Shown here: positions 1 to 32,081 of the stretch, one piece after another
Layout of the letters: the number at the start of each line of letters is the position of its first letter
Position numbering within the stretch: position 1 is the first letter of the stretch
Assembly: GCA_902592985.1 (NCBI GenBank)
Contig: CACJGR010000013.1
Coordinates: forward strand, 1-32,081
Length of the DNA: 32,081 bases
Direction of reading: 5' to 3'
DNA from: an uncultured Pelagibacteraceae bacterium
GTDB lineage: Bacteria > Pseudomonadota > Alphaproteobacteria > Pelagibacterales > Pelagibacteraceae
Notes under the pieces: model-generated
The model's database searches: none
Told to the model about the DNA's origin: nothing
Seen by the model: only the letters and a program-made list of their open reading frames with translations
Translations under genes and position numbers: made by a program

Positions 1-769
1 CTTCAACATTGCAAGGGTTGTTAACATTTCCTGAAATACAAAAAATTTTAGTTCCAGTATTTTTTGGTTTTCCCAACGATGAAAACCATTTACTACCTCT
101 TCTTAAAATTGTTGGAACAACTGCTATGGTCTCAACATTATTTATAATTGTTGGACAGCCATACAATCCTATTAAGGCTGGAAATGGAGGTTTTAATCTT
201 GGTAGGCCTTTTTTACCCTCCAAACTTTCAAGTAAAGCTGTTTCTTCACCACAAATATAAGCTCCAGCTCCATAATGAATATAAATATCAAAATCCCATC
301 CTGTTCCAGAAGCATTTTTTCCAATTAAATTTTTTTTGTATGCTTCATCAATGGCTTTTTGTAGTTTTTCACCTTCATTAAAATATTCACCTCTAATATA
401 GATATAACAAACATGAGCATTAACTGCGTAAGCACTTATCAAACATCCTTCAATTAGTTTATGAGGTTCAAATCTTAAAATATCTCTATCTTTACATGTA
501 CCTGGTTCAGATTCATCTGCATTAATTACTAGATAGTGAGGTCTTGAACCAATTTCTTTTGGTGCAAAAGACCATTTTAAACCTGTGGGAAAACCAGCTC
601 CACCTCTCCCTCTAAGTTCAGATGTTTTAATTTCATTAATTATCCAATCTTTACCTTTTGCACATAATTCTTTTGTATTAGTCCAATCACCTCTAGTTTG
701 TGAAGATTTAACATCAACCCCTTTATCATTATAAAGATTTTTAAATATTCTATCTTCGTCTTTAAGCAT
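1..769 (-). CDS. nuoF: NADH-quinone oxidoreductase subunit F (partial, C-terminus outside window)
   Basis: This subunit binds FMN and NADH and passes electrons into the Fe-S chain of respiratory complex I at the cytoplasmic tip of the peripheral arm. The minus-strand frame is open from an ATG at 767-769 to the window edge, giving about 256 residues. The FMN/NADH-site motif [11 protein letters not shown] is at about residues 53-63 and [16 protein letters not shown] follows further on. The C-terminal Cys ligands of cluster N3 lie outside the window. The start overlaps the end of nuoE by 8 bp, consistent with one polycistronic mRNA running nuoA to nuoF. Identification is secure; only completeness cannot be judged. 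Confidence 0.96.
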
Positions 770-1370
770 TTTTTGTTTCTAATAATGTTTTTCTATTATT
801 TTCAGGTTCGGAGTTTAATCGACCTCTATATGATCCAGGTTTAGGAGTTTTTCCTTTTAAAATTTGATCTATTATTTTTAATGTTTTTTGTTTATCAAGA
901 TCTTCATAATAATCATCATTAATTTGAATCATTGGAGCATTTACACATGCACCTAAACATTCAACTTCCATCCAAGAGCAAACTTTATCTTCTGACAATT
1001 CATTCTCATTTGGTGATATTTTTTCCTTGCATGCTTCAACTAATTTATATGCACCTCTAATCATACATGGAGTTGTAGTACATACTTGAATAAAATGATG
1101 GCCTACTGGAGATAAATTATACATAGTATAAAAAGTTGCTACCTCATAAACTTTAATATAAGGCATCTCTAAAAGCTTGCCTATATATTTAATGGCTACC
1201 AAAGGTATCCAGTTATTATTTTGTTTTTGAGCTAAATAAAGTAGAGACATTACCGCGCTTTGTTGTTTTCCATCAGGATATTTTTTAATTATCTTTTTTA
1301 CTTTTTCTAAATTATCTAAAGTGAATTCAAATTTATCTGGTTGTACTTTCGATATTTTTTTAATACTCAT
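762..1370 (-). CDS. nuoE: NADH-quinone oxidoreductase subunit E (24-kDa type, 2Fe-2S)
   Basis: The product is 202 residues with a thioredoxin-like fold and carries the [2Fe-2S] cluster N1a of complex I. The four ligands are visible as C97 and C102 (CTTTPC) and C138 and C142 (CLGAC). The segment [11 protein letters not shown] (about residues 75-85) is typical of the family. It lies between nuoD (4-bp overlap, ATGA type) and nuoF (8-bp overlap), so translation is probably coupled. The tail after residue 175 is basic and poorly conserved, as is common for this subunit in alphaproteobacteria. Nothing unusual is seen. Confidence 0.97.
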
Positions 1371-2542
1371 CTATCAATTTCTCCAAAAACCACATCAAGA
1401 GATCCTAAAACTGCTGGGACATCTGCCAACATGTGTCCTTTAATCAAATAATCCATAGCTTGAAGATGTGAAAAACCAGGAGCTCTAATTTTACATTTGT
1501 AAGGTTTATTTGAACCATCTGAAATTAAATAAACACCAAATTCACCCTTAGGAGCTTCAACAGCGGTATAAATTTCCCCTTTATCTACACGATACCCTTC
1601 TGTAAATAGTTTAAAATGATGAATTAAAGCTTCCATAGACTCTTTAATTTCTTTTTTCGATGGTGGGGAGACTTTACCATCTTCAGATTTTATTATTCCT
1701 TTAGGCATCATTGATAAACATTGTTTAATAATACTTACGCTCTCTTTCATTTCTTCAATTCTGCATAAATATCTATCGTAACAATCGCCATTTTTACCAA
1801 TTGGTATTTTAAAATTTAACTGTTTGTAACAATCGTATGGTTGTGATTTTCTTAAATCCCATGCAACACCCGAGCCTCTTATCATAACGCCAGAAAAAGA
1901 ATAATCTAAAGCATCTTCTTTTGTAACTATTCCAATATCAACATTTCTTTGTTTAAAGATTCTGTTATCAGTTAGTAAAGTTTCAAGATCATTTATAATT
2001 TTAGGAAAAGACTCACAAAATTTTGCAATATCATTATCTAAACCTCTTGGCAAATCTTGATGAACTCCACCAGCTCTAAAATAATTAGCATGAAGTCTTG
2101 ATCCTGAAACGCGCTCATAAAAAGTCATTAAAGTCTCTCTTTCTTCAAATCCCCATAGTGAAGGAGTTAAAGCACCAACATCCAATGCGTGTGTAGTTAT
2201 ATTTAGAATATGGCTTAAAATTCTACCTATTTCACAAAACATAACTCTTATAAATTGTGCTCTTACAGGAACTTCAATTTTAAGTATTTTTTCTATAGCT
2301 AAAGCAAATGCGTGCTCTTGATTCATTGGTGCAACGTAATCTAATCTGTCAAAATAAGGTACTGCTTGCATATAAGTTTTGTTTTCAATTAATTTTTCAG
2401 TTCCTCTGTGAAGTAAACCAATATGTGGATCAGCTTTTTCTACAACTTCACCATCTAATTCAAGTATCAATCTTAAAACACCATGAGCAGCTGGATGCTG
2501 AGGACCAAAATTAAGATTTAAGGTTTTAGTTTGTTTTGGCAT
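1367..2542 (-). CDS. nuoD: NADH-quinone oxidoreductase subunit D (49-kDa type)
   Basis: The product is 391 residues, normal for a stand-alone NuoD. It forms the quinone-reduction chamber of complex I together with NuoB. The N-terminal motif [13 protein letters not shown] (about residues 12-24) holds the conserved quinone-site His. It is followed by the family segments [16 protein letters not shown] and [14 protein letters not shown]. The C-terminus ends in DVVFGEIDR, the usual NuoD ending. The start codon overlaps the nuoC stop by one base (TAATG), so nuoC and nuoD are translationally coupled but not fused, unlike the NuoCD fusion of E. coli. Confidence 0.98.
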
Positions 2543-3132
2543 TATTTTTTTGTTTGTTCTTTAATATATTTTGTGCCTTCCCAAGGACTTTCATAATCAA
2601 AATTTCTATAATTCTGCTCAAGTTTAACAGGTTCATAAATAACTTTTTTTTCATCCTCACTGTAACGAACTTCATTGTGACCAGTTAATGGAAAATCTTT
2701 TCTTAAGGGATAGCCCTCAAAACCATAATCAGTTAATATTCTTCTTAGATCGGGATGATCTTTAAACTTTACTCCATACATATCAAAAACTTCTCTTTCC
2801 ATCCAATTAGCAGATGGAAAAATTTTTGTTAAAGATGGAACAACTTCTTTTTCATTTATTAAACTACTAATTATAATTCTTTGATTAAATTGATGGCTTA
2901 AAAATAAATAAACCATTTTAAATCTTCTTAATTTTTCTGGGTAATCAACAGCGGTAATATCAATTAGCTGTTTAAACTTTGTATCTTTATTGGTTTTAAG
3001 AAATAAAATTACATCTAGCAAATCTTCATTATCAATACTTAAATAAAGTTGATTGTGTAAAATTTTAGATTCATTAATTTTTGTAGTAAGTTCTGAGTTA
3101 ATTTTTTTTTCTAAATCTGATAAACTATCCAT
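2542..3132 (-). CDS. nuoC: NADH-quinone oxidoreductase subunit C (30-kDa type)
   Basis: The product is 196 residues and is a peripheral-arm subunit without cofactors that packs against NuoD. The signature [10 protein letters not shown] (residues 111-120) and the downstream [18 protein letters not shown] (from about residue 130) identify the 30-kDa family. The gene starts 6 bp after the end of nuoB and overlaps nuoD by one base. The N-terminal third is Lys-rich and divergent, as usual for this subunit. There is no sign of damage. Confidence 0.97.
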
Positions 3133-3138
3133 TTGCTG

Positions 3139-3660
3139 TTATCTTTCTAAGGATCCATGATTTCTAATCTTTTTTTGTAACTGCAAGATACCATATAATA
3201 ATGCTTCAGCAGATGGTGGGCATCCTGGTACATAAATATCTACAGGCACAATTCGATCACATCCCCTAACTACAGAATAAGAATAGTGATAATAACCTCC
3301 ACCGTTTGCACAACTACCCATTGATATAACATATCTAGGTTCTGGCATTTGATCATAAACTTTTCTAAGAGCTGGTGCCATCTTGTTAGTTAAAGTTCCA
3401 GCCACTATCATTACATCAGATTGTCTAGGTGATGCACGTGGTGCAGCACCAAATCTTTCAAGATCATATCTTGGCATTGAAGTTTGCATCATTTCAACAG
3501 CACAGCAAGCAAGACCAAAAGTCATCCAATGCAAGGATCCCGCTCTTGACCAGTTTATTAAATTATCAAAACTTGTTGTTATAAAACCGTTTTTACTAAA
3601 ATCTTCCGCTAATTTTTTAAATTCATCAGGAATTTGTTTTTGTTTTTCATCTAAGTTCAT
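3139..3660 (-). CDS. nuoB: NADH-quinone oxidoreductase subunit B (PSST type, cluster N2)
   Basis: The product is 173 residues and carries the terminal [4Fe-4S] cluster N2, which reduces quinone. The four ligands are visible: the adjacent pair C52-C53 in [11 protein letters not shown]117 in MGSCANGGG, and C147 in [14 protein letters not shown]. The conserved stretch [19 protein letters not shown] (about residues 64-82) is intact. It is 3 bp downstream of nuoA and 6 bp upstream of nuoC. The length and all key residues match the family. Confidence 0.98.
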
Positions 3661-3663
3661 TCT

Positions 3664-4032
3664 TTATTCCCAGTCTAAAGCTCCTTTTTTCCATTCATAA
3701 ATAAAACCTACTGTTAAAATAAACAGAAATATCATCATAGAACAAAATCCAAGCAAACCAATACTTCCTAATGAGATGGCCCACGGAAAAAGAAATGCAA
3801 TTTCTAAATCAAATATAATAAATAAAATTGCAACTAAATAAAATCTAACATCAAATTCCATTCTTGAATCATTAAAAGGTTCAAAACCACATTCATAAGC
3901 AGATAATTTTTCAGGGTCTGGTTTTTTTGGTGACAAAATAAAGTTAATAACAATAAAAGCCACACTTAAACCTAAAGCAATTATTAGAAATAAAATTATA
4001 GACAGATAATCTTTTAAAAAATCTGATAACAT
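3664..4032 (-). CDS. nuoA: NADH-quinone oxidoreductase subunit A
   Basis: The product is a 122-residue membrane subunit with three hydrophobic helices, at about residues 8-32, 64-86 and 92-113. The loop [20 protein letters not shown] (about residues 43-62) is the diagnostic NuoA/ND3 motif containing the quinone-site loop Cys. It is the first gene of the visible nuo operon. The roughly 100 bp between it and tRNA-Asp should contain the operon promoter, but I could not pick out a convincing -35/-10 pair there. Confidence 0.97.
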
Positions 4033-4133
4033 ATAATACTATTTATAAGCTTTTTAACTAAAATATAAAGGACAGTTAAAGTCACACTCTAAATGACAAT
4101 TCAATGATTTGGTAAAAAAACTAACCAATTAAG

Positions 4134-4210
4134 TGGCGGGAGTGAAGGGACTCGAACCCTCGACCTATCGCGTGACAGGCGATCGCTCTAACCAACTGAG
4201 CTACACCCCC
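4134..4210 (-). tRNA. tRNA-Asp (GTC)
   Basis: This is a 77-nt cloverleaf on the minus strand. The 7-bp acceptor stem pairs GGGGGTG with CACTCCC (one G-T). The D-arm reads GCTCAGTTGGTTAGAGC, the anticodon loop CTGTCAC has GTC, the T-loop is GGTTCGAGTCC, and CCA is encoded at 4134-4136. It lies only 7 bp from tRNA-Val, so the two are probably one transcript. Confidence 0.96.
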
Positions 4211-4217
4211 GTATTCT

Positions 4218-4293
4218 TGGTGGGCAGTAAAGGACTCGAACCTTTGGCCCTCTCGGTGTAAACGAGATGCTCTACCAACTGAGCTAACCGCCC
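4218..4293 (-). tRNA. tRNA-Val (TAC)
   Basis: This is a 76-nt cloverleaf on the minus strand. The acceptor stem pairs GGGCGGT with ACTGCCC, the anticodon loop TTTACAC has TAC, and CCA is encoded at 4218-4220. A 16-bp piece of its anticodon arm (4256-4271) recurs exactly at 5719-5734 in the same orientation, and the pilin module lies between the two copies. The gene itself appears intact and should be functional. Confidence 0.96.
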
Positions 4294-4323
4294 TATTCTT
4301 TTTACACACCAAAAACACTGTGT

Positions 4324-4351
4324 TTTATATCTTTTGGCACAATAACGTCAA
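4324..4351 (-). promoter_or_regulatory. Putative promoter of the tRNA-Val/tRNA-Asp transcript
   Basis: On the minus strand TTGACG (4346-4351) is followed after 16 bp by TATAAA (4324-4329). Transcription would start roughly 20-25 bp before the 5' end of tRNA-Val. The spacing and hexamers fit a sigma-70 promoter. No experimental support is available. Confidence 0.5.
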
Positions 4352-4389
4352 GATTAATTACTCGTTAAAAATGGCTAAAAAAATTATTT

Positions 4390-4491
4390 TTAAAGATGAA
4401 CTGTGCTTACAGTGTGCTTAGAAAAATATTTTAATTCTGCAAATTTAATTAATTTATCTGCAATAACCACGATCCCTAAAAGTTTTTTCAT
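4390..4491 (-). pseudogene. Signal-peptide stub fused to unrelated tail (broken secreted-protein gene)
   Basis: The ATG at 4489-4491 opens with MKKLLGIVVI, nearly base-for-base the same start as the intact secreted-protein genes at 22270 and 23008. The hydrophobic core is cut off after nine or ten residues and continues as ADKLIKFAELK to a stop, 33 residues in all. Without the h-region and AxA site it cannot be a working signal peptide. I read it as the remnant of a deleted gene in which only the conserved 5' end survives. Similar stubs are at 5578-5619, 20073-20126 and 30503-30544. A functional 33-residue peptide is not excluded. Confidence 0.6.
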
Positions 4492-4553
4492 TATTGTAAA
4501 TACATATTTTTTTTTGTATTTAATCCAAAGTTACTTTTATGCTTAATATGTTT

Positions 4554-4589
4554 TCAAAGTTCTATTAGGGTGAAACCTTTATGTTTCAT
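4554..4589 (-). pseudogene. Truncated type IV pilin start (MKHKGFTLIEL then stop)
   Basis: The minus strand reads MKHKG-FTLIEL followed at once by TGA, so only a prepilin leader and the first six mature residues survive. It starts 4 bp after the stop of the pilin gene 4594-5094 and is the third pilin start in this small array. The other pilin pair (23868-24815) also has a third pilin start that breaks off after FTLIE, at 23868. Confidence 0.65.
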
Positions 4590-4593
4590 AAAA

Positions 4594-5094
4594 TTAGAAT
4601 TGATTATTTACTCTTACTTTTTCTGTAAATCTATTTAAAGAATTATTACAAGGAGTTTTCAAACATATTATAACATTTAAAGTTCCTGTCCCAACATTAT
4701 TATATATGATTTTTCCTATCATTTTATCATTATTTGGTACACTTCCAGAACATTCTATATGACTTGATTGGTTTGGATCATATGGATTTTTAAGTTTTGG
4801 ACCATTTCTATTATATTCAACTATGTGATTACAAAGCATATTTGTTTTATTTGCCCAGGAACAGTACACTTGATCAGCCATTATTTTTATTTCTCCTAAT
4901 TCACATTTCATTAGTTCGGCATTTATAGATTTTATTAACATTTTATGTTGTGCTTTAACGGCATTTTCTTTAGCGCTCTGAGTATACCCACTATAAGCAA
5001 CCACACCTACCGCCGCTAGAATTCCTATGATGGCGACAACGACTAGGAGTTCTATTAGAGTGAAGCCTTTAAAATTTCTACTAACATGAAACAT
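4594..5094 (-). CDS. Type IV pilin-like protein, variable C-terminus
   Basis: This is a type IVa prepilin. A short leader ending in G precedes FTLIELLVVVAIIGILAAVG, with the conserved Glu5 and the N-terminal helix that anchors the subunit in the inner membrane and packs in the pilus core. The conserved block runs to YSGYT; the rest is unique to this copy and has several Cys. I chose the ATG at 5094 (leader MFHVSRNFKG); an in-frame ATG at 5118 would lengthen the leader by eight residues. The start overlaps the end of the upstream pilin gene (5081-5581), so the two are likely co-transcribed. No pilus assembly genes are in the window. Role in adhesion or DNA uptake is inference. Confidence 0.85.
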   Translation of the reverse strand: MFHVSRNFKGFTLIELLVVVAIIGILAAVGVVAYSGYTQSAKENAVKAQHKMLIKSINAELMKCELGEIKIMADQVYCSWANKTNMLCNHIVEYNRNGPKLKNPYDPNQSSHIECSGSVPNNDKMIGKIIYNNVGTGTLNVIICLKTPCNNSLNRFTEKVRVNNQF

Positions 5095-5581
5095 TGTATT
5101 CTGACATGTGTATCTCATCTGTTAATTTTTCATTTTTGTCATTCCAAACAGTTACTATTTTAAGTATTGGTTTTGAACTTACACATTCTTGTTCAAACTC
5201 AACTGATCCTAATATTCCTCTTGGTCCCCAGTTAACTGCTGGATATACGGGATCATTAAAAGGGTGAGTATTAATTGAGCAACGTAAATGTGTCATAAAT
5301 TTATTTGAAACTCCGCTTAATGTACTGGGTGTCATTTTTTTGTTAATTGTATTTTGACAACCATTATTTTCGTACATCCCTTCAAAATATCCATCGTTTA
5401 TAGTGGATTTTAACATAGTTGTAGTTATAAATTTAACTACTAGTTTGTGATTACTTTTTGTTGCATTTTGTTTTGCACCTTTGGTATATCCACTATAAGC
5501 AACCACTCCTACCGCCGCTAGAATTCCTATGATGGCGACAACGACTAGGAGTTCTATAAGTGTGAAACCATTTCTTTTCAT
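5081..5581 (-). CDS. Type IV pilin-like protein, variable C-terminus
   Basis: This 166-residue prepilin has the leader MKRNG and mature start FTLIELLVVV, cleaved between G and F by prepilin peptidase if the family rule holds. The N-terminal helix is almost identical, in DNA as well as protein, to that of the neighbouring pilin, while the region after GYT differs. The tail contains Cys residues near CQNT, RCSINT, EFEQECVS and the terminal NVSC, suggesting disulfide loops. Its ATG overlaps the stop of a 13-residue signal-peptide stub (5578-5619) in an ATGA arrangement. Confidence 0.87.
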   Translation of the reverse strand: MKRNGFTLIELLVVVAIIGILAAVGVVAYSGYTKGAKQNATKSNHKLVVKFITTTMLKSTINDGYFEGMYENNGCQNTINKKMTPSTLSGVSNKFMTHLRCSINTHPFNDPVYPAVNWGPRGILGSVEFEQECVSSKPILKIVTVWNDKNEKLTDEIHMSEYNVSC

Positions 5582-5619
5582 AATAAACCCAGAACCACGA
5601 TCCCTAAAAGTTTTTGCAT
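5578..5619 (-). pseudogene. Signal-peptide stub MQKLLGIVVLGLL, overlapping the pilin start
   Basis: The minus strand from 5619 reads MQKLLGIVVLGLL and stops with a TGA whose bases overlap the ATG of the pilin at 5581. It is a copy of the signal-peptide 5' end seen at 22270 and elsewhere, cut before the cleavage site. It may now act as a short translated leader coupled to the pilin gene, or be debris. It lies 11 bp downstream of a GATAAT -10-like hexamer, so it would be nearly the first thing translated. Confidence 0.55.
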
Positions 5620-5630
5620 TCCAAAAATAT

Positions 5631-5658
5631 ATTATCAGTGTGCTCTATGTGTGCATAG
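5631..5658 (-). promoter_or_regulatory. Module-boundary element / putative promoter of pilin pair
   Basis: A -10-like GATAAT (minus strand, 5631-5636) is joined to a + strand copy of the 20-bp boundary element (5639-5658) found beside the tRNA-Met fragments in the island at 20-25 kb. Compared with those copies its last five bases differ, and no good -35 hexamer is present. It lies about 60 bp from the tRNA-Val fragment at 5719-5734. Either a promoter or a recombination-protein site would fit. Confidence 0.45.
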
Positions 5659-5718
5659 ATGAATGTTAAGAGCCAATAAGTATTATAATCAAAGGTTTTT
5701 TTTAAATAAATATAAACA

Positions 5719-5734
5719 GTGTAAACGAGATGCT
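5719..5734 (-). repeat. tRNA-Val anticodon-arm fragment (16-bp exact copy)
   Basis: The bases GTGTAAACGAGATGCT match 4256-4271 inside tRNA-Val exactly and in the same orientation; the flanking bases do not match a tRNA. Together with the intact tRNA-Val it brackets the pilin module, as direct repeats left by site-specific or homologous insertion at a tRNA would. A 16-bp match to the neighbouring tRNA is unlikely by chance in 32 kb. Confidence 0.7.
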
Positions 5735-5773
5735 ATTATCAGCAGCTCCTTAGATACTTGGTATATTTTTTGT

Positions 5774-5917
5774 ATGAAAGCCAGAAAGAAACCCGAGAAG
5801 AAAAAAGAATATGATTTATTTTTTATTGTTGCCAGACTTGGTTTAATCTTAATGAGTGCAGCATTGTTTATGATTTTTTTGTTGGATTATTTTTTGGATA
5901 AAAGCAACCTTTTTTGA
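5774..5917 (+). CDS. Small single-pass membrane protein (47 aa)
   Basis: The ATG at 5774 gives a 47-residue protein: a charged N-terminus (MKARKKPEKKKEYD) followed by one hydrophobic helix (about residues 15-38). The open frame extends upstream to an ATG at 5663, but that part runs through the tRNA-Val fragment and a stretch of low coding character, so I prefer the later start. It is convergent with lon, whose stop is about 110 bp away. The family is not recognised. The positive-inside rule would place the N-terminus in the cytoplasm. Confidence 0.6.
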   Translation: MKARKKPEKKKEYDLFFIVARLGLILMSAALFMIFLLDYFLDKSNLF

Positions 5918-6025
5918 TTAATTTTTCAAAAGAAGTATTAGGCAACAACTCATCTGCTTTAAGCAATTCTAAATATTTTTCATATAAACTATCTACTTCA
6001 ACGCTAAGATAATGTGAATTATTAA

Positions 6026-8413
6026 TTATTGAATACTAGCTTGGGTCTTATCTTCTTTTTTATTTTCTGAAATTTTTTCTGGTTCAACCCATTCTGCTAC
6101 CTTAAGTTCTTTTGTTAATGCAATTTTTAAAACTTCGTCGGCAGTTTCTACAGGGGTAATTTTAATTTCATCTTTAATTTTTTGAGGAATATCGACTAGA
6201 TTTTTTTCGTTATCTTTTGGAATAATAACATGTTTAATGCCAGCTCTATGTGCTGCTAATAGCTTTTCTTTTAAACCACCAATTGGAAGTACTTGTCCTG
6301 TTACTGTAACTTCACCTGTCATTGCGATTTCTCTATCAACAGGATTATTTGTAATAGATGATACTATCGACGTAACCATTCCAATGCCTGCTGAAGGACC
6401 ATCTTTTGGTGTAGCTCCTTCAGGAACATGAATATGAAAGTCCTTCTTTTCAAATAATGGTGGAATTATACCATACTCCAAGCTTTTTGATCTAACAAAT
6501 GATTTTGCTGCTTTAACTGACTCTTGCATTACATCTCCTAATTTACCAGTAATTTGCATTCTACCTTTGCCTGGCATATGAACTGTTTCAATTTTTAAAA
6601 TTTCTCCACCAAATTCTGTCCATGCTAATCCAGTAACTATACCAATTCTATTTTTACTTTCCAGCTCACCATACTTGAATTTTTTAACACCTAAAAAATC
6701 AGAAAGATTTTTATAATCTACCACAACTTTTTTTTCTTCTTCATTTACAACTTTTTTAACAACTTTTCTTGTAATTTTAGAAATTTCTCTTTCTAAGTTT
6801 CTTACTCCAGACTCACGTGTATAATTTCTAATAATTTCTTTCACTGTTCCATCCGTCACTTCAAACTCTTCATCTTTAACACCATTTGCTTTAATTTGTT
6901 TTGGAAGTAAAAATTTGTTTGCAATATTAATTTTTTCATCTTCTGTATAACCAGGTATTCTTATCACTTCCATTCGATCTAAAAGAGGTGGTAAAATATT
7001 TAGCGTGTTAGCTGTAGTCACAAACATTACATCTGAAAGATCATAATCAACTTCTAAATAATGATCATTAAAACTAGTATTTTGTTCTGGGTCTAAAGCT
7101 TCAAGCAATGCTGATGATGGATCTCCTCTATAATCATTTCCAATTTTATCTACTTCATCAAGCAAAATTAAAGGATTTTTAGTTCCAGCCTTTTTCATCA
7201 TCTGAATAATTTTGCCTGGCAAAGATCCTATGTAAGTTCTTCTGTGGCCTCTAATTTCAGCTTCATCTCTTATGCCACCAAGTGACATTCTTACGAACTG
7301 TCTATTTGTAGCTCTTGCTATAGATTTGCCTAAAGATGTTTTTCCTACCCCGGGTGGACCCACTAAACATAATATTGGTCCTTTGATTTTTTCCATTCTT
7401 TTTTGAACAGCTAAAAATTCAATTATTCTTTCTTTAATTTTTTCTAAACCAAAATGATCTTCATCTAATGTTTTTAAAGCCTTATTTAAATCAATATCAA
7501 TCTTATCTTTTTTAAACCAAGGTATATCAATCATCCAATCAAGATAATTTCTTACCACAGTTGCTTCAGCTGACATTGGACTCATATTTTTTAATTTTTT
7601 TAATTCAGTCATACATTTTTTTTGAACATCTTTTGGCATCTTTGCTTTTAATATAGATTTATTTAAACTCGATGTTTCATCTTTGCCATCTTCAATTTCT
7701 CCAAGTTCTTTTTGTATAGCTTTAAGTTGTTCATTTAAATAATACTCTCTTTGAGTTTTTTCCATTTGAGTTTTAACCCTACCTCTAATTCTTCTTTCCA
7801 CTCCAATAATACTTGTTTCATTTTCCATTACTTTAATAATTGCATTAAGTCTTTTTTTAACATCAACTAATTCAAATATTTGTTGTTTTTCAGAAATTGA
7901 AGTATTTAAATGTGAAGCAATATTATCAGCAATTATCGATGGATCTTTTAATTGCTTGATTTTGTTTATGATTTCATTTGAAATTCTCTTATTTATTGAA
8001 GTTAATTTTTCTAATCTTCTTAGTGCAGTTAACGCGAGTGGCAATAAGTTTTCATTTTTTGTTAATTGATCGCTATGATAAGTGAAGTCACATGTAATAA
8101 ATTTTTCATTTTCTATAAAATCTAAAATTTTTACTCTTTTAATACCTTCTACTAAAACTTTTACTGTGCCGTCAGGCAATTTAAGGAGTTGTAAAATATT
8201 TCCTTCACATCCATGCATAAATACATCATTTTGTTTTGGATCATCCACCTCAGAATTTTTTTGAGTTACTAAAATAATTTTTTTATCTTTTTTCATAACT
8301 TCATTAAGTGCTGAAATAGATTTATCCCTTCCAACAAAAAGAGGAATAATCATACTAGGAAATACAACAATATCTCTTAAGGGTAGTAACGGTAGACTTA
8401 CTTTAACATCCAT
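6026..8413 (-). CDS. lon: ATP-dependent endopeptidase Lon (LonA)
   Basis: This is a 795-residue cytoplasmic AAA+ protease that degrades misfolded and short-lived regulatory proteins. The N-terminal substrate-binding domain (about residues 5-200) begins with LPLLPLRDIVVFPSMIIPL. A helical linker follows, then the AAA+ module with Walker A GPPGVGKT (352-359), Walker B ILLDEVDK (416-423) and the sensor region. The C-terminal protease domain has the Ser-Lys dyad: S674 in PKDGPSAG and K717 in GGLKEK, 43 residues apart as in E. coli Lon. The acidic/Lys tail after about residue 775 is variable. It lies last in the tig-clpP-clpX-lon cluster, 62 bp from clpX. Confidence 0.98.
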   Translation of the reverse strand: MDVKVSLPLLPLRDIVVFPSMIIPLFVGRDKSISALNEVMKKDKKIILVTQKNSEVDDPKQNDVFMHGCEGNILQLLKLPDGTVKVLVEGIKRVKILDFIENEKFITCDFTYHSDQLTKNENLLPLALTALRRLEKLTSINKRISNEIINKIKQLKDPSIIADNIASHLNTSISEKQQIFELVDVKKRLNAIIKVMENETSIIGVERRIRGRVKTQMEKTQREYYLNEQLKAIQKELGEIEDGKDETSSLNKSILKAKMPKDVQKKCMTELKKLKNMSPMSAEATVVRNYLDWMIDIPWFKKDKIDIDLNKALKTLDEDHFGLEKIKERIIEFLAVQKRMEKIKGPILCLVGPPGVGKTSLGKSIARATNRQFVRMSLGGIRDEAEIRGHRRTYIGSLPGKIIQMMKKAGTKNPLILLDEVDKIGNDYRGDPSSALLEALDPEQNTSFNDHYLEVDYDLSDVMFVTTANTLNILPPLLDRMEVIRIPGYTEDEKINIANKFLLPKQIKANGVKDEEFEVTDGTVKEIIRNYTRESGVRNLEREISKITRKVVKKVVNEEEKKVVVDYKNLSDFLGVKKFKYGELESKNRIGIVTGLAWTEFGGEILKIETVHMPGKGRMQITGKLGDVMQESVKAAKSFVRSKSLEYGIIPPLFEKKDFHIHVPEGATPKDGPSAGIGMVTSIVSSITNNPVDREIAMTGEVTVTGQVLPIGGLKEKLLAAHRAGIKHVIIPKDNEKNLVDIPQKIKDEIKITPVETADEVLKIALTKELKVAEWVEPEKISENKKEDKTQASIQ

Positions 8414-8475
8414 AAACTAAATATGGATATTAAAATTAATATTGCAACTGATATTTTTCGTTTATTGACGCAGTT

Positions 8476-9744
8476 TTATGCGGCAGATGTTTTTCCTGTC
8501 TTGTTCTTTATATGATCTTTTGAATGAACTAGAATAGGTTGGGATTGCCCTTTAACTGCACTTATATCAACAATTACTTCAGCAACATTTTCTTGGCTTG
8601 GTAAATTGTACATTGTTTTCAATAAAATTGTTTCTAATATGGATCTTAATCCCCTAGCACCAGTTTTTTTCTTTATAGCTTTAATAGCAATTTCTCTTAC
8701 AGCGTTATCTTTGAAAATTAGCTTTGCACCTTCTAATTTGAATAATTCTTGATATTGTTTAATGAGAGAATTTTTTGGTTCTTGAAGAATTTTAATTAAA
8801 GATTTCTCATCTAAATCTTCAAGCGTTGCAACAATTGGTAGTCGACCAATAAACTCTGGAATTAATCCATATTTTAATAAGTCTTCTGGTTCTAAACTTT
8901 TCATCCATTCTCCAGTTTTTTTATCTTCTGTATTTTTAACTTCAGCACCAAAACCAATTGATGTTCCTTTATCTCTTTGAGAAATAATTTTGTCTAAACC
9001 AGCGAAAGCACCTCCGCAAATAAACAATATATTTGTTGTATCAACTTGTAAAAATTCTTGTTGAGGATGTTTTCTTCCGCCTTGGGGAGGTACACTAGCA
9101 ATCGTACCTTCCATAATTTTTAATAAGGCTTGTTGCACACCTTCTCCCGATACATCTCTTGTAATAGAAGGGTTCTCAGATTTTCTACTAATTTTATCAA
9201 CTTCATCGATATAAACAATTCCACGTTGTGCTTTTTCAACATTATAATCAGCTGATTGTAATAATTTTAAAATAATATTTTCAACATCTTCACCCACATA
9301 TCCTGCTTCAGTTAACGTAGTAGCATCAGCCATTGTAAATGGGACATCTAAAATTCTAGCAAGTGTTTGTGCTAATAAAGTTTTTCCACAACCTGTGGGT
9401 CCCACTAATAAAATATTTGATTTAGCTAATTCTACTGTTTTGCTAGTTTTATTTTCGTAATTTAACCTCTTGTAATGATTGTGAACCGCAACTGATAAAA
9501 CTTTTTTTGCATGTTGCTGTCCGATCACATAATCATCTAATACAGCACATATTTCTTTAGGTGGTGGTAATCCATCTTGATGTTTAACAAGTGTATCTTT
9601 ACTTTCTTCTTTAATAATATCCATACATAATTCAACACACTCGTCACAAATAAATACTGTTGGTCCAGCTATAAGCTTTCTAACTTCATGTTGACTTTTT
9701 CCACAAAAAGAACAGTAAAGAATATTTTTTTTATTAGTTGTCAT
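8476..9744 (-). CDS. clpX: ATP-dependent Clp protease ATP-binding subunit ClpX
   Basis: This 422-residue AAA+ unfoldase feeds tagged substrates, including ssrA-tagged ones, to ClpP. The N-terminal zinc-binding domain has its four Cys at 11, 14, 33 and 36 (CSFC and CDEC). Walker A GPTGCGKT is at 115-122 and Walker B VYIDEVDK at about 177-184. The ClpP-docking loop of the IGF type is present (TSIGFGAEV). It follows clpP on the minus strand with a gap of about 92 bp, the usual alphaproteobacterial order. All key residues are intact. Confidence 0.98.
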
Positions 9745-9836
9745 AAATTATTTTTAATCGAATCAATTCACTCACCATATTACAAATTACTTATAAGAAT
9801 CAAGTATGAGTTGTGTATATAACAATATCTTGTAAG

Positions 9837-10448
9837 TTAAATTCGTTTTTCAACTACTTGATCAATTAAACCAAAATCTTTGGCATCTTTAGGAGTCATA
9901 AAATTATCTCTCTCAAGAGCTTTTTTAATATCGTCCACAGCTTTACCTGTATTTTTAGAATAAATTTCATTAAGTCTTTTTTTTAAAGAAAGAACTTCAT
10001 TAGCATGAATTTCAATATCAGTTGCCTGCCCTTGAAAACCTGCTGAAGGTTGATGAACCATAATTCTAGAATTCGGTAAAGAAAATCTTTTGCCTTTTTG
10101 ACCTGCTGCAAGTAGAAAAGATCCCATTGAAGCAGCTTGTCCAATACATAAGGTTGAAACGTCTGGTTTAATATACTGCATTGTATCGTAAATTCCTAAA
10201 CCGGCTGTAACTAAACCCCCGGGACTATTTATATACAGATAAATATCTTTTTTAGGATTTTCAGATTCCAAATATAACAATTGAGCAGTAACAACAGAAG
10301 CTACACTGTCATTAATTAAACCTACTACAAAAACAATTCTTTCTTTTAAAAGTCTTGAATAAATATCATATGCTCTTTCTCCTTTGCTTGATTGCTCGAC
10401 AACCATAGGAATTAGAGCATTCATGTTTTCAGGTATTTTAATTGTCAT
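9837..10448 (-). CDS. clpP: ATP-dependent Clp protease proteolytic subunit ClpP
   Basis: This 203-residue serine protease forms the double-heptamer chamber that works with ClpX. The catalytic triad is visible as S107 (GQAASMGS), H132 (MVHQPSAG) and D181 (LERDNFM), each offset by four from E. coli ClpP. The oligomerisation segment YINSPGG (about 72-78) is conserved. The short N-terminus ([19 protein letters not shown]) leaves little or no propeptide. It begins about 32 bp after the end of tig. Confidence 0.98.
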
Positions 10449-10480
10449 AATTTGATTCGTTCAACTTATACAACTTGTGA

Positions 10481-11908
10481 TTACTTTTTGCTAACTTTTT
10501 TTGTTTTTTTTGTTTTTGAGGCTATAGATTTGGTCTTTTTTGCTTGCTGGGGTTTTGTTTTTAATTGTGTTTTTTTTATATCATTTTCTTTATGTGAATG
10601 TTTATGAGGATGGCTATGTTCGTTAGCTTCCTTTAAAATTTTTTCAGCTTCATTTTTGGTTATGTTTTTTTTATTGGCTTTAGCTTTGCTTTTAATCAGA
10701 TTTATTATTTTTTCTTCATAAACATTTCCTCTTAAGCTAGCTAAAGCTGATGGATTTTTTTCATAAAATTCCATTACCATTTTTTCTTGACCTGGCATCA
10801 TTCTAATTTGTTTTTGCACTTCCGATTGAATTTCATGTTCTTCAACCTTAATTTTATTTTGTTCACCAAATTCATTTAATATTAATCCAACTTTAATTCT
10901 TTTTTTTGCGATTTCTTCAAACTCTTTTTTCTTATTTTTAATTTCATCTTCTTTCATTCCTTGAGATAAAATTTTAACTTCTTCTTCAATTAAATTTTCT
11001 GGAATCTCATCTACTTTAAACTTTTCAATTTCTTTTAGAATTTGATTCTTTCCTAAAGCGTCTAAAGAATTTTTATATTCATCATTAATTTGTTTTGAAA
11101 TTAATTTTTTTAAATCAATTAAATCTTTTGTTCCTAGGTTTCTTGCAAATTCATCATCGATTTTAATTTCTTTAGCTTTTTTAACTGCTGTAATTTTACA
11201 TACAAAGATTGCTTTTTTGCCAGTTAGTTCTTTTTCAGGAAAATTTTCTGGTAAATTTACTTCAACATTTATTGTTTCATTTTTTTTTACTTTAATTAAT
11301 TGTTTGTCAAAACCTTTAATAAACAAATCTTTTCCAAGTTCTAACTGTGTGTTTTTTCCCTCACTACCTTTAAATTCTTTTCCATCAACTGTTGCTTTAT
11401 AATCAAATATAACAAGATCTCCTTCGTTAGCTACTTTAGCAGGGTCTACCTCAATAAAATTTTTTTGATTTTTTGCAATTTCTTTAATTCTTTTATCTGT
11501 TTCTGCACTATCAATAGTTACGTTATATTCATCAAATTTTATATTTTCGATGGATTTAATTTCAACTTTTGGAAATTCTGTGACTGAAATAATATATTCA
11601 AGATCTTTATCTTCTCCATAGGTTTTTAAATCAATTTTTGGTTGTCCGGCTGGTTTTATTTTGTTTTCGTCTAATGCTTTCGTAGTGGTTTCTTTTAAAA
11701 CTTTATCAAGAACTTCTCCAAAGATTGCTTTTCCAAATTGTTTTTTTAAAATATCTTTAGGAACTTTTCCTGGTCTAAACCCTTTTATGGCTACAGTTTT
11801 TTTAATCTCTTCGTACTTATCATTCATATAAGTACTAATAGTCTTCTTATCTATAAAAACTTTAAGATCTTTATTTAAACCTTTTTTATTTTCTACTGTT
11901 ACTTTCAT
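10481..11908 (-). CDS. tig: Trigger factor (ribosome-associated chaperone) with His/Lys-rich tail
   Basis: This 475-residue chaperone binds nascent chains at the ribosome exit tunnel. The ribosome-binding signature GFRPGKVP is at residues 43-50. An FKBP-type PPIase domain follows (about 160-245), then the helical C-terminal chaperone arms. The last 46 residues are unusual: a His-rich stretch HSHPHKHSH (431-439) followed by a very Lys-rich, low-complexity end. Typical trigger factors are about 430-450 residues and lack such an extension. It is the first gene of the tig-clpP-clpX-lon cluster and starts 11 bp from tRNA-Leu. Confidence 0.96.
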   Translation of the reverse strand: MKVTVENKKGLNKDLKVFIDKKTISTYMNDKYEEIKKTVAIKGFRPGKVPKDILKKQFGKAIFGEVLDKVLKETTTKALDENKIKPAGQPKIDLKTYGEDKDLEYIISVTEFPKVEIKSIENIKFDEYNVTIDSAETDKRIKEIAKNQKNFIEVDPAKVANEGDLVIFDYKATVDGKEFKGSEGKNTQLELGKDLFIKGFDKQLIKVKKNETINVEVNLPENFPEKELTGKKAIFVCKITAVKKAKEIKIDDEFARNLGTKDLIDLKKLISKQINDEYKNSLDALGKNQILKEIEKFKVDEIPENLIEEEVKILSQGMKEDEIKNKKKEFEEIAKKRIKVGLILNEFGEQNKIKVEEHEIQSEVQKQIRMMPGQEKMVMEFYEKNPSALASLRGNVYEEKIINLIKSKAKANKKNITKNEAEKILKEANEHSHPHKHSHKENDIKKTQLKTKPQQAKKTKSIASKTKKTKKVSKK

Positions 11909-11918
11909 AATTACTAGA

Positions 11919-12003
11919 TGGTAGGCGAGAAAGGACTCGAACCTTCACAGCTTGCACTATTGGTTCCTAAGACCAACGCGTCTACCAATTCCGCCACTCG
12001 CCC
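11919..12003 (-). tRNA. tRNA-Leu (TAG)
   Basis: This is an 85-nt class II tRNA on the minus strand with a long variable arm. The anticodon stem-loop TTGGTCTTAGGAACCAA contains TAG, the T-loop is GGTTCGAGTCC, the 5' end is GGGCGAG and CCA is encoded at 11919-11921. It stands alone between tig and the DUF1289 gene, and no fragments of it were seen elsewhere in the window. Confidence 0.95.
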
Positions 12004-12105
12004 ACAAATTATTCAGTTTTATATATGATTGATTATATTTGTCCAATGTCAATAATTGAGATTATATTGAACAATAAAATAGAAATATATAAAAGTTAAT
12101 TAATT

Positions 12106-12354
12106 ATGATTGTTTCTCCTTGTATAAGTATTTGTAAAACTGACCCTCTAACAGGATTTTGTTATGGTTGCGGTAGAAGCAGTAATGATAAAAAAATGTG
12201 GAAAGATGACAAAACAAGTGACGATTGGAAAAAAAATAACCTTTTGGAATTACAAAAAAGACTAAATGGATGGCAACTAGAAAGCTTTAAGGAGTCCTAC
12301 CAACATAAAGTTAAAAATGGTATATCGCTTTTTAATAAAAAAAATCAAAAATAA
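12106..12354 (+). CDS. DUF1289 family small Cys-rich protein (predicted Fe-S)
   Basis: The product is 82 residues. Four Cys near the start (C6, C10, C19, C22 in the pattern CISIC...FCYGCGR) match the DUF1289 family, which is predicted to bind an Fe-S cluster or zinc. After the Cys motif come a Trp-containing segment (MWKDDKTSDDWKK) and a helical stretch with RLNGW, as in the family. The function is unknown. It is the first + strand gene after tRNA-Leu and is followed by a 110-bp gap without recognisable features. Confidence 0.85.
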   Translation: MIVSPCISICKTDPLTGFCYGCGRSSNDKKMWKDDKTSDDWKKNNLLELQKRLNGWQLESFKESYQHKVKNGISLFNKKNQK

Positions 12355-12467
12355 TTGAATTCAAAATTATAATAGTTATTTATTAAATTTAATATTTAAC
12401 TTGTTAATCTTAACTTAAATTTTTATCATAAGTTGATTATCTAATTTAATTAATATACATTTTATTG

Positions 12468-13007
12468 ATGAGAGAACAATTATTTGCCGTCACACAATTG
12501 TATAATAGTGAACAAATAAAAAATATAAACAATGCTATCAATAATAATTTAATAAAAGCTACTGATAATCCAAGTTCAGATTCTATTAAAACATCTCAAG
12601 TAAAATTTGTTAGATTACTTCCATTACAAAATTTAATTGGACCTTTTATTGATTTTTGTATGTCTGCAAATAATTTTTATTATGGATTTGATTTATTTCC
12701 ATTAACATCCAGTAAAATTTTAAACTACAATACTTATAAAAAAGATGAAGAATACACTTGGCATATAGATGCTTCAATGCAATCTCCAATAAGAGATATA
12801 AAATTAACATGTTTGCTAAATTGCTCAGAAGAAAACTATGAAGGTGGTGATTTATATATATTCAGAGACAAAGAAGTTAAAGTTGAAAAGTTTAATCCTG
12901 GAAGTGCCGTAGTTTTTCCTTCTTTTTTAAATCATAAAGTTGAAAAAATTACATCAGGGTCAAGAGCTACTTTAGCTATATGGATGTACGGTCCTAAGTT
13001 TAGATAA
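12468..13007 (+). CDS. 2OG-Fe(II) dioxygenase (PiuC/prolyl-4-hydroxylase-like)
   Basis: The product is 179 residues in the double-stranded beta-helix 2-oxoglutarate/Fe(II) oxygenase superfamily. The iron triad is visible as H99-x-D101 (YTWHIDAS) and H156 (PSFLNHKVEKI). The 2OG-binding Arg is R166 in SGSRATLAIW. The segment GGDLYIF before the distal His is typical of PKHD-type hydroxylases such as PiuC/YbiX. A TTG three bases upstream is in frame, but the ATG at 12468 is the more likely start. The substrate is unknown; iron-related or protein hydroxylation are possible by family resemblance only. Confidence 0.82.
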   Translation: MREQLFAVTQLYNSEQIKNINNAINNNLIKATDNPSSDSIKTSQVKFVRLLPLQNLIGPFIDFCMSANNFYYGFDLFPLTSSKILNYNTYKKDEEYTWHIDASMQSPIRDIKLTCLLNCSEENYEGGDLYIFRDKEVKVEKFNPGSAVVFPSFLNHKVEKITSGSRATLAIWMYGPKFR

Positions 13008-13052
13008 AATAAATCCTTTGTCACAAATATTTTTTAATTTATTTTATTAAAA

Positions 13053-13733
13053 ATGTCTTTTCAATTTAAAACACTCAATAATAAAATAATTAAATGTTCA
13101 AAATGTAAAAGATTGGTTAATTTTAGAAGAAAAATTGCAAAAGAAAAAAGAAAACAATATATAAATGAAAAATATTGGGGAAAACCAATAACTGGGTTTG
13201 GTGATGTTGGTGGCAAAATATTATTAGTTGGCTTGGCGCCTGCTGCTCACGGGGGAAACAGAACTGGTAGAGTATTTACAGGAGATAGGTCTGCAGATTT
13301 TTTATATAAATGCTTATATAAAGCAAAAATGTCAAATCAACCAACTTCGAAAAATAAAAAAGATGGTTTAAAACTTTATAATACCTACGTTACAACAGCT
13401 TTAAAATGTGTACCTCCTGGGGATAAACCAACTTCTTTAGAACTTAAAACTTGTTTTAAATATTTCAAACAAGAAATAGATTTGCTAAAAAATATTAAAA
13501 TTATTGTAGCTTTAGGAAAAATAGCTTTTGATGCTTGTATTCAATTTTATAAAGAAAATTATTTTTTAAAAAATAAAAATTACCTGTTTGCACATTCTGC
13601 TAAATATCAACTACCCGACAAAAAAATATTAATAGGATGCTATCATCCAAGCCCAAGGAATGTTAATACCAAAAGAATCAATCTAAATAAGATGGTAAAA
13701 CTTTTTAAAAATGCAAAAAAAATTATTATTTAG
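13053..13733 (+). CDS. Uracil-DNA glycosylase, family 5 (UdgB-like)
   Basis: The 226-residue product should excise uracil (and in this family also hypoxanthine and related bases) from DNA in base-excision repair. Four Cys suit a [4Fe-4S] cluster: C15 and C18 (CSKC) at the N-terminus, C119 and C134 later. The active-site block LVGLAPAAHGGNRTGRVFTG (about 58-77) and HPSPRNVNTKR (from H198) are the hallmark motifs of the type 5 group. No other UDG is seen in the window. It lies downstream of the dioxygenase gene with a 45-bp gap. Confidence 0.88.
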   Translation: MSFQFKTLNNKIIKCSKCKRLVNFRRKIAKEKRKQYINEKYWGKPITGFGDVGGKILLVGLAPAAHGGNRTGRVFTGDRSADFLYKCLYKAKMSNQPTSKNKKDGLKLYNTYVTTALKCVPPGDKPTSLELKTCFKYFKQEIDLLKNIKIIVALGKIAFDACIQFYKENYFLKNKNYLFAHSAKYQLPDKKILIGCYHPSPRNVNTKRINLNKMVKLFKNAKKIII

Positions 13734-13746
13734 TTCATATAAAAAT

Positions 13747-13887
13747 ATGAAAATTTATTTAATTTGGTTGATTGGGGTAATAATTTGGAATTATGGGGTT
13801 CCGCAAGCAACACCTTTGCAAGATGTATTAGTTGCTGTAGTTTTGTCTTTTTTAAGCATAGGTTTAAGAAAATATTTAAAGTTTTGA
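13747..13887 (+). CDS. Small membrane protein (46 aa)
   Basis: An open frame of 46 residues starts at ATG 13747, 14 bp after the UDG gene, and ends exactly next to the stop of the convergent DUF3047 gene. Two hydrophobic stretches (MKIYLIWLIGVIIW and DVLVAVVLSFLSIGL) are joined by a short polar turn with Pro (GVPQATPLQ), and the end is basic (RKYLKF). Full use of the space between two convergent genes and a membrane-like composition support a real gene. The family is not recognised. Confidence 0.55.
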   Translation: MKIYLIWLIGVIIWNYGVPQATPLQDVLVAVVLSFLSIGLRKYLKF

Positions 13888-14541
13888 TTACTCAGATGAA
13901 AAATAAATATTTTGATAGTAAGAAATAGCTTTTAGTTTAGAGTTATCTGTATCGGTCATTATTGCCACTCCATTCAGCTCCTTAACATCTAAATCGTGTA
14001 ATTTTTTGAAATGTTCTCTAACATTAGCTTTAACTGTTACCCATTGATCATGATATTCTTTAGTTGTTGATAAAACATAATCAATTGATTTTTTTGTGTA
14101 GGGACTTGGCCAATTCTCATCTACAAAATTATTGCTTGAAAAAACATAATTAATTGCCCTATTTGATAAAGCTGTAGCACCTGTTTTTTTTATAACAAAT
14201 ACTCTTGCTGCATAATCATGTCCTTTTTTACTATTTTCAATAATTCCTGATAAATCTTTTTCAACTTTCCATGTAATATTTATAAATGGTGTTTTTAAAA
14301 GATTAATTTTTATTTCTTTTCCAAGTCCAGAAGCCTTTCCTTCGGCTTCGGCTTTTAGATAATTACCATTTTCATTAGAGGCTAAGGTGTATGTAGTTTT
14401 ACCTTTTATTTTTTTCACTTTTAAAATTTTGATTTCTTCTTCGGTAAACTCGAAGACGTTAATTCTTTCTGCTAACAGTGATTCTTGAAAAAAAAAGAAA
14501 AGAACAGCTATAGATGAAATTTTTTTGAACATCCAACTCAT
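13888..14541 (-). CDS. DUF3047 family exported protein
   Basis: The product is 217 residues with an N-terminal signal peptide (hydrophobic core IAVLFFFF, cleavage probably after LLA). An in-frame ATG three codons later (14532) would give the cleaner start MFKKISSIAV. The body contains segments I associate with DUF3047: TPFINITWKVEK, HDYAARVFVIKK, AINYVFSS, and a C-terminal GVAIMTDTDN followed by a beta strand. The expected location is the periplasm. Family members have no assigned function. It is monocistronic and convergent with the small membrane protein gene. Confidence 0.75.
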   Translation of the reverse strand: MSWMFKKISSIAVLFFFFQESLLAERINVFEFTEEEIKILKVKKIKGKTTYTLASNENGNYLKAEAEGKASGLGKEIKINLLKTPFINITWKVEKDLSGIIENSKKGHDYAARVFVIKKTGATALSNRAINYVFSSNNFVDENWPSPYTKKSIDYVLSTTKEYHDQWVTVKANVREHFKKLHDLDVKELNGVAIMTDTDNSKLKAISYYQNIYFSSE

Positions 14542-14640
14542 ATAAACTATCCCAGATCAATTTCAATAAATTATTGAAAAACAAAGTTTAGACAAAATTT
14601 TAACATGCTAAGTTCAAGATTTGATCTTAGATTAGAGGAT

Positions 14641-14847
14641 ATGAAAATAATAATCACATTGTTATCTCTTATTATACTGTCAAGTTGCACTACGCATTCG
14701 GTAAAATTTGGTAAAAAATGCACCAAATTAGCTAGTGATAATACTTATGAGAAATCATTAATTTGGATTGTGGATGAAGGAACTGGAGAAGCATTTCAAA
14801 AAAAGATAAATAAAAAAAATTGTGTACTAAATGAGGAAAAACTTTGA
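14641..14847 (+). CDS. Small predicted lipoprotein (68 aa)
   Basis: The ATG at 14641 gives MKIIITLLSLIILSSC, a lipoprotein signal with lipobox LSSC and lipid-anchored C16. An upstream in-frame ATG (14605) would put extra polar residues before the signal, so the later start is preferred. The mature part is about 52 residues with two further Cys (KKCTK and KKNCVL) that could form a disulfide. The function is unknown. Its stop codon overlaps the TTG start of a following small frame. Confidence 0.65.
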   Translation: MKIIITLLSLIILSSCTTHSVKFGKKCTKLASDNTYEKSLIWIVDEGTGEAFQKKINKKNCVLNEEKL

Positions 14848-14975
14848 GGATAATCACTTTATTTATACTTTTAATGTACTGGTCTGCAATAATTTTAGCC
14901 CCTGTTATAGCTAAAGAACTAAAGCTATCAGAAAAACAATCAATAATTATTCCAAAAACTAAACCTAGAAATTAG
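14844..14975 (+). CDS. Small hydrophobic protein (43 aa, TTG start)
   Basis: A frame opening at TTG 14844 overlaps the lipoprotein stop (TTGA) and encodes 43 residues: a hydrophobic segment (LFILLMYWSAIILAPVIA, ending like a signal peptide) and then a Lys-rich tail. An internal ATG at 14874 is an alternative. The overlap suggests translational coupling with the lipoprotein gene. It has no recognisable family, and a chance frame cannot be excluded. Confidence 0.4.
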   Translation: MRIITLFILLMYWSAIILAPVIAKELKLSEKQSIIIPKTKPRN

Positions 14976-15017
14976 ATCTAACTCGTATCATTATTATCAA
15001 TTTAGTGCATAAATAAA

Positions 15018-16475
15018 TTAACGATTAGCTAATAAATAATAAGTAATAGAAGAAATTAATGCGCCTATCAGCCACGAAAAAGACTGTAAAAATCTTAAAT
15101 CCACATTCCAAATAGTTGATGCGGAAAAAATAAATCCTATAAATAATGAATATATTGCTTTTATGTGCCAGCCACTTGAATAATAATAAGCAGTATTAGG
15201 CAAGGAAGAAAAAATATCTTTATTTACTAATTTTCCTTTTTTAATTAAATAATAGTCAACTATAGCGATACCAAATATAGGGCCAAAAAATGAACCAACT
15301 GTATCAACAAAAGATAAAATTCCTATTTGACTTAATACAGGAACCCAATAAATTCCTATTAAAAAACCAATTATTATTATAATTATTCCTGAACTTTTAA
15401 GATTAAGTATTTTTGGAAAAAAATTTAATAAAGTATTTTGTGATGGAACATAATTTGCAATTAAATTTGTAGAAGCAGAGGCAAATAATATAAAAAATAA
15501 TACAATTATAGTCAAAAAAACATTATCAAATTTTCCAATGATGTCTGTGGGATTAGTTAATATTTTATCAATATTTCCTAAATTCTTATTTAATATAATG
15601 TCAACTCCAATAACTATTAAAACCGAAAATAAAGAAAAAATAATTAAGTTTAAAAATAAACTTAAATTACCTAAATTTAACTCTTTTTCATTTTTTACAT
15701 ATCTTGAAAAATCACCAAAATTTACAATTACAATTGAAAAATATGCAAATATAGTACCCGCTATTGTGATTATTGGTATAATATTTTTTTTAGAAAAAAA
15801 ATTTTCAAAAATTAACAAATCTTTAAATGATTGAGAAACAACATTATAATTTTCTGAAATAATTAATATTAAAAATAAAGACAACCCAAAATAAACAATT
15901 ATAGCTGAAAAGTTAATAAATAATTTATTAAAATTATGTCCTATGCTAAATAAGAAAAATTGTAAAAGTATAGCAATAATAAAAGATGCCCAATCAATAA
16001 TATTCATTTTCAAATAAAAAATTAAAAATATATTCTGGTTTAAAATTGTATTATCAAATAAGTGAAAACCTATGCTTATTAAATAACTAAAAGATTTTGA
16101 TAAAAAATAAGTTTGAACACCAAACATAAAAATGCCTATAATACCTCTAAGTAAAGAAACATACCTTGCTCCATTAACTCCCATAGAAATTCTTAAAAAA
16201 ACTGGAAATGGAATTCCATGTCTTTGAGAAGGTTTACCAATAAGATTTACAAGAATATAAACAAAAAAAGAACCAATCAAACATCCAGCTAAAACAACTA
16301 AAAAATTCAAATTGTAAACTAAGTACAATGAAGTAATAAGCGAAAAACCAATGATACTTTGAATATTATTTCCCCAAAAACAGAAAAGGTCTTTCCAGTT
16401 CCATATTTTATCACTAGGGTTAACTGAAACTATTTCCCAGTTTTGAAGGTCTATTTTGCTATTTTCTTGAATCAC
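15018..16475 (-). CDS. NCS1-family nucleobase:cation symporter
   Basis: The 485-residue product is an inner-membrane permease with about twelve hydrophobic helices. The N-terminal region WNWKDLFCFWGNNIQSIIGF is the NCS1 first-helix signature, and RHGIPFPVFLRISMGVNGA (about residues 90-108) is the conserved loop of the family. The motif NFGDFSRYVK before helix 7 is also typical. Members take up cytosine, uracil, allantoin, hydantoins or thiamine precursors with Na+ or H+. The substrate cannot be told from sequence alone and no catabolic neighbours hint at it. It diverges from the TerC operon across a 217-bp gap. Confidence 0.88.
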   Translation of the reverse strand: MIQENSKIDLQNWEIVSVNPSDKIWNWKDLFCFWGNNIQSIIGFSLITSLYLVYNLNFLVVLAGCLIGSFFVYILVNLIGKPSQRHGIPFPVFLRISMGVNGARYVSLLRGIIGIFMFGVQTYFLSKSFSYLISIGFHLFDNTILNQNIFLIFYLKMNIIDWASFIIAILLQFFLFSIGHNFNKLFINFSAIIVYFGLSLFLILIISENYNVVSQSFKDLLIFENFFSKKNIIPIITIAGTIFAYFSIVIVNFGDFSRYVKNEKELNLGNLSLFLNLIIFSLFSVLIVIGVDIILNKNLGNIDKILTNPTDIIGKFDNVFLTIIVLFFILFASASTNLIANYVPSQNTLLNFFPKILNLKSSGIIIIIIGFLIGIYWVPVLSQIGILSFVDTVGSFFGPIFGIAIVDYYLIKKGKLVNKDIFSSLPNTAYYYSSGWHIKAIYSLFIGFIFSASTIWNVDLRFLQSFSWLIGALISSITYYLLANR

Positions 16476-16645
16476 TACTTTATATTAAACTAATAAAAAT
16501 TACTGTCCATATAGGTAAGCTAACAAATAATGAGATGACGATAGTAAAATGATAGGTTAATTGCTCATGGCCTTAAAAATTTAATATTTATAAAAGCATA
16601 TATAATGCCACTTACCATATTTAAAACCACTAAACTCTAACTATA

Positions 16646-16696
16646 ATGATTGCAGAAAAAGCTCCCGACATGATAATAGAAGGTATCAAGTTATGA
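16646..16696 (+). CDS. Possible 16-residue upstream reading frame before the TerC gene
   Basis: The frame MIAEKAPDMIIEGIKL starts at ATG 16646 and its TGA overlaps the ATG of the TerC-like gene (ATGA). It could be a leader that couples translation to the downstream gene, or chance. I looked for a yybP-ykoY manganese riboswitch in 16476-16692, which often precedes TerC genes, and saw none. The rest of this 217-bp gap holds no recognisable feature beyond the expected divergent promoters. Confidence 0.25.
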   Translation: MIAEKAPDMIIEGIKL

Positions 16697-17268
16697 ATGA
16701 GCCAATAATAATTTTTTTTCAAATTGTGTTAATTGACCTGGTTTTGGCTGGTGACAATGCAATTATTATTGGAATGGTTGCATCTCAATTTAAAGACAAA
16801 CAAAGAAAAAAAATAATTTTTTGGGGAATAAGTGCAGCGGTAGTTCTTAGAATAATTTTTACATTAATTGCAGCATACCTTCTTCAAATAAATGGATTAA
16901 GATTAGTTGGTGGAATTCTTCTTTTGTTTATTGCATATAAACTTTATAAAAATGTCATAAATAATGAAAAAAAAAGTGAGAATAATCTTAAAGTAGATAA
17001 CTCATCATTTTTTAAAGCAATGATAATGGTTATTATTGCAGATGTAACAATGAGCATAGATAATGTATTAGGAGTAGCAGGTGCTGCTAAAAATCATTAT
17101 ATTTTGTTAATATTTGGATTGGCACTATCAATAATATTAATGGCGACTGCTGCAAGTTTAGTTTCTAAATTAATAAAAAAATACAGATGGATTGCTTGGT
17201 TGGGTCTGCTAGCAATACTGGTAGTTGCTATAGATTTAATCTATATTGATTTAATAAATTTCATCTAA
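16693..17268 (+). CDS. TerC/YjbE-family integral membrane protein
   Basis: The product is 191 residues with about six or seven membrane helices. Two internally related motifs carry the conserved acidic residues expected to bind metal: LIDLVLAGDNAIIIG (about 13-27) and ADVTMSIDNVLGVAGA (about 116-131). This matches the YjbE branch of the TerC family, members of which export Mn2+ or protect against metal stress. It is the first gene of a tight + strand operon; the next gene starts 1 bp after its stop. The specific metal is inference. Confidence 0.85.
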   Translation: MNEPIIIFFQIVLIDLVLAGDNAIIIGMVASQFKDKQRKKIIFWGISAAVVLRIIFTLIAAYLLQINGLRLVGGILLLFIAYKLYKNVINNEKKSENNLKVDNSSFFKAMIMVIIADVTMSIDNVLGVAGAAKNHYILLIFGLALSIILMATAASLVSKLIKKYRWIAWLGLLAILVVAIDLIYIDLINFI

Positions 17269-17269
17269 A

Positions 17270-18037
17270 ATGTATCTAAAAAAATATAACTTAAAAAATA
17301 AAATTGCTCTTGTTACAGGCGCAGGAAAAGGTCTTGGAAAAGCGTGTGCTATAGCCCTTGCTGAAGCAGGTGCAAATTTAATAATTATTAGCCGTACTAA
17401 AAAAGATTTGGATAAAGTTTCTAAAATTATTAAAAAATTTAAATCAAAGTGTAAATCTTATGTTTGTGACATTACAAACTATGATGAAATTAAAGCTATT
17501 ATAAATAGACAAGCCAGAATTGATATATTAATTAATAGCGCAGGAAATAATATTCCAGAGTATTTCACTAAAGTTAAAAGAAAAAATATGGAATATTTAG
17601 TTAAAATAAATACTATTGCCTCATTTAATGTTGCACAACTTTGTGCGTTGAAAATGATTAAACTAAGAAATAGAAAAAAAATTGGAGGCTCAATAGTAAA
17701 TATGTCTTCTCAAATGGGCCATGTAGGTGGTCCTAACAGAAGTGTTTACAATATGAATAAATTTGGATTAGAAGGATTAACAAAAGGAATGGCTATAGAT
17801 CTTGCAAAACACAACATTAGAGTTAATACCGTTTGTCCAACATTTGCTGTTACCCCGATGACAAAACAATTTTTAAAAAATAAAAAATTTAAAAAAGAAA
17901 CCTTAAATAACATTCCACTTAGAAGATTTGCTGAAATGTCAGAAATAGCATCAGCAGTTGCCTTTCTTGCTTCAGATGCTGCATCAATGGTTACAGGAAC
18001 CTCTTTACTAGTTGACGGTGGATGGACAGCAAAATAA
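17270..18037 (+). CDS. SDR-family NAD(P)-dependent oxidoreductase
   Basis: This is a classical short-chain dehydrogenase of 255 residues. The Rossmann motif TGAGKGLG (17-24), NSAGNN (89-94, the NAG motif), Ser at about 147, and catalytic Y160/K164 (YNMNK) are all present. The C-terminus SLLVDGGWTAK is typical. The substrate is not determinable; sugar, sugar-acid or acyl-chain oxidoreductases all share this architecture. The gene starts 1 bp after the TerC gene and overlaps the start of the M23 gene by 16 bp, so it is within a four-gene operon. Confidence 0.9.
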   Translation: MYLKKYNLKNKIALVTGAGKGLGKACAIALAEAGANLIIISRTKKDLDKVSKIIKKFKSKCKSYVCDITNYDEIKAIINRQARIDILINSAGNNIPEYFTKVKRKNMEYLVKINTIASFNVAQLCALKMIKLRNRKKIGGSIVNMSSQMGHVGGPNRSVYNMNKFGLEGLTKGMAIDLAKHNIRVNTVCPTFAVTPMTKQFLKNKKFKKETLNNIPLRRFAEMSEIASAVAFLASDAASMVTGTSLLVDGGWTAK

Positions 18038-18822
18038 TAAAATATATTTTAATTTTAGTTTTATTTTGTTTTAAAGTTTCAGCAGTAGAATTTAACGGTA
18101 AATTCATCCAAGGACATTTTATAATTGGAAAAACTGATCCAAGCTCAAAAATTATAATTGATAAAAGACAAGTTAGAATTTCTAAAGATGGCTATTTTGC
18201 TTTTGGAATTGGTAGAGATAGAAAATATGATGTGGTTATCACTGTTGAGAAAAACGGAGTTAAAGATAAAATTACAAAAAGAGTTCAAAAAAGAAAATAT
18301 AACATTCAAAGAATAGATGGCTTAGAAGAAAAGAAAGTAACACCCCCTGAAGAAGTTTATGCAAGAATTAAAAAAGAAAATAAATGGATAGCTGAAGCTA
18401 GAGCTGTTGATAGTAATTTAGATTTTTTTAAAGATAAATTTATATTTCCTGTTGAAGATGCCATAATTACTGGAGTTTATGGAAGTCAAAGAATTTTAAA
18501 CGGCAAACCTAGATGGCCTCACTATGGTTTAGATTTTGCAAAAGATGAAGGAACAGCTATAAAGGCTATGATCAGTGGAACAGTAACTTTAGCCGAGCCA
18601 GATTTATATTATACAGGAGGAACTTTAATCTTTGATCATGGACATGGTATTTCCACTTTATATATGCATATGCATGAAATATTTGTTAAAAAAGGCCAAA
18701 AAGTTGAGCAAGGAGATATTATTGGAACTGTTGGTTCAACAGGAAGAGCAACTGGAGCACATCTTGATATAAGATTAAACTGGTTTGATGTTAGAATCGA
18801 CCCAGCAACGGCATTAAAATAA
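18022..18822 (+). CDS. M23-family metallopeptidase (exported)
   Basis: The product is 266 residues with a signal peptide (IIKYILILVLFCFKVSA). A beta-rich N-terminal region precedes a LytM/M23 domain (about 140-266). HYGLDFA gives the zinc ligands H167 and D171; LYMHMHE holds H216 and H218; the usual final HxH motif reads HLDI (H247, D249), with Asp in place of the second His. I recall HLD as a recurrent variant in proteobacterial M23 proteins, so this need not mean loss of activity. Likely role is trimming of peptidoglycan cross-links in the periplasm. It overlaps the SDR gene by 16 bp. Confidence 0.87.
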   Translation: MDSKIIKYILILVLFCFKVSAVEFNGKFIQGHFIIGKTDPSSKIIIDKRQVRISKDGYFAFGIGRDRKYDVVITVEKNGVKDKITKRVQKRKYNIQRIDGLEEKKVTPPEEVYARIKKENKWIAEARAVDSNLDFFKDKFIFPVEDAIITGVYGSQRILNGKPRWPHYGLDFAKDEGTAIKAMISGTVTLAEPDLYYTGGTLIFDHGHGISTLYMHMHEIFVKKGQKVEQGDIIGTVGSTGRATGAHLDIRLNWFDVRIDPATALK

Positions 18823-18823
18823 A

Positions 18824-19978
18824 ATGGCACTTCATTTTAGCAAAGAAGAGTTTTCAAATAGAAAAAGAAATGTTTTAAAATCGATGAAAGAGCAAAATTT
18901 AAATGCTCTTTTAATGTTTAAACAAGAATCTATGTATTGGCTTACAGGATATGATACATTTGGTTTTGTTTTTTTTCAGTCTTTAATACTTAGAGATGAT
19001 GGGGAAATAACTTTGTTAACAAGAGCACCAGATTTAAGACAAGCACAAAACACTTCAAATATAAAAAATATAAAAGTTTGGGAAGATAAAGAAGGATCTG
19101 CCCCATCAGATATTTTAAAAGAAATATTAATAGACCTAAACCTTAAGGGAAAAAACATTGGTATTGAATATGATTCATACGGTTTAACTGGGAAAAATAC
19201 TTTAAAACTTAATATTTCATTAAAAGGTTTTGGAAATTTGTTAGATAAATCTGAATTAATTTCTTATTTAAGGGTTATTAAATCGGATGAAGAGATTGTT
19301 TATGTTAAAAAAGCAGCAGAACTTGCAGATAATGCTCTTGATGCCGTATGGAAGACAGCTAAAGCTGGAGTGAACGAAGGAAAAATTTTAGCTGAAATGC
19401 AAAAGGTTGTTTTTGAAGGTGGCGGTGATTACCCTGCTAACGATTATATAATTGGTTCTGGTCACAATGCCTTGCTTTGTAGATACCAATCAGAAAAAAG
19501 AATATTGGATCAAGAAGATCAATTGTCAATAGAATGGGCAGGTACATACAAACATTATCATTCAGCAATGTTTCGAACCATCCCAATTGGTAAGGCTCAT
19601 AAAAATCATTTTAAAATGTATGATGCTTGTGCTGACGCATTAACCAATTGTGAAACAAAACTTATCCAAGGAAACAAAGTTGGAGATGTTTTTGATGTAC
19701 ACGCAAAAGTATTAGACAGTCATGGATATAAAAATTCAAGAATGAATGCGTGTGGTTATTCATTAGGGTCAACTTTTGCACCTAATTGGATGGACGTCCC
19801 ACCTATGATCTTCACTGGAAACCCATTAATTATTAAACCTGGAATGGTATTCTTTATGCATATGATTCTGATGGACAGTGAGGCGCAATTAGCAATGAAT
19901 CTGGGCGAGACATATTTAGTCACCGAAACTGGCAATGAGAGATTAGGCAAACAAAAGTTAGATTTAGTGGTTTTGTAG
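18824..19978 (+). CDS. M24-family creatinase/prolidase-like hydrolase
   Basis: The 384-residue product has the two-domain pita-bread fold architecture: an N-terminal creatinase-like domain (about 10-145) and a C-terminal M24 domain. In true metallo-aminopeptidases the first metal ligand lies in a D-G-x-x motif; here that region reads SIEWAGTYKHYHSAMFRT (from about 235), with Glu and Ala instead. Other regions, such as GSGHNALLCRY (H214) and PGMVFFMHMILMD, resemble ectoine hydrolase (DoeA) and creatinase relatives. So a metal-independent amidinohydrolase or amide hydrolase is more likely than an Xaa-Pro peptidase. It starts 1 bp after the M23 gene and ends the operon. Substrate unknown. Confidence 0.8.
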   Translation: MALHFSKEEFSNRKRNVLKSMKEQNLNALLMFKQESMYWLTGYDTFGFVFFQSLILRDDGEITLLTRAPDLRQAQNTSNIKNIKVWEDKEGSAPSDILKEILIDLNLKGKNIGIEYDSYGLTGKNTLKLNISLKGFGNLLDKSELISYLRVIKSDEEIVYVKKAAELADNALDAVWKTAKAGVNEGKILAEMQKVVFEGGGDYPANDYIIGSGHNALLCRYQSEKRILDQEDQLSIEWAGTYKHYHSAMFRTIPIGKAHKNHFKMYDACADALTNCETKLIQGNKVGDVFDVHAKVLDSHGYKNSRMNACGYSLGSTFAPNWMDVPPMIFTGNPLIIKPGMVFFMHMILMDSEAQLAMNLGETYLVTETGNERLGKQKLDLVVL

Positions 19979-20020
19979 GGTTTGTTATTAGTCTAGCATA
20001 TAGTCTCAAAAATTATCTAT

Positions 20021-20086
20021 ATGCAGTATTTCTTTGTTCCTATAATTGCTGTGATTGTACTCGTACTTATCTTTATGCTGATCTGA
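20021..20086 (+). CDS. Candidate 21-residue membrane peptide
   Basis: The frame MQYFFVPIIAVIVLVLIFML from ATG 20021 encodes essentially one hydrophobic helix of 21 residues and stops at 20086. It lies 42 bp after the M24 gene and antisense to the end of a signal-peptide stub. Such short single-helix proteins exist, but with no Shine-Dalgarno sequence visible and high A+T, chance is a serious alternative. Confidence 0.3.
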   Translation: MQYFFVPIIAVIVLVLIFMLI

Positions 20087-20126
20087 TCTTTCTTCCTTTA
20101 ACCACGATCCCTAAAAGTTTTTTCAT
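20073..20126 (-). pseudogene. Signal-peptide stub (MKKLLGIVV then unrelated residues)
   Basis: The minus-strand ATG at 20124-20126 encodes MKKLLGIVV with the same codons as the intact gene at 22270, then departs (KGRKIRSA) and stops after 17 residues. It begins 23 bp after the stop of the pilin gene at 20150. The same order, pilin then signal-peptide start, is seen in the 4.4-5.6 kb module. I take it as the 5' remnant of a lost secreted-protein gene. Confidence 0.6.
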
Positions 20127-20149
20127 TTTGAAGTCTTTTTTCTGCGTTT

Positions 20150-20626
20150 TTAATCAATTGTAAATTCATTGTATAAAGCGGTAGTTTCTCCATAACAAGT
20201 AGATATTCTTACTAAAGTTGTACTACCAGAATTAATATTGCTAACCATAACACCACCACTGTTATATTGAATATTACAAGATTGATTTGCATGTGGACCA
20301 TTTAAAGCAACAACATTTTCTTTGTAGGATACAAATGGATTGAGAAATTTTCCATCAAACGCAGCCACAGCTGATTTTCCTATTTCATTTGTAGTATATC
20401 TATCAGAACAGTTAAGATTTCCATCCATAACTTTGGTTTCACCCGTATCGCATTTTTGAATTTCTGCTTTTATAAATCTTATAGTCTGAGCATGCATTTG
20501 TTTTACAACATTTTTTTTGGCTGCATTTGTATACCCACTATATGCAACTACTCCTACTGCAGCTAGTATTCCGATGATGGCGACAACGACTAGGAGTTCT
20601 ATTAATGTGAAACCCCTTTGTTTCAT
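20150..20626 (-). CDS. Type IV pilin-like protein, variable C-terminus
   Basis: This 158-residue prepilin has leader MKQRG and mature start FTLIELLVVVAIIGILAAVG. The conserved helix block ends at YSGYT; the remainder has Cys at EIQKCDT, LNCSDR, QSCNIQ and STCYGE, suggesting a two-disulfide globular head. A TTGACC-N16-GATAAG promoter ends only about 8 bp before the ATG, so the mRNA may have almost no 5' leader. To its right is the first tRNA-Met fragment (20710-20733). It is the only single-pilin module of the three pilin loci. Confidence 0.87.
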   Translation of the reverse strand: MKQRGFTLIELLVVVAIIGILAAVGVVAYSGYTNAAKKNVVKQMHAQTIRFIKAEIQKCDTGETKVMDGNLNCSDRYTTNEIGKSAVAAFDGKFLNPFVSYKENVVALNGPHANQSCNIQYNSGGVMVSNINSGSTTLVRISTCYGETTALYNEFTID

Positions 20627-20634
20627 AGAAACAC

Positions 20635-20662
20635 CTTATCACTGTGTCCTATATATGGTCAA
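20635..20662 (-). promoter_or_regulatory. Boundary element / putative pilin promoter
   Basis: On the minus strand TTGACC (20657-20662) and GATAAG (20635-20640) are 16 bp apart just before the pilin ATG at 20626. On the + strand the same bases are a copy of the 20-bp boundary element, TGTGTCCTATATATGGTCAA (20643-20662). It ends 47 bp before the tRNA-Met fragment. About 95 bp from here through the tRNA fragment is similar to 24824-24922. Confidence 0.5.
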
Positions 20663-20709
20663 TAATTTTGAAATATTGAATAAGTTATACCAATCTTCAT
20701 TTTAGACTC

Positions 20710-20733
20710 CTGACCTCGGGCTTATGAGTCCCG
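20710..20733 (-). repeat. tRNA-Met anticodon-arm fragment, copy A
   Basis: Bases CTGACCTCGGGCTTATGAGT and the following CCCG match the anticodon arm and variable loop of an elongator-type tRNA-Met (CAT anticodon) on the minus strand. The match stops at the end of the anticodon stem, and there is no acceptor, D or T arm. It separates the single-pilin module from the MORN/protease gene, whose stop is 7 bp away. Confidence 0.75.
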
Positions 20734-20739
20734 TGATCA

Positions 20740-21990
20740 TTATCGATATTTACTAAAGAATGCTTTTTGATTATTAGCATCTGCAATCATTTTTTTAATT
20801 TTTGCTTCAGTCATATAACATTCAAGATAAACTGTTGCTTTAGTAATTAGTTGTCCTAAATCTTTATTAGATAAATCTCTATCATTTGGTGGTAGGAATT
20901 TTAAACCATTTGAGCTTGCAAATATTTTCAGAGTTGATGATTTTATTCCAAAGTTAAAACTTTCAACTCCTTCTTTTTTTCCATACGCTGCAACAGCTAC
21001 TCCTACAATATTTCCTTTTTGATTCATCACCGGGCCACCACTGTTCCCTTGATTTAACGCTGCATCTGTTTGAAATTCAGAAAAATTATCTCCATAACCT
21101 GAAAGTGATGTTATGCTACCTTTAGAAGTTTTAATTGATGAGCTAACTTTTTTTCCTAATGGATAACCGGCAATAATAATATTTTCTAGTAACGTAGCAT
21201 CTTCTGTAGCTACTGAATAAACTTGTTGAGGGGTAATGTTGCTCTTTAATATTGCAAGATCGTTCATTTTATCTACTGCCAAAATTTTTGCTTTAATGTC
21301 ATCACCTTTAAAACTTACTTTAACAGCATCACATCCTTCTACTACGTGGTGATTGGTTATTATATGCCCTGATCTTGATACAAAAAAACCTGAACCTGAT
21401 GCAGCAGCAACCACTTTATTATCATCAGATTGGATTTCTGTTGTATAACCTTTAGCTAATTGACCTTTATTCCAGATACCATTTCTAACTGTTCCATCTG
21501 CATACGTGTGTGTTCCTTGTCCGTGTTGATAACCATCTTTCCATAAACCAATGTATTTGTCTCCATTTTCCCATGTGTAAGTTCCATGTCCGTGTAAAAC
21601 GTCATCTTTGATTTCTCCAACATATTTGTCTCCAGCAAAATCTCCTGATACCCATATGAAAGTTCCTTGTCCGTCTCCTTTACCTTCTTTATGGTTTCCA
21701 ATGTATTTGTTTCCACCTGCCCATGTGTAAGTTCCTTGTCCATGCATTTGATCATCTTTAAATTCTCCAACATATTTGTCTCCAGCATTTTCTCCTGATA
21801 CCCATATGAAAGTTCCTTGTCCGTTTGCTTTACTATTTTTATGGTATCCAACGTATTTGTTTCCACCTTCCCATGTGTAAGTTCCATGACCATTGATACA
21901 ATTACCAATACAATTTGCAAAACTAACATTGCACCACAACAAACCCAGAGCCACGATCCATAAAAATTTTGTGATCAGATTATTTTTCAT
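20740..21990 (-). CDS. Secreted MORN-repeat protein with trypsin-like serine protease domain
   Basis: The 416-residue product begins with a signal peptide of the local family (FLWIVALGLLWCNVSFA). Residues 35-175 are MORN repeats of the form GxGTYTWxxGxKYxG; within them a 50-residue unit (36-85) is repeated (86-135) and partly again (136-166). A trypsin-like S1C/DegP-type domain follows, with H215 (TNHHVVEG), D244 (NDLAILK) and S317 (QGNSGGPV), so the full triad is present. No PDZ domain is seen. It should act in the periplasm or be exported. The gene fills a whole module between tRNA-Met copies A and B. MORN plus protease on one secreted chain is an uncommon combination. Confidence 0.85.
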   Translation of the reverse strand: MKNNLITKFLWIVALGLLWCNVSFANCIGNCINGHGTYTWEGGNKYVGYHKNSKANGQGTFIWVSGENAGDKYVGEFKDDQMHGQGTYTWAGGNKYIGNHKEGKGDGQGTFIWVSGDFAGDKYVGEIKDDVLHGHGTYTWENGDKYIGLWKDGYQHGQGTHTYADGTVRNGIWNKGQLAKGYTTEIQSDDNKVVAAASGSGFFVSRSGHIITNHHVVEGCDAVKVSFKGDDIKAKILAVDKMNDLAILKSNITPQQVYSVATEDATLLENIIIAGYPLGKKVSSSIKTSKGSITSLSGYGDNFSEFQTDAALNQGNSGGPVMNQKGNIVGVAVAAYGKKEGVESFNFGIKSSTLKIFASSNGLKFLPPNDRDLSNKDLGQLITKATVYLECYMTEAKIKKMIADANNQKAFFSKYR

Positions 21991-22001
21991 TGCAAAAAGA
22001 T

Positions 22002-22029
22002 ACTATCACTGTGATCTGTGTGCGATCAA
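22002..22029 (-). promoter_or_regulatory. Boundary element / putative promoter of MORN-protease gene
   Basis: On the minus strand TTGATC (22024-22029), 16 bp, then GATAGT (22002-22007), with the ATG 11 bp further at 21990. On the + strand 22010-22029 reads TGTGATCTGTGTGCGATCAA, a copy of the boundary element. It ends 50 bp before the core of tRNA-Met copy B. Confidence 0.5.
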
Positions 22030-22079
22030 TATTTTAATAATTAGTAATTATCATTATTTTTAAATGATTCCGAACCTTT

Positions 22080-22128
22080 GACCTCGGGCTTATGAGTCCC
22101 GCGCTCTAACCAACTGAGCTACCCCGCC
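22080..22128 (-). pseudogene. tRNA-Met 5' part, copy B (acceptor 5' strand to variable loop)
   Basis: The minus strand from 22128 reads GGCGGGGTAGCTCAGTTGGT and continues through the D-arm, the anticodon arm with CAT, and the variable loop. After that the T-arm is wrong and the 3' acceptor strand is missing; downstream is plain A+T-rich sequence. So this is a truncated tRNA gene. The missing 3' part is present in copy C at 23787-23843, which shares 29 bp (22080-22108) with this copy. Confidence 0.85.
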
Positions 22129-22200
22129 ATCTTATTCGTATTGATATATAATACTTTTTATTTTTTAAGCAATCAAGAATTGTCTAATTTCCTTTTTTAT

Positions 22201-22220
22201 TGTGTCATATGTGAGTCAAG
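22201..22220 (+). repeat. Boundary element, left copy of the four-gene module
   Basis: TGTGTCATATGTGAGTCAAG lies 50 bp before the first gene of the module. Its partner at 23746-23765 (TGTGTCACACGTGTGTCAAG) is after the last gene, in the same orientation, and matches at 17 of 20 positions. A partial third piece, GTGAGTCAAG, is at 22237-22246. They could be recombinase or regulator sites. Confidence 0.55.
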
Positions 22221-22269
22221 AACATATGTATTTTTAGTGAGTCAAGTTTTATACTAACGTATAGAAATT

Positions 22270-22707
22270 ATGAAAAAACTTTTAGGGATCGTGGTTCTAA
22301 GTTTGTTGTTGTGCAGCGTTGGTTATACAAAAAATTGCACAGAAAAAGATGAAGAAGACGCTAAAGAGTTTAGCGAATTGTATGGAGATAAAAGAACCTA
22401 CACAGCCGAAGAAGCGTATAGCATTGGAAAAAAAATTGTTGATATATTTAAAGCTAAAGATCTGAAAAAGCTTGTTTCAATGTTTGATGGCGAGTTAAAA
22501 GCAGGTCCACCTTTATCTTATTTTAAAAACAAAACATTTGATGAAGCATTTCAACAAGGTTTTCAAGATATGATAATTAATTCAAAAATATGGTGCAATA
22601 TAGCCGATAGCAACCATGGTTTCACCGTAGGAAATACTTTAATTTGGTTTGATAAAACTAAAAATAATAGATGGGTGATTAGAAAAATTCATTATAATGT
22701 AGAATAA
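22270..22707 (+). CDS. Secreted protein of unknown function, MKKLLGIVVL-type signal
   Basis: The product is 145 residues with signal peptide MKKLLGIVVLSLLLCSVGYT. The mature part holds an acidic helical segment (AEEAYSIGKKIVDIFKAKD), a middle region KKLVSMFDGELKAGPPLSYF and a C-terminal beta-like part ending WVIRKIHY. The layout vaguely recalls small alpha+beta periplasmic domains, but I cannot name a family. Two Cys in the mature part (NCTEKD and IWCNIA) may form a disulfide. It is the first of four head-to-tail genes, with no base between its stop and the next ATG, in the module between tRNA-Met parts B and C. Confidence 0.75.
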   Translation: MKKLLGIVVLSLLLCSVGYTKNCTEKDEEDAKEFSELYGDKRTYTAEEAYSIGKKIVDIFKAKDLKKLVSMFDGELKAGPPLSYFKNKTFDEAFQQGFQDMIINSKIWCNIADSNHGFTVGNTLIWFDKTKNNRWVIRKIHYNVE

Positions 22708-23007
22708 ATGAAAAAACTTTTAGGGATAGCGGTTCTGGGAATGCTTTGGTGCAATTTATCTTTTGCTGAAGAAATTGAATACTCAGCGTCAGATTTAATT
22801 AAATTAGGCTATGTTTTAACTCACGTAACACAAACAAGTAATCAATTTGTTTTGATGTATACGTTTGAAAAAGAATTAAGACCTGGCAAAAATTATTTAG
22901 GGGCTACAAGTATTGTTACGTGCCATATTGCTTTAGATAAAAAAAAAAATAGAGGTAGCTGCTATTCTGTTGCTGATTGGGATAAAGCAAATGTAGGCAC
23001 TAATTAA
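22708..23007 (+). CDS. Small secreted protein, paralogue of the next gene
   Basis: The product is 99 residues with signal MKKLLGIAVLGMLWCNLSFA. The mature domain contains DLIKLGYVLTHVTQTSNQFV followed by YTFEKE and two Cys (TCHIAL and GSCYSV). The same pattern (LKEKGFVLTHVSSDESNV... FFEKDN... Cys) recurs in the next gene, so the pair arose by duplication. The start directly follows the previous stop and the stop directly precedes the next ATG, giving no room for separate promoters. Function unknown; a small disulfide-containing periplasmic domain. Confidence 0.75.
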   Translation: MKKLLGIAVLGMLWCNLSFAEEIEYSASDLIKLGYVLTHVTQTSNQFVLMYTFEKELRPGKNYLGATSIVTCHIALDKKKNRGSCYSVADWDKANVGTN

Positions 23008-23274
23008 ATGTTTCACTTCGTAAAAAAACTTTTAGGGATCGTGGTTATATGTTTATTATGGAGCGCTACACTTTTTGCAGAAGATCATTATCAAACTTTT
23101 ATGACGGAATGTAATTTAACTATCAAGCAACTTAAGGAAAAAGGTTTTGTGTTAACTCATGTTTCAAGTGATGAAAGTAATGTAAATTTATTTTTTGAGA
23201 AAGATAATGAGTTATATCAATTCCGTAAAGCTTATGGGCACTATGGTTATTTTTGTTATAATTTAACAAAATAA
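23008..23274 (+). CDS. Small secreted protein, paralogue of the previous gene
   Basis: The product is 88 residues. The ATG at 23008 adds MFHF before the usual VKKLLGIVVICLLWSATLFA, an extension not seen in sister signals; a GTG at 23020 is an alternative start. The mature part (about 65 residues) has GFVLTHVSSDE and FFEKDN like its neighbour and two Cys (TECNLT and YFCYNL). It has no recognised family. The 24 bases encoding KKLLGIVV are the same as in the gene at 22270 and in the broken stubs, so the repeat is conserved at DNA level. Confidence 0.72.
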   Translation: MFHFVKKLLGIVVICLLWSATLFAEDHYQTFMTECNLTIKQLKEKGFVLTHVSSDESNVNLFFEKDNELYQFRKAYGHYGYFCYNLTK

Positions 23275-23280
23275 TAAGTC

Positions 23281-23700
23281 ATGAAAAAAAAATTATCAGT
23301 TTTGTTTATAGTTTTATTGTTATGCAATAATAGCTATGCCAAAGATTTAACAGGTACAATAATTTATTGCGAAAATTGGAGAAATAAAGCTTTTAGTTTT
23401 AGAAAAAACCCTGAAGCATGGAAATATACTACTTTTGAATTTATAACCAGTTTAAGTGTTGATGTAATATCAATAAGAAAATTTAAATTAGAAGAGTACA
23501 GATACGATTATAAAGTAGAACTACAAAAAATTATAATGGAATCATATAAAATTCGTTACAGCATAGACAGAAAAAAACTTACTTTAAATGATGATAAGCG
23601 TTGCAAGATAATTAAAAATGAAAACTTTAAACCTAAAGAAATTATGAAAAAAAATCTTGATAAAGTAATTGCAAAACAAAAACAACTTAACAAAATTTAG
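23281..23700 (+). CDS. Secreted protein of unknown function
   Basis: The product is 139 residues with signal peptide MKKKLSVLFIVLLLCNNSYA, a more distant version of the local signal family. The mature part is very basic, with two Cys (IIYCENW and RCKIIK) and a C-terminal helix rich in Lys. It begins 6 bp after the previous stop and ends the four-gene set. No family is recognised. The downstream gap to 23745 contains no clear terminator. Confidence 0.68.
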   Translation: MKKKLSVLFIVLLLCNNSYAKDLTGTIIYCENWRNKAFSFRKNPEAWKYTTFEFITSLSVDVISIRKFKLEEYRYDYKVELQKIIMESYKIRYSIDRKKLTLNDDKRCKIIKNENFKPKEIMKKNLDKVIAKQKQLNKI

Positions 23701-23745
23701 CATTATAAAAACAACTTCCCGAGTTCTCAAAATTCCGTTTCTGAG

Positions 23746-23765
23746 TGTGTCACACGTGTGTCAAG
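23746..23765 (+). repeat. Boundary element, right copy of the four-gene module
   Basis: TGTGTCACACGTGTGTCAAG is the direct partner of 22201-22220. It contains a partial dyad (CACACGTGTG) and ends 42 bp before the shared 44-bp repeat at 23808, the same geometry as at the other tRNA-Met copies. Confidence 0.55.
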
Positions 23766-23868
23766 AATTGACTAAACGTTCTAGAATGGTAGCGGGAAGT
23801 GGGATCGAACCACTGACCTCGGGCTTATGAGTCCCGCGCTCTATTAGAGTGAAGGCTTTACGGTTCAT
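23761..23868 (-). pseudogene. Chimera of pilin start and tRNA-Met 3' part (copy C)
   Basis: The ATG at 23866-23868 overlaps the stop of the upstream pilin (TAATG) and encodes MNRKAFTLIE, a pilin start with Ala instead of the required Gly at -1. After Glu the sequence changes without a break into tRNA-Met: anticodon arm, variable loop, T-arm and acceptor 3' strand with encoded CCA (23787-23843). The joint is at the bases CTCTA common to both parents. Read through, it is a 35-residue nonsense frame. It is therefore both a broken third pilin and a 3' tRNA fragment. The tRNA 5' strand and D-arm are missing here and found in copy B. Confidence 0.8.
23808..23851. repeat. 44-bp direct repeat, left copy (tRNA-Met/pilin chimera)
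   Basis: These 44 bp are identical to 24894-24937 in the same orientation. They run from the tRNA T-stem through the anticodon arm into the pilin-leader sequence. The two copies are 1,086 bp apart and enclose exactly the two pilin genes, the structure expected of direct repeats left by site-specific insertion or a tandem-type duplication. Confidence 0.85.
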
Positions 23869-24335
23869 TAATTACCACTAATTGTATCCTCAATCACCTT
23901 ACCGGTGCAAAGAGTCCTTAGTCTGATTGTGTTATTGTTTGTGTAATAATAAGTTCTTCCATCATATTTTGGTGTTCCGCTATTTCCATACCAGCCATTT
24001 ATATCTTTTGGATTATATGGATTCTTTAAGTAGTTTGTCATATGTATTCCGACATTTTGGGATAAAGATTCAAAAGTATTTGAGCAGTTAAAAGAGTATT
24101 CTGCTCCCTGTTTTTGACTAGTAGACCAAGTTCTTAAAGTTATTGTATTTTCAATCTCACATAGCGTTTTTTTTTCTACAATAACCTTTATAATTTTATT
24201 GTGATTATCTTTGCAAACGTTTTCTTTAGCACTAGCCGTATACCCGCTATAAGCAACCACACCTACAGCAGCCAGAATACCGATGATGGCAACTACGACT
24301 AGGAGTTCTATTAATGTGAAGCCTTTTTGGTTCAT
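23868..24335 (-). CDS. Type IV pilin-like protein, variable C-terminus
   Basis: This 155-residue prepilin has leader MNQKG and mature start FTLIELLVVVAIIGILAAVG. The conserved part ends at YSGYTASAKENVCK. The variable tail has Cys near VCKDNH, TLCEIE, FNCSNT and TLCTGK, consistent with two disulfides. Its tail resembles that of the next gene upstream (24339-24815), with shared elements such as TNYLKNPY and YYTNN versus TNYAKSPY and YYPES, so these two are recent duplicates. It is separated from it by 3 bp and followed by a broken third pilin start. Confidence 0.87.
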   Translation of the reverse strand: MNQKGFTLIELLVVVAIIGILAAVGVVAYSGYTASAKENVCKDNHNKIIKVIVEKKTLCEIENTITLRTWSTSQKQGAEYSFNCSNTFESLSQNVGIHMTNYLKNPYNPKDINGWYGNSGTPKYDGRTYYYTNNNTIRLRTLCTGKVIEDTISGN

Positions 24336-24338
24336 ATG

Positions 24339-24815
24339 TTATGGATATTGATCCTTTGGCCACTGATATGATGTTGTTTTTCCACGACATTTTGCTCTTA
24401 ATTTAAATCCAGCTGACTCGGGATAATATGAAATTTGACCGTCTTTAGGTGGATCACCTATATAGCTTAAAATTTCAAGTCCATAAGGTGTATCTTCATA
24501 AGGACTCTTTGCATAGTTTGTAAAATGTTTAACTGTCTCTCCAGCTATTGTTCCAAAATTTGTACAAGATACATCTCTCGCTGCACCTTCGGTATTATTT
24601 GTGTATTGAGTTTTTAAAGATACTTTTCCATCAATATCACATATGGCCCAATGCTGATTAATTAATCTTTTTAAAGTTGCATAGTGATTTAAGCATACTT
24701 TCTCTTTAGCGCTAGCTGTGTACCCATTATAAGCAACCACTCCTACTGCAGCAAGAATACCGATGATAGCTACAACTACTAAGAGTTCTATCAATGTGAA
24801 ACCCCTTTGTTTCAT
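24339..24815 (-). CDS. Type IV pilin-like protein, variable C-terminus
   Basis: This 158-residue prepilin has leader MKQRG and the standard helix, with NGYT instead of SGYT at the end of the conserved block. Cys in the tail (VCLNHY, AICDID, VSCTNF, AKCRGK) match those of the sister pilin. It is the first gene of its module; a TTGATC-N16-GATAAT promoter ends about 8 bp before the ATG, so the transcript would be almost leaderless. The right-hand 44-bp repeat is about 80 bp upstream. Role in attachment or DNA uptake is inferred from the family. Confidence 0.87.
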   Translation of the reverse strand: MKQRGFTLIELLVVVAIIGILAAVGVVAYNGYTASAKEKVCLNHYATLKRLINQHWAICDIDGKVSLKTQYTNNTEGAARDVSCTNFGTIAGETVKHFTNYAKSPYEDTPYGLEILSYIGDPPKDGQISYYPESAGFKLRAKCRGKTTSYQWPKDQYP

Positions 24816-24823
24816 AAAAGGAT

Positions 24824-24851
24824 ATTATCACTGTGCCCTATGTGTGATCAA
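24824..24851 (-). promoter_or_regulatory. Boundary element / putative promoter of pilin pair
   Basis: On the minus strand TTGATC (24846-24851), 16 bp, GATAAT (24824-24829). On the + strand TGTGCCCTATGTGTGATCAA (24832-24851) is a boundary element copy, 42 bp from the 44-bp repeat. Of the copies, this has the best match to a sigma-70 promoter. Confidence 0.55.
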
Positions 24852-24893
24852 TAATTTAGAAATCTTGAACAACTTATAACAATCTTAATTTCA

Positions 24894-24937
24894 AACCACT
24901 GACCTCGGGCTTATGAGTCCCGCGCTCTATTAGAGTG
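24894..24937. repeat. 44-bp direct repeat, right copy (tRNA-Met copy D)
   Basis: It is identical to 23808-23851. To its left the sequence departs from the tRNA within the T-stem; to its right it departs from the pilin leader after ATTAGAGTG, although the next bases still resemble one with TTC (Phe1) deleted. It marks the right edge of the tRNA-Met island; the ordinary gene 24962-25648 follows 25 bp away. Confidence 0.85.
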
Positions 24938-24961
24938 GCTCGTTTGTTTTAATTATGGTCA

Positions 24962-25648
24962 TTAATTTAACAATTTCTTCTTAGCTTTATTAAACTCTTC
25001 TTCAGTTAAAACACCAGAGTCGTACAATTCTTTTAAATCCTTTAACTGCTGCACAAGATCATCATTCTTTTTTTTCTTAGGTTCTTTTTTCTTTTCTACT
25101 TTCTTTTTTTCAATTTTTTTTGTTTTTGTAATACCACCATCATAAAATCCTAGTTCTTCTAATTTTATAGATACCATTCCATTTCTTGCTTCTTTTTTTT
25201 TTATTCTTGTTCCTTTTTTTGGATTTATTCCATTTTGCCAAACTACTTTATCTTTAATTGCAAAAACAAAACATTCTCCATATCCTTGTTCTGCGCATTT
25301 CGCTCTAGCTTTTCCAAGATAGTTTGTGCTCATATCTAAACTGGCACTTGTGTGTCCACGATACCAATATAAACCTTTTCCGTTTTGCGAAAGAATTATA
25401 AATGTTCCTCTCCAATCAAACTGCTTTATCATTTTTTTTTGCCAATCGTATTGTGGATTATTATAAATCTCTCCATATTTTCCAGCGCTAAAATAAAATT
25501 CAACTAAATCAAAAATGTCTTTCGTTAATTTTAATTCTCCTTGACCTGCGTGCTTGGCAAAACTAGAAATAGAGTATGCCGATGTGTGATATATGATCCC
25601 AAAGAAAATAATAAACAAAAACTTTGTTATTAATAATATTTTTTTCAT
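24962..25648 (-). CDS. Exported protein with C-terminal SHOCT domain
   Basis: The product is 228 residues with an N-terminal hydrophobic signal (KFLFIIFFGIIYHTSA). A central domain contains AKCAEQGYGECFVFAIKDKV followed by VW, which resembles the repeated domain of the metalloprotease at 28935. A Lys-rich linker (about 175-195) leads to a short SHOCT domain at the end (LKDLKELYDSGVLTEEEFNK). SHOCT is a short oligomerisation-type helix pair. Function unknown. The start overlaps the end of the DUF2784 gene by 4 bp (ATGA), so both are in one transcript. Confidence 0.78.
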   Translation of the reverse strand: MKKILLITKFLFIIFFGIIYHTSAYSISSFAKHAGQGELKLTKDIFDLVEFYFSAGKYGEIYNNPQYDWQKKMIKQFDWRGTFIILSQNGKGLYWYRGHTSASLDMSTNYLGKARAKCAEQGYGECFVFAIKDKVVWQNGINPKKGTRIKKKEARNGMVSIKLEELGFYDGGITKTKKIEKKKVEKKKEPKKKKNDDLVQQLKDLKELYDSGVLTEEEFNKAKKKLLN

Positions 25649-26013
25649 TTAAAATTTTTTTTCAGTTTATTATATATAAAGGAATATAAAACTATATTTA
25701 TGACTATTAGGGCTATTCCTAAATATATTTGTAAATCTTTAGTAAGATTCATTGGATAAACAATCGGCACTAAGTAGTTTTGAATAAAGCCTTCAGAATA
25801 TGTTGTTAGATTAGCTTTATGTAAAAACCAATTTTCAAGATAAGTCAGAGGACATATGGAATTAGTTAATTCAATATAGGATCCCCAAACAAGAGCAGGT
25901 AAGTGGATAAAAATAATTTTTGTTGTAACAAAAAATAATAATGCACCAAATACAACAAAGAGAATAAAAATAAAATGAACAATTAATGTTAAATTTGCAG
26001 CCAGTTCATACAT
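25645..26013 (-). CDS. DUF2784 family membrane protein
   Basis: The product is 122 residues with about three membrane helices (residues 8-30, 33-50, 95-115). The motif CPLTYLENWFLHKA (about 54-67) is the signature of DUF2784. Function is unknown; members are often in small operons with unrelated genes. It overlaps the SHOCT protein gene by 4 bp and starts about 50 bp after the large membrane protein gene, so a shared transcript with that gene is possible. Confidence 0.85.
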   Translation of the reverse strand: MYELAANLTLIVHFIFILFVVFGALLFFVTTKIIFIHLPALVWGSYIELTNSICPLTYLENWFLHKANLTTYSEGFIQNYLVPIVYPMNLTKDLQIYLGIALIVINIVLYSFIYNKLKKNFK

Positions 26014-26060
26014 TTTTTTAATTTTTACTAAAATTTATTTGAAATTTCTAGTCAAGAACC

Positions 26061-27782
26061 CTACTGAGAGTCAATAAACTCAAATGTTTTCCAATTAAGC
26101 TTCTTCTTCATTTGATTGCAGTAATTCAACATAAATTGATTATCAAATTGGTTGAAACGCTCACTTAAAAATGAATTAAAGAGTGAGATATGTAAAGGTT
26201 TACCTGTTTCATTGACATGTTTTACTTTACATAAAAAATAAATGTTATTTTCTCTTGTAAATATATTTTTATATTTATCTTTAAATAAAAACATTTCATA
26301 AGAAAAGCACGTAATTATTAAAAAAAAAATAAAAAAAATAATTTTTTTCTTAAATTGACTTAATATTAAGGATAAAAAAATTATAAAGAGAGGATAAATA
26401 TAAATATCGTATCTTAAATCATATCTTAAACTAAAAGAAAAAGTAGTAATACTTATACCAACTAAAAGTAAAAATAATATAATTAAGATATTTTTATTTC
26501 TACTGTTAAAAATAAAAAGTATCATTAACAAAGATGATATTAAAATAAACTTAAAACCATATAAATCAATAATAGCTACTTTATTTGTCCCAATATTAAT
26601 TGTGTGTTTTGAATCATACATCCTATTGACGATATAAAAACTATCTTTAATTAATGTATAAAAATTAACTACCGTATCCTTAAAAGTATATTCATTTATC
26701 ATATTGGGGTCATATAAATTCCAAGCATATTCGGACATGAAGTGAATAGGATTAATTAATAATAAAATATTTGATTTATTAAATTTTAAAATATTAATTG
26801 AATCTAATAATAAAAGTAGCAATATACAAAATATAAAGCCACCTAATATTGTGAAAACTGTTGAGGCTATCGCATAGAAATTTATGTAATTTTTTTTTGA
26901 TAACAAAATAAGAGTAATAGTGTAAAAAAAAATAAATAAAGTAATAAAAATTATATCGATATAGTGTGGTAAAGATACATAGGGTAAAACGTAGTTACTT
27001 AATAATGGAAGTGCAAAAAAAAATTCAAAAACTAAATACCCTAAAAAAATTGTGACTGACAATAATAAAGTTACATAATAATACTTTCTATTATAAATTA
27101 AGGAATTTTCATGATTTTTAGTTTCAAAGTATTTAAATAAAAAAGGTATGATTAAAAAAAAAATAAATATTAAAAAAATAACTTGAATTTTGGCTAACAT
27201 AGATAAGCAAAAGAAAAAGCCTGATAAGAAACAGTTATGTATATATATTTTATTATTAATAAATTTGAGTAAAAAATAAAAAGCTGTAATTGCTAATAAT
27301 ATTGATAAAATTTCTGATCTAACCAAAAAAAGTGGTTCATAAATACCGACAAGTAATAAAATACTCAATAAAGAAAAGATAGAAATTTCTGTCTTTATTT
27401 TTAATAATTTTAAAATTTTTATAAAAATTAAAATTAAAAAACAAAAATAAATACTATTTATTATTCTTGATATAAAAAACAAATTTTGTAAATTTTTATC
27501 AATATTTTTTGATAATAAAATTTCTTGAATAGTAAAATTATCAAAAAAAAATGAAAATATTTTAAAAATAAATCCTAAAAAAAAGAAAGTGGTAAAAGCT
27601 GGATGATCCAAATACTCTTGTTCATAACCTGAAGCTAATAACAAAGAATTATATATTATATGAATATCCTGATCTAATATAGCGCTCCAATGTTGTGTTG
27701 TAGCTTGAAAAGTACTTAAGGATAAAAAATATAAGACATAAAAAACCAATATAATTTGATAATGATTTTTTTTAATGTTCAT
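26061..27782 (-). CDS. Multi-pass membrane protein, probable GT-C type glycosyltransferase
   Basis: The product is 573 residues with about eleven to twelve hydrophobic helices. The first periplasmic loop has DQDIHIIYNSLLLASG and then YLDHPAFTTFFFLG; an acidic residue early in loop 1 followed by DHP is typical of the GT39/ArnT-like GT-C enzymes, which move sugars from lipid carriers. A soluble C-terminal part of about 70 residues follows the last helix. The gene is even richer in A+T than its surroundings, with many Ile, Leu, Phe and Lys AT-codons, which may indicate transfer or relaxed selection. The exact sugar and acceptor are unknown; family assignment is by topology and motif only. Confidence 0.6.
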   Translation of the reverse strand: MNIKKNHYQIILVFYVLYFLSLSTFQATTQHWSAILDQDIHIIYNSLLLASGYEQEYLDHPAFTTFFFLGFIFKIFSFFFDNFTIQEILLSKNIDKNLQNLFFISRIINSIYFCFLILIFIKILKLLKIKTEISIFSLLSILLLVGIYEPLFLVRSEILSILLAITAFYFLLKFINNKIYIHNCFLSGFFFCLSMLAKIQVIFLIFIFFLIIPFLFKYFETKNHENSLIYNRKYYYVTLLLSVTIFLGYLVFEFFFALPLLSNYVLPYVSLPHYIDIIFITLFIFFYTITLILLSKKNYINFYAIASTVFTILGGFIFCILLLLLLDSINILKFNKSNILLLINPIHFMSEYAWNLYDPNMINEYTFKDTVVNFYTLIKDSFYIVNRMYDSKHTINIGTNKVAIIDLYGFKFILISSLLMILFIFNSRNKNILIILFLLLVGISITTFSFSLRYDLRYDIYIYPLFIIFLSLILSQFKKKIIFFIFFLIITCFSYEMFLFKDKYKNIFTRENNIYFLCKVKHVNETGKPLHISLFNSFLSERFNQFDNQFMLNYCNQMKKKLNWKTFEFIDSQ

Positions 27783-27886
27783 TTTATTTATTTTTTAATA
27801 TTTTAAAAAAAGCACTGCATCAAAGCATTCTACTTTTATATTATAATATTATACATCTTTGGCTTTCCAAGCACGGCGATATTCGC

Positions 27887-27934
27887 AGCACCAGACAACA
27901 GATCACCCTTTACAGTTTTTAATAATCATGTAAA
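27887..27934 (+). repeat. Hairpin repeat, divergent copy 1 with second stem
   Basis: GCACCAGACAACAGATCACC (from 27888) is a diverged copy of the repeat at 32016. It is followed by a stem TTTACA (27909-27914) / TGTAAA (27929-27934). At 32016 the corresponding stem is CCTACA/TGTAGG, so paired bases changed together, which points to a structured RNA. It lies in a patch (about 27861-27908) clearly richer in G+C than its surroundings, 24 bp before the NTF2-like gene. Confidence 0.5.
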
Positions 27935-27957
27935 ATTCTTATATATAAAATATTTTT

Positions 27958-28329
27958 ATGTCACCAAAAGACTTAGTATTACAGGGTTACAAATTATTCT
28001 CTGAGGGAAAAATAGAAGAATTGGGAAAACAGTGGCACCAAGATGCAAAGATACATGTAACTGGAGATCATGCTTGGTCGGGTACTTACAACGGTTACAA
28101 TGACTGGGTATCAAGAATGCTATCTCAAATCCCAGAAAAATTACCAGGTTTCAATCTAAATATTTTAAATGCAAGTTCAGAGGCAGATAAAGTATTTATA
28201 TATGTGCATGCTACAGCAAAAAATCTCGATATGCATGCTGTACATATGTTCACTGTAAAAGATGGGTTGCAAACTGAAATGCGTATATTTGATGATACTC
28301 AAAAAATTTCTGCTGCACTAAGTAAATAA
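27958..28329 (+). CDS. SnoaL/NTF2-like fold protein
   Basis: The product is 123 residues. The N-terminal helix (DLVLQGYKLFSEGKIEELGK), QWHQDAKIHVTGDHAWSGTY, and the C-terminal strands AVHMFTVKDGLQTEMRIFDD fit the cone-shaped SnoaL-like NTF2 fold of small-molecule isomerases, hydrolases and ligand-binding proteins. His and Asp residues face the expected pocket region, but no specific activity can be assigned. It is cytoplasmic, with no signal peptide. It stands alone in a 459-bp unit between hairpin-repeat copies 1 and 2. Confidence 0.8.
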   Translation: MSPKDLVLQGYKLFSEGKIEELGKQWHQDAKIHVTGDHAWSGTYNGYNDWVSRMLSQIPEKLPGFNLNILNASSEADKVFIYVHATAKNLDMHAVHMFTVKDGLQTEMRIFDDTQKISAALSK

Positions 28330-28342
28330 TTTTACAAAACTC

Positions 28343-28372
28343 AGGACACCTGGCAGCAGAACGCTCCTTTTT
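28343..28372 (+). terminator. Hairpin repeat copy 2, possible intrinsic terminator
   Basis: AGGACACCTGGCAGCAGAAC followed by GCTCCT and a run of T (28368-28372) can fold as an outer GGA/TCC stem with an inner CTG/CAG stem. It begins 13 bp after the NTF2-like gene and would end that transcript. It is also a copy of the repeat at 31576 and 32016, so its role as terminator may be secondary. Confidence 0.5.
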
Positions 28373-28380
28373 AATTGCAA

Positions 28381-28863
28381 ATGATAAAAGAGTATAAACA
28401 AAACAGTACTTCTAAAATTCTAAATATAATTAATAATGCTTCCCTAAAGTACAAAGGTATTATTCCTAATGATTGTTGGAAAGAACCATATATGTCAGAA
28501 CAAGAATTGTTAAATGAGTTTAGTGAAGGAGTTTGTATGTATGGTTATCATCAGAATGATAAATTAATTGGAGTTATAGGAGTTCAAAAAGTAAAAGATG
28601 TTATCCTTATAAGGCACGCATATACTTTATCTTGTTATCAAAATAGAGGAGCTGGAAGTGCATTGGTAGAATATTTATTAAAAAAAAGTCAAGATTCACG
28701 TTTGTTGGTTGGTACTTGGAAGGATGCAACTTGGGCAATTCAATTTTATCAGAAATTTGGTTTCATTCTTCATACAAAAGAAGAAACAATCTTATTGCTT
28801 AAAAAATATTGGAAAATACCAACAAAACAAATTGAAAATTCAGTAGTGCTTGAAAAGTTTTAA
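28381..28863 (+). CDS. GNAT-family N-acetyltransferase
   Basis: The product is 160 residues. The acetyl-CoA binding motif A appears as TLSCYQNRGAGSALVEYLLK (Q-x-x-G-x-G/A pattern), followed by FYQKFGF (motif B) near residue 125. Middle strands KLIGVIGVQKVKDVILIRHA fit the fold. The substrate is unknown. A TTG two codons upstream is in frame, but the ATG at 28381 is preferred. It begins only 9 bp after the hairpin repeat, so it must be transcribed through it or start at once. Confidence 0.85.
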   Translation: MIKEYKQNSTSKILNIINNASLKYKGIIPNDCWKEPYMSEQELLNEFSEGVCMYGYHQNDKLIGVIGVQKVKDVILIRHAYTLSCYQNRGAGSALVEYLLKKSQDSRLLVGTWKDATWAIQFYQKFGFILHTKEETILLLKKYWKIPTKQIENSVVLEKF

Positions 28864-28934
28864 AATAATTAAAAAGTAATTTGTAATAAAGAATTTTTTA
28901 ACTTTAGCCTGGTAATTTTTCTGTTAGTGTTTGA

Positions 28935-30473
28935 ATGATGAAAAAAATACTAGGGGTCTTGCTTCTGAGTTTGTTGTGGTGCAATGTTGGGATTGCTGCT
29001 GAAAAAGAACCTGGAACCGATAAAAAATGTTTATATGTATTCGAAAGAGAAAATGTATTTGAAAGAAAATTTTTACCAAAAGTTAATAAAGATAGAGGAG
29101 TTTTTGTTACTTATGTAGGTTGTAATAAATATTATGATGATTGGAGTTGGGATTATTCTTTTGATCAAGACATAGATGCAGCACATAAAAAAGCGTACAA
29201 CGGATGTCTTCGAGAAATGGACGAATACAATCTTACAGGTTGCCATTTATTTTCAATCGATGACGTAATTGTTTGGGGTAAAGATGCTGCCTTTGTAGCA
29301 AAAGTCGAGAAAGAGATTAAAGAAAGATCAACAACTAAGGTAGCTAAAAAACAAACAAAACCTGAAGATGCTGAACCACTGAACAAGAGATGTATCAAAT
29401 TAGGTACGAATGAATTTAATAAAAAAATTAAGAAAATTGCAAAGTCGAGAGATGCTAAAAGATCGGCATTTGTTTTCTATTTTGGCTGCGAAAACTCGAA
29501 TGATTGGACTTGGCAATGGAAGTTAGCTGATGATTTAGATGAAGCAAAAGAAAAAGCATACAAAGCATGTGTAGCATCTACTAGAGTTAAAAATTGTCAT
29601 TTATTTTCAATCGGTGACAAAATTGTTTATGGTGATACTGCTCTTAGAACAAAAATCGAAGAAAAACTTATAAAAAAATTAGCAAAAAGGAAAGAATCAG
29701 GTGCTATTAATTATGTACAACAATTTCTTTTTTCGGAATACGAACTTTTCTCAAAAATGAGTCCAACTACTTTTAAAAAACTTACATTTAATGAAGAAAA
29801 AAACATTAGCAACATTGTAAAGAGAACAGTACGTAATTCTGACTGGAGCAAAAAAAAAACTTTTAGATCATTTAGTTTTACAGCAGAATTTGAAGACAAT
29901 TATACAGCAAAAATATTTGTCGAATATGAAAAAGGTAATAAAAATTTTGATAAAGCAGAAAAAGAAGCATTATTCTTTTCTCATATGCTTGGTCAAATGC
30001 CTTATTTTTTAAGAGAATATAATGATAAAATATATGTACATAATGACAATTCTTATGATGATGGAATAGGATTATGGTGGGCAACCCGTGATAAACTAGA
30101 ATTCCATATTAATGCACCTCGAAAAGGCCTTAAACCTAGTGGTCGTCAACGATGTAGAGAAGTTAAATTATACTCTTTTTGTGCTCAAGTAATGGTTCAT
30201 GAGTTGGCACATGTTATTCAGGATCGTACTGGAATAATCTCACCATCAAAATGGAAAAAAGCAAGAAAGTCAGATGGGAAAAAGTATGTTTCAGAATACG
30301 CCAAGACGAATTCAAGAGAAGATTTTGCAGAGTCATTAACAGCTTGGGTTGTTGTAAGATATAAATCAGATGTAATTAGTGAAAATGATCTTAAAAAATT
30401 TAATGAATTCATTCCAAACCGTCTTAAATTGTTTGATGAAATAAATTTTAATATGCATCCTATGTCAAATTAG
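28935..30473 (+). CDS. Secreted metalloprotease-like protein with duplicated Cys domain
   Basis: The 512-residue product starts with a signal peptide of the local family (MMKKILGVLLLSLLWCNVGI, cleaved after AA). Two copies of a domain follow (about 30-127 and 150-245), each with YxGC, DDWSWDY or NDWTWQW, an Ala-rich helix with Cys, and CHLFSI-D-x-I-V. A related version is in the SHOCT protein at 24962. The C-terminal half holds a zinc-protease motif HELAH (422-426) and REDFAESL about 38 residues later, with E466 or E462 as likely third ligand, as in gluzincins. Expected location is the periplasm or outside. The specific family is not recognised; activity is inferred from the motif. Confidence 0.72.
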   Translation: MMKKILGVLLLSLLWCNVGIAAEKEPGTDKKCLYVFERENVFERKFLPKVNKDRGVFVTYVGCNKYYDDWSWDYSFDQDIDAAHKKAYNGCLREMDEYNLTGCHLFSIDDVIVWGKDAAFVAKVEKEIKERSTTKVAKKQTKPEDAEPLNKRCIKLGTNEFNKKIKKIAKSRDAKRSAFVFYFGCENSNDWTWQWKLADDLDEAKEKAYKACVASTRVKNCHLFSIGDKIVYGDTALRTKIEEKLIKKLAKRKESGAINYVQQFLFSEYELFSKMSPTTFKKLTFNEEKNISNIVKRTVRNSDWSKKKTFRSFSFTAEFEDNYTAKIFVEYEKGNKNFDKAEKEALFFSHMLGQMPYFLREYNDKIYVHNDNSYDDGIGLWWATRDKLEFHINAPRKGLKPSGRQRCREVKLYSFCAQVMVHELAHVIQDRTGIISPSKWKKARKSDGKKYVSEYAKTNSREDFAESLTAWVVVRYKSDVISENDLKKFNEFIPNRLKLFDEINFNMHPMSN

Positions 30474-30502
30474 TGCGAATTCATGTATTAAAACAACATT
30501 CT

Positions 30503-30544
30503 TCACAACAAACTCAGAACCATGATCCCTAAAAGTTTTTTCAC
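30503..30544 (-). pseudogene. Signal-peptide stub (decayed)
   Basis: On the minus strand GTG at 30542-30544 opens VKKLLGIMVLSLL and then TGA. The DNA continues to resemble the signal region of the intact gene at 28935 for about ten more bases with small changes, so a full signal-encoding segment has decayed here. It faces the metalloprotease gene tail to tail. The rest of 30474-30694 holds no intact gene; a 28-codon minus-strand stretch at about 30557-30640 may be another remnant. Confidence 0.5.
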
Positions 30545-30673
30545 TAATCAGCCTTACTACTTGTCAATTGATTGCCAATCACCTTCTTCAAATGGTATCT
30601 TCACATCATTTAACAGTCTTTTAAACTTTTCTAATCTAATTTTTTCTTGATTTTATTCTGTTAAATTAATTTT

Positions 30674-30691
30674 TGGCACACTGGTGGCACA
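30674..30691 (+). repeat. Paired TGGCACA motif (TGGCACA-N4-TGGCACA), left copy
   Basis: Two TGGCACA heptamers start 11 bp apart (30674 and 30685). The same arrangement and orientation occurs at 31498-31515, on the other side of the gene 30695-31471. One-turn spacing fits a protein-binding site. The geometry resembles the boundary elements of the tRNA-Met island. Confidence 0.5.
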
Positions 30692-30694
30692 ACT

Positions 30695-31471
30695 TTAAAG
30701 CCCGGTATCATTTCTAATGATTTCTTCGTCAGTCAAATTTTTAATTTCTCTTTTAATTCTTCCACTTTTGTTAGCTCGATCTATTGCATAGTTCCAATAT
30801 TTTGATGTTGATAATTGATATAAAAAGTATGATCTAACTTTTGTAGAATTATCATGAATTGTATAAGAACAGATAACTCTCAAAATAACTGGTTCATTTT
30901 TAACATAATATTTTAATTCTGAGCCCTCAACAGAAATTGGTCCATAATCTTCTCTATTCGGATAGTTATTTTTATAATCATATTCAAAAAAAAATTTTTT
31001 AGGAATATCATAAATTTCAGAAATTCTTTTCACTAAATCTATTTTTTTAGGTCTGCAGAGGTTTTTAAATTCATTAATATCTTGATCAGAAACTTCAATT
31101 CCTGCACTTATCGAAGATATTTTAAAATTTTTATCCATAATTAAATTATAATTTTCAAACATTGGGTTTTTTGTCCATTTAAGAACTATATCTGGATACT
31201 TATAGGTTTCATCTTTTCTTGCTTTTCTTCTTGAGTAAGGGAGTTGAGCACTAATAAATTCTTGTTCTTTCGGTTTAATTTCTAATTCAGTTTTTAACAA
31301 AGAAATACAATTTTCTGTTTTTAAATAAGTGCCATCTATATCACATTCTTCAATATAATTATTAACATCATCAAGTATTTTTATTCCAAAAATTTGATCA
31401 TGATAGCTTTTAGAAAAGGCAACTTTGGGCAAAAATAAAGCAAAAAAAATTATAAATAAAATATTTTTCAT
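30695..31471 (-). CDS. Secreted protein of unknown function (258 aa)
   Basis: The product has a signal peptide (ILFIIFFALFLPKVAFS) and a mature part of about 240 residues. Cys residues at EECDIDG, ENCISLL, NLCRPKK and RVICSY could form two disulfides. The central and C-terminal parts look like alternating strands (ILRVICSYTIHDNSTKVRSY). No family is recognised. The signal does not belong to the MKKLLGIVVL type, which sets it apart from the neighbouring secreted proteins. The gene is tightly enclosed by the paired TGGCACA motifs, 3 bp beyond its stop and about 25 bp before its start. Confidence 0.75.
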   Translation of the reverse strand: MKNILFIIFFALFLPKVAFSKSYHDQIFGIKILDDVNNYIEECDIDGTYLKTENCISLLKTELEIKPKEQEFISAQLPYSRRKARKDETYKYPDIVLKWTKNPMFENYNLIMDKNFKISSISAGIEVSDQDINEFKNLCRPKKIDLVKRISEIYDIPKKFFFEYDYKNNYPNREDYGPISVEGSELKYYVKNEPVILRVICSYTIHDNSTKVRSYFLYQLSTSKYWNYAIDRANKSGRIKREIKNLTDEEIIRNDTGL

Positions 31472-31495
31472 TTAATTGATCTTAACACAAAAATC

Positions 31496-31516
31496 ACTGG
31501 CACAATACTGGCACAC
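31496..31516 (+). repeat. Paired ACTGGCACA motif, right copy
   Basis: ACTGGCACA occurs at 31496-31504 and 31507-31515, again 11 bp apart. It lies 25 bp before the start of the minus-strand gene and 60 bp from hairpin repeat copy 3, the same order (gene, paired element, separator) as in the tRNA-Met modules. Confidence 0.5.
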
Positions 31517-31575
31517 TTTTCGTTAAATTTAAGACTTTTCAATTCAAATTATTCGCGAATAATAGTACAAAATTT

Positions 31576-31601
31576 GGGGCACCTGGCAACAGAACACCCC
31601 C
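31576..31601 (+). repeat. Hairpin repeat copy 3
   Basis: GGGGCACCTGGCAACAGAAC followed by ACCCCC can form GGGG/CCCC outside and CTG/CAG with a GCAA (GNRA) tetraloop inside. It differs from copy 4 at one base in the first 25. It lies 35 bp before the DUF805 gene and lacks the second stem seen at copies 1 and 4. Confidence 0.6.
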
Positions 31602-31636
31602 TTTGAAATTATTATTTAAATAGTTTATAAATTCTT

Positions 31637-32008
31637 ATGAACTTTGGAAAATCTATAAAAACCTGTTTTACTAAATATGCTGAATTTTCTGGAAGAGCAT
31701 CAAGATCTGAATTTTGGTGGTTTGCACTTTTTGGTTTTGTAGGTGGAATAGTTACTGGAGTAATAGATGTAATGATTTTAGGATATTCTTTTGAATCATA
31801 TGGACCCACAAATATAATATTTAGTGTAATAACTTTTCTACCTTATCTCGCTGTTGGAGCAAGAAGACTTCATGATATAAACAGATCAGGTTGGTGGCAG
31901 TTAATTGTACTAACTGTGATTGGAATAATCTTATTAATAATTTGGTGGGCAACCATTGGCGAAAATAAGAATAATGTCCATGGTTCACCCTTAAAATTAA
32001 AAAAGTAA
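31637..32008 (+). CDS. DUF805 family membrane protein
   Basis: The product is 123 residues. The N-terminal FSGRASRSEFWWFALF (about 18-33) and the central ARRLHDINRSGWWQLI (about 75-90) are the two signature motifs of DUF805. Three to four hydrophobic helices are visible. Function is unknown; members are inner-membrane proteins. It is alone in a 440-bp unit between hairpin repeat copies 3 and 4. Confidence 0.9.
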   Translation: MNFGKSIKTCFTKYAEFSGRASRSEFWWFALFGFVGGIVTGVIDVMILGYSFESYGPTNIIFSVITFLPYLAVGARRLHDINRSGWWQLIVLTVIGIILLIIWWATIGENKNNVHGSPLKLKK

Positions 32009-32015
32009 TATTTTC

Positions 32016-32067
32016 GGGGCACCTGGCAACAGAACGCCCCTACAGACTTTCATATTTTGTAGGTTTT
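32016..32067 (+). repeat. Hairpin repeat copy 4 with second stem-loop
   Basis: GGGGC and GCCCC (32016-32020, 32036-32040) close a hairpin with inner CTG-GCAA-CAG. It overlaps a second stem CCTACA (32039-32044) / TGTAGG (32058-32063), followed by TTTT. The second stem with its T run could be an intrinsic terminator for the DUF805 gene, which ends 8 bp before the repeat. The two stems share CC at 32039-32040, so they would compete. The window ends 14 bp later. Confidence 0.55.
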
Positions 32068-32081
32068 ATTTGCGTAACTTG

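Follow-up and report, generated by a model that had tools for sequence, protein, structure and literature searches.

A chain of small candidate integrative cassettes separated by tRNA-Met fragments in a Pelagibacteraceae genome

The window analysed here, a stretch of 32,081 nucleotides from an uncultured Pelagibacteraceae bacterium, carries an island of short gene modules separated by pieces of a tRNA-Met gene. The 22-nt anticodon-arm core GACCTCGGGCTTATGAGTCCCG has four matches, all on the + strand, at 20712, 22080, 23815 and 24901, and none in 100 shuffles. Successive pieces lie 1.37, 1.73 and 1.09 kb apart. An earlier note on this DNA had described four tRNA-Met anticodon-arm copies in one orientation, 29 bp of identity among the last three, intervals made of whole genes only and no integrase. 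These observations hold: an exact 29-nt string is common to the last three copies, the intervals contain a MORN-repeat and trypsin-like protease gene, four small ORFs and two genes for type-IV-pilin-like proteins, and PF00589 has no match in the window contig. The start of the island, which the note had put at 20635, has to be moved, since the first piece goes with the pilin gene to its left (20150-20626) and the chain therefore starts earlier. No further core copies were found in the 44-contig, 83%-complete assembly of this genome (allowing at most 3 mismatches in the 29-mer and 1 in the 22-mer). ARAGORN detected no intact tRNA-Met in the window, and in an Rfam search over 19900-26000 the second piece alone scored as tRNA-like.

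The four pieces, all on the - strand, keep different parts of the 77-nt tRNA-Met gene. F1 (20710-20733) retains tRNA positions 28-51. F2 (22071-22128; RF00005, 31.8 bits) is a 5' half, positions 1-58, and forms the right junction of a class B cassette, the type that would rebuild the 5' half of the tRNA; class A cassettes would rebuild the 3' half. F2 adjoins the native upstream flank of tRNA-Met (22129-22165, - strand), and 22071-22165 matches the intact locus of the relative G084 at 83%; the left end of the element L126 has a nearly identical copy of the 150 nt to the right of F2. F3 (23787-23843) is a 3' half, positions 21-77, behind a class A end finishing in ...GACTAAACGTTCTAGAA, and the exact string of end plus tRNA also occurs in 7 named Pelagibacteraceae contigs. 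F4 (24894-24929) retains positions 21-56. A permuted tRNA gene, with the 3' half (F3) before the 5' half (F2), was considered and rejected, because relatives have intact genes and F2 and F3 match element junctions.

Cargo and arm-like repeats delimit four candidate cassettes, E1 to E4. E1 carries pilA (20150-20626, - strand), a type-IV-pilin-like gene (PF07963 N_methyl, E 6.4e-10) related to the other pilin copies through the repeats D1 (64-71%) and D2 (82%). Upstream of pilA, the eroded arm-like repeat CACTGTGTCCTATATATGGTCAA (20641-20663, + strand) has a best lag-11 repeat of 6/9, 56 nt before the anticodon loop CTTATGAG, and is missing from the arm sites of the pattern search that gave the E2 and E4 arms. 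E2 holds the MORN-repeat and protease gene (20740-21990, - strand; PF13365, E 3.9e-25; PF02493, E 1.8e-23), whose protease homologues are cargo of the elements L035, L038, L039, L040 and L128. Its arm-like site CACTGTGATCTGTGTGCGATCAA (22007-22029, + strand) has 2 mismatches to the pattern and a lag-11 repeat of 6/9, and core start minus arm end is 51. In E3 the left arm-like site TATTGTGTCATATGTGAGTCAAG (22198-22220, + strand; repeat 6/9) lies 102 nt from the F2 anticodon loop, the same distance as in L126, and the right one, GAGTGTGTCACACGTGTGTCAAG (23743-23765, + strand; repeat 8/9), 60 nt before CTTATGAG. The E3 cargo (22270-23700, + strand) comprises four small predicted secreted-protein genes, s1 (22270-22707), s2 (22708-23007), s3 (23008-23274) and s4 (23281-23700); none matched a Pfam family, and an s1 homologue is cargo of the class A element L145 (36% identity, E 4e-23). 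E4 (cargo 23868-24815, - strand) contains the pilin-like genes pilB (23868-24335) and pilC (24339-24815; PF07963, E 7.2e-10 and 6.9e-10) and the arm-like site CACTGTGCCCTATGTGTGATCAA (24829-24851, + strand; 2 mismatches, repeat 6/9), 58 nt before CTTATGAG and with core start minus arm end of 50.

The right-hand repeats of the window are 56-61 nt from the anticodon loop. Three of the four, together with the left repeat of E3, score 6/9, under the cut of 7 applied to the 34 elements of relatives, which counts against the explanation that we prefer, and a strict 8/9 lag-11 scan found only the right arm of F3 within the island. Since no left ends are visible for E1, E2 and E4 and E3 joins a class B left end to a class A right end, part of the chain formed by deletion or homologous recombination. 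The chain in the window is ectopic, eroded at several cassette ends and away from any intact tRNA-Met. It may have started from fragments carried with pilin genes and been eroded later.

Among the relatives, insertions recur at a hotspot, the intact elongator tRNA-Met gene. The 32 loci mapped hold 34 inserts of 0.5-7.5 kb, with 32 elements at 30 tRNA loci and two ectopic loci (L035, L040) with two fragments. At the 30 tRNA loci the cargo is flanked by the intact gene plus 3' or 5' halves; the window itself has fragments only. The scar is a 3' half in 12 of the 32 tRNA elements and a 5' half in 20, and three tRNA copies are present at 4 of the 30 loci. Only copies with the core CTTATGAGT[CT]CCG were counted, so that mutated-scar elements (L124 and L128 have further 3' scars, and G280 has a collapsed element) and elements in variant-tRNA genomes such as L262 fall outside the set. 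The cargo is compact, mostly 1-5 ORFs, and the element ends to either side of it are conserved; in a further genome, seven units consist of one gene apiece and each includes an arm and a core. The cargo read, part of which was searched against Pfam, yielded no recognisable conjugation genes or remnants of them. PF00589 was found within 6 of the 34 elements (34 genomes searched); the 28 elements lacking it have a median of 1.7 kb, and the integrase-less units span 0.5-3.7 kb with many sequence families of ends.

Among 53 loci compared, an element-free relative was found for 9 of the 32 element loci; in 7 of the 9 the match covers 165 bp or more on each side. The breakpoints fall within the tRNA. 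Presence and absence with breakpoints inside the anticodon-arm repeat, which the earlier note had named as support for its reading, are therefore seen at the relatives' intact tRNA-Met locus. The other 23 loci gave no element-free relative, which counts against our explanation. The note had also held that relatives all carrying the same modules in the same order would speak against its reading; in the three nearest relatives by pepP, island homologues are absent from the stretches covered beyond that gene (G084, 20 kb; G182, about 7 kb; G053, about 4.5 kb). No subset of the window modules was seen at the window site in the post-pepP stretches of 19 genomes. An ectopic protease cassette common to two genomes is 99.8% identical, compared with about 86% for its flanks, and its left identity switch falls exactly at the anticodon loop.

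The small units could be leftovers of larger islands or prophages that keep only att sites, as in CIMEs, and are immobile now. Such decay would account for the missing PF00589 in 28 of 34 elements and for the erosion of some window ends, and in G452 a prophage-like segment with a 424-aa integrase does adjoin tRNA-Met. However, the cargo is compact, the ends are conserved on both sides, and the protease cassette, which lacks an integrase, is nearly identical in hosts with diverged flanks. Because of these features we favour recent movement and regard decay as unlikely.

Inside the tRNA junction, element ends have a repeat spaced at 11 bp that looks like the arm site of an integrase. Lag 11 was the top score in all four element-end sets, clearly in three. 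In 28 of 34 right ends the arm lies 58-62 nt from the anticodon loop, against 0.06 expected and at most 1 in shuffles, with the rule requiring this distance and a lag-11 repeat score of at least 7 of 9. The six failing right ends are L126 (84 nt), L134 (91), L147 (102), L150 (103), L155 (5/9 at 103) and L152 (6/9 at 61); the integrase-bearing L134, L147, L150 and L155 have a mirror layout, in which the left arm is the near one, at 62-63. The left arm-to-tRNA distance is 70-73 in class A and, with well-scored repeats, 96-114 in most of class B. Class A arms with a listed core copy lie at 50 on the right (7/7) and at 65 on the left (7/7), and the MORN/pilin arm lies 50-51 nt from a core copy at 12 of 14 sites genus-wide (core start minus arm end). 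At least six different arm words share this geometry, and the integrase-bearing L125 has an arm of MORN type (GTGATC). At 6 of 22 arm sites the core that follows matches only at background level (10-12 of 22 mismatches), and one of the window's two sites is among these. A first arm expression was too strict, missed most sites and was replaced by looser searches; the arm-word and right-end scans considered words with at least 3 G/C, and shuffles in the lag-scoring, strict-arm and right-end tests were of single bases.

These distances bear on a second possibility, that the tRNA-Met pieces merely offer short homology through which genes are shuffled and tandemly duplicated, no site-specific enzyme being at work now. 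The 8 nt shared by F3 and F4 beyond the tRNA part, the pilin copies and upstream blocks that look like duplications (D2, 82% over 231 bp), the G182 array of about ten pilin copies and the paralogous L261 array, which could come from unequal crossing over, would all agree with it. Yet the same end structure stands on unrelated cargos, element ends are precise, 6 of 34 elements contain an integrase domain, and the arm-core spacing stays fixed as the spacer diverges (in L261, spacer identity is 71%, against 94% for the arm and 89% for the core). As the geometry is fixed and identity switches at the anticodon loop, site-specific recombination is favoured, and we hold homologous recombination alone to be even less probable than decay. 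Response-regulator binding boxes can also be 11-bp direct repeats, and in the pilin, MORN and L261 cassettes the arms do lie shortly before the start of the gene; that they are such boxes beside incidental tRNA pieces is nevertheless highly improbable, as arms also occur at the opposite element end at set tRNA distances and the geometry is common to different words.

The island is probably a chain of small integrative cassettes on attachment sites derived from one tRNA-Met gene. The earlier note had left the choice between small cassettes moved in trans and homologous shuffling at tRNA fragments; its separate, small, chained and tRNA-linked units, mostly without integrase, stand, and the open choice does not. 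In each attachment site the anticodon arm would serve as the core, with an arm-type repeat (period 11 bp) at a distance of about 60 nt. Heterobivalent attP is the term for an arm plus core site; the fixed spacing found here corresponds to it, and the arms are putative binding sites for an integrase. A tyrosine integrase would join a cassette circle to the core of an intact tRNA-Met or of an older fragment. As the cassette would restore one tRNA half, the displaced half would remain as a scar, and repeated events would give chains. Integrase-less cassettes would borrow the enzyme from an autonomous element or a prophage, and movement in trans by foreign integrases seems likely.

The genome itself has one PF00589 match, a 325-aa protein in contig C33 that looks Xer-like by size; that no other integrase was found counts against our explanation, though the assembly is incomplete. 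A viral source of the window core found no support, with no matches to the exact 27- and 19-nt cores in viral_contigs. The L125 integrase gave 7 stretches matching the pattern in the viral search, none coding for a relative; for the L155 integrase there were 599 relatives, the best 80 of 599 being 27-35% identical. An intact tRNA-Met query matched 430 records of the phage collection. The 20 matches listed have 76-83% identity and are mostly annotated tRNA genes (two records lack annotation), and 4 of the 430 records, outside the matches listed, reach 90-95%.

The comparison with tRNA-targeted marine elements drawn in the earlier note is supported, the systems being comparable in kind. As in Islander-class tRNA/tmRNA islands, the target gene is restored on one side with the displaced fragment on the other, and an anticodon-centred crossover is described as one known subsite of such islands (PMC4383910). 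By tDNA-island criteria, the relatives show an intact or restored tRNA with a cognate fragment (32 elements, 30 loci) and an empty site (9/32); 6 of the 34 elements have a tyrosine integrase of their own, and the window contig has none. Islander, as described, accepts no island without an integrase, shows size peaks at 13.6 and 39.9 kb, and counts a 5' fragment in 159 of 3919 islands and 4 tandems of three or more (PMC4383910); unlike this, 20 of our 32 tRNA elements have a 5' half, 28 of 34 have no integrase domain and 4 of 30 tRNA loci have three copies. CIMEs and accretion tandems are described as keeping att sites without integration genes and piling up at one target (PMC5704250). The 28 integrase-less elements resemble them in this, and differ in the small size of their units, their many end families and the lack of recognised conjugation genes in the cargo read. 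Prochlorococcus tycheposons, according to a second-hand description, use tRNA targets including Met, carry tyrosine recombinases and cargo and span 4-200 kbp (PMC10872708). A streamlined marine host and a tRNA target are shared with them, although by that description our units are mostly far smaller and usually lack a recombinase (domain in 6/34). The additive flexible islands of Methylopumilus are reported to be preceded by direct repeats of the last 20 nt of tRNA-Lys and to measure 330 bp-42 kb (PMC10872708); in our case, by contrast, it is the anticodon arm that recurs and both tRNA halves come into use, and we could define arm-like sites as well as the boundaries of the cassettes. Against this known kin of tRNA-targeted islands, CIMEs and tycheposons, the size, the 5'-half bias and the arrays stand out as unusual.

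The units also work like integron cassettes, with one or a few genes, one recombination site and arrays; unlike in integrons, the site is tRNA-derived, has arm repeats and, in the pilin, MORN and L261 cassettes, precedes the gene, a comparison based on a general PF00589 search of 34 genomes. A 2007 study reports that no attC was found at SAR11 variable regions (PMC2217521). It is tempting to propose, as a tentative idea, that Pelagibacter, with no integron, has a cassette system resembling one. Single genes or small operons, each with a tRNA-Met-derived arm and anticodon core near the start and many with a shared secretion-signal start, would be gathered in dispersed arrays and at the tRNA by integrases acting in trans from passing elements or phages. 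If true, this system would be among the main sources of variation in one of the known hypervariable regions of SAR11. SAR11 are among the most abundant marine bacteria and have a very compact genome, and the mechanism behind their hypervariable regions is unclear. The defined core, arms and distances make this question testable by simple two-plasmid recombination, and the arm-core signature allows units to be found that integrase-requiring island finders skip by design.

The relatives' tRNA-Met site lies near a dehydrogenase-like gene (DAO and GCV_T domains in L069), and HVR4 is described as holding pilins and sarcosine dehydrogenase and being flanked by tRNA genes (PMC2217521); for these reasons the canonical site is probably SAR11 HVR4. 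In our genome, contig C16 has the left part of this site, where transporter, binding-protein and speE-like genes share 90-96% identity with L069 proteins; its last 2.4 kb show no further match to L069 proteins, and contig C31 has only a 34% homologue of the dehydrogenase. Separately, a 55-aa protein, whose L131 copy matched neither Pfam nor PHROG, is conserved in six class B elements with 92% mean column identity.

The four tRNA-Met pieces that the earlier note claimed in this stretch are all exact and share one orientation, and none arises in shuffled sequence; its gene contents for the intervals between them were also confirmed. On the 77-nt gene the pieces map to positions 28-51 (F1), 1-58 (F2), 21-77 (F3) and 21-56 (F4). 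No further copy of the 22-nt anticodon-arm core was found in the same genome's assembly (1.14 Mb, 44 contigs, 83% complete), of which the window forms one entire 32-kb contig (C13). Of the canonical tRNA-Met locus, the part assembled in this genome is the far left only (contig C16). Its assignment as a Pelagibacter-type genome is based on gene content and on named contigs that share an element end with the window, all of them from uncultured Pelagibacteraceae.

Allowing at most one mismatch, the core matches 250 of the 399 genomes of the genus, this one counted in. By the 22-nt search at least two copies occur in 34 genomes, the maximum being the four found here; copy positions were taken for 12 of these multi-copy genomes. 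Our comparison set consisted of 53 fetched loci, each with exactly one intact tRNA-Met gene. Most fetched loci show the order phosphoribosyltransferase, variable sugar genes, tRNA-Met and a large DAO + GCV_T enzyme, and a second arrangement around tRNA-Met is also seen. HVR4 of strain HTCC1062 is reported to have pilins, a sarcosine dehydrogenase and tRNA genes at its flanks (PMC2217521). Since this gene neighbourhood fits that description, the tRNA-Met locus of the relatives appears to correspond to HVR4.

Between neighbouring tRNA-Met copies, 34 inserts were mapped in 32 genomes. An intact tRNA-Met is present at 30 of the loci, which hold 32 inserts; the other two inserts are ectopic (L035, L040), with fragments either side. 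Four loci (L124, L128, L145, L146) hold three copies. Class A inserts (n=12) leave the 3' half behind, with the inner border at tRNA position 24-28. Class B inserts (n=22, the two ectopic ones included), when at the tRNA, are flanked on the left by the intact gene and on the right by a 5' part whose border falls at position 49-63. Inserts range from 498 to 7533 bp. A tyrosine-integrase domain (PF00589) lies inside six of the 34 (L125, L127, L134, L147, L150, L155), and the 28 that do not contain it measure 498-3732 bp (median 1682). Among the genes that the 34 inserts carry are those of trypsin-like proteases, type I restriction-modification and small putative secreted proteins, besides genes for a primase-like AAA protein and a helicase-like protein. 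G452 has, 3' of the tRNA, a prophage-like segment that encodes a 424-aa integrase and an HTH protein.

Two elements at tRNA-Met, of 6.7 (L134) and 7.5 kb (L147), combine an integrase with type I restriction-modification (domains checked in L134). Six class B elements encode a 55-aa basic protein (e.g. L131:7804-7971; 92% mean column identity), in several of them close to the tRNA end; a search with the L131 copy gave no known family. It is possibly a recombination helper.

For 9 of 32 element loci, the set of 53 single-tRNA loci contains one or more that match the outer flanks (400 bp on each side) and do so up to 15 nt or less from the tRNA; at seven of the nine the match extends at least 165 bp either side. 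The other 23 had no element-free match in that set. An ectopic protease cassette common to G011 and G027 is 99.8% identical over 1368 bp, between flanks of 86.3% and 85.7% identity. On the left, differences continue at host level up to the base preceding CTTATGAG, in the anticodon loop; inward from there the two are fully identical for about 140 nt, where their lengths differ by one base. At the right end there are two base differences directly ahead of the tRNA part, and the sequences diverge a few bases past CTTATGAGTCCCGCGCTCT. Strand exchange in the anticodon loop accounts for this pattern. The target of this cassette was presumably an older tRNA fragment.

Element ends also carry direct repeats at 11-bp spacing, resembling integrase arm sites. 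In each of the four end sets the top-scoring lag was 11, and in three of them clearly; at the left ends of class A, scores for lags 8 and 9 were elevated too. Of the 34 right ends, 28 have a repeat scoring 7/9 or better at 58-62 nt before CTTATGAG (shuffles: mean 0.06, maximum 1). This arm-core geometry is common to at least six arm words and is mirrored in four integrase-bearing elements. With at most three mismatches, the MORN/pilin arm has 14 sites in 12 of the 399 genomes (reversed control pattern: 1 match), 12 of them 50-51 nt from a core copy; of the remaining two, one, its core decayed, is next to an intact tRNA, and the other lies upstream of a pilin gene and has no core. The class A arm has 31 sites in 15 of the 399 genomes. 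Where an element-end core copy is listed, its distance is 50 on the right (7/7) and 65 on the left (7/7). Class B left arms, at a distance of 97, account for two further sites (in G251 and the window's genome), and a G263 element adjoining a variant tRNA has one as its right arm; the last 14 come from six further genomes, some in arrays.

In 30 of the 34 genomes searched, many of them incomplete, at most one PF00589 gene lies outside the elements; these 30 include the window's own genome and G357, which is a single contig. G183, G301, G312 and G452 have two. The protein is often of 325 aa, Xer-like by size. Given so few such genes, an integrase would likely act on the cassettes in trans. The exact core had no match in viral contigs. 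In the accessible parts of the literature on SAR11 variable regions, tycheposons, partial tRNAs, integrative elements, tRNA-Met integrases, satellites, virion-borne elements and accretion, we found no account of SAR11 tRNA-Met cassettes that lack an integrase. The nearest parallels there are, from one SAR11 group, a translocated O-chain cluster close to tRNA-Val and tRNA-Met (PMC11898729) and a phosphonate operon in Pelagibacterales with adjoining recombinases and tRNA genes (PMC12416821).

In G201, an array of seven units of one gene each, most of them spaced by about 0.7 kb, encodes related putative secreted proteins; each unit shows an arm and, 48-49 nt further, a core with 1-6 mismatches of 22, and an eighth arm lacks a clear core. 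Identity among the seven is 94% for arms, 89% for cores, 71% for the spacer, 56% for post-core sequence and 58-68% for genes. Across eight scanned sequences, the best core match falls 48-50 nt after the arm at 18 of 22 arm sites; 16 of these have no more than 9 mismatches, which 73 of 2000 random positions achieved at any offset. Related arrays occur in G157, G070 and G420 beside different neighbours. That such paralogous arrays arose by tandem duplication is a real alternative; it suits the window less well, where the units are unrelated to one another. The arrays also lead us to admit an integron-like reading of the cassettes, which we consider possible but rather doubtful.

In the window, the MORN-protease cassette (E2) has a class B-like end at F2, with its arm at 61. 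The left end of the s1-s4 cassette (E3) is of class B and over 150 nt nearly identical to that of L126, and its right end is of class A and common to L036, L129, L145 and others. Its arm distances are 102 and 60; those of the pilin cassettes are 56 (E1) and 58 (E4). The arm repeat scores 8/9 for the E3 right arm and 6/9 elsewhere, the latter under the cut applied to relatives; despite this score, the E2 and E4 arms have two mismatches to the family arm. No left ends of E1, E2 or E4 were seen, and the chain is therefore eroded and partly rearranged. No homologue of the island was found in the stretches examined beyond pepP in G084, G182 and G053, the nearest relatives by that gene; G182 has pilin-linked arm and core copies at other places. 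About ten pilin-like genes stand in tandem at about 8300-13400 of L142 (G182).

A similar secretion-signal start (MKKLLGIVV...), nearly identical in DNA, opens s1-s3 (starts 22270, 22708, 23008); in relatives such starts head 12 of the 96 ORFs that lie within elements versus 1 of 484 outside (P 2.6e-9). Short repeats of this DNA lie at 4464-4492, 5592-5620, 20099-20127 and 30517-30545, and signal-start DNA without a full gene also adjoins pilins. Two copies of this 29-bp repeat surround a pilin pair between tRNA-Val and lon (4594-5581), a pair absent from the nearest relative, G084. Finally, GGGGCACCTGGCAACAGAACGCCCC, with palindromic ends, lies at 31576-31600 and 32016-32040, either side of an ORF (31637-32008); a weaker third copy sits in a repeat family at 28328-28384, and the genome holds four in total (at most three mismatches).
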